DNA of 64,000 nucleotides from Opitutia bacterium (lineage in GTDB: Bacteria > Verrucomicrobiota > Verrucomicrobiia > Opitutales > Seribacteraceae): contig PBLJ01000043.1 of the NCBI GenBank assembly GCA_002721705.1, positions 43,647 through 107,646 of the forward strand, in the 5' to 3' direction. Below are positions 1 to 64,000 of this stretch, piece by piece. The notes under the pieces were generated by a model. The model ran no database searches. It worked only from the letters and a program-made list of their open reading frames with translations, and had not been told where the DNA came from. The position numbers were made by a program, and so were the translations under genes. Position 1 is the first letter of the stretch. Every line of letters begins with the position of its first letter.

Positions 1-14
1 TCGGTCATTTCCCG

Positions 15-494
15 TTATACGAAGAGTATGGTTAAGGTGTTTTGGGGAGAGGCCTTTTCGATCGCAGTCTTCTCTATGAAGGAAACGAGGTCATGGTAGA
101 GAGCCGCCCGGTTCCTTGTCCAACGTTTCGGTGGCGGGCAAAGCTTTTGACGGAGCCCGCTGACTACGAGAAGCCCTCTGGAATGAGCGGTGAGCTTGTC
201 TAGTTTTTCCAATACGTTGGCACGCAACCACAAAGGGTCGATGGAGTCCTGACGCAAGTCCCAGTGGACGATGGATGAAAACCGACGTTTGCCGGGATCG
301 TGCAACTCCACGATTCTCGCAACGTTGGCATCGTAGTCGGCGGGTGGAAGATCGGGCCCATCCTCGGTTCGGAGAAACCGAAGCACCGCGGTGATTTGCT
401 CAGTCTTCGAGGAGGCTCCGCCAGTGAGCAACGACAGGAGGGAGTTCAGGTACGTGAGGCGCGCAAAATCGTCCGGTCTATTCACTTTGCTCAC
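15..494 (-). CDS. Unknown protein downstream of nrdR
   Basis: About 159 residues, no family recognised. The ORF track starts it at 656, but residues before the stretch VNRPDD are the nrdR gene read in another frame. I place the start at a GTG (494) that overlaps the nrdR end by 17 nt; a second in-frame GTG at 485 is equally possible. The protein is soluble-looking, with no signal peptide or membrane segment, rich in Leu, Arg and Asp, with a basic central part (PGKRRFSSIVHWDLRQD) and Trp residues in the middle. It is the last complete gene of the amidase-pabA-nrdR run. An ATG lies 6 nt beyond its stop (bases 8-6, minus strand), so another gene may begin at the window edge. Function is not inferred. 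Confidence 0.6.
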   Translation of the reverse strand: MSKVNRPDDFARLTYLNSLLSLLTGGASSKTEQITAVLRFLRTEDGPDLPPADYDANVARIVELHDPGKRRFSSIVHWDLRQDSIDPLWLRANVLEKLDKLTAHSRGLLVVSGLRQKLCPPPKRWTRNRAALYHDLVSFIEKTAIEKASPQNTLTILFV

Positions 495-939
495 GCCCCA
501 TGTCTGCGATGCCACGGGAGAAATCCTCGGCATCGCGATAATCTTCGTAAAAGCTGGCGAAGCGCAACCAAGCGATCTCGTCGATGCGTTGGAGTCGAAC
601 CAAGATGGCTTCGGCGATGGCGCGACTGGGGAATTCCACGTCATATTCGTTCTCAAGGCGTTTCATCACTTCCGAAACAAGTAACTCGATTTGCTCGAAC
701 TCGAGGGGGCGTTTTTCGGTGGCCTTGCGTATGCCTGTGATGATTTTCCTGCGATCGAAACTTTCTCGTCGACCGTCTCGCTTCACAACCATGGCATCTT
801 CTCTCAAGATCTCCTCGATAGTCGAGAAACGGTGTCCGCAGGCGATGCATTCCCGGCGTCGACGAATCGACGCGGATTCCTTTCCCGCGCGGGTTTCAAG
901 AACCTTCGTGTCGGTCGATGAACATTTTGGACAGCGCAT
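478..939 (-). CDS. nrdR: NrdR, repressor of ribonucleotide reductase genes
   Basis: Zinc-ribbon/ATP-cone repressor that binds NrdR boxes upstream of nrd genes and senses (d)ATP. The protein begins MRCPKCSS (start moved in from 981 to 939), giving 153 residues, close to the family norm of about 150. The zinc ribbon uses CPKC at residues 3-6 and CIACGHRF around 31-36, and the basic RRRREC stretch between them is typical. The ATP-cone domain starts near residue 47 (VVKRDGRRESFDRRKI) and runs to about 140. It sits 13 nt downstream of the glutamine amidotransferase gene and overlaps the following unknown gene. No nrdA/nrdB or NrdR box was noticed in the window, so the target lies elsewhere. Confidence 0.95.
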   Translation of the reverse strand: MRCPKCSSTDTKVLETRAGKESASIRRRRECIACGHRFSTIEEILREDAMVVKRDGRRESFDRRKIITGIRKATEKRPLEFEQIELLVSEVMKRLENEYDVEFPSRAIAEAILVRLQRIDEIAWLRFASFYEDYRDAEDFSRGIADMGREQSE

Positions 940-952
940 GAGATGAAATTCC

Positions 953-1537
953 TCAGGATGCCTCGCTTTGGCAGAGATCAATGAAGTTTTGCAGGATGCT
1001 CATGCCATGCTCCGTAGCCAGCGATTCGGGATGAAACTGAACGCTCCAGACTGGTAGTTCCTTGTGTTGCAGAGCCATGATTTCGCTTTCCTCGGTTTCG
1101 GCCGTAATTTCCAGGCATTCGGGCAGACTTGGCCGATCCAGGATGAGAGAATGATAACGAGTGGCGGAAAAAGATGCCGGAATGCCCGAAAAAAGACCTT
1201 TCCCGTCGTGCTGGATGGAAGAGGTCTTGCCGTGCATCAAGCGGTTGGCCCGAACCACCTTGCCGCCGAAGTGTTGCCCCACGCATTGGTGCCCGAGGCA
1301 GACCCCAAGGATAGGTTTGCGGCCTGCAAAGGCCTCGATCACTTCAAGGCTGACGCCTGCTTGATCGGGATCGCATGGCCCTGGAGAAACGAGTAAAGCG
1401 TCCGGATTCAAAGCGACCGCTTCCTCTGCCGAGATGGCATCGTTGCGGTGTACGTCTTGCTCCACTCCAAGTTGGCCGAAATATTGGACCAAGTTGTAGG
1501 TGAAAGAGTCGAAGTTGTCTATGACGAGCAGCTTCAT
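953..1537 (-). CDS. pabA: Anthranilate/aminodeoxychorismate synthase glutamine amidotransferase
   Basis: Class I glutamine amidotransferase of 194 residues that supplies ammonia to a chorismate-using synthase (TrpE or PabB). Start chosen at [15 protein letters not shown], the classic N-terminus; the longer track ORF would run into the upstream amidase gene. The nucleophile Cys is in GVCLGHQ and the His-Glu pair in FHPES. The HGKTS and ATRYHSLI motifs are as in TrpG/PabA. No trpE or pabB is adjacent, so tryptophan or folate use cannot be decided; in many bacteria one subunit serves both. It lies 22 nt after the amidase gene and 13 nt before nrdR, so these are probably co-transcribed without being functionally linked. 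Confidence 0.9.
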
Positions 1538-1559
1538 GGCGGTCGGAATCGGGTGTGCT

Positions 1560-2450
1560 TCAAGAACTGGACCGCCTTGTGGCCAAACGCTTGCGGAAGG
1601 CATCGAGCGAGAAATTCTTGCCGGGGCACACGGTGTGTCCCGGGTGTAGCCCCTTGTGCGAGGTGATCTTGGAATACGGGATGCCGGTTCGTCGGGCTAG
1701 GTATCGACATAATCCCTCCAGGCTTTTCAGCTGGCTTTCAGTAGGTTTTCGCAACTCAAAGTTTCCGATCAAGCAAATGCCGATGCTTTCCCTGTTCCAC
1801 TGCAGTCGTTTTACGTGGCCACCATCCTGTTGATTCTTCCAGCGACCACCTATGTAAATTTCACCGTTCTTCGCCTTGCGCGATCCGTTCGATATCACAA
1901 AGTGATAGGCCAATCCATTCGCCATGCCACGAGCTTTGTGAACTCGGTGCATATTGAGGGCATCGTCGACGTTGGTGGCGCTGTGATGGATCACGATGCG
2001 TTTCCATTTGCCTTTTTTCGGCAAGGTTTTGTCCAGGGCCTTGATGACGGCGGCATCGAGCAGGGGAGGGAGGGACCCTCCCTTTCCCAAGGGGATCATG
2101 AGTTTCTGGCCGACTCGAATCAGGTCCGGTTTACTGATCTGGTTGTAGGCGGCCAACTTGCTGGAACTTATTCGGTAGCGCGATGCGATCACGCTCAGGC
2201 TTTCTCCTGGTTTTACTATGTGCGGAGCTTCCAGGACGAAGCCATCCGGTATTTTTAATTTCTTTCCGGAAACCAAGAGGTTGGGATCGCGAATGCCATT
2301 TATTATCTGGAGGGCGTTTACGGAGACGCCGTAGCGATTGGCTATGCCGCCCAAGGTCTCGTTTTTCTTCACGAGGTGGACACGCTCAGCCCACGCGGTC
2401 ATGACAAAGACCAGCGCACCCATCGAAATCCCTACCCAACGGAGAAGCAT
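1560..2450 (-). CDS. Exported LysM-containing N-acetylmuramoyl-L-alanine amidase
   Basis: Cell-wall hydrolase of about 296 residues. The start at 2450 ([21 protein letters not shown]) is preceded by an AAGGGA ribosome site and gives a clean signal peptide; the track start at 2495 is less likely. Two LysM peptidoglycan-binding modules follow (about residues 24-68, [19 protein letters not shown], and 76-120, [16 protein letters not shown]). The C-terminal half is an Amidase_2/PGRP-type zinc amidase, with HHSAT and, near the end, [14 protein letters not shown], which carries the ligand His and the Cys of the fold. It should cut the amide bond between muramic acid and the stem peptide in the periplasm. 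First gene of the minus-strand run ending in nrdR. Confidence 0.9.
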
Positions 2451-2648
2451 TTGTCCCTTTGACTCTTTCTTGTGGCAATTCGTTCGATAGCGCAACCGCT
2501 AAACTCATTTTGTGGATAAGTTCTCTTTTGTTATCTTCGCGAAAACGCGCTCTGTCGCAGGCTTTCACACCCTTGTTTTTTTTGCAAAATTTTCCTTTCG
2601 AACGGAGATTGATGAAATCCGATGAATTTAAGGATTGTCATAGTCTAC

Positions 2649-2668
2649 CGACTTATAAGAGTAAGTCG
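2649..2668 (+). promoter_or_regulatory. Hairpin upstream of giant surface-protein gene
   Basis: Perfect 7-bp inverted repeat, CGACTTA-TAAGAG-TAAGTCG, about 48 nt upstream of the GTG start at 2716. It has no U-tract, so it is not an obvious terminator. It could shape the mRNA leader or be an operator. The rest of the 265-bp gap 2451-2715 holds a small CGCG-AAAA-CGCG inverted repeat, T-rich stretches and no clear -35/-10 pair. Confidence 0.35.
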
Positions 2669-2674
2669 CACACG

Positions 2675-2719
2675 ATGTCGCTGCTGCCCGCCATGCCAAT
2701 AATTTTCACAATGCCGTGA
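2675..2719 (+). other. Possible 14-residue leader ORF coupled to the next gene
   Basis: ATG at 2675 opens a 14-codon frame (MSLLPAMPIIFTMP) whose TGA at 2717-2719 overlaps the GTG start of the surface-protein gene as GTGA. That gene has no convincing ribosome site of its own, so termination-reinitiation is a reasonable idea. The hairpin at 2649-2668 lies just before this frame. The reading frame is also open further upstream, and no Shine-Dalgarno precedes the ATG, so this stays speculative. Confidence 0.25.
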
Positions 2720-5700
2720 GGTTCACTTTTCCCCAGCTCCCGGTTTTCGTTGTTTTCGCCCTTGGTTTGCTCCAAGCCGCGTCCCTTCTGCACGGTGGTG
2801 TCATTTACGTAAAGAAAAGCGGAGGCAACGACAGCAACGATGGTTCCTCTTGGGCGAACAGCGTCCAAACCCTGAAGAAGGCGCTCGAGTTGGCCAACGA
2901 CGAAATCTGGATGGCTTCGGGTCAATACGGAGACACCGTCACGGACAACAACACCGATGACACCAAGACCGATGAACAAGCTGATTCCATGTTCACGGTA
3001 TCCAGCGCGATAAAAATCTATGGGGGATTCAATGGCACCGAGGCATCACCCGATGATCGGACTTGGTCTGGTAACAAATATTCCGGACACCCATCGTCCG
3101 CCACCACGATCATGGGGAGCTCCAGCATCAGACCCTTGTACTTGAAGGCCAACGTTCGATTGGATGGTCTGACTATTTCAGGAGGTACTAGCGTCGCCGG
3201 TAATGGAGGGGGCGTGTACGTCAAGAGCGGCGCGACCTTTTGGAAATGCAAAGTTCAAAGCAATTCCTCTACCGGCAATGGTGGTGGCATCTACGTTAAA
3301 TCGGGAACCGTCAACTTCATCTGGACCCAAGTGATTAGCAACACCGCTTCGGGAACCTCTCAAGGTGGAGGCGTCTACACGGAAGCCGGAACCTTCAAGG
3401 CGTATAATTCAACCTTTCAGAGCAATACCGCCTACCAATTCGCCGCCGGCAAATTCCAAGGTACGCCATCGTTCTATTGTTGCTTGTTCAAGTCTTCCAC
3501 CACGACTGGAGGCAACAGCGCCATCGGTAAATCGTTGGAAGTAGTGGGAGGCGCCCAATTCCATTATTGTACCTTTGAGGAATCCCTTGGTTCCACTCTC
3601 TATATCGTGTATTCATCGGGCGAGCCGACTTTTAAGGGATGTCTTTGGACCGCGGCGTCTTCCGGCTTCAAGGGCACCAAGCACAATGATTCCGTGCAAG
3701 GGTCTTCCCCCGCTTCCACTGTATCCACCGATGCCTTGCCCACTGACTTGCATGACTTCGACAATGACGGCAATACAGTGGAACGTTTGCCGGTGGACTT
3801 GAACGGCAAGGTGAGAAATGACGATGCGAGCGACAATTTCGATAATCATGGAGCCATTTCGAAGGAAGCTGCGACCTTCACCACCTACACAGTCACCGTG
3901 TCGGGTATCAGCACTTCACCCTTGTTCGACGAGGAGGCTTGGGACGGGATCAAGGTCGGCAGTTCATCCACCACGCTCAAGAGCTTCGAGGCTCAAATCG
4001 GAGAATCGCCGGTGCTCAAGGCTAACCCTCCCACGCACTGGGAATTCGCCGGATGGAATGGCGATCCCTCCAGTCTGGGCGATTTGACTCTTCCCGCCGT
4101 GAGCGCTCCGGTGAGCGTCACGGCATCCTTCACCCCGATTGAGTACACCGCCACTTTGCTGTCGCCCCAAACCCTGATCACCGTGGGTGAACAAATCCTC
4201 GACGTATCGGCTTCCTACACCGCTGGGGAATCAGGTACTGCGGAGTTCGACGGCGGACTGCAGGCAACAACTGGCAGCAACCCGAACTTGTTGACCGTGA
4301 CCTCCATATCCCCGGAGGGATACCGCCTGAAGGACTGGATAATAAAGAAAACCACCTCCGACAACGTGGAGACCACGGTGAATGCATCGGAAAGCAATGG
4401 TGAATACAACTCAACCAGTCCCCTCGTTTTGAGTTGGGAGGCGAACTGGGAGATCACGCCCGTTTACACCATAGCGGTTTATGACCTTACGATCGAGGAA
4501 TCCGTCACGAATTACAGCGACGACACGGCGTCTTTTCTCGCTTCCTTCGGTGGCACCACGGGTTTGGTCAACGGCTCCCAAGTGACTGTCGAAGTCAAGC
4601 CAAGTGAGGGCCACCAGCTGGAATACGTCACGATTACCGATGCCTCGGGGCAAGACCTTAACCACACGGCGCTGCTGGACGCGAACGGCAAAACCCCAGT
4701 CCTCAACTTGAGCGAGACGACCGGCGAGGGCACCCTGACTTTCGCCTTGGGGGGAGACATGGGATACGACGTCCGTATCAAGGGCTACTTTCTTCCCGTA
4801 TCCTATCTCATCAACGTGGATGCCGTGATTGCCCAAGACGTGGAACCCCTGGACGTTCTGCCAGGCAGTGAATACACCATCACCAAAGTCGAAGGTGATG
4901 ATCCCTTGCCCAACGGATGGTGGAAGAAGGGTACCGTCCTGAAGCTGGACGCGAACATCTTGTCGTATGCCACGGATCCCAACAAGATCGAGGTGACTTG
5001 GGAATTTGAGGGCACGAAGACCAAGGAGAAGACTTACTACCTGACCGTTGACAAGGCCCTTGATATTACGGTCAGTTTCAACATCGATCGCTACGAGTTG
5101 AAGCATAGGGTTTTCTTTGACGAAGGAAACGCCACCTACGTCGAATTGAAGTCTCAGTACCTCTATGACGACAACGTCAGTACGGCTGTTGAATTCGATG
5201 CCACGGGATATGAATTCAATGGCACTAGGTTTGCCGATGACCCGGACAACCTCGCTCCGGACTCTTTTATAATGAGAGACGACGTTATCCTCGAGACCCG
5301 CTTTCTCCGTAAGGAACACGTGGTCTCCGTGAGTGGATGGACGAAAGACGAAAACGGCACCCTCATTCCGGGCGGTGGCGACGTTGCCATCACTCCTCCT
5401 GGTTACAAGTTTGATCATGACGAACCGATTTCGCTTAAGGCGGAGCCCGACACCTCCTATCAATTCGCCTATTGGCTCAAGGACGACAACGTCACCAAGT
5501 GGCCAACCGACCTCAGAAGTTCCGACAACCCAGTGTCCGTCGACCTGACCGAGCCGCTGACCCTGAAGGCGGTTTTCGAGCCTCGCCAGTATCAATTCAA
5601 TTTCCTCTCCGAACCACGAAGCGGAGGTGGTTGGTTCGCCGAGAACGTAAGCTTCGCCGATGGTACCACGGCCTTCTTCACTCATGGCGACGTCATAGAG

Positions 5701-7074
5701 ATTCAAGCGGCACCCGCCGCGGGTTACGACATTAACGGATCCATTACCTTGGTGGACTTCGCAGGCGCTCCGCTTTCATACCAGTCTCATTCCGGCACCA
5801 CCAAGAGGATCACCCTCACGGTTCTTTCGGATGCCAACGTATCGGCCGTATTCTCCAAGGATTACGGCGACTACGACGGGGATGGCTTGGATAATTACAC
5901 GGAGAGCATCTATGGCAGCAACCTATACCTAAGCGACAGCGATGGCGATGGCATGGACGACAAGTGGGAAATTACCTACGGTCTCAATCCCATCGATCCC
6001 AACGATTCTCAATACGACGAAGATTACGACAATTTGACCAACTTGCATGAATACCAAAGTGGAACCTTTCCCCGGAATCCCGATTCAAATGGCGACGGCA
6101 TAGTCGACGTCTACGACCCCAAGGATATTTCGGTAGCGTTGCAGGAAGGATACTTTTTCGTTCGCATCGACGTCGTGCCATTCGGCGCGGGTATCGTTAC
6201 GGGGGAGGGTGCCTATGAAAGCAACGCCACCGCCTCCATCACCCTCTTCAAGGAAACCCCTGGTTACGTCTTCGTGAATTGGCAGGGCGATCTTTCCGGC
6301 AGCGATCGAAACGGTACCGTGTCGATCGATTCGAACAAGACTATCATCGCTAATTTCGCCTTCGACAACCGTGACAGCGACGGGGATGGCATAGACAATT
6401 ATACCGAAGGCCTTTATGGCACCGATGCTTCCAAGACGGACACTGATGGGGACGGCATGCGAGACGACGTCGAGATCGCCGCTTTGACTGCCATTGCCGA
6501 CCTTAACGTCACGGGTGTTTTCGATCCGAATAAGAGCGACTCCGCTTTCCTTTCATACTTAAGTGGTCTCAACGTTTCGACTGGCGGCGCAGGGGCGGAC
6601 TCCAATGGGTCGAGCCTTCTCTACGACTTCATCAACGGCTGGTTTTACACCTCCGCCCATGGTTGGTCTTTTGCGGCTTCCAGTTCCTCGATGGTTTACA
6701 ACGCCAACGTGGCGACTTGGTTGAGTTTCCAGAAAGACAGCAACGCCAACTTCAAGATTTTGCAGTGGGACAAGCCGACGAGCCAGTGGGTCGATTATGG
6801 AAATTCTTCCGTCTCCGGGCATTACAGTTTGACCGTGACGAAGAACGTATCCGCGGGAGGTGAAGTTTCGCCAAGCAGTTCCTATCCTGCGGGGACTAAT
6901 CTTCAAATCGAGGCGCGGGCGAATCCCGGCTATAAATTCATTGGATGGGAGGGCGACGTCATCTCATCCAGTCCATCCGTCACTTTCCCCATCAACGAGA
7001 ACACCGCGGTGCAGGCCATTTTCCTTACCGATGAGCAGGTTTCCAGCCTCCTGGATGGAACGCAGGGCAACTGA
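2716..7074 (+). CDS. Giant exported beta-helix/InlB-like/TSP3-repeat surface protein
   Basis: A 1452-residue secreted or cell-surface protein. It starts at GTG with a signal peptide (FPQLPVFVVFALGLLQAASLLHG). Residues about 30-330 look like a right-handed parallel beta-helix of the polymorphic outer-membrane type (VYVKKSGGND at the start, repeated GNGGGVYVKSG turns). From about 390 to 1050 come several divergent InlB-type B-repeat modules, each with a GW.GD-like turn and an ASF or AVFEP end. Thrombospondin-type-3 calcium motifs occur near 1050-1120 (DYDGDGLDNYTES, DSDGDGMDD) and 1217-1260 (DSDGDGIDNYTEG). A final B-repeat ends the protein. There is no autotransporter barrel or sorting signal. 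The barrel protein 20 nt downstream suggests a shared outer-membrane role. An adhesion role is inferred from the architecture only. Confidence 0.85.
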   Translation: MRFTFPQLPVFVVFALGLLQAASLLHGGVIYVKKSGGNDSNDGSSWANSVQTLKKALELANDEIWMASGQYGDTVTDNNTDDTKTDEQADSMFTVSSAIKIYGGFNGTEASPDDRTWSGNKYSGHPSSATTIMGSSSIRPLYLKANVRLDGLTISGGTSVAGNGGGVYVKSGATFWKCKVQSNSSTGNGGGIYVKSGTVNFIWTQVISNTASGTSQGGGVYTEAGTFKAYNSTFQSNTAYQFAAGKFQGTPSFYCCLFKSSTTTGGNSAIGKSLEVVGGAQFHYCTFEESLGSTLYIVYSSGEPTFKGCLWTAASSGFKGTKHNDSVQGSSPASTVSTDALPTDLHDFDNDGNTVERLPVDLNGKVRNDDASDNFDNHGAISKEAATFTTYTVTVSGISTSPLFDEEAWDGIKVGSSSTTLKSFEAQIGESPVLKANPPTHWEFAGWNGDPSSLGDLTLPAVSAPVSVTASFTPIEYTATLLSPQTLITVGEQILDVSASYTAGESGTAEFDGGLQATTGSNPNLLTVTSISPEGYRLKDWIIKKTTSDNVETTVNASESNGEYNSTSPLVLSWEANWEITPVYTIAVYDLTIEESVTNYSDDTASFLASFGGTTGLVNGSQVTVEVKPSEGHQLEYVTITDASGQDLNHTALLDANGKTPVLNLSETTGEGTLTFALGGDMGYDVRIKGYFLPVSYLINVDAVIAQDVEPLDVLPGSEYTITKVEGDDPLPNGWWKKGTVLKLDANILSYATDPNKIEVTWEFEGTKTKEKTYYLTVDKALDITVSFNIDRYELKHRVFFDEGNATYVELKSQYLYDDNVSTAVEFDATGYEFNGTRFADDPDNLAPDSFIMRDDVILETRFLRKEHVVSVSGWTKDENGTLIPGGGDVAITPPGYKFDHDEPISLKAEPDTSYQFAYWLKDDNVTKWPTDLRSSDNPVSVDLTEPLTLKAVFEPRQYQFNFLSEPRSGGGWFAENVSFADGTTAFFTHGDVIEIQAAPAAGYDINGSITLVDFAGAPLSYQSHSGTTKRITLTVLSDANVSAVFSKDYGDYDGDGLDNYTESIYGSNLYLSDSDGDGMDDKWEITYGLNPIDPNDSQYDEDYDNLTNLHEYQSGTFPRNPDSNGDGIVDVYDPKDISVALQEGYFFVRIDVVPFGAGIVTGEGAYESNATASITLFKETPGYVFVNWQGDLSGSDRNGTVSIDSNKTIIANFAFDNRDSDGDGIDNYTEGLYGTDASKTDTDGDGMRDDVEIAALTAIADLNVTGVFDPNKSDSAFLSYLSGLNVSTGGAGADSNGSSLLYDFINGWFYTSAHGWSFAASSSSMVYNANVATWLSFQKDSNANFKILQWDKPTSQWVDYGNSSVSGHYSLTVTKNVSAGGEVSPSSSYPAGTNLQIEARANPGYKFIGWEGDVISSSPSVTFPINENTAVQAIFLTDEQVSSLLDGTQGN

Positions 7075-7094
7075 ATCATTCGCACCTTCTTGTA

Positions 7095-8252
7095 ATGAGT
7101 TCACGCTCTACGATCATTTGTAGTCTGTTTTCCGTCGTTGCCTTCTCGGTCCTAGGAGGGGTGAGCTCGCTGCATGCCGTCAACGAAGAGGACGTCAATA
7201 CAGTCACGAGCTTTCCGCTGGCTTACGAAGACCTCGAAGAGAAAAGCGTCTATCACCAGAATAACCTGCGGAAAATTAAAAGCGATCTCAATGATTACGG
7301 GGATGAGGTGCATGATCTGCGCCGAAGGTTCGATCGTTTGTTTTACGACAAGGATACGAATTTACCCAAGGCCAAGAAGTTCGAGGTGGGCCAAAAAATC
7401 ACTTTGCCTACCGGTGACCGCTCCTCCCGCGACAGGTTTGATGATTACGGAACGGTGCGACGTCCGGTCCGATCCGATTATCCCAAGCCAAGGTCAAGAA
7501 ACGACCAAACCCCTTCCCCGCCCGTGGTGATCAGTCCTCAGGCCTCAGTAGAGAAGCGACCTCCCAGTGAACGGCCGCCGTTACCGAAGAACGACGACAG
7601 GCCTAACCAGCCCCTCGCCTCCAATGCTCGGCCTCAACCCGAGGACGAAAATTCTCCCCTTGCCATCATCGTGAAGGATTCCTCAACCAGTGATTCCGGT
7701 GAAACCATCAACTTTCCCGTGACCGCCGTCGAGTCCACGAAAGACTCTCCTTCACGGAAATTCGATTATTACGTTCTACCCCGAATCGGCTTTGCAGTAC
7801 CTACCGAAGGCGATGCGGAAGCAGGGATGTCCTTGGCAGTGGCTGCGGGCGTCATTCGGGGAGATTGGCGTTACGGTGTGGATTTCTCTTACCTGTCGAG
7901 CGAAGCCTCGTTCACCGAGAACATCATCGTCGGTAGCACCCCTTTTCCCCATCAGGGTGAATATGAGCATTCGGCTTACTCTTTTCTCGTGAACGTCACC
8001 CGGGAGATTGAACTCCCCGCCAATTGGATAGGGTCGATCGGCTTCGGTGTCGGTGGAGGCTGGAGTGTTTCCGAGAAAACGCTTCTAGTGAAATTGAACT
8101 CGGTGAAGGATTCCGGTTTTGCATGGCAGTTAGGATTGGGAGCCCGACGTCCATTCGGAGACTCCACCTCTATTTACCTTGGCTATCGTTACCTTGGCCA
8201 TCCCTCCGTGCCGTCTCACAACTTCGAGGCGGGAGCCGAGATCGATTTCTGA
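7095..8252 (+). CDS. Outer-membrane beta-barrel protein with coiled/proline-rich N-domain
   Basis: 385 residues. A signal peptide (MSSRSTIICSLFSVVAFSVLGGVSSLHA) is followed by a charged, probably helical stretch (LRKIKSDLNDYGDEVHDLRRRFDRL, shown here in part), then a Pro/Arg/Asp-rich linker at about 110-205 (RPPLPKNDDRP). The last ~160 residues alternate polar and aromatic residues as in small outer-membrane barrels, with strands such as WRYGVDFSYLSS, IGFGVGGGW and SIYLGYRYLG, and end in Phe (EIDF), the usual terminal residue for barrel assembly. It lies 20 nt after the giant surface protein, so it may be its anchor or export partner; nothing in the sequence proves that. No family name is assigned. 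Confidence 0.8.
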   Translation: MSSRSTIICSLFSVVAFSVLGGVSSLHAVNEEDVNTVTSFPLAYEDLEEKSVYHQNNLRKIKSDLNDYGDEVHDLRRRFDRLFYDKDTNLPKAKKFEVGQKITLPTGDRSSRDRFDDYGTVRRPVRSDYPKPRSRNDQTPSPPVVISPQASVEKRPPSERPPLPKNDDRPNQPLASNARPQPEDENSPLAIIVKDSSTSDSGETINFPVTAVESTKDSPSRKFDYYVLPRIGFAVPTEGDAEAGMSLAVAAGVIRGDWRYGVDFSYLSSEASFTENIIVGSTPFPHQGEYEHSAYSFLVNVTREIELPANWIGSIGFGVGGGWSVSEKTLLVKLNSVKDSGFAWQLGLGARRPFGDSTSIYLGYRYLGHPSVPSHNFEAGAEIDF

Positions 8253-8256
8253 ATCC

Positions 8257-8976
8257 ATGGCCGATGCTCCGCAGCGCGAGACGCCGGCGGGGGGCGAAGT
8301 CAAGGGACTGAGCCTTGGCAAACGACTGCTCGTTTTTCCCATTGCCTGTATTTTTCGACTTTGGCTGCGAAGCTTGCGCATGCGCTTGTCGGAGGAGTTT
8401 CGTTCCGAATTGGAGGACGTCGAACACCCTACCGTGGTCATCGTTTGGCACAATCGTCTCAGCGTCGCCGCGGAGTACGTCCGCCGCTTTCGTCGCGGTC
8501 GTCGGCTCTGTGGCTTAGTCAGCGGTAGCCGCGACGGCGCTTGGCTGGAGACTTTTTTCAGGGCGATCGGGATCCTGGTGACTCGCGGATCCCGCAAACG
8601 AAGAGGTTCGCAGGCAATAAGGGAATTGATTGGCCAATTGAAGGAAGGTCACGACGTCGGGATTACTCCCGATGGTTCACGTGGACCTTGCTACGAAGCC
8701 AAGCCGGGAGCTCTTCTCGTGGCCAAGGTTTCCAAGGCCCCCGTGTTGTTGTTGTCCTTCGAATTCTCTTCGGCCTGGCGCTTGAATTCCTGGGACGGCT
8801 TTTACCTGCCGAAGCCATTCAGTCGAGTCACGGTGCTTGGCAAGCGTCTCGAGGGCGGGTTTTTCGACGACATGGAGACCGAGGATGCGGTTGCCACCGT
8901 GAACAGTGGCTTGATGAACATTACGAAGGATACCGTGAAGGCTCCTCCTCGCGCCGTACGCGAGAAAAACGATTAA
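8257..8976 (+). CDS. DUF374-type lysophospholipid acyltransferase
   Basis: 239 residues, start at ATG 8257 only 4 nt after the barrel gene; the track ORF begins inside that gene. It resembles the DUF374/LpxL-like acyltransferase group: a membrane-associated N-terminus (LLVFPIACIFRLWLRSLR), then VVIVWHNRLS, in which WHN carries the catalytic His, then GLVSGSRDGAW and ITPDGSRGPCYEAKPGAL, which correspond to the substrate-binding PDGSRGP block. It would transfer an acyl chain to a lysophospholipid or lipid A precursor at the inner membrane. It ends by sharing the bases TTAA with the stop of ispH on the other strand. Confidence 0.85.
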   Translation: MADAPQRETPAGGEVKGLSLGKRLLVFPIACIFRLWLRSLRMRLSEEFRSELEDVEHPTVVIVWHNRLSVAAEYVRRFRRGRRLCGLVSGSRDGAWLETFFRAIGILVTRGSRKRRGSQAIRELIGQLKEGHDVGITPDGSRGPCYEAKPGALLVAKVSKAPVLLLSFEFSSAWRLNSWDGFYLPKPFSRVTVLGKRLEGGFFDDMETEDAVATVNSGLMNITKDTVKAPPRAVREKND

Positions 8977-9839
8977 AGCTTTTCCAGTTTCTCGCAGACC
9001 GAGTCGATTATGAAGTCCGGCGTGGAAGCCCCAGCCGTCACGCCCACCACATCATAATTTTGGATGGCATCGAGGTCGAGTTCCTCGGCCGTTTCCACGT
9101 GGAAGGTGGGACGGTTTTTCGTGGTAGCCAATTTCGCCAGTTTCTTGGTGTTGGCGGAATGACGACCGCCGATGACCACCACGGCCTCGGCTCCCTCGTC
9201 GACCAACCATTGCAGGTCGGACTGTCTTTCCTTGGTTGCCCCGCAGACCGTGTCGAACACGACGAGGTCAGGGTATTTCGATGAGAGGTAAACCGCGAGT
9301 TCCTCGAACTCATGCGAAAACATGGTGGATTGCGATACCATCGCTACTTTTCCCTCGAAGCTCGGCAACGCGTCGATGTCTTCCTTCGTTTGGACAACGT
9401 GCCCGCGTTCTCCCGCATAGCCAAGCAAGCCAATCGCTTCCGGATGATCGGGGTCTCCGAAAATCACCACATCGTAACCTTTCTGGGCATGCCAACGAAC
9501 CTTGCCTGCAATGATGCCGACGTCGGGGCAAGTGGCGTCCTTGAAGGACATGTCGAGGGATTTGAGGTATTGCCGCCGCTGAGGGGAAATGCCGTGCGCC
9601 CGCACCACCACCACGCCGTCCTCGGCATCCTTTTCCGATACTTCGATGTCCGACTGGCTCTTGTAATCACCGACTTCCCGTATGCCTTCTTTACGCAAGG
9701 CGTCCATCATTTGGTTGTTGTGGATCAAGGGGCCATCGGCGTAGGCCTTTCGCCCCGCCTTGGTTTCATCGCGAGCCAAGTTGATGGCTCGTTCCACGCC
9801 CCAGCAAAAGCCGGCGCTTTTTGCTCGCAACACTTTCAT
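8973..9839 (-). CDS. ispH: 4-hydroxy-3-methylbut-2-enyl diphosphate reductase (IspH/LytB)
   Basis: Last step of the MEP pathway, making IPP and DMAPP from HMBPP with an iron-sulfur cluster. 288 residues, full length. The three cluster cysteines are visible: Cys12 in AGFCWGVERA, one in DATCPDVG and one in FDTVCGATKERQ. The PLIHNNQM and RAHGISP segments carry the conserved substrate-binding His residues, and GVTAGASTPDF is the C-terminal signature. It is monocistronic and divergent from the methyltransferase gene at 9924 (84-bp gap). Its end overlaps the acyltransferase end by 4 nt. Confidence 0.97.
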   Translation of the reverse strand: MKVLRAKSAGFCWGVERAINLARDETKAGRKAYADGPLIHNNQMMDALRKEGIREVGDYKSQSDIEVSEKDAEDGVVVVRAHGISPQRRQYLKSLDMSFKDATCPDVGIIAGKVRWHAQKGYDVVIFGDPDHPEAIGLLGYAGERGHVVQTKEDIDALPSFEGKVAMVSQSTMFSHEFEELAVYLSSKYPDLVVFDTVCGATKERQSDLQWLVDEGAEAVVVIGGRHSANTKKLAKLATTKNRPTFHVETAEELDLDAIQNYDVVGVTAGASTPDFIIDSVCEKLEKL

Positions 9840-9923
9840 CAGTGAGTTGCCACCCTAACGACCTGCGACTTGTGTTCAATATTGATTTGCCTTGTAGGCG
9901 CAGAAAACCACAAGGTGTTTCGC

Positions 9924-10670
9924 ATGAACCACCGCTCCTTGTCCTTTTCTTTTCTCAGCCTCTTCGTCCTTGGCTCCTGCGGTTATGCCGCCGACAAGCC
10001 GAAAGCCGAAAGCCGCTACCAAAAAGCCTCGGTCGCCAGCCGCGACGGCATAGGCAAGCTGTACATGGGCCGCGAAATCTCCCAGGTCATGGGTCACTTG
10101 GGCGCTGGTTGGCTGGAACGGTCGGGGCGCGAAAAGGAGGAACGCACCGACCTGCTGGTCAAAAACCTCGGTCTCAAGCCCTCCGACGTCGTGGCCGACA
10201 TTGGAGCAGGCTCCGGTTACTTCAGTTTTCGCATGGCCAAGCTCGTGCCCGAGGGGAAGGTCTACGCCGTCGATATCTCCAAGCAAATGCTGGCCATCGT
10301 TCGCGCCCGCATGGGTAAATGGAAGGTCGACAACGTGGTTCCCGTCATGAGTGAGATCACCGACGTCAAGTTGCCCCCCAACTCGGTTGACCTCGCTCTC
10401 ATCGTGGACGCCTACCACGAGTTCGATCATCCGTGGGAGATGGCCACCTCCATTCTCAAGTCACTCAAGCCGGGAGGACGCCTCGTGCTCATCGAGTATC
10501 GCATGGAGGATCCCACCGTACCGATCAAGCGCCTGCACAAGATGACCGAGGCACAAGCCCGCAAGGAAATGAAAGCCGCCGGATTCGAGTGGGTCGAAAC
10601 CAAGACCATGCTGCCCCAGCAACACTTCATGGTCTACCGCAAGCCGATGCCGAAAAAGCGGGTGGATTAA
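9924..10670 (+). CDS. Exported class I SAM-dependent methyltransferase-like protein
   Basis: 248 residues. Start at ATG 9924 with an AAGGTG site upstream, ahead of a signal peptide or lipoprotein signal (LSFSFLSLFVLGSCGYA, lipobox-like LGSC). The mature part is a Rossmann methyltransferase: glycine-rich motif I ADIGAGSGYFSFRMA, an acidic motif II (VYAVDISKQML), and a motif around DLALIVDAYHEFDHP. The segment before it, GREISQVMGHLGAGWLER, recurs in exported methyltransferase-like proteins of Planctomycetes and Verrucomicrobia as far as I recall. SAM is not known to be available outside the cytoplasm, so the true role is unclear. Its substrate is unknown. Confidence 0.8.
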   Translation: MNHRSLSFSFLSLFVLGSCGYAADKPKAESRYQKASVASRDGIGKLYMGREISQVMGHLGAGWLERSGREKEERTDLLVKNLGLKPSDVVADIGAGSGYFSFRMAKLVPEGKVYAVDISKQMLAIVRARMGKWKVDNVVPVMSEITDVKLPPNSVDLALIVDAYHEFDHPWEMATSILKSLKPGGRLVLIEYRMEDPTVPIKRLHKMTEAQARKEMKAAGFEWVETKTMLPQQHFMVYRKPMPKKRVD

Positions 10671-10738
10671 GTTTATGAAATGCTGCTTGCGACAATTTTC
10701 GAGTTAGCCAACTGATTTTTCACTCCTAGCGTAGCGAC

Positions 10739-12199
10739 ATGGCCGAAACAAATTACGTCACAGCTCCGATCAAGAGCAAGGAGATGCCCAAGGGGATCCC
10801 ATACATCATCGGCAATGAGGCGGCAGAGCGGTTTTCGTTCTATGGCATGAGAGGCATTCTCATGGCCTACATGACTTTTTACCTCACGCAACCCAACGGT
10901 CAACTTGATGTGTTCTCCGAGGACGAAGCTCAGGTGTGGACTCACAGGTTCATAGCCTCGGCCTACTTCTTTCCCATCATCGGAGGACTGCTCAGCGATG
11001 CTTTCTTTGGCAAGTTTCGAACAATTATTTCATTGTCCTTGGTATACTGCGCCGGTCACGCATGTCTGGCCATGATGGAGATGTTTGGCGACACGCATGC
11101 GTGGCTTTTCATGGGATTGGTTCTAATCGCAATTGGCTCCGGTGGCATAAAACCATGCGTCTCCGCTCACGTCGGCGACCAATTCGGGCAATCGAACAGT
11201 CACTTGCTATCACGGGTTTTTGGCTGGTTTTACTTTTCCATAAACTTCGGGGCGTTTTTAAGCGGTATGATCACTCCCTTCCTGCTCGAGGCAACCGCAG
11301 GAGCTGGAATGGGAGCCAAGGTGTATCCTTATTTCGTATGGCTGGTCGGGGAACGCGCTCCTGACGAGGTTATATTCGGTTCCCATTACGCCTTTGGCTT
11401 GCCGGGTGTTCTCATGTTGCTGGCGACTTGGGTATTTTGGCTGGGCAGGAACAAATTCATCCATATCCAACCACGTGGGGGCCGTGCTTACTTCAAGGAG
11501 ACTTTTTCTGTAGAAGGGAAGAAAGCGATCGGTCGAATTTCGATCATTTTTGCCTTCATCATCATGTTTTGGGCATTATTCGACCAAATCGGCACCTCTT
11601 GGCAGATTCAAGCGCGCAGCCTTGACCGATCGATCCCCGATTGGATTCCTGTCTTCGGTGGAGGCGAGATGTTGGCCGCTCAGGTTGCCGCTGTATTCAA
11701 TCCCCTTTTCATCCTGCTGCTAATTCCTTTATTCAACTATCTTATATATCCTTTTCTGGCCCGTTTCTTTACCCTCACGCCTTTGCGTAAAATAGGGATT
11801 GGTTTATTCGTAATGGGCTTGGCATTCGCCATGGTGGCATTTGTCCAAGTTGCCTTGGACAACGGGCATACCCCGCACATGGGTTGGCAAATTTTGGCCT
11901 GTGCCCTGTTGACCTCCTCAGAGGTGATGGTTTCCATTACTGGCCTGGAGTTTGCCTACACCCAGGCTCCACGCCAAATGAAGTCGTTCATTCTCTCTCT
12001 TTTCTTGCTGACCGTCTCTCTGGGCAATATCCTTGCCGGTGAAGTGAAAGCCATTCTGATCAATACCGATGGTTCCTCTAAATTGCCGGGAGCTCAGGAG
12101 TTTTGGCTTTGGACGGGGCTCATAATAATAACTGCTGTAGTTTTTGTTTTCGTCGCGCGCTCCTATCATCCTAAGGAATATCTTCAGGTGGAGAAATAG
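10739..12199 (+). CDS. POT/PTR2-family proton-dependent peptide transporter
   Basis: 486 residues with about 12-14 membrane segments. The N-terminus, IPYIIGNEAAERFSFYGMRGIL, is the POT signature (E..ERF.FYG) that carries proton-coupling residues, and a GSGGIKPCVSAHVGDQFG segment matches the second family signature. It imports di- and tripeptides, or related compounds, across the inner membrane. The ribosome site before ATG 10739 is weak. It lies 68 nt after the methyltransferase and 113 nt before the macroglobulin gene. Base composition is visibly more AT-rich than its neighbours, mostly from hydrophobic codons. Confidence 0.93.
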   Translation: MAETNYVTAPIKSKEMPKGIPYIIGNEAAERFSFYGMRGILMAYMTFYLTQPNGQLDVFSEDEAQVWTHRFIASAYFFPIIGGLLSDAFFGKFRTIISLSLVYCAGHACLAMMEMFGDTHAWLFMGLVLIAIGSGGIKPCVSAHVGDQFGQSNSHLLSRVFGWFYFSINFGAFLSGMITPFLLEATAGAGMGAKVYPYFVWLVGERAPDEVIFGSHYAFGLPGVLMLLATWVFWLGRNKFIHIQPRGGRAYFKETFSVEGKKAIGRISIIFAFIIMFWALFDQIGTSWQIQARSLDRSIPDWIPVFGGGEMLAAQVAAVFNPLFILLLIPLFNYLIYPFLARFFTLTPLRKIGIGLFVMGLAFAMVAFVQVALDNGHTPHMGWQILACALLTSSEVMVSITGLEFAYTQAPRQMKSFILSLFLLTVSLGNILAGEVKAILINTDGSSKLPGAQEFWLWTGLIIITAVVFVFVARSYHPKEYLQVEK

Positions 12200-12312
12200 T
12201 CTACCCCTCTATCCTGATTTGCATCCATTTCAGCGTTTTTTTGAACGTCGGGACAAATTAGCTTGTCAGTAGCTATTACCCGTGGTTATCACGGACTTAG
12301 GAGGACAGTTTA

Positions 12313-15300
12313 ATGAATGATGGGAAGAATGAAGCTTCGGCGGCGCCGCGTTTGGGTGTCGTTGGATGGGTGGTTTTGAATCTGATCGCGATCCTTTGGA
12401 TCCGGCATGAGTTACTACAGGTCGTGGGTGGCGACGCGCCTCCCCCGGGGCACGAGGGGCCGCAGTTGCGGGTCGTGGCGATGTCACCGGATGAGACCGC
12501 CGATGCGGACGACGCGGATCGTCTCACCTTTGTCTTCAACCAGGACGTCGTGACCGAGGAGGAACTCGGCAAGCGATTGACTTGGACTCCTTTCAAGCTC
12601 GATCCGGAGCCACGCCCTTCCGGCCAATGGAGCTGGGTCAAGCCTGCCGTGCTAGAGTACAAATTGGCTGAACGATTACCACCCGGCAATCGCTTCGACG
12701 TATCGGCGAGCGACGATTACGTTCGCTGGGTCGGAATGCCACTGGTGGGAGACAAGAAATTCAGTTTTTCCACCCGTGCTCTCGCGGTGAAGGAATGTTT
12801 TCTTCATTCCCAGGATCACCTCACTACCAAGATCAAGCTGCGTTTCAACCAACCGGTTGATCCGAACGCCCTCGACGAAGGCTTGGTTTGCCGCGTTCCC
12901 GGCTCCGACGAAAACTTGCAATGGGAGCTTCTCGCTCCCGAGGTCGGCTCCGAATTCTCGCTTTCCGTTGCCACGCCGGAGGATCGTCTCATTGAAATGA
13001 CCTTGGCCGAGGGCTTGGCTCCCGTGATGGGGTCGCTTGGCTTGAGCGAACCTTATTCCCATACCGTACGTCTTTCGCCCGTCTTCGGGGCCACGGATGC
13101 CCGCGCTCCTTATTGGCGAGGCATTGAGCGCAGTGTTTCCGTTCATCTGCGTTTCAATCGCGAACTCGACGCCACTCAGCCCATTCCCGTAGTCAAGATC
13201 ACCCCGGAGACCGATCCCTTCACCGTCAGCATACATGGCAATTCGCTTGTCTTGAACGGCCCTTTCGAACGAGGTGACGGTTCCTACACGGCTCGCGTGC
13301 CAGGCGCCGTCCTTGCCTATGACGGAGAGTCTTCTCCCCCGGGCGCAGGTTTTGCCTTCAACGTTCCGCAACGGAGCCCGACGGTTAATTTTCCCCATTC
13401 CAATGGATTCCTCAGTCCGCGCGGACACCTTGGCCTGGACTTGGAGACCGCAGCGGTGGGCACGATTACTTTTACCGCTCATCGCATCTACCGCAACAAC
13501 CTTGGGCATTACCTGCGAGGAAGGACGCGTTTCATGGGTAAAAGCGTGGCCAACGAAGAAGTTCCCATCGCCAAGGATGGGGGACAAGTGGTCCAAACCG
13601 TTCTTGATTTGAAAGGATTGCTGGGCAAGGAGCCCTTGGGGGTTTATCACATCGGGGCCAATGCCATCGAGCACCGCTGGACCAATGATCATGCATTCGT
13701 CACCATCACCGACCTTTGCCTGACCACCAAGCGAAGTTCGCAGGGTGTGTTCGTATGGGTGACTTCCTTGAAAGATGCAGCCCCCGTTGAGGGCGCCGTG
13801 GTCGTGGTTCACTCCGACAGCAACCAATTCCTCGTCCAAGGCCGCACGGACGCGACCGGGGTAGTGGAACTGAAGGTGCCCGCCGATCATCCCGATGGTC
13901 AACCTTGGCTGGTGACCGCGGAAAAAGATGATGACCTCAGTTACCGCATTCTCGATAGGCGCAAATGGCACCTTCCCGACGTGGCCCAAGGAGGTCGTGT
14001 TCCAGCCGAGGCCTACGACCTCTTTCTCTATCCCGAGCGTGGTGTCTATCGCCCCGGCGACGTGGTTCGTCTTTCAGGCATTCTCCGAGAACTGGATGGC
14101 TCGGTTCCTCCTGAAATTCCCTTGGAAGCCCATGCTTGGCAACCCGATGGCCGCAAGATCAAGACCTGGAAAGTTCCTTTGGGTGAAGATGCTTTGTTTC
14201 ACACGGAATTCGCTTCCGATCAAGATGGACAGACGGGGTACTATCGTTTCGCGGTGGGATTGGCGGGTTCGGAGGAGTTCTTCGGCGAGACCAAGGTCAT
14301 GGTGGAGGCCTTTCAACCGATCCGGATTGAGGCGCATGCCACTGCGGAAAACCCTTTGTTTTCACCCGGAGACGAACACGTGGCTAATTTGTCGGCCCGT
14401 TACCTCTTTGGTACTCCGGCAAGCAACGCGATTTGGGTAGTGAACGGTTCGTATCATCGCGTTCCCTACGTAAGCGAACGCTATTCGCGGTTTAAATTTC
14501 AGGTTCTTGACGGGGAGTCGGTTCGTCGTTCCTCGCGGAACGATGGTATAACCGACGAGGCTGGCAACGCCGCGATCCGGCTGGATGACACGCGTATCCG
14601 CAACCTGCCGGGCCTTTGGGAGGGCCGTTTTTACGCTACTGTGACCATGCCGGGAGGGCGTTCGGTGAGCGACTCATTTACCTTTCGGTCCGATCCCCTG
14701 GGACGGCACCTGGGGCTCGCTTTTCCGTCCGATTTCCCTCACCCGCCGGGTAAATCCTTCGACATGGAAGTGGTCATGGTGGATGAGAAAGACCAGCCCA
14801 TCGATCCTGTGGAACTCGAGGTTTTGCTCGAGCGAGTGGACCGTAGCTGGGTGTTGCAGCAAGTGAACGGCGATCGCGTTTGGCGAAGGCAGGAAACCTT
14901 TACCTTGATCAAACGCCTTTCCCTGCCCGCCGAGGCCGAGGCCGATCCCGTGCGCTCGGTTTCACTAAGTTGTCCGTCGGCCGGATCCTTTCGCGTCACC
15001 GCCCGTGATCTCGAGGGGGGAGCGAGAGCTCAGGCATCCTTTTACGTTTCCGCTTACGGAGATCGTACCGATCCTGCCTTGGCCAGTCCCCATCGCGTTA
15101 CGATGAAACTGGAAGGCGAAAAGCCTCGTGCCGGCGAAATGGCCAGCATACGAGTCGTCGCCCCGTTTGCTGGTCGGTTGCTGGTTTCCTTGGAAACCGA
15201 TGCTCCGATCGGGCATCGCGTGATTATGATGGAAAAACCCGAAGCCGTGGTCGAATTACCGATTCCCGATTCGGTGCGTGGAAGCGCCTTTGTATCGGCC

Positions 15301-17721
15301 ACCGTGATCCGACCTCTTGACTTGGAGTCACCTGATTGGAAACCACACCGCGCCTATGGCTTGATGCGCTTGCCAATAGACCATTCCGCCCAACGCCTGG
15401 CGGTCGCCGTCGAAGGCCCCTCCAAGGTGGAACCGGAAGAGGAAGTGAAGCTCCGCGTGGAAGTGCCCAAGGATACTCTCGAGGGAGGTCCCGCCCAGGT
15501 TCACTTATGGGCCGTGGACGAGGGCATACTGCTTGTGAGCGACCACGCGACCCCGGATCCTCACGGCCATTTCTTCGCGCCAAGGCGTAATCTTGTGGAC
15601 TCCGGGGATCTCTACCTCGAGCTGTTGCCCGATTACAAGCGCCCCGCGAGCATGGATCGAACCGGGGCCGGAGGTAAAGGGAACGTCCCTCCTTCCTTGG
15701 TCAAGGCGCAACCGCGGAAACCGAACGTGCTTTGGCATACCTTTGCCAAGACCGACCTCAATGGGTCTTACGAAACCACCTTTACCACGCCTGACTTCAC
15801 GGGAGAATTGCGATTCATGGCCGTGGTCGTAGCCGGTGACGCGTACGGTTCTTCCGAACATGCCCTGACCGTTACCACTCCTTTGCTGGTGGAGCCGTCG
15901 TGGCCGCGTTTCGTTGCTCCCGGCGATCGTTTCCGCGTGCCGGTCAAGGTCTTCAATGAAACCGAGAATGCTTGCTCCGCCCATTTGGACTTCTCCCTGG
16001 AAGGTCCTGTGGAGGCGGATTGGGAGTCAGGCTCCAAAGTCCGCCTCGGACCCAAGGAGTCCAAGACCCTGTGGTTGTCAGGCAAGGCCACCGACCTCGG
16101 TCACGTTTCCGCCATCGTGCGAGTGAAGGCAGGCGAATTGCATGCCGATTCCAAGGCCAAGTTCTTTGTTCGTCCCGCTTCGACACTTCTCGTTGAAAGA
16201 AGCGTCCTGGAGGTCGAGGCAGGCGAGGAAAGCCTTATCGAGGTACCTGATTCCTTCGTGGGTGAAGGTGTCCGCACGACCGTCACCGTTTCGCCTCATC
16301 CCTCGGTGGACCTTCGCCCGGTCGTGGACCGATTGATGGCTTATCCCCATGGTTGCCTAGAGCAAACTTCCAGTCGCATAGCTCCCATGCTCTTCGCCGC
16401 CGATCTATTCGAGGGAGCCAAGTCCGAATACTTGAACCGCATGGTCAAGGCCGGGTTGCAGCGCCTAGCTTCCATGCAGACCGTATCCGGAGGCCTCTCC
16501 TATTGGCCTAGGAATCCGGCTCCTTATACTTGGGGTACCTGCTATGCCTCGTTTCTCGTCTCCGAAGCCAAGGTGGCAGGGTACGAAGCAAAGGGTCTGG
16601 ATCAAGCAGCCTTGGCCAAATATCTCGAGCTTTGTCTTCGCAAGAACAAAGTGGACCTCAACCAGCAGGCGTTTCTTTGCCGTACTCTAGCGGTCTTCGA
16701 CAAGCCGCAGGTGTCCCGGCAATCCTTTCTTCTCGACAACCTGGAAAAACTAGACCTGGCGGGACGTTCCCACTTGGCCTCCGCGTGGTTGGCTTGCGGG
16801 CGTCCCGACAAGGCTCAGCAGTCCTTGCCCGAGGGTAGCCTCGAGCTTGATCCCGTGGCTCGGTCGACCGGGGGCAGACTTACTTCCCCCATCGCTCAGG
16901 ACGCTTTTCTCCTGATGACTCTTCTTTCACTCGATTCGAAGCACCCATGGATACCGAAAGTAGTGAACCGGATGGAGCTTTCCCGAAAGACGGGAGGATT
17001 GCGGAGCACCTTGGACGATGGCCTAGCGGTCGCCGCCCTGAGTCGTTACCAAGCCGGTATCCAAAAGCCCCAAGGAGACTTCAAGGGCACCTTGGGTGAG
17101 AAGGATGGGGAGACTCATGCCTTTTCCAGTGAAAGTCCCAAGCGAGTCGTTTTCAAGGGTAGGGCCCCCATACGCCTTACTAGTGAGGGATCCGGCCCGC
17201 TTTACGTTTCCATAAAATCCGAGGGAGTGGGCTTGGTCGCGAGCGCAGCTGAAAAAGACAGCGGCATCCAGGTTCGCAGACGCTGGCTGGATGAAAACGG
17301 CGAAGTCCTTCGGGATTGGGCTCCGATTGACTCAAAGAAAGGCTTTCTGCCCTTGCGCTTGAAGGTCGGCCAACTCGTGCGGGTGGAGGTCAAGCTGTCC
17401 ACGCGTGGACGCGGCAACCTCAACAACGTCGCGGTGGTGGATGCCTTGCCCGGTGGCATGGAGGTGGAAAATCCTCGTCTGTCCACTTCCGCGCCGAGGC
17501 ATCGACAGCGCTTTGCCGAACCCGACCGAGTCGAGTTCCTCGATGACCGGGTGGTTCTCTTTGCTTCCGCCAATGGCTTCCCCCAGACCTACTCCTACTC
17601 CCTGCGAGCCATTTCTCAAGGTGACTTCACTCTGCCGCCCGTGCAAGCCACCTGCATGTATGATTCCGCCCTGTCTTCCATACATGGCTCAGGCGCGCTC
17701 AAGATCGACCCGAATCAATGA
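12313..17721 (+). CDS. Bacterial alpha-2-macroglobulin (thioester protease trap)
   Basis: A 1802-residue periplasmic protein. A strong GGAGGA site precedes the ATG. An N-terminal membrane anchor (VVGWVVLNLIAILWI) replaces the lipoprotein signal common in the family. Then come Ig-like macroglobulin domains: FVFNQDV near the start, VYRPGDVVRLSG around residue 580, and a bait-like region. PHGCLEQTSSRIAP has the thioester Cys-Gln pair with Cys at about residue 1348. The complement-like helical barrel and receptor-like domains follow. It overlaps pbpC by 4 nt (ATGA), the classic macroglobulin-PBP1C pair, thought to trap foreign proteases and repair peptidoglycan when the outer membrane is breached. 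Confidence 0.93.
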   Translation: MNDGKNEASAAPRLGVVGWVVLNLIAILWIRHELLQVVGGDAPPPGHEGPQLRVVAMSPDETADADDADRLTFVFNQDVVTEEELGKRLTWTPFKLDPEPRPSGQWSWVKPAVLEYKLAERLPPGNRFDVSASDDYVRWVGMPLVGDKKFSFSTRALAVKECFLHSQDHLTTKIKLRFNQPVDPNALDEGLVCRVPGSDENLQWELLAPEVGSEFSLSVATPEDRLIEMTLAEGLAPVMGSLGLSEPYSHTVRLSPVFGATDARAPYWRGIERSVSVHLRFNRELDATQPIPVVKITPETDPFTVSIHGNSLVLNGPFERGDGSYTARVPGAVLAYDGESSPPGAGFAFNVPQRSPTVNFPHSNGFLSPRGHLGLDLETAAVGTITFTAHRIYRNNLGHYLRGRTRFMGKSVANEEVPIAKDGGQVVQTVLDLKGLLGKEPLGVYHIGANAIEHRWTNDHAFVTITDLCLTTKRSSQGVFVWVTSLKDAAPVEGAVVVVHSDSNQFLVQGRTDATGVVELKVPADHPDGQPWLVTAEKDDDLSYRILDRRKWHLPDVAQGGRVPAEAYDLFLYPERGVYRPGDVVRLSGILRELDGSVPPEIPLEAHAWQPDGRKIKTWKVPLGEDALFHTEFASDQDGQTGYYRFAVGLAGSEEFFGETKVMVEAFQPIRIEAHATAENPLFSPGDEHVANLSARYLFGTPASNAIWVVNGSYHRVPYVSERYSRFKFQVLDGESVRRSSRNDGITDEAGNAAIRLDDTRIRNLPGLWEGRFYATVTMPGGRSVSDSFTFRSDPLGRHLGLAFPSDFPHPPGKSFDMEVVMVDEKDQPIDPVELEVLLERVDRSWVLQQVNGDRVWRRQETFTLIKRLSLPAEAEADPVRSVSLSCPSAGSFRVTARDLEGGARAQASFYVSAYGDRTDPALASPHRVTMKLEGEKPRAGEMASIRVVAPFAGRLLVSLETDAPIGHRVIMMEKPEAVVELPIPDSVRGSAFVSATVIRPLDLESPDWKPHRAYGLMRLPIDHSAQRLAVAVEGPSKVEPEEEVKLRVEVPKDTLEGGPAQVHLWAVDEGILLVSDHATPDPHGHFFAPRRNLVDSGDLYLELLPDYKRPASMDRTGAGGKGNVPPSLVKAQPRKPNVLWHTFAKTDLNGSYETTFTTPDFTGELRFMAVVVAGDAYGSSEHALTVTTPLLVEPSWPRFVAPGDRFRVPVKVFNETENACSAHLDFSLEGPVEADWESGSKVRLGPKESKTLWLSGKATDLGHVSAIVRVKAGELHADSKAKFFVRPASTLLVERSVLEVEAGEESLIEVPDSFVGEGVRTTVTVSPHPSVDLRPVVDRLMAYPHGCLEQTSSRIAPMLFAADLFEGAKSEYLNRMVKAGLQRLASMQTVSGGLSYWPRNPAPYTWGTCYASFLVSEAKVAGYEAKGLDQAALAKYLELCLRKNKVDLNQQAFLCRTLAVFDKPQVSRQSFLLDNLEKLDLAGRSHLASAWLACGRPDKAQQSLPEGSLELDPVARSTGGRLTSPIAQDAFLLMTLLSLDSKHPWIPKVVNRMELSRKTGGLRSTLDDGLAVAALSRYQAGIQKPQGDFKGTLGEKDGETHAFSSESPKRVVFKGRAPIRLTSEGSGPLYVSIKSEGVGLVASAAEKDSGIQVRRRWLDENGEVLRDWAPIDSKKGFLPLRLKVGQLVRVEVKLSTRGRGNLNNVAVVDALPGGMEVENPRLSTSAPRHRQRFAEPDRVEFLDDRVVLFASANGFPQTYSYSLRAISQGDFTLPPVQATCMYDSALSSIHGSGALKIDPNQ

Positions 17722-19736
17722 TTCTCCGCTTTTTGAAACGGCGCTGGAAAGCGTTGGCTCTCGTGCTCGGGGGATGCTTCTTGGCCCTTGTCGGCTTTTA
17801 CCTTTGGGCTAGGTATTATTCTCCTTTCGATGAGGAGTTGCTGGAAAATTTTCCGCAAAGCGTCGTCCTCAGGGATCAACAAGGCAACGTCGTGTTCGCG
17901 ACCGTCGGTTCGGATGACCAATGGCGTCTCCCCGTCTCCTTGGATGCCATGTCCCCTTGGCTGATCCAGGCGACCATCGCCCTCGAGGATGAACGCTTCG
18001 AATCGCATGGAGGTGTCGACGGATTGGCCGTGCTGCGGGCAACCAGCAGCAACCTCCAAACTGGTCGCGTGGTCTCCGGAGCCAGTACTCTGGATATGCA
18101 GGTTTGCCGCATGTTGACGGGAGGCCCGAGGAATTTTTCCAGCAAAGCGAAAGAGGCCGTGGCGTCGCTCCGCTTAAACGAGTTGCGCAGCAAGGACGAA
18201 ATCCTCGAATTCTATCTTAACATCGCTCCTTATGGAGGCAACTTGCGTGGGGTCGAGGCGGCGTCCCGCTCTTATTTCCTTAAAAGCGCCAACCAGCTCA
18301 GCTTGGCCGAGGCATCCTTGTTGGCCGGGTTGCCCCAGTCTCCCGAGAGATTACGACCGGATCGCCACTTGACGGCCGCCTTGACGCGCCGAGACAAGGC
18401 CTTGGATCGTATGGTCGAGCTCGAGATGATATCCGAACAAATGGCGGAGGATGCGCGTACGGAACCGATGAAGATAGCAGGAAGGTATCCCGTTGAGCCG
18501 GTTGCTCCGCATTATTCCTTGAGAGCCTTGGCCCGCAGGCCGGAAGGAGGAACGGTTCTTTTGCAGGTGGATCTCCAAAAAGAAGTCGAACGAGTCCTCC
18601 AGTCACACCTTCTGCGATTGCCGCTTGGCGCGGAAATCGCAGTCTCGGTCATTGAGGTCGAGAGCGGGGCTGTGGTCGCGATGGCAGGCTCCAGTAACTT
18701 TTTGGACCCCGTCCACGGTCAAGTGAATGGAACCCTTGCCTCACGCTCCCCTGGATCCACCCTCAAGCCCTTTGTCTTTGCCGCCGCCATGGAGCAAGGC
18801 CGAATCAACCGCAATACCAACCTCAAGGACGTTCCCGCTACCTTTGCAGGGTGGTCGCCGCGGAATTTCGACCGTGGGTTTGCCGGTGAGGTCACGGTGG
18901 AGGAAGCGCTTCAGCGTTCCCTCAACCTGCCGGCGGTTTTCCTGGCTCGCGAGATGGGGCTGACCCGTTGCATTGGCTTGATGGAGGCCTGTGGCGTGGG
19001 CTTGCCTGATGACGCCGCCACCCGAGGAGGCCTGGCCTTGGTCCTGGGCGCCACTGAAACCAACCTGCTCTCTCTCACCAATGCGTATGCCACGGTAGGA
19101 CGCGGGGGTATACGCGTAAAACCGCGCTTTTTCGCCGACGAGACGAAGCAAAGCTTTCGCGTCCTGCAGGAGAGCACTTGTGCGCGATTGGACTGGATGC
19201 TTTCTTCTTTTCGGGTTTCTCCAGCCAGTCGCGCTTCTCCTGGGAATTCCTGGTACATGAGCAAGACTGGCACTAGTTCCGGCAAAAGAGACGCTTGGTC
19301 CATTGGCCACAACGGCAAATTCGCCGTGGGTGTTTGGGTCGGGCGTTTTTCAGGCATGGGAGACGAGGCCTTCGTCGGAACCACGGCGGCGGAACCTTTA
19401 CTGGCCAAGTTGTTCGACCTTTCTCCGATCCGCGTCGACCAAGCGCCTCCCGAACCCGAACCTTTGCTCGTTCGTCGCCCTCTCGCTCCCTCCTATGCCT
19501 CCAAGGCAAAGCTGGACATTTTGTTTCCCGAGGACGGAGCCGTGTATCAAGCCACTCCCGATTTCGTCCTCTTGTTCCCCAAGGCTTCGCGGCCAAATGG
19601 CCTGAAGTGGTTCCTCAACGATCGCTTGTTGAGAGATGACACCTCGTCCCATCTCAAGGTAGGGAAGGGTACCCACGTGCTGAGTTGCATGCCCCCCGAC
19701 GGCGACGGGGCATCCATTCGCTTCCAAGTTCGCTAG
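17718..19736 (+). CDS. pbpC: Penicillin-binding protein 1C
   Basis: 672-residue bifunctional peptidoglycan synthase. An N-terminal membrane segment (KALALVLGGCFLALVGFYLWA) precedes a GT51 glycosyltransferase with ALEDERFESHGGVD, which holds the catalytic Glu. The transpeptidase has the STLK active-site Ser in SPGSTLKPF and KTGTS in MSKTGTSSGKRDAW. The C-terminal ~90 residues match the BiPBP_C domain typical of PBP1C (FPEDGAVYQATPD). It is somewhat shorter than the roughly 770-residue E. coli protein. It is translationally coupled to the upstream macroglobulin gene and shares CTAG with the stop of the opposite gene at 19733. Confidence 0.93.
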   Translation: MILRFLKRRWKALALVLGGCFLALVGFYLWARYYSPFDEELLENFPQSVVLRDQQGNVVFATVGSDDQWRLPVSLDAMSPWLIQATIALEDERFESHGGVDGLAVLRATSSNLQTGRVVSGASTLDMQVCRMLTGGPRNFSSKAKEAVASLRLNELRSKDEILEFYLNIAPYGGNLRGVEAASRSYFLKSANQLSLAEASLLAGLPQSPERLRPDRHLTAALTRRDKALDRMVELEMISEQMAEDARTEPMKIAGRYPVEPVAPHYSLRALARRPEGGTVLLQVDLQKEVERVLQSHLLRLPLGAEIAVSVIEVESGAVVAMAGSSNFLDPVHGQVNGTLASRSPGSTLKPFVFAAAMEQGRINRNTNLKDVPATFAGWSPRNFDRGFAGEVTVEEALQRSLNLPAVFLAREMGLTRCIGLMEACGVGLPDDAATRGGLALVLGATETNLLSLTNAYATVGRGGIRVKPRFFADETKQSFRVLQESTCARLDWMLSSFRVSPASRASPGNSWYMSKTGTSSGKRDAWSIGHNGKFAVGVWVGRFSGMGDEAFVGTTAAEPLLAKLFDLSPIRVDQAPPEPEPLLVRRPLAPSYASKAKLDILFPEDGAVYQATPDFVLLFPKASRPNGLKWFLNDRLLRDDTSSHLKVGKGTHVLSCMPPDGDGASIRFQVR

Positions 19737-21079
19737 GGCTGGGGAAAGCCTTTTACTTCTCCGCCGGCAACGGGAAGGTGGGGCGCGTTGGCCACGCGCC
19801 ATGCTTCCGCTGCAGTTACGTTCAGTCGGCTCCAGTTTCTCAGGACCTGACGAACGGATGCATCTCGACGATTGTTGTCCATGATGGCGTTTGCCCAGTC
19901 GGCGGCGGTTTGAGGTTCGCGGGAGGTCACGCGGTTGACGAAGGTCTGCAGGACGGGATCCGTTTCCTCGGTTCGTGGGTAGTCGTTGAGCCATTTCGCC
20001 GTGGCGGCGGGATCCTTGAACGCCCAGTAATTGACGACTTGCGTCATGCCGTGCACGCGAGTGGCACTGTCCTCCAGACTCCCCGCCCACTTCGCGGCGT
20101 CGGGTGGGCTCTTGCGGCTCCATTGGGCCACCAAGGCGCTGACTACCCGGTTGCACCCTTCACCCGGTTCGAGGCTTTTCACCCACTTCGAGCAACTCTC
20201 GGGGTCGCGTTTGGCTACGGCCGCGCCTACTTGCCCAAGCAGGCCATTCCGAAAATTGGGATCATCGTTGGGCAATGAACTGGCCCAAGTCATGGCCTCC
20301 TCGATGCCTTTCTCAAGGTAGCGCTGGGCGAGCAGGTTGGAGGCTTGCCAGCGGGCATTGCGATCCTCGAGCGAGAGCAGGAGTTCGTTGGCCCGGTCGA
20401 GGTCGTGGGAGGCAATGCCACTGATTACTCCTGGGAGATAACCTTGGCGATTGGCTTCCGTTTCCTCCAAATTCTCATTGATCCATGCCAAGGCTGCATC
20501 CGGAGAATTCTTCCCCCATGCCGTCATTGCTTCCGTGATCGCCAAGCGACTTTCGGAATTTTCCAAGGCTTGGGCATAGGACAACGCTGCTTTCGGGTCA
20601 AACTCGGCCCACGCCTGCATGAGCAAGCGCATCTCCATGTTGCGTTCGTACCCGGACGGAAGGGTTTCGAATGCCGCAACCACTTGTTCGACGTTGTTTT
20701 CGTCGAGGGTTCTCACCGCGTCTAAAAAGGCCCCCCATCGATTGATCAGGTCGGGGCTAGTCATCGCTTGCACGAGGTCGGCCGGTGGGTCGATCTTCGG
20801 CCTGAAGCTACTGGGATCCCCCTTGTCCCTCGGGGTGCGCCGCGAAGAGGTTTCTCCTTTTGTCGAATCCGTTCTCGAATAGTTTTCCCCATCACCTTTC
20901 GAAGGTTTTTTCTCATTGTCTCCGCCAGGGACTTCCTTGGTGTCTCCTTTTCCGGCAGTCGAGGCGTAATGACCTTCCCCTTCCGAAAAGCCGCTTTCCT
21001 TTCCCATGTAAAAACCCAAGAACATACCTAGGGAGGCTCCTCCAAGGATAAAGGCGAGAATAACGATCTTTTGGTTCAT
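19733..21079 (-). CDS. Membrane-anchored helical-repeat protein, unknown
   Basis: About 448 residues; the start is taken at MNQKIVILAFILGGASLGMFLGFYMG, a single N-terminal membrane anchor. The track start at 21142 adds 21 unlikely residues. Residues 30-95 form a low-complexity Gly/Lys/Ser/Asp linker. The rest is a series of ~35-residue helical repeats with conserved Trp and a DP.AA..WA pattern (FDPKAALSYAQALE, NSPDAALAWINEN, SPPDAAKWAGSLED, KDPAATAKWLNDY, REPQTAADWANAI). Such HEAT/TPR-like repeat proteins are common in Verrucomicrobia and usually unnamed. It ends head-on with pbpC. A protein-binding role on the periplasmic side is inferred from repeat type and topology. Confidence 0.75.
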   Translation of the reverse strand: MNQKIVILAFILGGASLGMFLGFYMGKESGFSEGEGHYASTAGKGDTKEVPGGDNEKKPSKGDGENYSRTDSTKGETSSRRTPRDKGDPSSFRPKIDPPADLVQAMTSPDLINRWGAFLDAVRTLDENNVEQVVAAFETLPSGYERNMEMRLLMQAWAEFDPKAALSYAQALENSESRLAITEAMTAWGKNSPDAALAWINENLEETEANRQGYLPGVISGIASHDLDRANELLLSLEDRNARWQASNLLAQRYLEKGIEEAMTWASSLPNDDPNFRNGLLGQVGAAVAKRDPESCSKWVKSLEPGEGCNRVVSALVAQWSRKSPPDAAKWAGSLEDSATRVHGMTQVVNYWAFKDPAATAKWLNDYPRTEETDPVLQTFVNRVTSREPQTAADWANAIMDNNRRDASVRQVLRNWSRLNVTAAEAWRVANAPHLPVAGGEVKGFPQP

Positions 21080-21192
21080 TTGAGGTAAACGATGAAAGGC
21101 GATGATACCTATTTCCCAAAATTTTCCAAGGATGATGCGCAATTTGCATTAGCACGGTAGAAGGGGTAGCTGCGGGCTTCTGGAAAACCCAA

Positions 21193-21226
21193 CAAAAAGG
21201 GCCGCCGCGATTTCCGCGGCGACCCT
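21193..21226 (-). terminator. Rho-independent terminator of the VWA operon
   Basis: On the minus strand a stem of 11 positions with one mismatch (GGTCGCCGCG / CGCGGCGGCC around an AAAT-type loop) is followed by TTTTTGTT. It lies 40 nt past the stop of the VWA gene at 21266 and would end the VIT-VWA/VWA transcript before the next minus-strand gene at 21079. Confidence 0.85.
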
Positions 21227-21265
21227 CTGTCATTCATCCCTGCCGTGATGAAAAGCTTTGGTAAT

Positions 21266-22414
21266 TTATCTGCGACGCTTGGAAATGATCTCGGAGACTT
21301 TTTCATCGAAGCCGTCGCTTTTGCCTTCTTTTGCCAAGCGCTCCTTTTCCTTGGCTACGAAATCACGTCTTTCGACGAGTAGCGCGTCGAGTTCCTTTTG
21401 TAACTTGGCCCGCTTGGCGACTTGTTCCTTGAGGTAGGCTTCGCGCTTCTCAGGAGTCATTTCCTTGAGTTTTTTGGACAGCTTGTCCTCTTCCAAGTCG
21501 TCGTATTCGTAGCGTCCGTCGGCGAGTCCCTTGACGAGGTCGCCGTCGCCGTCGATGACGGAAAGGTTGACAGGAGCGCCACCTGCAGTGGGTGCGGAGG
21601 CGGCTGACTTTAAGGACAGTACGGAGAGGCGGTCGGCGGCCACTTCCTCTTTGGCTGACTCGGCCAATTCCACTTTGCTTGCCACGCGACCACGGAGGGC
21701 TGTGGATCCGTAGGCCACCACGGTGCCACCGAGCTCGCGGTTGAGTTCGGCTATCTTGGCGTCGACCGGTGTGCTGATGGCTGCGACGCCGCCGCTTTGG
21801 GCGATCGCCACGTAATCTCCCTCGGCCAATTTGGCGATTTCCTTCCAAATCGGCGTGGTTGAGCCCATGTTGCCGCATTGCACGGTGTTTATGATAATAT
21901 CGTTTTTGGCCGCCTTTGCGCAAACGGCAGGATACTTGACGTCATCCTGGTAGTCCATGTGCGGGGGGGCGTCGCCTACCAGGAAGATCATCTTGAGTAC
22001 CTTGCGGTCCTTGTCCCACTTCATCTTTGTGACAGCCTCGTGGATGGCCTGGTTGACGGATTCCGGTGTATCGCCTCCACCTTGTGCCTGAAACTTCATC
22101 AGCTTGGCGTAGATGTCGTCGATGTCCTCGCTTAGGTCGTAGGTCTTGGTGACGTAGGCGTCCTTGCGGTCGCGGTAGCCGATCAGCCCGATTTTCAAGT
22201 CCGGAGTGGGCTTGCTAGCCAGTATCTCGTTGGCGATGGACCAAATCTTTTGCTTGGCTCCCTCGATCAGTCCGCCCATCGATCCCGTGGTGTCGAGCAC
22301 GAAGCAGACCTCGATCTTTTCCTTTTCCTTCTTGGCTGTCTTCTTGTCCTTTTTGTCTGCCTGCAGGGGCAGTACGGCGAGGGCGATAGCGAATGGTAGA
22401 ATGAATTTTTTCAT
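21266..22414 (-). CDS. Exported von Willebrand factor A domain protein
   Basis: 382 residues. Start at MKKFILPFAIALAVLPLQA, a signal peptide; the track ORF adds 15 residues. The VWA domain spans about 30-220. The metal-site motif is VLDTTGSMGGLIEGAK (D-x-T-G-S form), with GGGDTPE as the second metal loop and LVGDAPPH as the third. The C-terminal ~130 residues are a charged helical region (EMTPEKREAYLKEQVAKR), probably coiled coil. It lies 19 nt downstream of the VIT-VWA gene and shares its transcript. The protein would act outside the inner membrane, likely in a metal-dependent protein interaction; partner unknown. Confidence 0.85.
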   Translation of the reverse strand: MKKFILPFAIALAVLPLQADKKDKKTAKKEKEKIEVCFVLDTTGSMGGLIEGAKQKIWSIANEILASKPTPDLKIGLIGYRDRKDAYVTKTYDLSEDIDDIYAKLMKFQAQGGGDTPESVNQAIHEAVTKMKWDKDRKVLKMIFLVGDAPPHMDYQDDVKYPAVCAKAAKNDIIINTVQCGNMGSTTPIWKEIAKLAEGDYVAIAQSGGVAAISTPVDAKIAELNRELGGTVVAYGSTALRGRVASKVELAESAKEEVAADRLSVLSLKSAASAPTAGGAPVNLSVIDGDGDLVKGLADGRYEYDDLEEDKLSKKLKEMTPEKREAYLKEQVAKRAKLQKELDALLVERRDFVAKEKERLAKEGKSDGFDEKVSEIISKRRR

Positions 22415-22433
22415 GATAACTATTCTTTTTGCG

Positions 22434-24818
22434 TTAGCGTACTCGATAAATTTTCCCATTTTCCAAGCAGTCGACCTTGTTGCCCACGCTGAGCCAGCGG
22501 CAGAGCTTGGGATTGGCAGCGAGGAAATCGAAGTATTCCTTGGATCCGAATTCGAGCTCCTTGATTTCCTTGTCTTTGTCGTCGCGCGCCTCGTCGTCGA
22601 TCCAAAGGTCGCCGTTGCGATGGAAAGTCTTTCCGCCTATGATGATGCTTTGGATCGTTCCGTTGGCTAGTCCAGGTCCCTTCGAATAGGAGGAATTGAC
22701 TGCCTTGCCGAGGTCGGCCAAACCCTTGGCGTTCTTCAGGTCCGAGCCGGAGGAAGCTACGCGCACGGCGCTTTCTCCGGATTTTTCTTCACTGAACTTA
22801 CGGGCCTCTTCCTTTTCAGCGACGATGAGCGAATCGAAGGCTTCGCTCGCCGCCGAGTCGGCGGGAGCCTCGGCGTCGAAACGGGCTCCGCTCTCGTCCC
22901 GCAAGCCGCCGAAGTGTGACCTGCGATTGAGGGCGACCCCATCGCGGGCCTCATCTTCGAGGATCAAGTAGCTGGTGTAGGGAGTCACTATATTATACTT
23001 TCGCGCGAGGCGGGCGACTTCCTCCTTCAGTTCCTTCTTTTCGCCGCGTAAACGAATTTCCTCGAGGAGGTAGCCGACGCGGCGGGTGGCCCAGAGGCGC
23101 GGAATGAAGTCGTTGTCGCCGTTTGTCTTGGGGAAGTTCGCCTTGTAGCTGAATGTGCGGTCCTTGCCCATCATGGAGCCGGTCAAGGTGATGTTGGCTT
23201 CCTTCTTGCCTGACTCGTAGCGTCCGGTGACGACCACTTGGTCTCCCTTGAAGAGGTCGGGCAATTCCTTGGGATAGAGCTTGTGGACGCGCTCGGGCCC
23301 CTTGATCTTGATTTCCAGACCGGTCAGCACGGGTTCTGAAATCTTGGAATAGAAACGGGACACCTTGGTCTCGATGTTTTCCTCGGGCAGGACGTATTGG
23401 CTGACGGCATTGGTCTTGTCGGTGATCTTGTCGAGAAGGTGGGCGTTGACGTTGGTTCCTATGCCGAAGCAGAAGACCCGGATCTTGGCCTTGGCCTCCT
23501 CCAGTTCCTTTTGCAGGCCGTTGATTATAACGTCTTCCTTGATCGCCCCGATGGTGGGCTGGCCGTCGGTCAGGAAAATGATTTGGGCGGGACGGTCCTT
23601 GCTGGCTTTCTCAGCCAATATCTCACTTGCCGTCCCAAGGGCTTCCTCGATCGCGGTGCCACCTATGGCGCGGACGGAACCGAGAAACTTGGTGGCCCGC
23701 TTCTTCGCCTTGGCATCTGCCTTGGTCAAGTTGCCGAACACCGGTTCGGCCTCGGTCGAGAAGCGTACGATTTCGAAACGGTCGCCCGGATTCAGGCTGT
23801 CGACGCAGAACTCCATTGCCTTCTTGGCCTGCTCGATCTTGTTGCCCCGCATGGAGCCGGATGAATCGAACACGAAGACAACGTCCTTGGGCATGGGCGC
23901 GCGATCGGCTCCCCAGGCTCCCGGGCTCACCAGCAGCGTGAAGTAGCCGCTTTCGTCCTCGTCCTCCTTGTGGGTGATGGCTGCCACGTCGACGTCGCCG
24001 CCATCTTTGCCGCGAAGCGAGTAGTAGAGCTGGAGGTCGGAGTCGGGCTTGAGGTTTTCCTCTTCCAGTCCGACCACCACGCGCTGCTTGCCGTGTCGCT
24101 TGATCTCGACTTCGTGCGAGGGGGAGTAGACGGACTTGATTTCACCGGCCTCGGACTCGATTTCCATTTTCACGGAAAGGTCTTTTATCGGGCGGGTGGA
24201 ATACTTGGCGAGGTTTAGGTGGTAGAGGTAGCGCACCATGTTGCCGTCTTTCGGCAGAATCTCGGTGTACTTGATCTTCACTTCCTTTTCCTTGCGCGGC
24301 TCGATCGGGAAAATCCGCACCTTGAAAAGGCCCTGTTGAGCGTACTCGAAGAGGGCCGGGTCCTTGGCCCGGCGTACGATGTCCTCGTAGATCTTGCGGG
24401 CCTTCTTGGCGTCGAGCAGTTCCGCTTCCTGCATCTTGCCGTTCACCTCCATGGAGAACTTGTCGATTTGAGCTCCGCGGGGAATGGGGAAAATAAAAGT
24501 GCCTTCCAAGCGCTGGTGCGAGGGGTTGAAAAACACTTGGCGGATATTCGTGGTGGCCACTTGCTCCTTGACCTCGACCTTAACGTTTTGGCTTCGCAAT
24601 TCGAGCGGCATGAGGCGCTGAACGGGGCGAGGTCGTGGCCAGGGGCGCGGCGGCATCGGAGGATGCGGCGGGTGGATGATTATCGGCGGGTGCGGGTGCC
24701 GCGGTGGCCAGACGACGTCGGACGGCACCTTGTCCACGATGATGAGACCGCCGGCCTGCATGATCAGCGGGCAGAGCGCGAACACGGTGAGAGCGAGAAT
24801 GACTGGTAGACGTTTCAT
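22434..24818 (-). CDS. Exported VIT + VWA domain protein (inter-alpha-trypsin-inhibitor-like)
   Basis: 794 residues from ATG 24818 (MKRLPVILALTVFALCPLIMQAGG, signal peptide), with GGAA 6 nt upstream; ATG 24827 is the alternative. After the signal comes a striking Pro/His/Arg-rich segment (HPPIIIHPPHPPMPPRPWPR). A VIT domain follows at about 75-205 (VATTNIRQVFFNPSHQRLEG, FIFPIPRGAQID). The VWA domain begins near 310, with an intact DSSGSMRG metal site. The C-terminal region (about 600-794) has charged helical stretches and a small WIDDEARD segment. The family resembles heavy chains of inter-alpha-trypsin inhibitor and is common but uncharacterised in Gram-negative bacteria. It is first in a two-gene operon with the VWA protein. 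Confidence 0.88.
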   Translation of the reverse strand: MKRLPVILALTVFALCPLIMQAGGLIIVDKVPSDVVWPPRHPHPPIIIHPPHPPMPPRPWPRPRPVQRLMPLELRSQNVKVEVKEQVATTNIRQVFFNPSHQRLEGTFIFPIPRGAQIDKFSMEVNGKMQEAELLDAKKARKIYEDIVRRAKDPALFEYAQQGLFKVRIFPIEPRKEKEVKIKYTEILPKDGNMVRYLYHLNLAKYSTRPIKDLSVKMEIESEAGEIKSVYSPSHEVEIKRHGKQRVVVGLEEENLKPDSDLQLYYSLRGKDGGDVDVAAITHKEDEDESGYFTLLVSPGAWGADRAPMPKDVVFVFDSSGSMRGNKIEQAKKAMEFCVDSLNPGDRFEIVRFSTEAEPVFGNLTKADAKAKKRATKFLGSVRAIGGTAIEEALGTASEILAEKASKDRPAQIIFLTDGQPTIGAIKEDVIINGLQKELEEAKAKIRVFCFGIGTNVNAHLLDKITDKTNAVSQYVLPEENIETKVSRFYSKISEPVLTGLEIKIKGPERVHKLYPKELPDLFKGDQVVVTGRYESGKKEANITLTGSMMGKDRTFSYKANFPKTNGDNDFIPRLWATRRVGYLLEEIRLRGEKKELKEEVARLARKYNIVTPYTSYLILEDEARDGVALNRRSHFGGLRDESGARFDAEAPADSAASEAFDSLIVAEKEEARKFSEEKSGESAVRVASSGSDLKNAKGLADLGKAVNSSYSKGPGLANGTIQSIIIGGKTFHRNGDLWIDDEARDDKDKEIKELEFGSKEYFDFLAANPKLCRWLSVGNKVDCLENGKIYRVR

Positions 24819-24906
24819 AAGTTCCATTTATTGAATTGCTATATAGTAAGCGACACTCGAATCCTTGGTTTTCTTAGAAAATAAGTAATTTCCCCTCGTT
24901 TCCCAA

Positions 24907-24962
24907 GGCCAATGTCTCGGCTTGGCCAAGAGTTAGGCGCAAAAGGCTTGCTCCCGAAGCCT
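24907..24962. repeat. Two short inverted repeats in the 24819-25012 gap
   Basis: Two perfect 6-bp stems lie in tandem: GGCCAA-(9 nt)-TTGGCC at 24907-24927 and AGGCTT-(7 nt)-AAGCCT at 24944-24962. The gap lies between divergent genes (VIT-VWA and an unknown plus-strand gene), so it must hold both promoters. A TATATAG stretch near 24840 is a possible minus-strand -10 element but has no good -35. The stems have no U-tract. Confidence 0.35.
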
Positions 24963-25012
24963 GCCTTTCATGCCATGCAAGCCTCTTTGTTAACCATTAC
25001 CAGGTTCAACGC

Positions 25013-25486
25013 ATGAAAATTGATCTCAAAGAAGAAGAATACCGTTCACTGGTCGACCTCTTGTCCCTCGCTGGTTGCATGCTGGAAGGATACGGGCGAG
25101 GCAACGATTCTAAAAAGTCGGCTTGCTTCGAGTTGGAGCAAAAACTTATGTCCTTGGCCGAGGACGCGGGTTGTCAGGATTTGATCGAGCGAGACGTCGA
25201 GACGGGGACCTATCTCAGGAAATGGTCGAGGCATCGCAAGGAAAACGCAGTCGAGTGGCTTTACCAATACAACGACGACGTGTTTTGGGAAGAACTCATC
25301 GTTCGCATGGCGGAACGCGACTTGCAGTCGCTGCGGGCGGTGGAGGAAGGAGCCGGCGATTCCCCTCGCCAGAAGGAAAAGCCTAGTCGATTGGTGGAAT
25401 TGGAGAAACATTACGAGAAGGAGTTCGTGGCGAACGGCTTGGACAACCTCGTCCTTCGTAACCAAGCGGCCGAAGGCATTAATTAA
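25013..25486 (+). CDS. Unknown soluble protein ahead of ABC ATPase
   Basis: 157 residues, no family recognised. It has no signal or membrane segment, is highly charged (many Glu/Lys) and probably all-helical. It begins MKIDLKEEEYRSLVDLLSLAG, reads in the middle as YLRKWSRHRKENAVEWLYQYNDD, and ends with a charged helix. Its stop is 23 nt before the ABC ATPase start, so co-transcription is likely. It may be a lineage-specific conserved protein. Confidence 0.7.
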   Translation: MKIDLKEEEYRSLVDLLSLAGCMLEGYGRGNDSKKSACFELEQKLMSLAEDAGCQDLIERDVETGTYLRKWSRHRKENAVEWLYQYNDDVFWEELIVRMAERDLQSLRAVEEGAGDSPRQKEKPSRLVELEKHYEKEFVANGLDNLVLRNQAAEGIN

Positions 25487-25509
25487 CCTCAAGGCTTCGC
25501 TCGTTTTCC

Positions 25510-26301
25510 ATGTCAGCTTCAAAAAGACCTGCATTAATCGGGGTCGAGGGACTTACGATTGAACGCGACGGCTTAATCCTGCAAGGCATCGACTGGTCGG
25601 TCGGTGAAGGGGAACACTGGGTGATACTTGGGCCCAATGGTTCCGGGAAAAGCACTTTACTCAATGCTCTCATGGTGTTCATTGCACCAAGCGAGGGACG
25701 ACTTTTCGCTTTTGGCAAGGAATTCGGCAAAGACGACTGGAATGAGGTAAAGGCGGCGATCGGCTACGTCGGGAGCGAGGTGAGCCGGATGATAGAGCCT
25801 GGCGAGTCCGCTCTAGACGTCGTGGCCAGCGGGGCCCGGGCAATGATCAACTTTTGGGGCGAGCCCGACCCCAAGGAGCAGAGAGCCGCTCGAAAAATCC
25901 TCAAAAAGATGGGGAGCGCATCCCTGGAAAGCCGTCCTTGGCGCCAGTTGTCGCAGGGCGAGCGTCAAAAAATCCTTTTTGGACGCGCCCTCATGGCCAA
26001 GCCCAAGGTTCTTTTCCTCGATGAGCCATGCGCCGGACTCGACCCCATCGCCAGACTCGACTATCTTCGATTCATGGAAAGCAACGCCGCCAATCCCAAG
26101 GCCCCCGCCCTCATCTTGATTACCCATCACGTAGAGGAAATCACACCGTCGTTTACCCATGCCTTGCTGCTCAGAGAAGGCCGCGTGACGGCTTCAGGTC
26201 CGATCCGGGAGGCATTGACCTCGGACGAGCTGAGCGACGCTTTCGGGCATCCCGTGCGCCTGCGCAGGCGCGGTGAGAGCTATTTACTGGAGGAAGGGTA
26301 G
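25510..26301 (+). CDS. ABC transporter ATP-binding protein
   Basis: 263-residue single-domain ABC ATPase. Walker A is GPNGSGKST, the signature is RQLSQGERQK, Walker B is VLFLDEPCAGLD, and the switch His is in ITHHVEE. N- and C-terminal features recall the ModF/YlmA group of soluble ATPases rather than a typical importer subunit. No permease or binding protein is adjacent, so it may pair with a distant membrane subunit or act alone. A compact terminator starts in its own stop codon. Confidence 0.9.
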   Translation: MSASKRPALIGVEGLTIERDGLILQGIDWSVGEGEHWVILGPNGSGKSTLLNALMVFIAPSEGRLFAFGKEFGKDDWNEVKAAIGYVGSEVSRMIEPGESALDVVASGARAMINFWGEPDPKEQRAARKILKKMGSASLESRPWRQLSQGERQKILFGRALMAKPKVLFLDEPCAGLDPIARLDYLRFMESNAANPKAPALILITHHVEEITPSFTHALLLREGRVTASGPIREALTSDELSDAFGHPVRLRRRGESYLLEEG

Positions 26302-26319
26302 CCTTCGGGGCTATTTTTT
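26299..26319 (+). terminator. Terminator hairpin built from two opposed stop codons
   Basis: TAGCC-TTCGG-GGCTA followed by TTTTTT. The 5' arm begins with the TAG stop of the ABC gene and the 3' arm ends with CTA, the stop codon of the sulfatase gene on the other strand. A UUCG-type loop and U6 tract make it a good intrinsic terminator for the plus strand. Confidence 0.8.
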
Positions 26320-27852
26320 CTTGGGATCCTTTTTCTTGGGCTTTTTCTGCCTACCTAAGGGGCGCGTGTCCTCGGGTACCTTGTAAAACTCGCGCAAGCG
26401 CGTTAACTCAGTCTTCAGCTCTTTGCCGAGGGCAGCGTATTTTTCCTGCCCATAGACATTGTTGAGCTCGTTGGGGTCCTTTTCGAGATCGTACATTTCC
26501 CATGCATCTAGGTTATAGAAGTAAATCAGCTTGTGCTTGTCCGTCCGCACCCCGTAATGCCGGCGCACGCTGTGGGCGCCGGGGAACTCGTAGTAGTGAT
26601 AATAGAGTGATTTGCGCCAATCGTCGGGCTTCTTGCCGCGAAGAAGGGGAACGATTGATTCGCCCTGCATGTCCTTGGGGGCCTCCACCCCGCATATGTC
26701 GAGAGCGGTTTGGGCATAGTCGAGGTTTTGCACGAGGTCATGGTTTTTGGAACCTGCCTTGATTACGCCGGGCCAGCGAACGATGAGAGGAGTGCGAAAG
26801 GACTCCTCGTACATCCAGCGCTTGTCGTACCATCCGTGCTCGCCCAAATACCAGCCTTGGTCGGACGAATACACCACAATGGTGTTCTCGGCGAGGCCGG
26901 ACTCTTCGAGGTAGTCAAGCAAGCGGCCGATGTTCTCGTCCACCGAGTCAATGCAGCGCAGGTAATCCTTCACGTAGCGCTGGTATTTCCATTTAAAAAG
27001 ATCTTCGCCCTGAAGCTTTGCCTCGGTGAATGCCTTGTTCTTGGGGCCATATGCGGCGTCCCACTTGGCTCGTTGCTCGGGGGTGAGGTTGCCCGGCGTC
27101 CGCAGCTTGAGATCGCTGGCACTGAGGTGCCTGTCGATTGTCATGGCTTGGCTGGAAGCCGCCGCCGACCGCGTCTTGTAGTCGTCGCGCAGGGTTTCGG
27201 GTTCGGTGATCTCGATACCGTCGTACTTGGTTAGGTATTTGGGACCCGGTTGCCAATTGCGGTGCGGGGCTTTGTGTTGGGACATCACGAAGAAGGGCTT
27301 GTCCTTGTCACGCCCGTTCTTCAGCCAGTCCAAGGTGACGTCCGTGATTACGTCGGTGGTGTAACCTGTTATTCGCTTCACACCATCCGGGGTGTTCATG
27401 GGAGGATTGTAATAAGGTCCTTGTCCCTGCAGAACTTGCCAGAAGTCGAATCCGGTGGGATCGCTTTTCAGATGCCACTTTCCGATCATGGCGGTTTGGT
27501 AGCCGCCTTTTTGGAGAAGTTTTGGAAAGGTTTGCTGGGCGCCGTCGAAACGCATGCCGTTGGTCAATTGACCATTGAGGTGGCTGTGCTTGCCGGTCAG
27601 GATGACGGCCCTGCTCGGGGCGCAGATCGAATTCGTGACGAATGCCCGGTGGAAAATCATGCCCTCATTGGCTATGCGGTCTATGTTCGGTGTGCGGTTT
27701 CGATTGGAACCATAGGCCGAAATGGCTTGGTAGGCATGGTCATCGGTGAAGATGAACAATACGTTGGGTTTTTTTTGTTTGGCGCCGAATGCGGAGCCAA
27801 GCGTGGCGTGGAGGGCAACGCATGCGATGAACAGGTAAGGGATGACTTTCAT
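26311..27852 (-). CDS. Exported type I sulfatase
   Basis: 513 residues; start at [24 protein letters not shown], a signal peptide (the track adds 27 residues). It is a formylglycine-dependent sulfatase: metal-binding [10 protein letters not shown] near the N-terminus, then the active-site signature [11 protein letters not shown] with Cys77 as the residue converted to formylglycine, then GKWHLK and later [21 protein letters not shown], which is typical of the iduronate-2-sulfatase-like S1 group. The C-terminus is lysine-rich ([11 protein letters not shown]). It would desulfate algal or animal glycans in the periplasm or outside. The maturase (FGE or anSME) is not in the window. Confidence 0.93.
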
Positions 27853-27951
27853 GAGACTCGAGATTGTTGGATTGAAGGTGAAAGGCAAAGAGGAAATGTG
27901 AAATGGGAATTGAAAAAAAGAGAGGCTCCACAAGGATGCGGGAGTACTGCG

Positions 27952-29199
27952 ATGCTGGAATTTTCAGATCAGGGATACCGTTATTTCCCTCCCAAGCCGA
28001 ATCGATGGGTGGAAGGAGCTGTGCGTTGGTTGAACAAAGCGTTTATCTTGCCCGGTAAGGGACATCGTATTTCGGAGGTGGTGGTGGACAACCCCGAAGT
28101 GGTCAGCGCGGCCCGAGCCCAAGCGGGCAAGCGTTTGCTCTTTTTGCCCAATCATCCAACCCACAGCGACCCCCAGATCATGACCGAGGTGTTGCGGCAA
28201 ATGAAGACGCAGGGATCATTCATGGCGGCTTACGACGTCTTTCTTCGGGGTAGGTTCGCGGCTTGGTGCATGCAACGCATGGGTTGTTTTTCGGTGGACA
28301 GGGACGGGAGCGACCGCGCCTCCATGAAGGAAGCCGTAGGCATCTTGAAGTCGGGAAAACGTTCCTTGGTTATTTTTCCAGAGGGTAACGTTTACCTCAT
28401 GAACGACAGCGTGACGCCGTTCCTCGAGGGACCTGCCTTCATTGGCCTCAAGGCCCAAAAGGAACTGGGCGAAGAGACATCCGTTCTCGCCATTCCGGTG
28501 AGCATAAAGGTTACGCACCTGACTGATGCCCGTCCCGCCGTCAATCAGCTGCTTGAACGATTGGCCCTGAAGGTGGGTGCCGAAATCAACCAGTCCACCG
28601 ACGTTCTGGTTGAATTGGTGCGTCTTGGCTTGCTCGCCGTGCAAAAGGTATTGTCGGGACTCCTACGCTCCTTGCCGGAAGGAGCGGAGCATGAACACGT
28701 TTTCAGTACCTTGCGGAACGTTGCGAGCGAAATGATCGAGAACTTGGAAGATCAATTGGATATTGTTCCTGCGGAAGGCGAGGAACTGACCAACCGCATT
28801 CGAAAGGTTCGTCGTAAGGTGCATTCCCTTCGGATCGCAGATCCGCCCACCTTGGCCGACTTCAAGGCTCGCACCCTAGCCGCCGAGGCGATGGTGGCGT
28901 ACCGTTTGCTTACTTACCCGGGCGATTACCTGATTACGAACCCGACGCTCGATCGCATGTCCGAGACGGTGGAAAAGATCTTGGAGGATTTGCGTTCCGA
29001 GCCGTTGCCTCCTCTTGCGCCTCGGCGCGCCTTGGTCCGCTTTGGCGATCCCATCGATTTGGTCGAAGAGCGGAAAAATGCGAATGACCGTAGCTTGGTC
29101 ACCACCTTGACCAAGCGTTTCGAGAGCGAAGTTCAGACTGGGGTTGACCACCTGAACGCGGAAAACGATTGCCTTGGGGCCGAACTCTTTCGGCAGTAA
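27952..29199 (+). CDS. PlsC-type 1-acylglycerol-3-phosphate acyltransferase family protein
   Basis: 415 residues. Start at ATG 27952, with GGAG 8 nt upstream; the track ORF begins inside the sulfatase gene on the other strand. The acyltransferase block is at residues ~60-200: [12 protein letters not shown] (the NHxxxxD catalytic motif) and [14 protein letters not shown] (FPEG substrate motif). About 200 further residues contain helical segments ([23 protein letters not shown]) and are longer than a standard PlsC. It lies 4 nt before another acyltransferase-bearing gene, so the two form a lipid operon. The acceptor lipid is not evident. Confidence 0.85.
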
Positions 29200-29203
29200 A
29201 GAA

Positions 29204-31783
29204 GTGAACGAGGCTCCAAAACGATTCCGTGACTGCGTTTGGCTTTTGGCTGCTCAATCCTTGGGGGCTTTCAACGATAACGCGACCAAGGCCATGCTGC
29301 CCGCGTTGGCCGCCCTCGTGATCGGCAAGGGACAGATGGACTTGGTGAACCAGCAAGTCTCTCTCATGCTGATTCTCCCTTTCGTGCTCTTCGGTCCACT
29401 GGCCGGTTGGTTGTCGGACAGGTTTTCCAAGCGCAAGGTAACGAGCGTGGCCTTGTTCGCTCAAGTCGTGGGGCTCGCCATTCTTTGCCTTGGCATGGGC
29501 ATGCAACTGTTCTACCTGAGCTTGGCCGGCTTTTTTCTACTCGCGGTGCAGTCGGCCATGTTGTCGCCGGCCAAGAAAGGCATATTGAAGGAATTGGTGG
29601 GTTCGGAAAAGCTGGGCATGGCGGTGGGCTGGATGGAGATGCTCACAATGGTGGGCATTTTGGCCGGTGCCTACGCAGGGGCCAAGGGGTTCGACGCCTT
29701 GGTGAAAACCGAAGGAGGATGGGGAGCCGGTTTATTGGTTTCGGCAGCGGTTGGTGTATTGGCGGTTTTTTCCTGGATCATCTTTCGACCTACCCCTGAA
29801 GTGTCACCTCGATCGAAAAAACCCTTTCAGGCAGCCATTTTAGTCAGTCACTTCAAGGATTTGGCTTATCTCTGGAAAGAAAAGCCGCTTCGCTTGGCAG
29901 CCTTGGGGGATGCTTGGTTCTGGGCTTTCGGTTCCTTTTTTTACCTAGTCTTGGTCAAATTAGCGGGAGAAGTAGTCGAAGGCGACGTCGGCATGGCGTC
30001 CCTCTATGGCTTTTGGTTTCTCCTGCTTGGAGTCGGCATCATGGCGGGCAGCTTGATAGTGGCTTATTTGAACAGGGGACGGGTTGACTTGGGTTTGGTG
30101 CCGCTCGGCGCCGTAATTATGGCAGTGGCCCTTTATCTTCTTACAAGAGTCGACCCGGAAAGAACTCCCTTTGAACTGTGCTGTGTGGCATTGGGCGCGG
30201 GTGGAGCCTTTTTCTTTGTGCCTCTGAACGCTTTTCTTCAAGACCGCGCAGGAGAAGAGCGTAGAGGACGGGTGGTGGCTGCTTCCAACTTGTTGACCAA
30301 TTTACTGGTTATCGCGCTGATCGGGGTACACGCCTACTTGTCGAATTCGTTACAACTGACCGCCATGGAAGAGCTGTTGATCATGGTGATCCCATCCGCC
30401 TTGTTGGCGGCATACGTAGCGATTAAGTTGCCGGAAGCCTTTTTCCGGACTTTCGCCACTGTGGTTACCCGAATTCTATATCGGGTAAAGATAACCGGGG
30501 CTCGCCGTTTTCCGAAAGAGGGTGGGGTTCTCATTCTGTGCAACCATCTTTCTTTTGCCGATCCCGTGTTGCTGGGATCCAATGCGCCGCGCGAAGTCCA
30601 GTTCCTCGCATTTTCCGGATTGGCCGAAAGCCGTTTCATGAAGTTGGTCTTTCGGTTTACCTCCACTATCCCGGTGTCTCCGACACGAGCCAAGGATGCC
30701 ATATCAAGCGCGTCCAATCGATTGAAGGCAGGCTCTGTGATCTGCATTTTCCCCGAGGGAAGTATTTCCCGAGCGGGGCCCTTGCAGGATTTCAAGAAAG
30801 GCTTCGAGTTGATTGCCCGCAAAGCGGACGTCCCGGTCGTTCCCGCTTGTCTCGAGGGTGTCTGGGGGTCCATGTTCAGTTTCTCCAAAGGCAGGTTCTT
30901 TCGCAAGTGGCCGCGTAGCTTTCCTTATCCCGTTCGCCTCCGTTTCGGTGAGCCCATTCCGGCCAACGAGGCCAAGTCCGATCGAGTGCGAAAAGAGATC
31001 CGGAGATTGTTGAGGGAAGCTTTTTCCGAACGCCCGGAAATGCAGGTGTCACTGAGCCAGGCCTTGCAAGTTTCCTTGAAGCGACGGGCCAAGGAGCCTT
31101 TCCTTTTCCACAAGGCTCAAGCCCCTTGGACGCGAGCAGAGATGTTGCGTTTGGCCACGGAGACACCACAGCAGCGGGATGATGCCGAGAGGGAAAAGCA
31201 AACTTCAGAAGAAGAAATCCTCCATTTGCTGACCTCTGCATTGGATGGAGCAACAGTGAAGGCCGACGGGGTTACTTGGCCTGCGCCCGAATTACTGGCC
31301 AGCGTGATCCGCCTCAGTGAGACCCATTTGTGGAACGTGCCTGCTTTTCGCGTTCGTTTGGAAGGATCCATCGATTCTCCTTGGGACCAGACTTGGCGCC
31401 TCTGGGCGCCGGTTCTCGGCGGGTTGGCGGTAAGGGAGGAGGAGGACGGTCTGCTGACTTTAGGTCGTCCGCACGCCATCGACTCCTGCGTAGACGAACC
31501 GTTTTCGGGATTGGCCGTTCCGGGGCTTGGCGTAGTGGCCATCAATTTACCCGATCCTCCCCCCAGTTCGGATGGGGACCAGCAAATCGGCGCAACCGAT
31601 GGTTCTCTCGGTTTGGTTTTGTCCGGATTGGAGATCCGGATAATGGAGGTTGGCGGTCAGGAGGAGGCTCCGGACGGAGAAAGTGGTGAATTGGAATTTG
31701 CAGGTGTCGCGGGAGAATGGATTGCCGCCAATCGGCGAGGCCGTTTGGACCAGCAAGGGTTCCTGTTTCCCTCGGACAATTGA
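29204..31783 (+). CDS. MFS transporter-PlsC-degenerate acyl-ligase fusion (LplT/Aas-like)
   Basis: About 859 residues from GTG 29204; the track TTG at 29174 overlaps the preceding gene. Residues ~1-420 are a 12-segment major-facilitator domain of LplT type (SLGAFNDNATKAMLPALAALVIG). Residues ~425-620 are a PlsC domain with ILCNHLSFADP and CIFPEGSISRAGPLQ. The last ~240 residues correspond to the position of an acyl-ACP/AMP-dependent ligase in trifunctional proteins of this type but lack its Ser/Thr/Gly-rich ATP loop. Only a late fragment, SGELEFAG...RGRLDQQGFLF, recalls the ligase GE/RlDedGfl region. It likely flips and re-acylates lysophospholipids, using external acyl-ACP or acyl-CoA. Confidence 0.85.
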   Translation: MNEAPKRFRDCVWLLAAQSLGAFNDNATKAMLPALAALVIGKGQMDLVNQQVSLMLILPFVLFGPLAGWLSDRFSKRKVTSVALFAQVVGLAILCLGMGMQLFYLSLAGFFLLAVQSAMLSPAKKGILKELVGSEKLGMAVGWMEMLTMVGILAGAYAGAKGFDALVKTEGGWGAGLLVSAAVGVLAVFSWIIFRPTPEVSPRSKKPFQAAILVSHFKDLAYLWKEKPLRLAALGDAWFWAFGSFFYLVLVKLAGEVVEGDVGMASLYGFWFLLLGVGIMAGSLIVAYLNRGRVDLGLVPLGAVIMAVALYLLTRVDPERTPFELCCVALGAGGAFFFVPLNAFLQDRAGEERRGRVVAASNLLTNLLVIALIGVHAYLSNSLQLTAMEELLIMVIPSALLAAYVAIKLPEAFFRTFATVVTRILYRVKITGARRFPKEGGVLILCNHLSFADPVLLGSNAPREVQFLAFSGLAESRFMKLVFRFTSTIPVSPTRAKDAISSASNRLKAGSVICIFPEGSISRAGPLQDFKKGFELIARKADVPVVPACLEGVWGSMFSFSKGRFFRKWPRSFPYPVRLRFGEPIPANEAKSDRVRKEIRRLLREAFSERPEMQVSLSQALQVSLKRRAKEPFLFHKAQAPWTRAEMLRLATETPQQRDDAEREKQTSEEEILHLLTSALDGATVKADGVTWPAPELLASVIRLSETHLWNVPAFRVRLEGSIDSPWDQTWRLWAPVLGGLAVREEEDGLLTLGRPHAIDSCVDEPFSGLAVPGLGVVAINLPDPPPSSDGDQQIGATDGSLGLVLSGLEIRIMEVGGQEEAPDGESGELEFAGVAGEWIAANRRGRLDQQGFLFPSDN

Positions 31784-31874
31784 GAGCGCCGTTTTTCCCT
31801 TTCTCGAAATTACCTTTCCAAAATTGCCCCGAACGTCTATTTTCGATTCTTTGTTTTGATTCATTCAAGGACCA

Positions 31875-32885
31875 ATGAAAGAACCCTATTTCCCAGAACC
31901 CTCTGCTCGTTTCGCGCAAGCCGTTGAAAGCCTGTTCGAGCAACGCGTGGTTGTGCTGGGACACCGTCGACCGGATGGAGATTGCATCGGGTCGCAAGTA
32001 GCCTTGGTCCGATGCCTTCGGGCCTTGAGGATCGATGCGGTTGCCGTCAATCCCGACCCCATTCCCCGAACCTTGCAAAACTTCGTGGGCGATACGCCTT
32101 TCCAGAATTGCGACTCCTTGCCCGAAGGTGAAGTCGCGGCGATCTACGTCGATTGTTCGGATCGCGAACGTTCCGGTCTCGAACTGGCGGAGCGTTTCTC
32201 CAACCCTGTGCTTAACGTCGATCATCACGTCAGCAACGAAGGCTTTGCTGCCACGGACCTTGTTATTTCCGATGCCAGCGCCACGGGAGAGATCCTCGCG
32301 GGTTTCTTTTTCGACAATGAATACCCCGTGGATGCCGTCACCGCCCAGGCTTTGTACCTCGGTATTGCAACCGACACCGGGCAGTTTAGGTATCGCGGGG
32401 CAAACCAGCGTGTATTTCGCATTTGCGAAAGGCTATGCGGATTAGGCGCCTCGCCGGCTGATGCAGCCAATGAATTGTATGAACGCGAAAAGCCAGGGCG
32501 CATCCAGTTGCTGCAACGTTTTTTGGCCAGTTTCCGCTACGAGTGCGAGGGGCGCGTTTGCATTGGTATGTTGGATCCGAGCGTGTACGAGGAAACGGAT
32601 ACCTTGCCGGAGGATTCCGAAAACCTCGTCGACTACGCTCGTTCCCTCGAGGGAGTGGACGTAGGCGCGTTGATCGAGGAACGCGATGGCATGATCAAGG
32701 GGAGCTTGCGAGCCAAGGACAATCGCTTCCGAGTGGATTTGTTGGCCAAAAAATTCACCGGAGGCGGTCATGCGTGCGCCGCGGGTTTCAACTTGGACGG
32801 TACCTTGAGCGAGTTTTATCCGACTTTCACTCGAGAGGTAGAGGCCCACTTGCTGCAAGTGGATGAGGGGAGCTTGGATCAATGA
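31875..32885 (+). CDS. nrnA: DHH-family bifunctional oligoribonuclease/PAP phosphatase (NrnA)
   Basis: 336 residues with an AAGGA site before the ATG. The DHH phosphoesterase core shows [14 protein letters not shown] (metal-binding D.D), [19 protein letters not shown] (the DHH triad) and ATDTGQFR. The C-terminal DHHA1 domain ends in [12 protein letters not shown], the nucleic-acid-binding GGGH motif. It degrades nano-RNA and converts 3'-phosphoadenosine 5'-phosphate to AMP. It is followed directly by truB (4-nt ATGA overlap) and ribF, an order widespread in bacteria, often after rbfA, which is not here. Confidence 0.92.
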
Positions 32886-33616
32886 GTACTTCTCCCAACA
32901 ACCAATACGAGGGCGTACTCCTCGTGGACAAACCGACCGGTATGACTTCTCATGACGTGGTGGATCGGTTGCGGCGCAAGTTCCAGATGCGTCGCATAGG
33001 GCATGCTGGCACTTTGGATCCCAATGCCACTGGCTTGTTGATCATGTTGATTGGCAAGGCGACCAAGATTTCCCAGTTTCTCATCAGCTTGGACAAGACT
33101 TACGAAGGCGTGATCCGTTTCGGACAATCCACCAACACTCAGGACGTCGACGGAGAAATTCTCGAGGAAAAGGAAATACCGGAAGATTTGGACGAGGACG
33201 CATTGAGAAACGCGATGAAGGAGTTTCTCGGAGACCAATACCAGACGCCCCCCATGTTCTCGGCCAAGAAAGTCGATGGCGTTCCGCTATACAAAATGGC
33301 TCGCAAAGGGAAATCCGTGGAGCGAGAACCCCGTTTCATTCGAATCAATTCCTTCGAGTTGTCGGAGCCATGGGTTCCGCCTAATGCGACTTTCTCGATG
33401 ACTTGCAGCAAAGGCACCTACGTTCGCACCGTGGCTCACGACCTTGGTCAAAATTTAGGGTGTGGAGCCCATTTGGACAGCTTGAGACGCACCCGTATCG
33501 ACGAGTTCGATTTGGCGGAGGCTCACTCCTTGGAGGAAATATCCGAAATGGGACATGCCCAACTCAAGGATATCCTGATTCCGGCTCACCAAGCCGTACC
33601 CCCTCACGTGTTGTGA
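32882..33616 (+). CDS. truB: tRNA pseudouridine-55 synthase TruB
   Basis: 244 residues. It converts U55 in the tRNA T-loop to pseudouridine. The catalytic Asp lies in [14 protein letters not shown], preceded by the [15 protein letters not shown] motif. Other family blocks are [34 protein letters not shown] and [15 protein letters not shown]. It lacks a long PUA domain, as in short bacterial TruB proteins. It overlaps nrnA (ATGA) and ribF (GTGA), implying translational coupling of all three. Confidence 0.96.
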
Positions 33617-34557
33617 GCTTGCCCAAGGTTTGTCACGCCCTGGCCGACCTTGGGTCTCTGAATCTTCCCGTCCATCTGGCCATCGGTATGTTTGATGGCG
33701 TACACAAAGGGCATGCCCGAGTCTTGGCGAGCTCCATGGATTCAGCTCGCGAGGACGAGAGCATGGCGGTTGTCCTGAGTTTTCCCAATCATCCTAGTCG
33801 GCTTTTGCGTCCTGAATCACCCATCCCTCTTCTGATGTCGCCGGAAGCAAAGACTTCGGCTCTTTTGGCAATTGGTTTGGATCACGTCGTCTTGCAACCC
33901 TTCGATATACCTTTTTCCCAAATCGAGGCCAGCGCCTTCGTAACTCATTTGCAGAACGATCTTCCTGTTCTCGAGAGCGTGAGCGTGGGGGGGGATTTTC
34001 ATTTCGGTCGTGGACGCGAGGGCGATTCCGACGCACTCGTGGCCTTGGCTTCCGAACTGGGCGTCGAGGTTCACGTTGTCCCGCCCGTACGGTATTTGGA
34101 TGAGCCTATCAGCAGTTCTCGCATTCGCGAAAGTCTTGCCCAAGGTGAAATCACCCTCGTGAACGATATGTTGGGTCGACGCTACGAGGCGTCGGGAACG
34201 ATTCAGTCTGGAGACGGACGCGGAGAAGAGCTCGGTTTCCCAACCCTTAATTTGCCTTGGAATCCCGAGGCCAAGCCTTGTTTTGGGGTCTATGCCGTGG
34301 AATTGACTCATGCAAGAAGCGAGTCTTCATTTCCCGGAGTGGCCAACTATGGTGTGCGGCCTACCTTCGATCAGGCCGAGGAATCACCATTGCTGGAAAC
34401 TCATCTGTTCGATCGCACTCAGCTCAAACCGGGAGATTTCATCCGGGTGTCCTTCGTTTCCTTTTTGCGCGAGGAACACAAGTTCGACTCGGTCGAGGAA
34501 CTGAAGAAGCAAATCGCGCAGGACAAGGAAACCGCCCGTCTCGACTTGTCGCTTTAG
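33613..34557 (+). CDS. ribF: Bifunctional riboflavin kinase/FAD synthetase
   Basis: 314 residues from GTG 33613, which overlaps the truB stop as GTGA; the track ORF begins inside truB. The N-terminal FAD synthetase domain has the nucleotidyltransferase motif [15 protein letters not shown] and [15 protein letters not shown]. The C-terminal riboflavin kinase domain begins near residue 185, with [13 protein letters not shown] and [11 protein letters not shown], ending in [18 protein letters not shown]. It makes FMN and FAD. The stop shares TTAG with the stop of the opposite gene. Confidence 0.95.
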
Positions 34558-35192
34558 TGGGCGAAGATAAATTTCACGGCCACGAATCCTCCGACTAGAA
34601 GGAGGCCGAAAAGCAAAGCCAATTTGTTGAAATGGCGGTCGATCTTCTCTTTCATGGATTCGCCGAACTTCGCTATCAAGATGGCCACTAGGAAAAACCT
34701 CGCGGAGCGACTGACGGCCGAAGCCAGGACAAAGGGGAGGAAGGCCATCGCAAGGGCGCCGCTGGCAATCGTGAATATCTTATAGGGAATGGGGGAGAAC
34801 CCGGCCAGAAACACGATGAGCACGCCCCATTCATCGTACCATAGCTGGATATCCTCGAAACCATCGGGAGTAAACCCCGGCACGTAATTGTAAAAGAAAT
34901 CCTGTACCCCTGGTGTGTCGTTCCAAACGAATTGTCCTATGCAGTATCCTGCTATCCCTCCCAAGACGGAAGCGATCGAGCAAATGAGGGCGAACTTGAG
35001 CGCTTTCCGTATGGCTCCCAAGCAAAGCGGAATCAAGAGCACGTCTGGCGGAATGGGAAAAAAGCTGGCTTCGGCGAAAGATATGCCGGCCAGCCAACCC
35101 GAAACCTTCTTGCGATCGGCCAAGGAAAGTGTCCAGTCGTATAGGCGCCGGATGACATTCGACTTTTTCCCCGTAGCTGGCGATTCGCTCAT
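34554..35192 (-). CDS. VTT/DedA-like membrane protein (YqaA family)
   Basis: 212 residues with four to five membrane segments. The FAEASFFPIPPDVLLIPLCLG motif near the N-terminus and GFSPIPYKIFTIASGALAM in the middle are the VTT-domain signature of the YqaA branch. Relatives of this superfamily include DedA proteins and lipid scramblases; the role of this branch is unclear, with undecaprenyl-phosphate or phospholipid transport being possible. It overlaps hpt by 1 nt and ends the four-gene minus operon. Confidence 0.85.
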   Translation of the reverse strand: MSESPATGKKSNVIRRLYDWTLSLADRKKVSGWLAGISFAEASFFPIPPDVLLIPLCLGAIRKALKFALICSIASVLGGIAGYCIGQFVWNDTPGVQDFFYNYVPGFTPDGFEDIQLWYDEWGVLIVFLAGFSPIPYKIFTIASGALAMAFLPFVLASAVSRSARFFLVAILIAKFGESMKEKIDRHFNKLALLFGLLLVGGFVAVKFIFAH

Positions 35193-35731
35193 CAGGAATA
35201 CATTTCCGGCTTGAGGATCCCGACGTAGGGAAAGTGCCGGTACCTTTCGGCATAATCCAGACCGTATCCCACCACGAAATGATCAGGGATTTCGAAGCCC
35301 ACCCAGTCAGCCTCGAAGTCAGTTTGCCTTCGTTCCTTCTTGTCGAGCAGCGCACATGTCCTGATGGACGCGGGGTTGCGGTGACCGAGTTCGGCCACCA
35401 CGCGAGACAGGGTATTGCCGGTATCGAGTATGTCGTCCACCAACAGTACTTCAGCACCTTCCACTGGCAGCCTCAGGTCACCGGTGATCTCAGGAGCCCC
35501 GGAGGAGGTCGTTCCGGAGCCGTAGCTTTGGGCTCGCAAGGTATCCAGCCACAGCGGGCTTCGTATGTTTCGAATGAGATCCGCGGTGAACACGATTGCG
35601 CCATTCAGCAAGGTGACGAGCAGGATTTCCTTACCCTCGTAGAAAGCGTCGATTTCCTGGCCAAGTTCAGCCACGCGGCTCTTAATGTTCTCTTCGGAGA
35701 CAAGTATTCGTTCCAAGTCTTCTTCTCGCAT
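35192..35731 (-). CDS. hpt: Hypoxanthine phosphoribosyltransferase
   Basis: 179 residues. Purine salvage enzyme joining hypoxanthine or guanine to PRPP. The PRPP loop is EVLLVDDILDTGNTLSRV and the early LLVTLLNGAIVFTADLIR is the PPi loop region. DFEADWVGFEIPDHFVVGYGLDYAE... is the usual C-terminal signature (quoted in part). It is 2 nt downstream of the fructosamine-kinase-like gene. The substrate could include xanthine, but the family call is firm. Confidence 0.95.
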   Translation of the reverse strand: MREEDLERILVSEENIKSRVAELGQEIDAFYEGKEILLVTLLNGAIVFTADLIRNIRSPLWLDTLRAQSYGSGTTSSGAPEITGDLRLPVEGAEVLLVDDILDTGNTLSRVVAELGHRNPASIRTCALLDKKERRQTDFEADWVGFEIPDHFVVGYGLDYAERYRHFPYVGILKPEMYS

Positions 35732-35733
35732 TG

Positions 35734-36594
35734 TTAGATGAGTTCGTCGATTGATCGCTGAGCCGAGGAAGCGTAGCCGCCGCCGAATATATTGAAGTGG
35801 TTGAGCAAGTGGTAGAGGTTATAGAGGATTTTTCTTCGCTGGTAGCCGACGTCGAGAGGAAAAATCTTCACATAGGCTTTTCTGAAGTCCGCCGTGAATC
35901 CACCGAACATCTCGGTGAAGGCCAAATCCGTCTCGCGGTCGCCGTAGTAAGTGGCCGGGTCGAAGACGAAAGGGTTTCCTTCACGGTCACAAGCTGCATT
36001 GCCTCCCCAAAGGTCGCCATGCAAGAGGGAAGGGAAGGTGTCGTGCCCATCGAGCAAGGCGGGGACTTCTTTCAATAAATGTTCGGAGCCGCGGAAGCGT
36101 TTGCCTTTCTTTTCGGCCAACTCGAATTGGAAACGCAACCTTTGGTCACGGAAGAAAACCGCCCAGTCTTGCTCCGGTTGGTTGGGCTGCGGCGTGCTTC
36201 CAATTGCATTATCCTTGTTCCATCCATAGTGCGGCTTTCTCTCTTGATGCATGTGGGCCAGACATTCACCTAAACTTTGCTGCGAAGAGGCGGTCCCACT
36301 GCCGATCTCTACGTATTCCAAGACCAAGTAAGCGAGATCGGTGGTGGCCATGCCATGGCAAATAGGGCTTGGGACCCGAATGGTTTTGCTGGCGGCGATT
36401 TCACGAAGAGCATCCGCTTCCGCCTCGAAAAGAGGCAGAAAACTGGCATCGTTGGTTTTTACGAAATAACTGGTGTCGGCACCATCCAGGCGTTGGGCGT
36501 CGTTGATGCACCCCCCGGCAATGGAGCTCCTGTTCAAGATTTCAAACCGACCACCCTCGGCTTGCTCAATCGCTTTTTCGATCGTCTTCCACAT
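35734..36594 (-). CDS. Fructosamine/ribulosamine kinase family protein
   Basis: 286 residues from ATG 36594, 5 nt after the phosphatase gene; the track ORF reaches into that gene. It is an aminoglycoside-phosphotransferase-fold kinase. LLHGDLWGGN is the catalytic loop with the general-base Asp, FVFDPATYYGDRETDLA the metal-binding part, and YFVKTND the ATP Lys region. Bacterial members mostly phosphorylate protein-bound ribulosamines or erythrulosamines at O-3, which destabilises the glycation adduct. The upstream LMW phosphatase fits a two-enzyme deglycation set. Confidence 0.88.
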   Translation of the reverse strand: MWKTIEKAIEQAEGGRFEILNRSSIAGGCINDAQRLDGADTSYFVKTNDASFLPLFEAEADALREIAASKTIRVPSPICHGMATTDLAYLVLEYVEIGSGTASSQQSLGECLAHMHQERKPHYGWNKDNAIGSTPQPNQPEQDWAVFFRDQRLRFQFELAEKKGKRFRGSEHLLKEVPALLDGHDTFPSLLHGDLWGGNAACDREGNPFVFDPATYYGDRETDLAFTEMFGGFTADFRKAYVKIFPLDVGYQRRKILYNLYHLLNHFNIFGGGYASSAQRSIDELI

Positions 36595-36599
36595 GCAGG

Positions 36600-37097
36600 T
36601 TAAATCCCTAGCTCCTTGCGAAGGGAGGCAAGGAGATTGCTGCAACCATCTTCCAATAGGTCGAGCACGAGATCAAAGCCGCGGGCGCCTCCATAGTAGG
36701 GGTCTGGCACTTGCGTGTCCACGTGGTCGGTCAAGTAGTCGCAGAACGGGCGTATGATTGCAGCGCCTTCCGCATCCGGAGCCAGTCCGTTCAGTTCGGA
36801 GAAATTGAAATTGTCCATCGTCAACATGAGATCGAAGGTTTTGAAATCGTCCGGAGTGACCATGCGCGCTCCTCCTTGTACGAGGATATCTCTTCGTCTG
36901 GCTGCTTCCTGCATGCGCCCGTCGGGCGGGTTGCCATGATGTTGGTCGATCGTGCCCGCGGAGTCGCATGCGATTTTTTCCTGCAGGCCCTCCTTTTCGA
37001 CCAAGGCTCGAAAGACTGCTTCGGCGCCGGGAGATCGACAAATGTTTCCCCAGCAGACGAAGAGAATGCGGTAAGGTATGGAATGATTGATTGTCAT
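36600..37097 (-). CDS. Low-molecular-weight protein-tyrosine-phosphatase family
   Basis: 165 residues. The P-loop is FVCWGNICRSPGAEAVF, with Cys15 as nucleophile and Arg21, close to the N-terminus as always in this family. The general-acid Asp lies in QVPDPYYGGARGF. Family members act on phosphotyrosine, but some homologs linked with fructosamine-kinase genes hydrolyse ribulosamine 5-phosphates. It is the first gene of the operon and is divergent from the SDR gene at 37188 (90-bp shared upstream region). Confidence 0.93.
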   Translation of the reverse strand: MTINHSIPYRILFVCWGNICRSPGAEAVFRALVEKEGLQEKIACDSAGTIDQHHGNPPDGRMQEAARRRDILVQGGARMVTPDDFKTFDLMLTMDNFNFSELNGLAPDAEGAAIIRPFCDYLTDHVDTQVPDPYYGGARGFDLVLDLLEDGCSNLLASLRKELGI

Positions 37098-37187
37098 TGA
37101 AACCGGCGGCTATAGCGATCTCTGCGGCTTTGGTCAATGCCGAGAGGCTGTCTTGACTCTCCTTCGAACCCTCGTGATGGTGGAGGA

Positions 37188-38081
37188 ATGGAACAGAGCA
37201 TGGCTATCTTGGGGTGCGGATATCTCGGGTCGGAATTGGCTCGCCAGGCCCTTTCGAAAGATTTCCGGGTGGTTGCCCTTACCCGCAACCCCGCAACCGC
37301 CGAGGCCCTTCGCAAGCTTGGCGTGCAGCAAGTGATGGAAGCGGAACTGGACGATGACTCCTGGCATGAGGCGGTCAGTTCGGACCAAGACTACGTCGTA
37401 AACTGCGTGGGATCTGCAGGTGGTGGTCTTCAGGGATATGCGAAATCCTACTTGGACGGACAAGATTCCGTCGCCCGCTGGATGAAAAAGGGGCGGGTCG
37501 GAACATTTTTGTACACGAGCAGCGTATCGGTATATCCCCAGATGGATGGCCAATTGGTCGATGAAACGTCCTCCTGCGAGGGAACCTCGGATCGAGGAGC
37601 CTTGCTTTTGGCGTCTGAAAGCGTCTGTTTTCCCGGGCCTGCCTCGATCGAACGATCCTTTGTCTTGCGGCTCGCTGGAATATACGGTCCACAGCGGCAT
37701 ATCTACCTCAATCACTTGCGGGCGGGAGCGCGAGAAATTCCCGGAGACGGGGAAGCATTCCTCAACTTGATACATAGGGATGACGCATGCGCTGCAATTT
37801 GGGCTGTACTGTCTTCGTCCAGCGAAATCCCCGGACGCATTTACAACTTGTCGGATGGGCACCCGGTTCCTCGCAAAGAACTGGTCGAGTGGCTCGCTCG
37901 AAGACTTGGAGTCGATGTACCGCCTTTCACTGGAATTCCTTTGTCCCGAACAGGTGCGGACCCAACCCAACCCCTCCCTAACCGAAAGATAGACAACCTG
38001 CGGATCAGGGAGGAAGTTTTCTGGGAACCGTGCTATCCTTCCTTTCGCGAGGGTTATGCCGACTTGCTGGGCGATGCCTAG
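37188..38081 (+). CDS. NAD-binding SDR/epimerase-like protein (YeeZ-like)
   Basis: About 297 residues. ATG 37188 is used; ATG 37200 (MAILGCGYLG) is possible because GGAGGA lies at 37182. The dinucleotide-binding motif is ILGCGYLGSELARQAL, followed by VVALTRNPATAEAL. TSSVSVYPQMDG and YGPQRHIYLNHLRAG are extended-SDR features, but the YxxxK catalytic pair is not seen where expected (it reads GALLLASESV), as in the YeeZ-type group. That argues against a normal epimerase or an OleD role. Standing alone, its function is unknown. Confidence 0.82.
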   Translation: MEQSMAILGCGYLGSELARQALSKDFRVVALTRNPATAEALRKLGVQQVMEAELDDDSWHEAVSSDQDYVVNCVGSAGGGLQGYAKSYLDGQDSVARWMKKGRVGTFLYTSSVSVYPQMDGQLVDETSSCEGTSDRGALLLASESVCFPGPASIERSFVLRLAGIYGPQRHIYLNHLRAGAREIPGDGEAFLNLIHRDDACAAIWAVLSSSSEIPGRIYNLSDGHPVPRKELVEWLARRLGVDVPPFTGIPLSRTGADPTQPLPNRKIDNLRIREEVFWEPCYPSFREGYADLLGDA

Positions 38082-38193
38082 TTTACGTGCCTAAGGTCTT
38101 GACTCGGGATCCTCAACCGAGTGATTTCATAAGGCTTCGGGTGGCTCATCATCCGTTTGAACCCAATCCAAATCAACAAGAGGAACCCAACTC

Positions 38194-38508
38194 ATGGTAG
38201 GTGTAGGCAAATTGCTCAAGCAGGCTCAGAAAATGCAAAAACGCATGGAGGAAGCCCAAGGAGAACTCGCTGATCACGTCATCGACGTATCCAGTGGTGG
38301 AGGCGCCGTCAAAATAAAGATCAACGGTCAAGGTGAGTTTCAATCAATCTCCTTCGATCCCGAATTCCTGAAGGAGGATGCCGAGGTCATCGAGGCAGCT
38401 GCTCTGGAGGCGGTCCGTGAAGCATCGGCGAAAGCCAAGGAGGCCAACGAGAAACTTATGCAAGAGATCACCGGCGGTATGGGTATGGGGTTGCCGGGAC
38501 TCATGTGA
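38194..38508 (+). CDS. YbaB/EbfC nucleoid-associated DNA-binding protein
   Basis: 104 residues. Small dimeric protein that binds DNA and is usually encoded next to recR and dnaX. VGKLLKQAQKMQKRMEEAQGEL at the N-terminus is the usual helix; GGGAVKIKINGQGEFQSISFDPEFL is the central sheet; the end is Gly/Met-rich (GGMGMGLPGLM). It lies 7 nt before recR. A preceding 112-bp gap contains an inverted repeat, ACTCGG-(9 nt)-CCGAGT near 38104-38124. Confidence 0.95.
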   Translation: MVGVGKLLKQAQKMQKRMEEAQGELADHVIDVSSGGGAVKIKINGQGEFQSISFDPEFLKEDAEVIEAAALEAVREASAKAKEANEKLMQEITGGMGMGLPGLM

Positions 38509-38515
38509 CTAGGGC

Positions 38516-39109
38516 ATGACGCCCGCCTATGAGAAACTGCTCGACGCCCTCAAGCGTCTACCCGGTCTCGGCTATCGATCGGCCGAACGCATTGCCTTGA
38601 GATTACTGGTTGAAAAACCCGATTTGGGCAAGCGGGTCAGGCAAGCCTTGGAAGAAACCGAAGGATGCGTGCAAGCCTGTTTGGATTGCGGTAATTTGAG
38701 CGAAGGCGATTTGTGCATGCTGTGCAGCGATGAATCGAGGGACCAATCGACTATTTGCGTGCTGGAACACGTGCCTGACTTGTTTTCGATCGAACGAGCC
38801 GGAGTTTTTCGGGGACTCTACCATGTCCTGGGAGGCAAGCTTTCGCCCATCCACGGAATTGGCCCGGATGAATTGAACGTGAAAGCCTTGCACCGGCGCG
38901 TCCAAAGGGAAACCACCAAGGAATTGATTCTTGCCCTGCCCAACGACGTCGAGGGAGAGGCCACTTGTCACTACCTCCAGCAAGAGGTGGTTGGGGACCG
39001 CTCCATTGAGGTCTCGCGCATTGGTTTCGGAATTCCCAGCGGCGCTGGAGTTACTTATTCGGATTCAACCACCTTGCGCAGCGCCTTGGAGGGCAGGAAT
39101 TCCTATTGA
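38516..39109 (+). CDS. recR: Recombination mediator RecR
   Basis: 197 residues, full length. It works with RecO/RecF to load RecA at single-strand gaps. It has an N-terminal helix-hairpin-helix (LPGLGYRSAERIALRLL), a zinc finger CLDCGNLSEGDLCMLC, and a Toprim domain starting ICVLEHVPDLFSIE with GGKLSPIHGIGPDEL. The C-terminal Walker-like stretch (GIPSGAGVTYSDSTTL) corresponds to the usual RecR end. Start ATG 38516 has little room for a ribosome site and is probably coupled to ybaB. Confidence 0.97.
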   Translation: MTPAYEKLLDALKRLPGLGYRSAERIALRLLVEKPDLGKRVRQALEETEGCVQACLDCGNLSEGDLCMLCSDESRDQSTICVLEHVPDLFSIERAGVFRGLYHVLGGKLSPIHGIGPDELNVKALHRRVQRETTKELILALPNDVEGEATCHYLQQEVVGDRSIEVSRIGFGIPSGAGVTYSDSTTLRSALEGRNSY

Positions 39110-39123
39110 CCGGACAGGAGGCA

Positions 39124-39330
39124 ATGAACCTTATGCACGATATGGAAGAGGCTTTGCAAGTGATCACTGGTCGAGTGAAAGGAGACATTCGAGCATCCTT
39201 GGCTTTTCTGGACAAAGTGGTTGCTGATTCAAGTGAATCACTGCCTCCGCGCTTGCTCCATTTCCTGGAGAGACGGAGTTACGTCAAGGCCTTGGCGTTT
39301 CTCGAAGAAGGAGAAGAAGCCGAATCGTGA
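39124..39330 (+). CDS. Small unknown protein between recR and SUI1 gene
   Basis: 68 residues from ATG 39124, which follows AGGAGG (short spacing); a TTG at 39106 overlapping the recR stop is the track start. Entirely helical and charged: MEEALQVITGRVKGDIRASLAFLD, then LPPRLLHFLERRSYVKALAFLEEG. No family recognised. It overlaps the next gene (GTGA), so it is translated with recR and the SUI1 protein. Confidence 0.6.
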   Translation: MNLMHDMEEALQVITGRVKGDIRASLAFLDKVVADSSESLPPRLLHFLERRSYVKALAFLEEGEEAES

Positions 39331-39731
39331 AGAAGGATCGCATCTCAATGGACGCTGAATCCAGCGAATTGGAGCAGCAGAACCCATTTTCCGATCTCGA
39401 TGGCAACGCGTTTTCGAAGGCGCCGCAAGCTTCCGTCCGGAAGCCTAAGCCACAGGAGGAGTTGCAGGCCAAGGTGCCCAAACTAGGCAGGGTGGAAGTG
39501 CGGCGTGAAACACAAGGACGGGCCGGCAAGGCGGTGACGACGATTCGCGCTTTCCGCAGAGATGCCACCAAGTCGGAACGGCAGGCTTTGTTGCGGGAAC
39601 TCAAGAAAAGCCTGGCGGTGGGAGGCTTCTTGCGATCCGACGGAGGACTCGAGGTCCAAGGAGATCATCGCGAACGCGTGATGACTATCCTGTGCGAAAA
39701 GGGGTACCTTCCAGTGTCGGCAGGGGGCTAA
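39327..39731 (+). CDS. SUI1/eIF1-like (YciH) translation factor homolog
   Basis: 134 residues from GTG 39327; ATG 39348 is an alternative. The first ~55 residues are a polar linker (FSDLDGNAFSKAPQASVRKP). The remaining part is an SUI1 domain: VEVRRETQGRAGKAVTTIRAF, then LKKSLAVGGFLRSDGGLEVQGDH and RVMTILCEKGYLP. Bacterial YciH homologs resemble eukaryotic eIF1 and can affect start-codon fidelity in vitro; the role in vivo is unsettled. It ends the recR cluster. Confidence 0.85.
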   Translation: MKKDRISMDAESSELEQQNPFSDLDGNAFSKAPQASVRKPKPQEELQAKVPKLGRVEVRRETQGRAGKAVTTIRAFRRDATKSERQALLRELKKSLAVGGFLRSDGGLEVQGDHRERVMTILCEKGYLPVSAGG

Positions 39732-39751
39732 TTAAAAGCCTCTTTCCGGGA

Positions 39752-39769
39752 AAGGGTTGTTTAACCCTT
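39752..39769. terminator. Possible bidirectional terminator between SUI1 and tatA
   Basis: 7-bp perfect stem AAGGGTT-GTTT-AACCCTT in the 36-bp gap between convergent genes; its right arm reaches into the tatA stop codon. A second weaker hairpin (CTTTC-CGG-GAAAG) lies just upstream. Neither has a long U-run, so strength is doubtful. Confidence 0.4.
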
Positions 39770-40058
39770 AAGTTCGTTCCTTTTCAGGCTCGGTGACGGT
39801 TTCGGAATGCACGTCGTCACTTTGGTGATCCTGATGATCAATGGCATTGTCGGGCTCTTGGTCCATGACGTTTCTAATGTCGCCTACGACTTCGTCTCGC
39901 CCTCTTTTGAACTCTTTGGTGGCTTTCCCGAAAGAACGAAACAACTCCGGCAATTTCTTTGACCCGAAAAGCAGGAGCAGTATCGCGCATATCACAATGA
40001 TCTCGGTTCCACCGAGGTTTCCTATGAAAGCAAGTATTTCCATTTCTTGGAAGTTCAT
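39768..40058 (-). CDS. tatA: Sec-independent translocase subunit TatA/TatE
   Basis: 96 residues. One N-terminal membrane helix followed by an amphipathic helix: GGTEIIVICAILLLLFGSKKLPELFRSFGKATKEFKRG. The FGSKKLPE hinge is diagnostic. The rest is acidic and His/Asp-rich (DHQDHQSDDVHSETVTEPEKE). It forms the Tat pore with TatC, which is not in the window. It is monocistronic, 87 nt downstream of the rpoD end, with no clear ribosome site at ATG 40058; ATG 40043 (MEILAFIG) is an alternative. Confidence 0.93.
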   Translation of the reverse strand: MNFQEMEILAFIGNLGGTEIIVICAILLLLFGSKKLPELFRSFGKATKEFKRGRDEVVGDIRNVMDQEPDNAIDHQDHQSDDVHSETVTEPEKERT

Positions 40059-40145
40059 GATTGATAGCTTATTGCAGAGCGTGGTGTTTTTGCAACCTCA
40101 TAATGAGATTGAGGGGCGGATCTCCATTGAGGGCAAGGCCGGTTT

Positions 40146-42233
40146 TTAGAGGTTGAGCTGACGCAGCGCTTCCGGTTTCGGCTTGTTGACCGAGCTTTGG
40201 TCGGCCTCGAAAAAGCCGTGCAGTTGACGAATGCGGGTGGGGTGGCGCATCTTGCGAAGGGCTTTGGCCTCGATTTGACGTATCCGTTCCCTGGTGACCT
40301 TGAACTGCCTGCCCACTTCCTCCAGCGTGCGACTGTATCCGTCTTTCAATCCGAACCTGAGCGAGAGAACGTTGCGTTCTCGCTCCGTCAAACTGTGCAG
40401 TACGTCGAGTATCTTTTCTCGCAAGAGAGAGTATGCGGTTTGGTCGTAAGGGTTTTCCGCGGCTTTATCCTCGATGAAGTCTCCAAAATTCGTGTCGTCT
40501 CCATCTCCGACGGGGCTTTGCAAGCTGATGGGTTGCTGAGCCATTTTCATGATGGTCTGTACCTTTTCGACGGGGAGACCCATCTCGTCAGCCACCTCGT
40601 CGCTCGTCGGTTCGTGTCCTAGTTCCTGAAGCAATTGCTTTTGAACCTGCATGACCTTGTTCAAGGTCTCGATCATGTGAACCGGGATTCGAATGGTGCG
40701 GGCTTGGTCCGCAATGGATCTAGTGATTGCCTGCCTGATCCACCAAGTGGCATAGGTGGAAAACTTGTATCCGCGCCGATACTCGAATTTTTCCACTGCT
40801 TTCATGAGTCCCATGTTGCCTTCTTGAATCAAGTCCAGAAAAGACAAGCCACGGTTGGTGTATTTCTTGGCGATGCTGATGACCAGGCGAAGGTTGGCTT
40901 CCACCATTTCGGTTTTGGCTTCGTGAGCCTTGCGCATGGCTTGCCGCACTTCCTTGAGCAGCTCGACCATTTCGTCCGGTTCCATGCGATACTTTTCACG
41001 AAGTTCGGCCAATTCCTTCTTGATCTTGTCGACTTTAATCTTTCTGCGCCGACGTTTCACCGAATCCTTCGCTTGGGCCAAGTTGTGGAGATGTTTGGCC
41101 ATGAGCCGAACGTCGGGAGATATTTCCGCAATCAAGTCCTCGAACACCTTCAACTTGAAGCAAAACTTCTTGAACGTGGGCAGGAGGGCGGAGTGATACT
41201 TTATGAAACGGTTCTTGGCCCGTTTCAGCACGGTCTTGTTTTTCGCGCGGTTTATGTCGCTCCACGCCTTGAGTACCTTCAGGTGTCCAGTACGGGCAAT
41301 TTCCACTTGTTTCGTCAGGAGCTTGAAATAGGCTTCTCGGCTATCAATTTTCTTGTCCAGAACTACTCGATCGAATCGTTCCTCCCGAGCCAGTAGCTTG
41401 TCCGCCAGTTCGATTTGAAACTCGGTCGTCAAGTCTACCGAGAACAGAGCCTTGAGGGCAGTTGATTCGGCGGATTCGATGCGCTTGGAGATCGCCACTT
41501 CCTCTTCCCTCGTCAGCAACGGGACTTGACCCATTTGCCTGAGGTACATTCTTACCGGGTCGTCGAGCAGGTCGCCATCCGTGTTGCGAGCCGTTTCCTC
41601 TTCCTTCTTCTCAAGCTTTTCCTTGAATTTCTCGACTTCGTCGGAATCGAGAATCTTGACTTCCAAGTTGGTCAGGATGGAAATGACGTTTTGAATTTCC
41701 TCGGGATTGCTGGAACTTTCAGGCAGGCACTTGTCGATATCCTTGTAGGTGAGGAAGCCTTGTTCCTTGGAAAGGTGGATGAGCGTGCGAATCTTGTCGT
41801 TCAGCCCAGGGTTGGCCAAGGCTTGTATTTCCAAGGCTCGTTTGCCCATTGGCTTCAAGTCGTGCTCCTTGACCAGAGCTGCTACCTCGGCGGACAACTT
41901 GTTTTTCTTCGTGGAGGCTTTAGCGGTTGCAGTTGGTTTCTTTTTGGACTCGGCCTTCTTGCTTGCGGTTTTCCTTGAAGCTGCAGCCTTCTTGTTCGTA
42001 GCAGGCTTCTTTTTTGGAGCCACCTTCTTTGCCGCCTTTGATTTGGTGACCCTAGGCTTGGCCGTGGGTTTCTTGGCTCGCGAGCCTTTTGCTCCTCCAG
42101 CCTTTGGCTTTGCCTTCGTTGATTTATTCGAAACCGAAGACGACGCCCGTTTGAGCGGCTTCTTCTTTGCGGTTGCCCGCTTCTTCGTCGCCTGTTTCGG
42201 TTTGCTCTTCGTACTGGTCTTGGTCGTGGCCAT
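40146..42233 (-). CDS. rpoD: Primary sigma factor RpoD with histone-like N-terminal extension
   Basis: 695 residues. The first ~112 are almost pure Lys/Ala/Thr/Ser/Pro ([20 protein letters not shown]), like a histone H1 tail. Region 1.1 follows ([20 protein letters not shown]), then region 1.2 ([21 protein letters not shown]), a non-conserved insert, and regions 2-3 ([54 protein letters not shown]). Region 4 is [18 protein letters not shown] with the [19 protein letters not shown] helix-turn-helix. The start lies inside dnaG: the two genes overlap by 110 nt in different frames, so rpoD is probably translated from the dnaG mRNA or from a promoter inside dnaG. Confidence 0.97.
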
Positions 42234-44058
42234 AAAGTTTAGTTGTAGGTAAAAGTGTAGGAGGATTTAAGCTTTGAGCGCGCAGTTGCCCGAGTTCGGA
42301 CTGTAATGCCTTGGCTTGATCGAGATTATTGGGGTTTTGGTTGGCTAGCTGGTCGGTCAATTCATTTTCCTTACGACGCAGGAAACTTGCGAAGAGGACG
42401 CTCAAACATTCGTTGGCGGAGTCCAAAGGTTCGGGGAATCGTGAACCTTCCGCATTGATCTCGACCACGCATTTTCGTTCCTCCTCTGAAAAGTCCAGAG
42501 AATCCAACTGATCTTTTTCCCATATGCCCGCTTGAAGTTCGTTTAGGATGCGAGTAAGAACAAACCCTTCTACGCTACCAGTATTAATCCACTCTAAATC
42601 AATGACTTGCGATAAGGAAACCGCTATTTCCTCATAATGCAAAACATGGAATAAAAGGTCATATTCCACAGTTGTCAACTTTTGCGAGTGATTTTCAGCG
42701 GATTTTGGCTCTTCTTTCAATATAGGCTTTCGTCGTATTCGCTTGGATCGAAAGACTCGAAAATCTTGTTTTGCCGCATCTTCGCTCACTTGGAGCAGAA
42801 TGCTGGCTTTCCTCAAATAACCTTCCTGAACGGCGATGGAAGAGCATGGGTAGAGGATCTCGAAAACCTTTCCCAGCACTGCTCCTTTTCGATCCGGACT
42901 TGGATTGGCATCGCCATCGAGGAGCGCCTCGATGGCAAAGGACATGGCGTCCTTGGCGGTTTTCCTCAAGGTATCCAATGCATCGGTTCCTTCGGCAGCG
43001 AGCAGGTCGTCCGGGTCCTGGCCTTGGGGGAGTTGAAGAACCGTGACCTCTAGCCCCGCCTCCATGGCGATGGGCAGAATGCGCAGGGCGGCGCTGCGAC
43101 CGGCTTTGTCGCCGTCGAACAAAATCTCGATGCTTTCGGCTTGGTGTCTGGACATTAATCTTGCCTGCATCTCGGTGAAGGCTGTTCCTTGCGGAGCCAC
43201 CGTCGCCTTGGCTCCTACTTCCCAACATCTCATGGCGTCCAGTTGTCCTTCCACCAGGAGAAGGCTCTTTCGCTCGTTCACGTGGCGACGAGCCTTGTCC
43301 AAGTTGAAGAGCAAGTTGCTTTTGCGAAAGATGGGGGTTTCGGCGGAATTGACGTATTTGGCTTCGCGGGCCGGATCATTTTCGGGCGTCACTTCAAGTT
43401 GGCGAGCGGTAAAGGCCACGATTCGACTTTGCGTATCGTGGATCGGAATCATCAGCCGCCCTCGGAATCGCTCTTTTCCTCCCGAAAAGAAAAGTTCCGA
43501 GGCTTTCAAGGCTTCGCGGGAATAGTCCGAGGAGGCAAGAGCTTTGCCCAATCCACCTCGAGGAGGGGCGAATCCCACCTCGAATTCCTCTGCCGTTTCA
43601 AGTGAGAAATTGCGTTGTTTGGTCCAAAAATCGCGGATGTAAGCGCCTTCTTCGTCATCGGCCAGGAATCGTTCCCGGTACCAGTTGGAGGCCTCCTCGT
43701 GAATGCGGAAAAGCTCGGCCCTGACGGAGGAAGCTTGAATGGCGTCCTTGGATGAACCTCTTTCGTATTGCACGGGGTAATTGAATGCTCGAGCGAGGGT
43801 TTCGACCGCCTCGATGAAGGTGAGGTTTTCGACCAATTCAACGAATCGTATGGCATCGCCTCCCGTGTCGGTACTGAAGCACTTGAAGCTGTTCCGTTCG
43901 GGATTAACGAAGAAGGATGGCGTCTTTTCTTGGCTGAATGGGCTGAGGCCCTTCCAGCTTTTGCCAGCCCGCTTGAGTTGAACGTGGGGGGATACCACGT
44001 CGAGTATGGACACTCGATCCTTCAGGTCACTCAGGTAATTGTCCTTGAATCTTGGCAT
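42124..44058 (-). CDS. dnaG: DNA primase DnaG lacking most zinc ligands
   Basis: 644 residues. N-terminus [37 protein letters not shown] (shown in part below) is normal CHC2. The zinc site is degenerate: where E. coli has C40, H43, C61 and C64, this protein reads [11 protein letters not shown] and [13 protein letters not shown], giving Ser39, Ser42, Cys60 and Thr63. The Toprim core is intact: [11 protein letters not shown] and [15 protein letters not shown]-terminal helicase-binding-type region follows, ending in an acidic tail ([18 protein letters not shown]) that overlaps rpoD. It lies 5 nt after the TPR gene. It should synthesise replication primers, with altered initiation if zinc is truly lost. 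Confidence 0.95.
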
Positions 44059-44063
44059 GGCAT

Positions 44064-45614
44064 TCAGGGATTTCCCAAGGCGGCTAATTCACGTTGGATC
44101 GTTTCTCGCCGCGGCTCGTTCAAGGGCGCCATTTGAAGGAACTGTCTATAGAGAACACTGGCCGCGTTGTAGTTCTTCTCGGAATGGTAGTGCTCGGCCT
44201 TGAGCAAGATCAAGTCGAGGGATTCAGGGAAGTCTTGGCTGGCTCGCTCGAGTTTTTGGATGAATCTTTGCGGGGTCAAGATGGGAGGGCGCGCAGTTTG
44301 GAGATAGAATAGGCGTATCTCGAGATTCTGCGGGGCCAGTCTGACTGCTTCCCGTCCCACTACTTCCGCTTCCTTGGCTTCATCGGCCAACAAATGAGTC
44401 CGGGAAAGTAGATGTCGCGCTTTTGCGTTGTCCGGTTCCGAATTGATGACGTCCATCAGAACCTCTTTGGCTAGCGTGAAGTTGCCGTCGTTTATCGCTT
44501 GTCTGGCTTCCGCCAAATTATCGGTCGGCGGAGGGCGGAGGAAAATGTCGGCCACGGAGGTGTTGTCGTCATCCGACGACTCTTCGTGGCCCGTTGCATT
44601 CGTCTCCGAATCGTTGGAAGAATTCGCCGTGGTGGCACTGTCCTCTTCGGTTGCCTCATCGATTCCAAGGGGCGTGGCTTCCACTTCGACTGGAGAATGT
44701 TTCCCAGGCCTGAAGGGCTTCTCTTTTGTGGTTTCACCGATTAGCTGAAACAATTTTTCCACCGTTTGGTTTTCCCAATCGATGCGTTGGGCGGCGAAAG
44801 TGGGGCCATATATGTCCGCAAGTAGGTTTTTCACTCTCCCGGCAAGAGGTGATTCATCCATGGCGCCGGGGAATTCCTTGTTGAGCTTTTGGGCCATGCG
44901 TTCGGCATCATGCACGTTGTTTTCCTCGAGATCAATGTCCAGCAGTTCCAGCAAGGCAGGAGCCGCTTGGTCGCTATTCCGATCGGATGCGACTTCTTTG
45001 AGCAACTTCTTTGCGTTGTTGATGAATCCCTTGTTGCGATGCAGGCTGGCCACCATGATTTTTTCGCTTGGGGTTGGGTGCCAATGTTTCTTGTACGTCT
45101 CGATGGCTTGCGATTCCAGTTCTTGGCGCGTTGCCTTGAGTTCCGCCTTTCGAGCTCTTTTCACGAGCAAGTGGAAGAGTTTGCGCCATCCATTTTCGTT
45201 GGCTGGCTCGAGTTGCTTGAATTTGGCGTATAACCGCGTGGCTTCTTTGTCGTCGCCGGCCAGTTCCCGGCACTCGCCGGCCTTGAGCAAATAAGCAGGA
45301 TCTCCTGCTTTTAGTTCCGCGGCTTGCAGGTACCATCTTGCGGCTTGGGCGTATTCCTTGTTGGAGGTACAGGCCAATCCCAAAAGATCGATCACTTCCA
45401 CGCTATCTGGATGTGTTCGGTTCAATGCCTCCAATTCGGTGATCGCCTCTTCGTTTTGGCCGTCAATGATTTTCAATCTTGCGCTCTCCAAGTGGTCGCC
45501 TTTTATGCTCTTTCCATCCACGGAATCCTCGCCTTCGTTGGAGCAACTTCCAGCGACCAGGACGAAAGACGCCATGGGGACGACAAGAAGAAATAACCGA
45601 CGCAAGAGTGCCAT
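44064..45614 (-). CDS. TPR-repeat lipoprotein
   Basis: 516 residues. N-terminal MALLRRLFLLVVPMASFVLVAGSCSNEG looks like a lipoprotein signal with Cys after AGS. Two TPR arrays are visible: about residues 45-145 (NEEAITELEALNRTHPDSVEVID, KEYAQAARWYLQAAELKAG) and 375-500 (AEARQAINDGNFTLAKEVLMDVI, NYNAASVLYRQFLQMAP). Between them is an acidic Ser/Thr/Glu/Asp-rich linker (EESSDDDNTSV). Likely a periplasmic scaffold. It is the first gene of a tpr-dnaG-rpoD run; a link to replication is not implied. Its start codon shares CATG with the divergent gene. Confidence 0.8.
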   Translation of the reverse strand: MALLRRLFLLVVPMASFVLVAGSCSNEGEDSVDGKSIKGDHLESARLKIIDGQNEEAITELEALNRTHPDSVEVIDLLGLACTSNKEYAQAARWYLQAAELKAGDPAYLLKAGECRELAGDDKEATRLYAKFKQLEPANENGWRKLFHLLVKRARKAELKATRQELESQAIETYKKHWHPTPSEKIMVASLHRNKGFINNAKKLLKEVASDRNSDQAAPALLELLDIDLEENNVHDAERMAQKLNKEFPGAMDESPLAGRVKNLLADIYGPTFAAQRIDWENQTVEKLFQLIGETTKEKPFRPGKHSPVEVEATPLGIDEATEEDSATTANSSNDSETNATGHEESSDDDNTSVADIFLRPPPTDNLAEARQAINDGNFTLAKEVLMDVINSEPDNAKARHLLSRTHLLADEAKEAEVVGREAVRLAPQNLEIRLFYLQTARPPILTPQRFIQKLERASQDFPESLDLILLKAEHYHSEKNYNAASVLYRQFLQMAPLNEPRRETIQRELAALGNP

Positions 45615-46695
45615 GTCTCGATATTCACTTGGGTTCCTTGCACGTCAAGTTGTTTGGCTATTTAATCAAACCCTTAGGGTTTGCAGCATGCTTTCATTAT
45701 GCTTTGCCACGACGGTTCATGCACGAGCAGCAGAGCCCGAGGGGCCGCTTCAAAAGCCACTTGCAACTTGGAAGACCGATTTGACGTCGTTTGATCGGGT
45801 GGCCTACCGTTTGGCTCTTTTGCGTTTGGTGGAAAACTACGAGAAGCATGCAACGGCCACTGTTTCCCCTAAGCATTTCGACACCATTGGGTTGAAAGTT
45901 CAGACTGCAAACGCCCCGGGTTTGGCCACTCCGCGCGCCTTGGTCGACGCCGCCATAGACCTGTTGCGTACTCGTGGTTTTCACCTGAAAGACCTGTTCA
46001 TCCTGGACGCCCAAAGCCACAACTTGCGATCAGCAGGCTTTTTGCCACCCCTCAGCAAGGGTGGATCCAAATATCGCGGCGTGGAGGTAAAGGCCTTGGA
46101 CGAGGGGAGTTTTTTCCGTTCCGAATGGTACCATGAAAGTCCCTTGCCTCCTTCTTCTGGGCATGTCGTAAGGGTCAAGATGGCTTTTCCCAACGATTGG
46201 GAGGCTCAAATACGCGAAGGGCGTCGCAGTTACCTGCCAACCCCCTTGTTGCTGGGCAAGGTGGGCTGGATCAATTTACCCGTGGCCAAGGACAGCGCCT
46301 CCCTTGGGGTAGAGGCGGCCGTGGCCAATGCCAGCCTGTGGAACGTAGGGAACAACCGACGTTTCTTGAGTCGTAAGTCGACTGCCCCGGCCGCCGCCAT
46401 CGAGATTTTGGCGGTGCCCGAATTGTGGGAAAGACATCTTTTCTCCGTCCTGAGCTTGGAGAAATTTCAGTGCGCCGGGGGACGTAACTTTCACGCTGGC
46501 TACGTCAAATCGAGAAAAAGCCTCTTTCTTTCCGCCAATCCCATTGCAATCGATGCCGTCGCTTTCGAAGTTTTGCGCGTAGAACGCGCCAAGCTGGAGC
46601 TTCTTCCTCGATCCAGAGATCAATTGCTCTTTCAGTATGCCCGCTCGCTCAAGTTGGGGGATGCCCGCGAGGCAAAGATAGCCTCGCTTCCTTGA
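45613..46695 (+). CDS. Exported DUF362-like protein
   Basis: 360 residues from ATG 45613, giving a long basic N-region and a hydrophobic core (VCSMLSLCFATTVHARA) ahead of AEPEG. ATG 45688 would give a shorter signal without a basic start; which is used is not clear. The body resembles DUF362 proteins found in Planctomycetes and Verrucomicrobia: a PRALVDAAIDLLRTRGFHLKD helix, FILDAQSHNLRSAG, VKMAFPNDW and INLPVAKDSASLGVEAAVANAS. No cluster of ferredoxin-type cysteines is seen. Function unknown. It ends 7 nt before the opposite isomerase gene. Confidence 0.65.
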   Translation: MSRYSLGFLARQVVWLFNQTLRVCSMLSLCFATTVHARAAEPEGPLQKPLATWKTDLTSFDRVAYRLALLRLVENYEKHATATVSPKHFDTIGLKVQTANAPGLATPRALVDAAIDLLRTRGFHLKDLFILDAQSHNLRSAGFLPPLSKGGSKYRGVEVKALDEGSFFRSEWYHESPLPPSSGHVVRVKMAFPNDWEAQIREGRRSYLPTPLLLGKVGWINLPVAKDSASLGVEAAVANASLWNVGNNRRFLSRKSTAPAAAIEILAVPELWERHLFSVLSLEKFQCAGGRNFHAGYVKSRKSLFLSANPIAIDAVAFEVLRVERAKLELLPRSRDQLLFQYARSLKLGDAREAKIASLP

Positions 46696-46702
46696 CCTGG
46701 AT

Positions 46703-47518
46703 TCAGCTGTCGAAGATCGACCGCAGGTAGGCCAGACTCTGGTTGGCTATGGTCTCGGGATCCGGCGAATAGTCAAACACCTCGACCGATACGTAGCCTG
46801 TGTAATCGATTTCCTCGAGAGCAGTGGCAATGGGTTCGAACTTCACTTCGCCGAAGCCGGGTCCGCGCAGATTGGGGTCGTTGGCATGGAAATGAGCGAG
46901 GTGATCCTTGCTCTCTGAAATGATCTCGGGAATATCCTTTTCCTCGTCGCTCATCGCCTTGACGTCGAGATGGAGGCGAAAGGCGGGGTGGTCCACTTGC
47001 TTGATGAGGCGGACGGTCTCAGCCGCGGTATTAAGGAAGTTGGTTTCTCTACGGCCGAGTGGTTCCATTGCGATGGTTACGCCCAAGTCGCCGGCAATCT
47101 CAGCTACTTGACGGAGGGCGTCGGCCGCGCGCTTGGCGGCGTCCTTGTAGTCCCAATCGGGTTCCAAATCGCGTTGCTTCGGGCTTCCCCATACCATGAC
47201 GTCGCCTCCCATGGCGGCGCAGAGGCGAGCCAAGTGGCAGGCAAAATCGGTAGTTTCCTGACGGAGGGCATCGTTGTCGGTGGTGAGGTGCAGGCCCTCT
47301 GGCTTGACCAGCAGCCAGTGCAGGCCGACTAAGTCAAGCCCGGCGGCCCGGGCGGTTTGTCCGTGGACGGCGGCCTCCTTTTCGGTCAGTTTCCGTGGGT
47401 CGGTCTTCAAGGTGAAGGGAGCCACTTCTATGCCATCGTATCCGGTGTCGGCGACGTGGGCGCAGGTGCGGGCGAAATCCCAGCCTTGGTAGGTCTCGTT
47501 GCATATGGCGAATTTCAT
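46703..47518 (-). CDS. Sugar phosphate isomerase/epimerase (TIM barrel)
   Basis: 271 residues. Start at MKFAICNETYQGWDFARTCAHVAD; the track ORF extends 100 residues into divergent DNA. It is an AP-endonuclease-2/xylose-isomerase-like TIM barrel with TGYDGIEVAPF, VTIAMEPLGR, LHLDVKAMSDEE, LAHFHANDPN and GYVSVEVFDY, whose Glu, Asp, His and Glu would bind a divalent metal. Such enzymes isomerise or epimerise sugars, inosose or hydroxypyruvate-like substrates. It is divergent from a PQQ-type protein (91-bp gap). The neighbourhood suggests carbohydrate breakdown; substrate unknown. Confidence 0.88.
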   Translation of the reverse strand: MKFAICNETYQGWDFARTCAHVADTGYDGIEVAPFTLKTDPRKLTEKEAAVHGQTARAAGLDLVGLHWLLVKPEGLHLTTDNDALRQETTDFACHLARLCAAMGGDVMVWGSPKQRDLEPDWDYKDAAKRAADALRQVAEIAGDLGVTIAMEPLGRRETNFLNTAAETVRLIKQVDHPAFRLHLDVKAMSDEEKDIPEIISESKDHLAHFHANDPNLRGPGFGEVKFEPIATALEEIDYTGYVSVEVFDYSPDPETIANQSLAYLRSIFDS

Positions 47519-47609
47519 CGCCGACAGATTCAACCTCCTTCCGCGAAAACGCCAAGCACATTTCGTCTTTCTCCTTTTCTTTGTCCTCTCTGAGTACTTG
47601 AATGTCGGC

Positions 47610-48848
47610 ATGTTGCACAACGCCCTGTTTGTCTTTTGTCTGCTGTTGGCCGCACCTGTCGTGGCCGCCGACTGGCCGCAATGGCTGGGTCCCAACCGCG
47701 ACGGGCATGCCGATGACAAGATCGTAGCCCCCGCCGGCGATGGTGACTTCAAGGAGCTTTGGAAATATACCGTCGGAGTTGGCTGGGCCACCCCCGTGAT
47801 CTCGGACGGTCGGCTCATCATTCACCACCGGGTGGGAGCCGATGAGCGCATCGACTGCCTCGACTCCAAGACTGGCGAGCTGTTGTGGAAGCGCTCCTTC
47901 GTCTCCAATTACCGGGACCGCTTCGGAATGGAGGAAGGGCCCCGTTCCACCCCCACCATCGCAGATGGCAAAGTATTCACCCACGGTCCACAAGGACTGC
48001 TGTCATGCCACGACCTCAAAACCGGCAAGCCGGTCTGGACGGTGGATCTGGCCAAGCGCTTCGGTTCGCCGCAAGGATTTTTCGGGCGCTGTTCCTCGCC
48101 TCTTGTTCTAGGCAAGCGGGTTATCGTGGACGTCGGGGGACGCATCGACGGCAAGGACGCCGGGGTGGCCGCCTTCGACCTGAACAGCGGCAAGCTGGCC
48201 TGGTCCTCGACAAAGGAGACCAATGACTACTCTTCGCCCCAAGGAATGCAGGTAGGGAAGCGTTCCTGCGCCTTGTTCTTCACCCGCGGAGGGTTCACCG
48301 GGGTGGATGCCCAAACCGGACGTCCCTTGTTCTTCGAGGCCTTTCGCTCACCCATCGATGCCTCCGTCAACGCCGCCACCCCGATGGTGATTGGCGACCA
48401 AGTATTCCTGACCTCCTGCTACGACGTAGGGGCTGCCGTCTGGCGCCTCGCCGAAGGCAATGGCGGGGGGTCCCCCAAGTTGCTCTGGAAGAAGGGTGGG
48501 GCGCTCGACGCCCACTACGCCACCCCCGTCCACCGAGACGGTTTTCTCTATGGCTTTCACGGCCGTCAGGAACGCGGCCCCGAGCTGCGCTGCGTCGACT
48601 TGAGCGACGGCACCGTCAAATGGACCTCCGGGCGCATGGCGGCCGGTTCCCTGCTTTGCTCCGACGACAAGTTGGTCGTGGTGACCGAGGACGGCGAACT
48701 CCTGTTGGTGGAGGCCTCGCCCAAAGCCTACAAGGTGCTCCATCGTCAGCAAGTTGTGGGCTTCGGGGCCCGGGCCGCTCCCTCCATTGCCAATGGATTC
48801 CTCTATGTGCGCGACAAGCGCCGACTGTCCTGCTTTTCCCTGAAGTAA
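47610..48848 (+). CDS. Exported PQQ-like beta-propeller protein
   Basis: 412 residues from ATG 47610, with a signal peptide (MLHNALFVFCLLLAAPVVAA). The mature N-terminus DWPQWLGPNRDGH is characteristic of Planctomycete/Verrucomicrobial PQQ-binding-like proteins. Blades are marked by repeated DG..I..H and G.L.W motifs: CLDSKTGELLWKRSF, CHDLKTGKPVWTVDLA, AFDLNSGKLAWSST and CVDLSDGTVKWTSGR. These align with the quinoprotein W-docking motif, but the catalytic residues of alcohol dehydrogenases are not evident, so it may be a structural or binding propeller. Confidence 0.9.
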   Translation: MLHNALFVFCLLLAAPVVAADWPQWLGPNRDGHADDKIVAPAGDGDFKELWKYTVGVGWATPVISDGRLIIHHRVGADERIDCLDSKTGELLWKRSFVSNYRDRFGMEEGPRSTPTIADGKVFTHGPQGLLSCHDLKTGKPVWTVDLAKRFGSPQGFFGRCSSPLVLGKRVIVDVGGRIDGKDAGVAAFDLNSGKLAWSSTKETNDYSSPQGMQVGKRSCALFFTRGGFTGVDAQTGRPLFFEAFRSPIDASVNAATPMVIGDQVFLTSCYDVGAAVWRLAEGNGGGSPKLLWKKGGALDAHYATPVHRDGFLYGFHGRQERGPELRCVDLSDGTVKWTSGRMAAGSLLCSDDKLVVVTEDGELLLVEASPKAYKVLHRQQVVGFGARAAPSIANGFLYVRDKRRLSCFSLK

Positions 48849-48857
48849 GGCGGGTCC

Positions 48858-49820
48858 TTAGTTGGGCCGGTTCACCACGTTGGTCGGCTGGCCCTCGAGG
48901 AATTTTTGGAGGTTCAGCACCGAGATCGCCATCAAGCGTTCACGCGATGCCTTCGTGGCCCACGCCAAGTGCGGTGTGATGAAACAGTTCTTCGCCCCGA
49001 TGAGCGGGTTGTCTGGGGCGGGCGGTTCGCTCGACAATACGTCGAGCCCGGCTCCCGCCAATTGACCCGCCTCCAAGGCGGCGGCGAGGGCGGCTTCGTC
49101 GACCAACGGACCACGCCCCGTGTTGATCAGAAAAGCGGTCGGCTTCATGGAGGCGAGGGTCTCCGTGTTGACCACTTGGTCGGTTTCCTCGGTCAGCGGG
49201 CAATGCAAGGTGAGCACGTCGCTTTCCCTGAACAGGGTGTCACGGTCGACTACACGCACTTCGCCCTCGATGCTATTTTGCAAGGAACGACTGTGAGCGA
49301 TCACCTCCATGCCGAAGGCTTTCCCCAATTGGGCCACAGCCCGGCCGATCGCCCCATAGCCCAGTATGCCGAGGGTCATGCCCTCCAGCTCGACCAAGGG
49401 ATGATCCCAAAAGCAAAAGTCGGGACAGTCCGACCAGCGGCCCTGCTTGACCGCGTTGGCATGGTCTCCCACCCGCTGTGTGAAATGCAGGACATGAGCG
49501 AAGACCGCTTGAGCAACCGAGGCCGACCCGTAGTTGGCCGCATTGGTCACCGTCACGCCACAGGCATCGCACGCCTCCAGGTCCACGATATTGACTCCCG
49601 TCGCCGTCACGCCGACGTATCGCAACTGGGGCGAGGCCTCGATAGTTTCCTTGGACAAGACCGCCTTGTTGGTGATGACCACCTCCGCTCCCGCAATGCG
49701 CTCCGCCACTTGATCGACCGGCGTACGCTCGTGGACGATCACTTCGCCCAGTTCGCGGAAGCCGTCCCAGGACAAGTCACCGGGATTCAAGGTATGGCCA
49801 TCGAGTACGACGATTTTCAT
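48858..49820 (-). CDS. D-2-hydroxyacid dehydrogenase (glycerate dehydrogenase-like)
   Basis: 320 residues. NAD-binding motif LGILGYGAIGRAVAQLGKAFGM; catalytic Arg in FLINTGRGPLVDEAAL, Glu in GLDVLSSEPP and His in FITPHLAWATK. The N-terminal substrate half has ASPQLRYVGVTATGVNIVD. It probably interconverts hydroxypyruvate and glycerate, or a related keto acid. Convergent with the PQQ gene (9-nt gap). The next upstream minus-strand gene ends 168 nt away, so it likely has its own promoter in 49821-49957. Confidence 0.93.
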   Translation of the reverse strand: MKIVVLDGHTLNPGDLSWDGFRELGEVIVHERTPVDQVAERIAGAEVVITNKAVLSKETIEASPQLRYVGVTATGVNIVDLEACDACGVTVTNAANYGSASVAQAVFAHVLHFTQRVGDHANAVKQGRWSDCPDFCFWDHPLVELEGMTLGILGYGAIGRAVAQLGKAFGMEVIAHSRSLQNSIEGEVRVVDRDTLFRESDVLTLHCPLTEETDQVVNTETLASMKPTAFLINTGRGPLVDEAALAAALEAGQLAGAGLDVLSSEPPAPDNPLIGAKNCFITPHLAWATKASRERLMAISVLNLQKFLEGQPTNVVNRPN

Positions 49821-49957
49821 GAGGTGGGAGGTATGGAAAAGGGAAGGGGAGCATGAAAAGGATGACCCCGTGAAATGTCACGCATTTCCCACCTGTCCGT
49901 GATGGGATCGTAGCCACAAGGAAAGATTTACACCGGGCTTCAAATGCGGCCTGAATT

Positions 49958-49986
49958 TCAGTCAGCGGAGGCTGCTTCCGGACTGA
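49958..49986 (-). terminator. Hairpin after the 49989-51137 gene
   Basis: Nested stem on the minus strand: TCAGTC/GACTGA (6 bp) enclosing CGGA/TCCG (4 bp), starting 2 nt after the stop at 49989. No U-tract follows, so it may be an mRNA-end stabiliser or factor-dependent terminator. The rest of 49821-49957 shows nothing else clear. Confidence 0.4.
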
Positions 49987-49988
49987 AC

Positions 49989-51137
49989 TTACTCGGGTGG
50001 AGGTTCGATTTCGACGGCGAACCCCGTTCGGTCTCCGATCCATCTCCACCTTTTTCCTTTTTCCCAATATTCCTCGCGATTCTGCCTCAAACGCCGGGTA
50101 GGGGATCCCTTCGTGATCATGGCGATTTTCTTTCCGAATTCGGTGGCAGGTTGCACGGTCATTGGTTTTTGGTGAAGGAAGGCGTCCCTGCGGAGGCGGT
50201 CGAATTCGCCGAAGGTGATTTTTCGGGTGATTGCCTCCCCATCTCTATGCCTGACGATTTTGCCTTCTTTCAGCATGACGATGTTGAAGTGCTGATTTTC
50301 ATTCTTTCTCAGGCCTCCGGCAAGTGGACCGTATTGATCAAATGCGGGTTTTCTTCCGGAGAAAACGTGAGCTCTTAGAAGAGCCATTTCCTTTCTCTCT
50401 TTTTGTACAGGGTCAGGAAGTGGTGGAATGTTCAGCTTCTTCAAAATCTCTTGCGCGGCCACGGACCCCTGTCGAGCTTGCTCCCTTATGACCTCGACTC
50501 CACCTAGTAACTCGATCGCCCAGATTGCTTCCTCGGAAGCGCCTTCCCAGGCGATTTTCTCGAGTTCTTCTTTTTCTGCCTGGGTAAGTGAGGCATAGGA
50601 CTTCAACTTATAGGAAGCCGCTGCGCTTTGATCGGGCAAAAAGTATATAGTGTGATTGAGCGCGGCTTGCACTTGGACTGGGCTGGTTTTCGGATTAAAG
50701 GCGCCGAGAAGATGAACGACCTTTTTGTTGCCTATGCGAGAAGTGGAATGAGGGAAAAAGGAAAGGATGGGTCTGCTGGGAGAGATTTCATTAAAGGGTT
50801 TACCTAACCCGTCAGAGAAAGACACCTGGAGAAATACTACCCGGTTATCAAACCAGAGGCTGTCCGGAATGGGCTTCATCTTGTCTCCTCCCAACACGGT
50901 GGAATAGACGCCGTTTGCGACTCCCAAGGCTATGGAGGATGCGGGATCGTCCGAATGCGACCAAATAGTGGTTCCCTTGACGTCCAAGATACTGAAACGG
51001 AAGTACCCCGATCCATCGTGGTTTGCTTCGGCACCAGTCAGTTTTCCGGAATAAGCAACCTTAGCGGCTGACAGCTCGGGGCGCTCCCACGCAAAGAGGG
51101 ACAGAAAGAGAAGCACGAGCCAGCGCGACCGAACCAT
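49989..51137 (-). CDS. Exported protein of unknown function
   Basis: About 382 residues from ATG 51137, with a hydrophobic signal (WLVLLFLSLFAWERPELSAAK); the track start at 51218 would give an unusually long basic N-region. The mature N-terminus, KVAYSGKLTGAEANHDGSGYFRFSILD then GVANGVYSTVLGG, looks like the beta-rich start of large Verrucomicrobial surface proteins. A middle part (YASLTQAEKEELEKIAWEGASEEA, in part) is helical, and the end is basic with several Trp (YWEKGKRWRWIGDRTGF). Base composition is more AT-rich than nearby genes. No function is proposed. Confidence 0.65.
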   Translation of the reverse strand: MVRSRWLVLLFLSLFAWERPELSAAKVAYSGKLTGAEANHDGSGYFRFSILDVKGTTIWSHSDDPASSIALGVANGVYSTVLGGDKMKPIPDSLWFDNRVVFLQVSFSDGLGKPFNEISPSRPILSFFPHSTSRIGNKKVVHLLGAFNPKTSPVQVQAALNHTIYFLPDQSAAASYKLKSYASLTQAEKEELEKIAWEGASEEAIWAIELLGGVEVIREQARQGSVAAQEILKKLNIPPLPDPVQKERKEMALLRAHVFSGRKPAFDQYGPLAGGLRKNENQHFNIVMLKEGKIVRHRDGEAITRKITFGEFDRLRRDAFLHQKPMTVQPATEFGKKIAMITKGSPTRRLRQNREEYWEKGKRWRWIGDRTGFAVEIEPPPE

Positions 51138-51431
51138 TCTCCCGAGTTGGCCTTCGCTGTGCAGGCTAACGGGTTTTTCGAGGAATCGAAGAGGTTTTAC
51201 GAGGAGTCGTGGACTCATGAGGTAAAAGATTTACTTTCGTGCAAGCTAACCAAGATTTCAAGGAGAGAGTAAGCACTTTCAGCAATATGTTTTTTGCGGA
51301 ACCGAGTTAATTGGCAAGGGAGTTCATGGCCGGAAACAAAATTTGGTTTGCAAACACCGCTGGCGCTTTGTCCCCCAACTCTTCAAAACCTCGAACTTGC
51401 CATTTGCCCGGCAAGCCCTAACGTAAGTTGC

Positions 51432-52064
51432 GTGAAAAAATCCTTCTCGGCTTATACGATGATCTTGGCGTTGCTTGCATTTGCAAGTTGCGGGGAAGAT
51501 TCAAGCAGTGAGAACACTAAAACGGTGAGCGAGGCGGGTCGGGAGGAACCTCGCAAGATTCGTAAGTCCACGAAGGACAAAGAAGATCTAAATCCTGTGG
51601 ATTCGCCTGACAATGCTGGTAACCAAGTGGATGAAACGATTCGTCCCCCATTGCCCCCCGAGGTGGTTCCGCCTGAGGGCAGGTACGCTGAATATTTCAA
51701 CCAGTCTTTGGAATTCACGGACTTGCATCCCGGCAGATGGAGCCAAAATGAGGATATTGAGGAGCCTGCCTTGCTTTTTTCGGCTGCTGGAGCCGAAGCC
51801 ACGATTTTGTTTCATGGTCGAGACCAAAGACCGTTCACTGGATGGGTGAAGGCATGGCACTCCAATGATGGCTTGGCTGTACTTTGTCGCTTCAAGAATG
51901 GGGCTAGGCACGGGGAGATGTTGCAATGGTACCCGAACGGTAAATTGCGGGCTCAAGGATTCTATGCAGATGGCAAGCCGGAAGATACTTGGTATTTTTG
52001 GGATGAGGAGGGCAACGAGACCGATTCCAAGAAATTTGAAAACGGACTTCGGGTGGATCCGTGA
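51432..52064 (+). CDS. Lipoprotein with MORN-type repeats
   Basis: 210 residues from GTG 51432 (VKKSFSAYTMILALLAFASCGED), a lipoprotein signal ending in Cys; the longer track ORF includes leader DNA. A charged linker follows (REEPRKIRKSTKDKED). The C-terminal ~60 residues have MORN-like repeats, RFKNGARHGEMLQWYPNGKL and YADGKPEDTWYFWDEEGN, which in bacteria often occur in toxin-antitoxin-like or envelope proteins. The 294-bp region 51138-51431 holds divergent promoters and no evident gene. Confidence 0.75.
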   Translation: MKKSFSAYTMILALLAFASCGEDSSSENTKTVSEAGREEPRKIRKSTKDKEDLNPVDSPDNAGNQVDETIRPPLPPEVVPPEGRYAEYFNQSLEFTDLHPGRWSQNEDIEEPALLFSAAGAEATILFHGRDQRPFTGWVKAWHSNDGLAVLCRFKNGARHGEMLQWYPNGKLRAQGFYADGKPEDTWYFWDEEGNETDSKKFENGLRVDP

Positions 52065-52120
52065 AGAGGCAAGCCCGTAGGGGTTTTTTCCGCATCAAGT
52101 AAAGCAAGGATAAACGCAAA

Positions 52121-53245
52121 ATGAATGAATGGTCGGTTATTAGTCTGAAATTCGAATTTCTGGCGTCTTGGTGGAATCGCCTCGGGGTCGATGTTCTGGA
52201 CGAAGAATTATTCCAAGGTAATGCCTATGGAGATTTGGTGACCTCGTTGCTGATCATCCTCGGTGCCATCATACTCACTCGTACGGTCTATTGGTTCATC
52301 GAGAAATACGTCAAGCGGGTGACGGAAAAAACCAAGACCAAGCTGGACGACGTCTTGCTCGAGACCTTCAAGAAACCCTTGGTTTTCGCGGGAGGTTTGG
52401 CCGGTGCTTGGTTTGGTCTTCAGATTCTCCAATTCCCCCCCGAAGTCGACCTTTGGGTCAATGGGTTCTTCTCCGTTCTCGTCACCTTTCTCGGGGCGTG
52501 GTTGGTGTGTCGGGTGTTCGAGGCCATCTTGGACGAGTACGTCGGGCCTTACTTCGCCGACACCGAAAACGACTTGGACGACGTCCTTCTTCCAATCGTT
52601 CGACGCGGGGTCAGAACCATAGTCTGGGTGGTCGCAATTATCATGGCTTTGGACAATTCCGGCTACGACATCACCACGGTACTGGCTGGTTTGGGTGTGG
52701 CCGGCATGGCGTTCGCCTTGGCGGCCAAGGATTCACTCTCCAACTTGTTCGGCGGATTCACGATATTCACGGACAAGCCGTTTAGCTTGAAGGATCGCAT
52801 AAAGGTTAACGGTTTTGACGGGAGCGTAACCGAGATAGGCATGCGCAGCACTCGCTTGAAGACCTTGGATGGGCGCATGGTGACGATCCCGAATTCCAAG
52901 ATCTCGGACAACGCCGTGGAAAACGTTTCTTCGGAACCTTCCCGAAAGGTGGTGGTGAAACTGGGGCTGACCTACGACATGGACGATGCCAAGATGGCGC
53001 GGGCGATGGAGGTGCTACGTGAAATCGTCGAGGAACACGAGGAGGACGTCGAAGAAGATTTCGCGATTGGCTTCAATGAATTCGGGGATTTCTCCCTCAA
53101 CTTGATCTTTGTCTACAGGATCACCAAGGGGTCCGACATTCTCGGTACCCAGACTAGTATCAACATGGCCATCCTGAAGCGTTTCAACGCGGAGGGTCTC
53201 GAGATGGCCTTCCCGTCCCAGACCATCTACAACAAAGAGGCCTAG
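52121..53245 (+). CDS. MscS-family mechanosensitive ion channel
   Basis: 374 residues with an AGGA site before the ATG. About five membrane segments: LLIILGAIILTRTVYWFI, VFAGGLAGAWFGLQIL and FFSVLVTFLGAWLVCRV come first. The pore helix is the VLAGLGVAGMAFALAAKDSLSNLFGG stretch, followed by the MscS beta domain (FSLKDRIKVNGFDGSVTEIGMRSTRLKTLDGRMVTIPN, in part). The C-terminal alpha/beta part ends near FPSQTIYNKE. It releases solutes under hypo-osmotic stress. The stop shares CTAG with the GH20 gene. Confidence 0.95.
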   Translation: MNEWSVISLKFEFLASWWNRLGVDVLDEELFQGNAYGDLVTSLLIILGAIILTRTVYWFIEKYVKRVTEKTKTKLDDVLLETFKKPLVFAGGLAGAWFGLQILQFPPEVDLWVNGFFSVLVTFLGAWLVCRVFEAILDEYVGPYFADTENDLDDVLLPIVRRGVRTIVWVVAIIMALDNSGYDITTVLAGLGVAGMAFALAAKDSLSNLFGGFTIFTDKPFSLKDRIKVNGFDGSVTEIGMRSTRLKTLDGRMVTIPNSKISDNAVENVSSEPSRKVVVKLGLTYDMDDAKMARAMEVLREIVEEHEEDVEEDFAIGFNEFGDFSLNLIFVYRITKGSDILGTQTSINMAILKRFNAEGLEMAFPSQTIYNKEA

Positions 53246-55041
53246 CCCTGCCACCGGCCCAAGGCTCGTTTGAGCAGAGCGAGGCTTTCGGGAAGTCCGC
53301 CGGGTCGGGCTCTTTCCAACCACAGGCTTTCGTAACGGCTCGGCAATTCCTTTGCGGAAGAGAGCGCGGTCGATGGGCTCTCCCCCAACAGGTTTTGACC
53401 GTGGGCCAGAGCATGGGCGGAGAGATCGAGCCCTAGCAGCAGCTCTTTAGCCGCCAACCCGGCGTTGCCGGAGTCGTCGGCCAAATCGGCCAAATCGACC
53501 CTGAGGGATGCGATTCTATCTTGGCCGTCCCGCAGTTTCTTGACCGGATGATCCCTTTCCAGGCGCTCAGGCAGTTTTTCGGGTTGGTCGGCGAAGGCGA
53601 GCAACCAGGGGAGGCTGGCGTTGACGATCTTGGGACCCAGGCAAAGGTCGAGGTGACCGATTTCGAGCATTGCCTGGCTGGGGGTATCGCTTTCATTGGA
53701 GAAAAGGAAATGGTCGAGAAGCGGCACGAGCTCGGTTTCAGGATCCGAAGTTTCATTCCAGGAAAGGCCCGCGGTTTGCAGCAGGGTGGGGTACAAGGTG
53801 GACCATGGTTGGTGGTTCCCGCAGTCTCCCCAACTTGTGAGCAAAATTCCAGCGGCGCCATGGGCCAGCCCTGCGGCTACCGACGAGCGTACGTTGGCCA
53901 GGGCGTTGGGCAGGCGTCCGGTGAAGCTGCGCCAATTCGCGGTTCCAGGCGCAATGTAGAAGGATAACCCGCAGGAGGCGACGGCTTGGGCTTGTTCCTG
54001 AAAGGGGTGTTCGGCCTCGTAACCCCAGATGACGGGGCAAGCCGTTTGCGGCACACGGGAGGCATTGCCAGATTCTTCAAGCAGGACGTCTGCCCAAAAT
54101 AGCATTTCACGGCTGTGTTTTTCGACTAGCTTGCGTATTTCGTCGAGATGTTCGAGATAGATGGCCTGCTTCCCTTGGGCCTCGACTTGCGGTTTGCTCC
54201 ATCCTTGCCCGAGTTCCCAAGGTTCGTCCATTCCCACGTTAAAGCGTCCAGAGGTGAAGTTCGGCAGGTACTCGGCGTAGAGGGAGTCGATGAAGGCCAA
54301 GCTTTCCTTGTTTGGTTTCAAGGTAGTGCCGTGATCACGCTCCATGAAGGGGTTCTCGCGGCGAAAGCCATCCGGGCATTCCGCTAACTCCTTGTAAGGT
54401 TCGTGCCGTAACCAACGCTCGAAATGGCCGAATGAGTTCAGGTTCGGCACCAACTCGATGAAGCGTTCCCGGCAACGTTCGTCGAGTAGTTTGATTTCAT
54501 CGGCGGTGAGAGGGGAGGCTTCCCGCCAGACGGTTTCGTGGTCGCTGAAGGCGAAGGTATGCTCCACGTAGAGTTGCAGTTCGTTGTACTTCAGGTCGGC
54601 CAGCAAGTCGATTAGCTCGAACAGCGACTCCATGGTCGGCACCTTGCAGCGACTGACGTCCAACATGAAGCCGCGATGAGGAAATGCCGGATGATCCTTG
54701 ATCTCGAGGCAGGGGAGGGGGGCTACGCCTTCGGCAAGCAAGGTCTTCAGTGTGCGGGTAGCCCGGAAAGCGCCGGTGGGGCTGGCTGCTTGCAGGAGAA
54801 TGCCGTTCGTTTCCAAAATGACACGGTAGGCTTCCTCGCCGCCGGTCAGGTCGCCGACCAGTTCGTATCGCAACCACCCGAAACCATCGGTTGGCTGCAT
54901 TGCTCTTTCTCGGCCAAAGAACTCGGCGACTTCGACCAAGGCGGTATGGTGGACGGAGAAAGTAGGTCGTTCGGGGATGGAGATTTCGCCGCCGAGGAAG
55001 ACGACTTGGCGGGGGAGGGGAAAGAGCTTGGGAGCGCTCAC
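53242..55041 (-). CDS. GH20-type beta-N-acetylhexosaminidase
   Basis: 599 residues from GTG 55041, with AAAGG upstream. An N-terminal GH20b-like domain (LFPLPRQVVFLGGE) precedes the catalytic barrel. HRGFMLDVSRCKVPTMESL is the first strand motif; NLNSFGHFERWL the second; FNVGMDEPWELGQG contains the catalytic Asp-Glu pair (D272, E273). No signal peptide is evident, so it is probably cytoplasmic, acting on imported chito-oligosaccharides or glycans. It lies 4 nt after a sodium symporter gene, which supports uptake plus hydrolysis of amino sugars. Confidence 0.9.
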   Translation of the reverse strand: MSAPKLFPLPRQVVFLGGEISIPERPTFSVHHTALVEVAEFFGRERAMQPTDGFGWLRYELVGDLTGGEEAYRVILETNGILLQAASPTGAFRATRTLKTLLAEGVAPLPCLEIKDHPAFPHRGFMLDVSRCKVPTMESLFELIDLLADLKYNELQLYVEHTFAFSDHETVWREASPLTADEIKLLDERCRERFIELVPNLNSFGHFERWLRHEPYKELAECPDGFRRENPFMERDHGTTLKPNKESLAFIDSLYAEYLPNFTSGRFNVGMDEPWELGQGWSKPQVEAQGKQAIYLEHLDEIRKLVEKHSREMLFWADVLLEESGNASRVPQTACPVIWGYEAEHPFQEQAQAVASCGLSFYIAPGTANWRSFTGRLPNALANVRSSVAAGLAHGAAGILLTSWGDCGNHQPWSTLYPTLLQTAGLSWNETSDPETELVPLLDHFLFSNESDTPSQAMLEIGHLDLCLGPKIVNASLPWLLAFADQPEKLPERLERDHPVKKLRDGQDRIASLRVDLADLADDSGNAGLAAKELLLGLDLSAHALAHGQNLLGESPSTALSSAKELPSRYESLWLERARPGGLPESLALLKRALGRWQG

Positions 55042-55045
55042 GCCT

Positions 55046-56638
55046 TTATATAGGAAGACGAGAAGGTTGCTCTCGCCGTGGGATCAAGAGGCCGCACCCC
55101 CAAGTAATGAATACGGTGACGGGCCAGGCCCAGACGGAATTCACGATGGCCTTGGGTTTACCGTCCTCGGTGGGGGCTATGGTTGGGAAACCGGCAATGC
55201 TTTCGATTGTCATGAAGTCGAGGTTTAAAAGAATCGTCCATAGGTCGGTGCGGATTAATAGGACCAGTAAAAAGGACAGGGCGAAACCGACGACCAGTCC
55301 TCGCAGACTGGCTTGGGGCGTAAAGTAGGCGGCGAGGAAAAAGCCGAGCATCGGACCTACCGTGTAGGAGGTCATGCCAAAGGCGAGAACGACCACGTTG
55401 ACCTCGCCACGCATGGAATCCAAGGCAATGGCGAAGGCGGAGAGCGCGATGCCCCAACCGATTACCAAGCTTCGAGACAAGGCGAGATCCCTGCCTGCGG
55501 ATTCTTCGGAGTGAGCCCCGTCGGTTTTGCGGATAAGCGACATGGTGGTCTGGGACAAGGCCGCCAATATCGAGTCGAGGCTGGAGATGGCGGCGGCGAA
55601 TATTCCTGCTAGGATCAGGCCGCGGAGACCTTCGGGAAGTTCCGTGACGATCCAGACCGGATAGTAGGCGTCTTTCCGTTCGGAAGGCTCGAGGCTGGCG
55701 ATTTTCGCGTCGAACTGGGCAAAGCTCTCCGGCGGAACGGGTTGGTTGTAGAAAGCGAACAAGGCGGCCCCTACCATCAACATCAGCATGGTGATGAGAA
55801 GCCCGGCGGAACTTGTCAAGATGGCTTTGCGGGCATCACTTTCGGAGCGGCAGCAAAACATTCGTTGGGCATTCAACTGGTCTACGCCGAACATGCTGAC
55901 GTTCTGGAAAGGAACCGCGATGATGGCGACCCACAGGGTAAAGCCTGCAGCTGGATCGCTCGTAAGGTTCAGCAAGTTGAACTTCCCGGCTTCTCCGGAA
56001 ATTTCCGTCATGCCCGACCATCCTCCCTCAATGCCGCCAATCATCCAGAAAAGCGAAAGCAGGCCGGCGCCGACGAAAAGGAAGAACTGCATGACGTCTG
56101 TCCAGATGACGGTCCGCATGCCGCCCATAAGCGTCCAGCCGATGGCGAAGACCCCGATGATCATGATGCAGTACTCGAAGTCGAGCGGGGTAACCACCTT
56201 GAGGGCGAGGGCGGCGACCAGTACGCGCACACTTTGCCCTAGGATACCCCCGATTTGGAACACTACGGTGGCTAGACGCTTGACGCCTTCGCCGAGTCGG
56301 TTGCCCATATAGTCGTAGGGGCTGTAGATTTCGCGTTCATAAAAGGCTCGGACGAAGATGAACCCAACGATGAGACGGGCGATGATCGACCCGATACCCC
56401 ATTGCAGGTAGGTGAAATCGCCTTGTGCCGCGTAGACCATGCCGGGTACCCCAATGAAGGTGACTCCGCTGATCTCGGTCGCGATGATGGACCCGCTCAC
56501 CGCGGGCCAAGGCAGCGAACGGCCCCCGAGGAAGAAGTCCTTCATGCTGGCCTGCTTTCCCCGCAATAGATGGCCAACCAAGGTAGTCAGCAGCAAATAG
56601 CCCGCTACCACCGCCCAGTCAACGTAAGTGAAGTTCAC
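55046..56638 (-). CDS. Sodium/solute symporter (SSS family)
   Basis: 530 residues from GTG 56638. About 13-14 membrane segments. The N-terminus FFLGGRSLPWPAVSGSIIATEISGVTFIGVPG is the SSS core-helix signature. GLILAGIFAAAISSLDSILAALSQ is the TM8-like sodium-site segment. It imports a sugar, amino sugar or organic acid with Na+. Its partner in the two-gene operon is the GH20 enzyme, making N-acetylglucosamine-containing compounds the likely cargo. It is divergent from the lipid operon at 56777 (138-bp intergenic). Confidence 0.93.
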   Translation of the reverse strand: MNFTYVDWAVVAGYLLLTTLVGHLLRGKQASMKDFFLGGRSLPWPAVSGSIIATEISGVTFIGVPGMVYAAQGDFTYLQWGIGSIIARLIVGFIFVRAFYEREIYSPYDYMGNRLGEGVKRLATVVFQIGGILGQSVRVLVAALALKVVTPLDFEYCIMIIGVFAIGWTLMGGMRTVIWTDVMQFFLFVGAGLLSLFWMIGGIEGGWSGMTEISGEAGKFNLLNLTSDPAAGFTLWVAIIAVPFQNVSMFGVDQLNAQRMFCCRSESDARKAILTSSAGLLITMLMLMVGAALFAFYNQPVPPESFAQFDAKIASLEPSERKDAYYPVWIVTELPEGLRGLILAGIFAAAISSLDSILAALSQTTMSLIRKTDGAHSEESAGRDLALSRSLVIGWGIALSAFAIALDSMRGEVNVVVLAFGMTSYTVGPMLGFFLAAYFTPQASLRGLVVGFALSFLLVLLIRTDLWTILLNLDFMTIESIAGFPTIAPTEDGKPKAIVNSVWAWPVTVFITWGCGLLIPRREQPSRLPI

Positions 56639-56776
56639 TTTTGCAATCCCTTGGTCACCATTCCCTCTTTATCAAGTTATGGGTCTTCGTCCTCGACGGG
56701 CAACCCTTTCTTTCGCTCTTGGTAAAAAGAAATTTGAAGATTGCCAGAAGGAGCCTTTTGCGGCTTGCTCGTGAAT

Positions 56777-58246
56777 ATGCCAAAGGATTGGCTGAAAGGG
56801 GTTAACGACTACTACGACGTCGTTGTTGTGGGCAGCGGATTAGGCGGCCTGACGGGTGCGAACGCGCTCGCCAAGGCAGGGCATTCCGTGCTTTTGCTCG
56901 AGCATCACTACCAGTTCGGGGGATTGGCCACTTGGTTCAAGCGAGCCGGCGGTCACATCTTCGATATCTCGCTGCATGGTTTTCCCTTCGGCATGATCAA
57001 GTCCTGTCGCAAGTACTGGACCCAGGAAATCGCCGAGTCCATCGTCCAGTTGAAGAACATTCGTTTTGTCAATCCGCAGTTCGACTTGAAAACGACTTTC
57101 GACCGGTGGGACTTCACGAGTTTGCTGCAAAAGAAATTCAAGGTGGCGAAGGAGAAGGTGGAAGATTTTTTCGAGCACCTTCGGAAGATGAATTACTTCG
57201 ACCGCGACGAGCGTACCACGGGCGAGATGTTCGAGGAGTTCTTTCCGGGGCGCGACGACGTCAAGCGCCTCCTCATGGAACCCATTGCCTACGCCAACGG
57301 TTCCACTCTCGAGGATCCGGCCATCACCTATGGCATCGTGTTCTCCAATTTCATGAACAAGGGAGTCTTCACCTTCCAGGGCGGCACCGACGTGTTGATC
57401 AAGAAAATGGTGGGCGAGTTGCGTTCCAACGGCGTGGATCTTCGCCGAAAATGCCTTGTCGAGAAGGTCATCACCGAAGAACGGAACGGCAAGCCCTGTG
57501 TTCGCGGCATTCGCGTGAACGGCCGAGAAGTGGCCTGTCGGACCGTTCTCTCCAACGCCAACGTGAAGGACACCATTGATCGTCTCTTGGGCAAGGACAA
57601 GATACCTGCGAAGTTTCGCAAGGCAAGCGACAGCGTGCGCGTCAACTCGAGTTCATGCCAAGTCTATTTCGGCCTTAAGAAAGGGGCTCGCATCCCTCAC
57701 GTCGGGGATCTCATTTTCGTTTCCGACTCCGAGGTTTTCTCCAGCGAGGAACTGGTCGACAGGCGAACTACCAGTCGTACCTTCTCGATATACTATCCGG
57801 AAACGCGGCCCCACCTGAAGGAGCCTCGTTACGCCATCGTGGCGTCCCTCAACGCCCAATGGGCGGATTGGGACAATCTTTCCGCCAAGGAGTACGAGGC
57901 GGAAAAGAAGCGCCTGTGCGAAGAGTCTCTTGAATCGCTCGATCGCATCATACCGGGCATACGGGACAAGATCGACCACGTGGAGGCAGCCACCCCACGA
58001 ACCATCCATCATTACACGCGTCACGTCGGAGGAACTTCTTTTGGCACCAAGTTCGAGGGGTTGGAGATTTCCACGCAGTTGCCGGAAATGGCCCCCGGGT
58101 TGTTTCACGCCGGCTCGGTGGGCATCATCATGTCGGGTTGGCTAGGAGCCATCAACTACGGCGTCATCACCGCGAATAAAATGGACCAATACCTTCGGTC
58201 GACCGAGCGAAGCGCATTACCCCCGGAGGACAAGAGCGCTCTCTAA
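56777..58246 (+). CDS. CrtI/CrtISO-like FAD-dependent desaturase or isomerase
   Basis: 489 residues from ATG 56777. The AAGGAG site at 56748 is far from it, so TTG 56765 or GTG 56771 may be used. It is a phytoene-desaturase-like flavoprotein: dinucleotide motif [38 protein letters not shown], and the C-terminal FAD motif [22 protein letters not shown]. It differs from HpnE squalene-forming and classical carotenoid desaturases, being closer to CRTISO/retinol-saturase types. No prenyl or phytoene synthase is adjacent; instead it starts an operon of FabZ, FabI, OleA and OleB homologs. It may therefore act on an acyl or polyene chain; this is inference. Confidence 0.85.
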
Positions 58247-58291
58247 GGCCGTTGACTTCGGAGCCAACGATTTTTGCGGTCCTATTTTGTC

Positions 58292-58729
58292 ATGGAGGAA
58301 ATTCACCGCCGCATTCCACATCGTCCCCCCTTTCTTTTTGTGGACGAGATTGTCGAAATCGGGGAAATGGGAGCTATTACCCGGTTACAGGTTAGACCGG
58401 ACTTCCCGTTTTTCGAGGGGCATTATCCGGGAAACCCCATTATGCCTGGAGTCTTGCTTTGTGAGGCGGTTTTTCAGGCAGGAGCCATTTACTTGTCCGA
58501 GAAGTTGGCCAACGGATCGATCGACGCCACCGAGGTGGATCCCGTGCTTTCCCGTATTCGAGATGCCCGCTTCAAGCGCATGGTATTGCCAGGCGACGAA
58601 CTTGAAATCCATGTTACCGAAAAAGACCAGATGGGGAAGTTTTACAACATGACCGGAGAGATTCGAAAAGAGGGTAAGACCGCAGTCACGGTGGCCTTCG
58701 CCTTGGCCATGGTGCCCAAGGAGGAGTGA
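58292..58729 (+). CDS. fabZ: FabZ-type 3-hydroxyacyl-ACP dehydratase
   Basis: 145 residues from ATG 58292; an in-frame TTG at 58274, preceded by GGAG, is possible. Hot-dog fold dehydratase: IPHRPPFLFVDEIVE at the N-terminus, then FFEGHYPGNPIMPGVLLCEAVFQAG, which holds the catalytic His and Glu. IRDARFKRMVLPGDEL is the later family block. It dehydrates 3-hydroxyacyl-ACP to enoyl-ACP. It lies 45 nt after the desaturase gene and 3 nt before the FabI gene. Being part of this operon, it may be a dedicated copy instead of the housekeeping one. Confidence 0.9.
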   Translation: MEEIHRRIPHRPPFLFVDEIVEIGEMGAITRLQVRPDFPFFEGHYPGNPIMPGVLLCEAVFQAGAIYLSEKLANGSIDATEVDPVLSRIRDARFKRMVLPGDELEIHVTEKDQMGKFYNMTGEIRKEGKTAVTVAFALAMVPKEE

Positions 58730-58732
58730 GTG

Positions 58733-59539
58733 ATGAGTTTTTTAGGCGTTGAGGGGAAACGATTTCTCGTTCTTGGAGTGGCCAACCGCAAGAGCGTGGC
58801 TTGGGCCGTGAGCAAGATTTTGGAGGCGGAGGGAGCGGAGGTGGTGTACTCCGTTCGCAGCGAGAAGCGAAAAGAGGAAACAGCCAAGTTGCTGGAAGGT
58901 CGCGTGGTTCATGTTTGCGACGTGGAAGACGAAGGGGAAATTGCTGCTCTTGGGCAAACTCTCGAGGCGGCCGGTCAATTCCCTTTGGACGGGGTCCTTC
59001 ACTCGATTGCCTTCGCCAATTATTCGGAAGGTTTCAAGCCCTTCCACGAAACCAAGCGTGAAGACTTTCTCCAAGCCACTCAGATCACGGCTTTCTCACT
59101 TGTGGAGATTGCCAACGCCTGCAAGTCGCTCCTGAGTCCAGATGCCTCCGTGGTGACCATAGGCATATCCTCCACGGAAGTAACGGCCGAAAACTATGGT
59201 TACGTCGCCCCGATCAAAGCAGCCTTGGAAACCTCGGTTCGTTATTTGGCGAAATCGTTTTCTTCCGATTCCGAGGTACGCTTCAACTCGGTCAACGCAG
59301 GGCCACTCAAGACAAGTGCCTCCGCGGGCATACCCGGTTACCTTGAAAACTACCTCTACGCCGAGAAATTAACCTTTCGCAAACGAGCCTTGGCTACCGA
59401 CGAGGTGGCGAACTTGGCCGCCTTTCTTCTCAGTCCGCGCTCCAGCGGCATCAATGGACAAGGCATCGTGATCGACGCGGGCATGGGATTCAACTATTTC
59501 GACAAGGAGGTTGTCCGCTCCGCCACGAAACCTGAATAG
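58733..59539 (+). CDS. fabI: FabI-type enoyl-ACP reductase
   Basis: 268 residues from ATG 58733, with AGGAGG 5-8 nt upstream; the overlapping GTG at 58730 is the track start. It has the FabI cofactor motif [37 protein letters not shown], and the Y-x6-K catalytic pair in [21 protein letters not shown] (Tyr155, Lys162). The residues between Tyr and Lys (GYVAPI) differ from the common NVMGVA, removing the usual Met. [10 protein letters not shown] is the C-terminal signature. It reduces enoyl-ACP to acyl-ACP with NAD(P)H and pairs with the FabZ-like gene. Confidence 0.88.
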
Positions 59540-59553
59540 ACGGGATATTCAGC

Positions 59554-60582
59554 ATGCGCTTCAGCAACGTTGCAATCGAGGCCATGGCCTATTCATTGCC
59601 CCCCGAAACATGGACCTCGGCTCAAATCGAGGACCAATTGGCTCCTCTTTACGATCGCCTGAATTTGCCGCACGGGCGGCTTGAGTTGATGACGGGTATC
59701 AGGGAACGCCGCTTTTGGCCGGCCAGTTTCCGTCCTTCAGAAGCGAGCGCCGAGGCTGGCAACGCCTTGCTGGCGAATGGCGTGGATGCCGGCAAAGTGG
59801 ATCTTCTCATTCACTCGGCTGTCTGCCGCGATCGACTGGAGCCGGCCACTGCTTCCTACGTGCATCGACTCATGGGCATGGGGGACCGTACGCAGATCCT
59901 GGACGTTTCCAATGCATGCCTCGGCTTCCTCAACGCCGTGGTGTTGGCCGGCGGCTTGATCGAGAGTGGCCAGATCAAGCGAGCCGTCATCGTTGCCGGG
60001 GAAAATGGTCGCCCCTTGGTCGACCGCACCATAGAGATTCTCAACCGCGGCGATTTGGATCGGCAAGCCATCAAACCTTATTTCGCCAACCTCACGATTG
60101 GAGCGGGCGCCGTGGCATGGTCGGTGGTTCACCGGGATTTGCTCGAGGAGCCTGCCCCCTTGCTCGGCGAAGGAGTGATCGAGACTGATACCAGCAGTAA
60201 TGAACTTTGCCAGGGTGATTCGGCTGGTGATGCGTTGGAGATGCAAACTGATTCAGAGGAACTGTTGCATGCCGGCATTGCGGTGGCCGAACGAGCATGG
60301 TCGAAATTCACAAAAGAGACGGGATGGTCGGCGGAAATGCCGGAGCTTGTGGTGACTCACCAAGTAGGCAAGGCTCACACCCAAGCGCTTTTCGATGCCG
60401 TTGGATTGGATCCTGCCAAAAACCATTCGACTTTCGAGACGCTCGGCAACGTGGGGTCCGTGTCTTTGCCCATTACCTACGCGATGGCTCGAGAGGCAGG
60501 ACTTGCCACAAGTGGGCAGTCGACTCTCCTCATGGGTATCGGCAGCGGCCTTTCGGCAATCATTCACTCCCTCACGAATTGA
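59554..60582 (+). CDS. oleA: OleA-type thiolase, head-to-head fatty acyl condensation
   Basis: 342 residues from ATG 59554. FabH/thiolase-fold enzyme that joins two fatty acyl-CoA groups into a beta-keto acid. The OleA-specific signs are SNACLGF with nucleophile Cys122, VCRDRLEPATAS with Glu96 (equivalent to the OleA Glu117, the same 26 residues before the Cys), VTHQVG with His269 and GNVGSVSLP with Asn299. Spacing between His and Asn is 30, as in the Xanthomonas enzyme. This separates it from FabH, which lacks the Glu. It begins 14 nt after fabI and overlaps oleB by 4 nt. Confidence 0.9.
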   Translation: MRFSNVAIEAMAYSLPPETWTSAQIEDQLAPLYDRLNLPHGRLELMTGIRERRFWPASFRPSEASAEAGNALLANGVDAGKVDLLIHSAVCRDRLEPATASYVHRLMGMGDRTQILDVSNACLGFLNAVVLAGGLIESGQIKRAVIVAGENGRPLVDRTIEILNRGDLDRQAIKPYFANLTIGAGAVAWSVVHRDLLEEPAPLLGEGVIETDTSSNELCQGDSAGDALEMQTDSEELLHAGIAVAERAWSKFTKETGWSAEMPELVVTHQVGKAHTQALFDAVGLDPAKNHSTFETLGNVGSVSLPITYAMAREAGLATSGQSTLLMGIGSGLSAIIHSLTN

Positions 60583-61457
60583 AACTGCCCCCGGAGGTCA
60601 GCGCGGAGTATCCCTTCAAGGGGCGCTTCGTTGAAACCGCATCGGGGGCGCGGTTGCACTACCTGGACGAAGGAAAAGGGGAGGGGACGCCCGTTCTCAT
60701 GCTGCATGGCAATCCCTCTTGGTCCTTTCTTTATCGAAACCTCGTTCTCGCTCTTCGCGAAGATAACCGTTGCCTTGTCCCCGATCATCTTGGTTGCGGC
60801 CTTTCGGACAAGCCCGCCTATCCCGGATTTTCCTACGACCTAGCTTCTCACGTTGAGAATTTGCGTGATTTACTGGAGGGCCTTGGCGTCGAGAAGGTGC
60901 GACTCGTCGTCCACGACTGGGGAGGAGCCATCGGGTTCGGCGCTTTTCGAGACCAACCGGAAAGAGTCGAAAGCATAGTGATCCTCAACACGGCCGCTTT
61001 TCCCTCGTCCCGTTGTCCTTTTCGAATCCGAATTTGCCGCTATCCTTTTTTGGGAGCATTGCTGGTTCGGGGTTTTAATGGTTTCGCTGGTCCCGCGGCC
61101 CGCATGGCGGTTCACAGGCCCCTTACACAGGCGGTTCGCCAAGGCTTTCTTCTGCCTTATGATTCCTGGGCCAATCGTGTCGCGGTCTGGCGCTTCGTGC
61201 GCGACATTCCCCTTACTTCCAATCATCCTTCCATGCCATTGCTAAAGGAAACAGGGGAGAGCTTGTCCAAATACACGCAAACACCTGCCTTGGCTTGTTG
61301 GGGAGGACGGGACTTTTGTTTCAACGAAGTCTTCCTGCGAGAGTGGCAAGCTCGCTTGCCTCAACTCGAGACCAATCTTTACGAGGATGCCGGACACTAC
61401 GTCTTGGAAGACGCCGGCGAAAAAGCGATCCGGGCGATCCAAGCCTTTCTTGGTTGA
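60579..61457 (+). CDS. oleB: OleB-type beta-lactone decarboxylase (alpha/beta hydrolase)
   Basis: 292 residues. The only fitting start is TTG 60579, which overlaps the oleA stop (TTGA); the track ORF begins inside oleA. Haloalkane-dehalogenase-like fold: LHGNPSWSFLYRNLV oxyanion region, VVHDWGGAIGFG with nucleophile Asp113, and DAGHYVLEDAGEK with His273. The blocks PYDSWANRVAVWRFVRDIPL and CWGGRDFCFN match OleB rather than dehalogenases. OleB decarboxylates the beta-lactone made by OleC to a cis-olefin. OleC and OleD are not in the window; the next gene (malQ) is on the opposite strand, so the operon ends here. Confidence 0.88.
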   Translation: MKLPPEVSAEYPFKGRFVETASGARLHYLDEGKGEGTPVLMLHGNPSWSFLYRNLVLALREDNRCLVPDHLGCGLSDKPAYPGFSYDLASHVENLRDLLEGLGVEKVRLVVHDWGGAIGFGAFRDQPERVESIVILNTAAFPSSRCPFRIRICRYPFLGALLVRGFNGFAGPAARMAVHRPLTQAVRQGFLLPYDSWANRVAVWRFVRDIPLTSNHPSMPLLKETGESLSKYTQTPALACWGGRDFCFNEVFLREWQARLPQLETNLYEDAGHYVLEDAGEKAIRAIQAFLG

Positions 61458-61472
61458 ATCTCGGGATTATGT

Positions 61473-63038
61473 CTAATTGGGCATGGGGTTTACAACCGCT
61501 GATCGGCCCGTGATCTGGGCTTGTTCCCTTAGGTAAGGAGCTGTTTCATCCCGCAGTATGCCGAATTGTTCAGGAGTGATTCTCCACCGCCAGTTGCCTG
61601 TTGGCGTCCCTGGTACGTTGAACCGTGCCTCCGATCCCAGGGACAGTAGGTCCTGCGCGGTGACGACGGTTAATTTTGCGACCGAGCGATAAGCCGCCCG
61701 GAGAAAGTCCCAAGGAGCGTCTTCTCCGGAGGTGTTGAGGTAGCGTCGGAAGTTGTCGCGTACTTCCTCGGAAGCGGATTCGTACCAGCCTTTCGCCACG
61801 TCGTTGTCGTGCGTTCCCACGTAAAGAACGGTATCGGCATTCAGGTTATGGGGGAGATAGAGGTTGTCGGAGTCGCCGTCGAAGGCGAATTGCAAAACCG
61901 CCATGCCTGGCAATCCGACTGTATCCCTTAACTGATGAACACCAGCATTCAGGAGGCCCAGGTCTTCCGCGAGGAAAGGCATTGCCGGAAATTTCGCCCT
62001 GACGGCCTCGAAGAAGGCCAAACCAGGCCCTTTTTCCCATTCCCCGAGGCGTGCATCGTTTGCAGTTGCAGGAATGCTCCAATAGTCGTGGAAGGCGCGG
62101 AAATGATCGATTCGCACGACGTCGAACAGCTGCAATTGAGCTTCCAAGCGTTCGAGCCACCAGGAAAAACCATCTTGTTGGTGCATGGGCCAATCGTAGA
62201 GCGGATTGCCCCAACGTTGGCCTTCGGGAGCAAAATAGTCAGGTGGCACGCCGGAAACGCGAGAAGGCAAGGAATCCTCGCCCAGCTGGAAAAGCTCCGG
62301 TCTCGCCCAGACTTCGGCACCATCGGGAGCCGCGTAAATAGGGAGGTCCCCAATAATTCGCAACCCGAGGTCGTGTGCCTTCCTTCTCAAAGCGTCCCAT
62401 TGACCGAAGAAAACGTACTGAAGGAATTGCTCATGCTGAATGGTTTCTCGGAGAGATTCGTCGAACCGTTGTTCATTGGCGGCGTCGAAGGAGCGCTCTT
62501 GGATTGGCCATGCCCACCAAGGCTGACCGTCATGGGATTCCTTCAAGGCCTTGAAAAGGCAGTAAGGCCTTAGCCATCGTTCGTGGATGGTGACGAATTC
62601 TGAGAAGTCTCCATATAGAGATGCTAAAACAGTAGGTTGCTCATGAAACTTTTTGGAAACTTGCTTGGAGATGGGGAGGAAGTGATGGCGAAGGGAATCG
62701 TAATCCACTACGTTGGTTGGCAGGGAGCGAAGGGAAGTAATTTCGGGCTCGCTAACGATTTGAGCTTCAAGAAGAGGCTCCCAATCAATGAAATAGGGAT
62801 TTCCAGCATCCGATGAGAAGGTCTGGTAAGGCGAGTCTCCGAATCCAGTGGGTCCCAGGGGACAGGTTTGCCACGCGGAAAACCCGGCTTCGACCAGGAA
62901 TTCAAGGAAGTCATGGGCTCCGGGCCCCAGGTTTCCGATGCCAAAGGAACCCGGTAGGCTCGAGACGTGAAGTAACAAACCTGTGGAGCGATGCTGAATC
63001 CAAGCCGGTGAATCACTTGTCTTGGCGTTGTCTTTCAT
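61473..63038 (-). CDS. malQ: 4-alpha-glucanotransferase (GH77)
   Basis: 521 residues. Transfers alpha-1,4-glucan segments between maltodextrins. GH77 motifs: GLLLHVSSLPGSFGIGNLG at the N-terminus, DSPYQTFSSDAGNPYFID, IIGDLPIYAAPDGAEVW, DVVRIDHFRAF with the nucleophile Asp, and LAEDLGLL with the acid Glu, then YVGTHDNDV. Full length for the bacterial single-domain type. It lies 15 nt past oleB on the other strand and 141 nt downstream of lepB. That gap holds short GC-rich inverted repeats (CCGC-AAA-GCGG) and no clear promoter. Confidence 0.95.
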   Translation of the reverse strand: MKDNAKTSDSPAWIQHRSTGLLLHVSSLPGSFGIGNLGPGAHDFLEFLVEAGFSAWQTCPLGPTGFGDSPYQTFSSDAGNPYFIDWEPLLEAQIVSEPEITSLRSLPTNVVDYDSLRHHFLPISKQVSKKFHEQPTVLASLYGDFSEFVTIHERWLRPYCLFKALKESHDGQPWWAWPIQERSFDAANEQRFDESLRETIQHEQFLQYVFFGQWDALRRKAHDLGLRIIGDLPIYAAPDGAEVWARPELFQLGEDSLPSRVSGVPPDYFAPEGQRWGNPLYDWPMHQQDGFSWWLERLEAQLQLFDVVRIDHFRAFHDYWSIPATANDARLGEWEKGPGLAFFEAVRAKFPAMPFLAEDLGLLNAGVHQLRDTVGLPGMAVLQFAFDGDSDNLYLPHNLNADTVLYVGTHDNDVAKGWYESASEEVRDNFRRYLNTSGEDAPWDFLRAAYRSVAKLTVVTAQDLLSLGSEARFNVPGTPTGNWRWRITPEQFGILRDETAPYLREQAQITGRSAVVNPMPN

Positions 63039-63179
63039 TAAACGGGGAATAGGGAACGCTTTATTGCAACCGATTGCATGGCAAGGAGATGATAATTAGA
63101 CATAATGCATGTTGTGCGAAATCGTGGTGCGAAAAAGGGTGTTTTCCCGTTGTGTGTCAGCCGCAAAGCGGTTTTCCGA

Positions 63180-64000
63180 TCATTCCGCTAATCCCCAATG
63201 CTTGGTAAAGGGATAATAAATGAACAATGCTCTACCAACTATCTTTTGTTCCGGGACAAATCCCCAAGTTCTTCCGTCCAAGCTATGGTTCGAGTTGTCG
63301 CCCATGGCAAAGAAGCTCTTTTCGGGAATGGATAGGGATTTGTTTTGAGCCAACAAATTTTCAGCCCCATAACCGTTGTATCCTGCTGCTCGCTCCCGAT
63401 TTCTCTCAAATGCAATGCTGCCTTCTATCGGTTTGTCGTTCCGATAAAGATTACCTTCCTTCACCTCTAGGACATCGCCAGCAATTCCTACGAGTCTCTT
63501 GATATAATATTTTTCCTCATTCCTCGATTTAACTTTGTAGCAGGTGCCTGTTTCATCGAATACGATAAGCGGCACGTACTTGATGACGTTATCTTCGTTT
63601 GGAGTTAAAAATATTCCTTCCGAGGGAGTCTTTTCATCATCTATGGGGTGAAGAAAATAGACATTTGTCCTTTGACGGGTATCAAGCAGAATTTTGCTCG
63701 GAGTAAACTGAGCACGGTAGATTTTCCCTTCACTGGGCCAATTATCGAGAACGTCTTTGCGGAGGCGACTTTTGCCGTGATCCGTCAAGGCCCATTCTTC
63801 TTTTCCGGTTTTAGTAAAAAGAGCTTTTCCGTTCTTTGCGCTGATTTGGTCAGCATTCTTTAGGTCGGACGGGAATTGAATCTTAATATCGGGTCTCTCC
63901 TCCCAATAGCCGCGTTGGTAATCCAATAAAGGTTGATAGACCCTTTGATTCAGGACGTCCCGATTATATGCTGCTATGTTTTCGGTCTTGAAAACAATGG
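63180..64000 (-). CDS. lepB: Signal peptidase I, partial (N-terminus outside window)
   Basis: About 272 residues visible, open at the window edge; the track start (63926) is a TTG and not the true start. It cleaves signal peptides at the membrane. The catalytic Lys is in KYYIKRLVGIAGDVLEV and the C-terminal box is FFAMGDNSNHSLDGRTWGFVP. The Ser box (SMxPT) is not in the visible part, although about 145 residues precede the Lys; normally Ser lies about 55 residues before it. So a long insert is present (with EERPDIKIQFPSDLKNADQI and the TPSEGIFLTPNEDNV segment), as in some Verrucomicrobial LepB. This stretch is more AT-rich than its neighbours. Confidence 0.88.
   Translation of the reverse strand, partial: IVFKTENIAAYNRDVLNQRVYQPLLDYQRGYWEERPDIKIQFPSDLKNADQISAKNGKALFTKTGKEEWALTDHGKSRLRKDVLDNWPSEGKIYRAQFTPSKILLDTRQRTNVYFLHPIDDEKTPSEGIFLTPNEDNVIKYVPLIVFDETGTCYKVKSRNEEKYYIKRLVGIAGDVLEVKEGNLYRNDKPIEGSIAFERNRERAAGYNGYGAENLLAQNKSLSIPEKSFFAMGDNSNHSLDGRTWGFVPEQKIVGRALFIYYPFTKHWGLAE

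Follow-up and report, generated by a model that had tools for sequence, protein, structure and literature searches.

The window analysed here, a 64,000-nucleotide stretch of a draft Opitutales genome in 95 contigs, carries on its forward strand, as do all features located below by window coordinates, a gene with a GTG start (29204..31783) that encodes, in a frame open throughout, an 859-aa fusion of an LplT-type MFS transporter, a PlsC-type acyltransferase and a reduced ANL ligase domain. The lysophospholipid transporter domain spans residues 1-404 (29204..30415; LplT PRK11195, 9e-34), with MFS_1 (PF07690) matched at residues 18-368 (9e-29), and the acyltransferase domain spans residues 406-600 (30419..31003), with PF01553 matched at residues 427-550 (6e-23) and the motifs NHLSFADP and FPEGSISR intact; these matches bear out the original prediction of an LplT-PlsC fusion. 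The remainder, residues 601-859 (31004..31780), comprises a linker and a predicted non-catalytic ANL domain that lacks A3, A5, A7, A8 and A10 and ends at the hinge. The original prediction had put some 240 residues after PlsC, with no ATP-binding loop, and about 235-240 are indeed found there without that loop. The Pfam AMP-binding model reaches only residues 797-834, below threshold (E 0.11), and the top NCBIfam model, that of the trifunctional protein (PRK08633, 2.3e-150), is covered only at positions 9-651 of 1147 and scored at 502.5 bits, under its curated cut-off of 1221 bits. In proteins of this kind, lysophospholipid is flipped to the inner leaflet by the MFS domain and given a new acyl chain by the PlsC domain, and the window fusion would presumably combine the two activities.

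Gene neighbourhood of the fusion

A second PlsC-type acyltransferase of about 415 aa (about 27952..29199; PF01553, 1.9e-16), with HX4D and FPEG motifs (NHPTHSDP, IFPEGN), ends 4 bp before the fusion GTG. The tight pair noticed earlier is thus real, yet gene order in relatives revealed similarly tight coupling only in g1 and g3 among the genera of the window's family (f1), and no second PlsC at the fusion-adjacent place in g2 and g4; because the pairing is limited to two genera, the second PlsC is not an essential part of the system. Fusions of family f7 are adjoined by a distant homologue of it (28-30% identity). Downstream, an nrnA-like DHH phosphoesterase gene (31875..32885), a neighbour conserved throughout f1, starts 91 bp past the fusion stop and leaves no possibility of a ligase remainder, so that a frameshift hiding a C-terminal ligase downstream was ruled out. 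In four f1 genomes (G032, G033, G020 and G029; L078-L081), the conserved sulfatase and nrnA genes flank an MFS domain only, PlsC and the ligase remnant being cleanly gone together. The window genome also encodes PlsX, PlsY and a normal PlsC.

The C-terminal domain lacks the ligase motifs and is under purifying selection

The nearest fusion outside f1, that of sister family f18, is a full trifunctional protein of about 1150 aa (46% identity), and alignment with it defines what the f1 proteins have lost. They lack FTSGSSGEPKG (A3) and TGD (A7), they read GLA or the like where f18 has GYGLTE (A5), and they end just past D-x-x-G-F-L, ahead of GRLSRFSK (A8) and GKLD (A10). A motif scan found none of A3, A5, A7, A8 and A10 in the 27 f1 remnants scanned (27/27), all five being intact in the f18 fusion, which rules out a complete but divergent ligase. 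The P-loop is deleted, the mobile C-terminal domain is absent and the fusion terminates at the hinge between the N- and C-domains. The late ligase-like fragment that had been picked out earlier, RGRLDQQGFLF, lines up with TGDLGRLDENGFLH at the A7/hinge of the full ligase, and in a profile-profile comparison the f1 remnant matches the full ligase over its whole length (E 9.6e-20); the remnant profile found nothing related among PDB sequences.

Pairwise dN/dS of the remnant in f1 was mostly 0.09-0.28, above the values for MFS and PlsC and far under 1, the sole value near 1 belonging to a pair separated by hardly any changes. This domain has diverged 2-4 times faster than the MFS and PlsC domains, with few invariant residues, and is under purifying selection. 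Within PlsC itself, FAEG replaces FPEG (window 30700-30800) in 21 of 28 aligned rows, from f1 relatives that belong neither to the window genus nor to g3, an unusual change in a normally well-conserved motif.

Predicted structure of the remnant

The original prediction was to be checked by structure modelling, and the AlphaFold2 model of the remnant is confident and compact (mean pLDDT 86.6, pTM 0.84). At E<=0.001 it has 48 PDB matches, every one of them an ANL enzyme, with TMq up to 0.59 over a partial N-domain. By structure search, the remnant matches in part the fold of ANL adenylation enzymes such as 4-coumarate-CoA ligase, MenE and FadD, of which it would have only part of the N-domain, without P-loop and without C-terminal domain. 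An unrelated domain was ruled out by the profile alignment together with the fold search, and the model corresponds to a partial ANL fold and not to a complete ligase. When PlsC and the remnant were modelled together (pTM 0.83), the fold search returned the Thermotoga PlsC first and ANL enzymes next, and the model suggests that the two are packed in a fixed arrangement.

Distribution in the family and its relatives

The same reduced form, in open frames of 831-875 aa, was found across genera g1-g4 of f1. The matching records belong to Opitutales/Opitutia and Verrucomicrobia, and their names, several in single-cell style, read as placing the Opitutales bacterium in a marine setting. In the order, fusions outside f1 are mostly full-length (about 1140-1280 aa). 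Family f7 has full-length fusions in some members and MFS-PlsC only (600-654 aa) in others; it is a third lineage, one that lost the ligase outright, and since it manages without any remnant, the remnant is not needed in principle. In two g2 genomes (L096 in G005 and L097 in G011), a single in-frame TAA, lying at differing positions in the PlsC domain or directly behind it, splits the fusion into about 612-633 and 229-255 residues; it represents either recent decay or a sequencing error.

A stand-alone Aas-type ligase in the same genome

A separate gene of the window genome (L007/L140; G000:C68:29386-31005) encodes a 540-aa ligase whose best model is again PRK08633, matched in the ligase part (positions 595-1142, 3.1e-149), and which retains all five motifs (TSGSSG, GYGLTE, TGD, GRLSRFSK and GKLD); the models nearest to it are ACP ligases. 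The other ligases of this genome that were considered as substitutes are of other kinds, namely an acetate-CoA ligase (L005), a general medium/long-chain acyl-CoA ligase (L006) and OleC-like (L008), MenE-like (L009) and PaaK-like (L010) enzymes, and this leaves L007 as the specific candidate. It is a likely source of acyl-ACP for the fusion.

Most f1 genomes encode such a stand-alone ligase, about 520-560 aa long, and a PlsC-Aas protein is encoded elsewhere instead in the f29/f33 genomes (20/20) and in four of the five ligase-less f7 genomes. Among genomes at least 85% complete, a separate ligase is present in 41 of 44 whose fused ligase is reduced or missing (including that of G005, cut by a contig end) and in 2 of 8 with a full fusion, where a second copy was called at a cut-off of 40% identity (Fisher p=1e-4), counts that are not independent and whose honest unit is about three lineages. 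Two f1 genomes rated >90% complete (G008 and G024) yielded no trans ligase at E<=1e-40.

In the ligase tree, the f1 stand-alone ligases are nearest to the fused ligase of f18, with weak support (61/33 in the careful analysis, 87 in the quick one), and their grouping with other stand-alone ligases was rejected (p=0.003). The stand-alone ligase of the window genus starts with a stretch that aligns to the PlsC-ligase linker of the fusions; such a start fits fission, yet it occurs in other stand-alone ligases too. Given the weak placement with the sister fused ligase, an origin of the f1 stand-alone ligase by fission is not proven.

Two further genes bear on the lipids of this organism. L008 (1030-2700 on contig C11), the OleC-like enzyme named above, resembles an olefin beta-lactone synthetase and suggests long-chain olefin synthesis. 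L004 (286-2208 on contig C64) resembles the bifunctional ornithine lipid synthase OlsF (9.8e-122, under the curated cut-off), so ornithine-type or related aminolipids are possible.

Reduced fusions in the Akkermansia clade

A survey of the phylum revealed shorter fusions, mostly with open frames of 805-975 aa, in families f29 and f33, a clade that takes in a putative Akkermansia muciniphila, a human gut bacterium. Their C-termini are reduced ligases too, ending at or near D-x-x-G-F, with a remnant dN/dS of 0.08-0.24, and the remnants of both f1 and f29/f33 keep the barrel region G.GRLLPG and the strand D..GF. The MFS-PlsC tree joins f1 to the full-length f18 as its sister (100/100) and sets the f29/f33 proteins apart in a clade of their own, and a single clade of all truncated forms was rejected (AU p=3.6e-5); these trees indicate that ligase reduction arose independently in f1 and in the Akkermansia clade. 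The columns retained in both clades number 137 against 100 expected, a figure reached by 25 of 547 circular shifts; because the retained segments overlap just somewhat above expectation, convergence past the common end point is only modest, and we claim no strict convergence of retained segments beyond that end point. One Akkermansia sp. protein (L076, 2225-5245), a 1007-aa open frame with an LplT-like MFS at its end and about 580 residues ahead of it, resembles the fusion at first sight but is of a different MFS architecture.

DISCUSSION

Our data suggest a model whereby the ligase was relocated to a separate gene and the fused copy decayed to a non-catalytic scaffold, a reading that we hold at a probability of roughly 70%. 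The acyl-ACP synthetase module would have become dispensable in an ancestor because an equivalent ligase was encoded by a separate gene, and the fused ligase would then have shed the ATP loop, the mobile C-terminal domain in its entirety and a number of internal segments. Selection would maintain the leftover, a compact portion of the ANL N-domain, in a structural role, packed against PlsC, and acyl-ACP would be supplied in trans by the stand-alone ligase and/or by fatty acid synthesis, as in the AasC/LpaT system of Chlamydia. Of the original prediction, the loss stands, all five motifs being gone, although 'eroded' understates what is a conserved domain with a predicted fold, family-wide and recurring in the Akkermansia clade. 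The reliance on another acyl donor is likewise supported by the missing motifs of the fused ligase and by the complete stand-alone Aas ligase of the same genome, which is a putative donor. At a wider scale, and with a chance that we judge to fall a little short of even, the ANL domain of LplT-PlsC-Aas may have been converted at least two times independently in Verrucomicrobiota, yielding a compact, non-catalytic domain that has taken on a new role, either as a scaffold or as an acyl-ACP/ligase dock linking the flippase-acyltransferase to a trans ligase.

What the remnant does admits of other answers. It may serve as a dock for acyl-ACP or for the separate trans ligase and so still channel activated acyl chains to PlsC, as acyl-ACP is channelled in E. 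coli Aas (PMC6167442); most reduced forms are accompanied by a trans ligase, and the same barrel region and strand persist in both independent remnants. We regard this role as rather doubtful, since the remnant has few conserved residues and since the trans enzyme of the Akkermansia clade has its own PlsC, which would make channelling unneeded there. It is also unlikely, to a slightly greater degree, that the remnant is a passive and still-eroding vestige without function, on which selection reflects nothing but the avoidance of misfolding. Such a vestige would agree with the faster evolution of the remnant relative to the other domains, with its few invariant positions, with its complete loss in f7 and with its joint loss with PlsC in some f1 genomes; however, it was kept in four genera at near-constant length and with an identical C-terminal end, its dN/dS is well under 1 and its predicted fold is confident, and an equivalent remnant was independently kept in another clade.

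The history of the truncation could also be read otherwise, as one ancient event common to the Opitutales family and the Akkermansia clade, after which full forms were restored by recombination or gene transfer. The overall architecture and the end point are indeed alike; nevertheless, this history is very improbable, because f1 nests with the full-length f18 at full support, the AU test speaks against a single truncated clade and the internal segments retained differ. That the window gene is a chimeric or frame-shifted trifunctional gene, an artefact of which a draft assembly might raise a suspicion, is scarcely credible: about 30 independent assemblies, some with single-cell style names, agree on this form, the next gene is close by and the remnant is under purifying selection.

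We return to the relocation of the ligase to a separate gene, which can be set beside three known arrangements. The trifunctional MFS-PlsC-Aas proteins (PRK08633/PRK06814, acyl-[ACP]--phospholipid O-acyltransferase) share the LplT and PlsC modules and their order with the window fusion, whereas the ligase part in the window is about 240 residues instead of about 540 and has no catalytic motif. In E. coli, LplT and Aas likewise couple a flippase to a 2-acyl-GPE acyltransferase, but they are two proteins with the active ligase on Aas, whereas in the window genome the flippase and the transferase form one protein and the ligase is separate. E. coli LplT contacts Aas via the transferase domain only (PMC11416262), so the loss of the ligase need not break the coupling to the flippase. 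In the split system of Chlamydia trachomatis, the acyl-ACP synthetase AasC and the lysophospholipid acyltransferase LpaT are separate polypeptides, with acyl-ACP provided by fatty acid synthesis or by AasC; the window genome, by its gene content, would resemble it in having a separate ligase, and the available part of the source mentions neither a flippase fusion nor a ligase remnant (PMC6167442). Where the literature mentions fused LplT-Aas proteins, it calls them uncharacterised (PMC11416262), and our literature search found no paper on such an architecture in Verrucomicrobia or on a truncated ANL pseudoenzyme.

These findings carry a warning for annotation, as the best-matching family would name such proteins acyl-ACP ligases despite the lost activation motifs. 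A dead ligase domain appears to have been retained, and reached twice, beside an apparently active flippase-acyltransferase. Together, the full fusion, the reduced ligase, the absent ligase and the flippase alone, with the ligase supplied elsewhere, form a natural series in which the need for physical channelling of acyl-ACP to the transferase, and the uses to which a dead ANL domain may be put, become testable.
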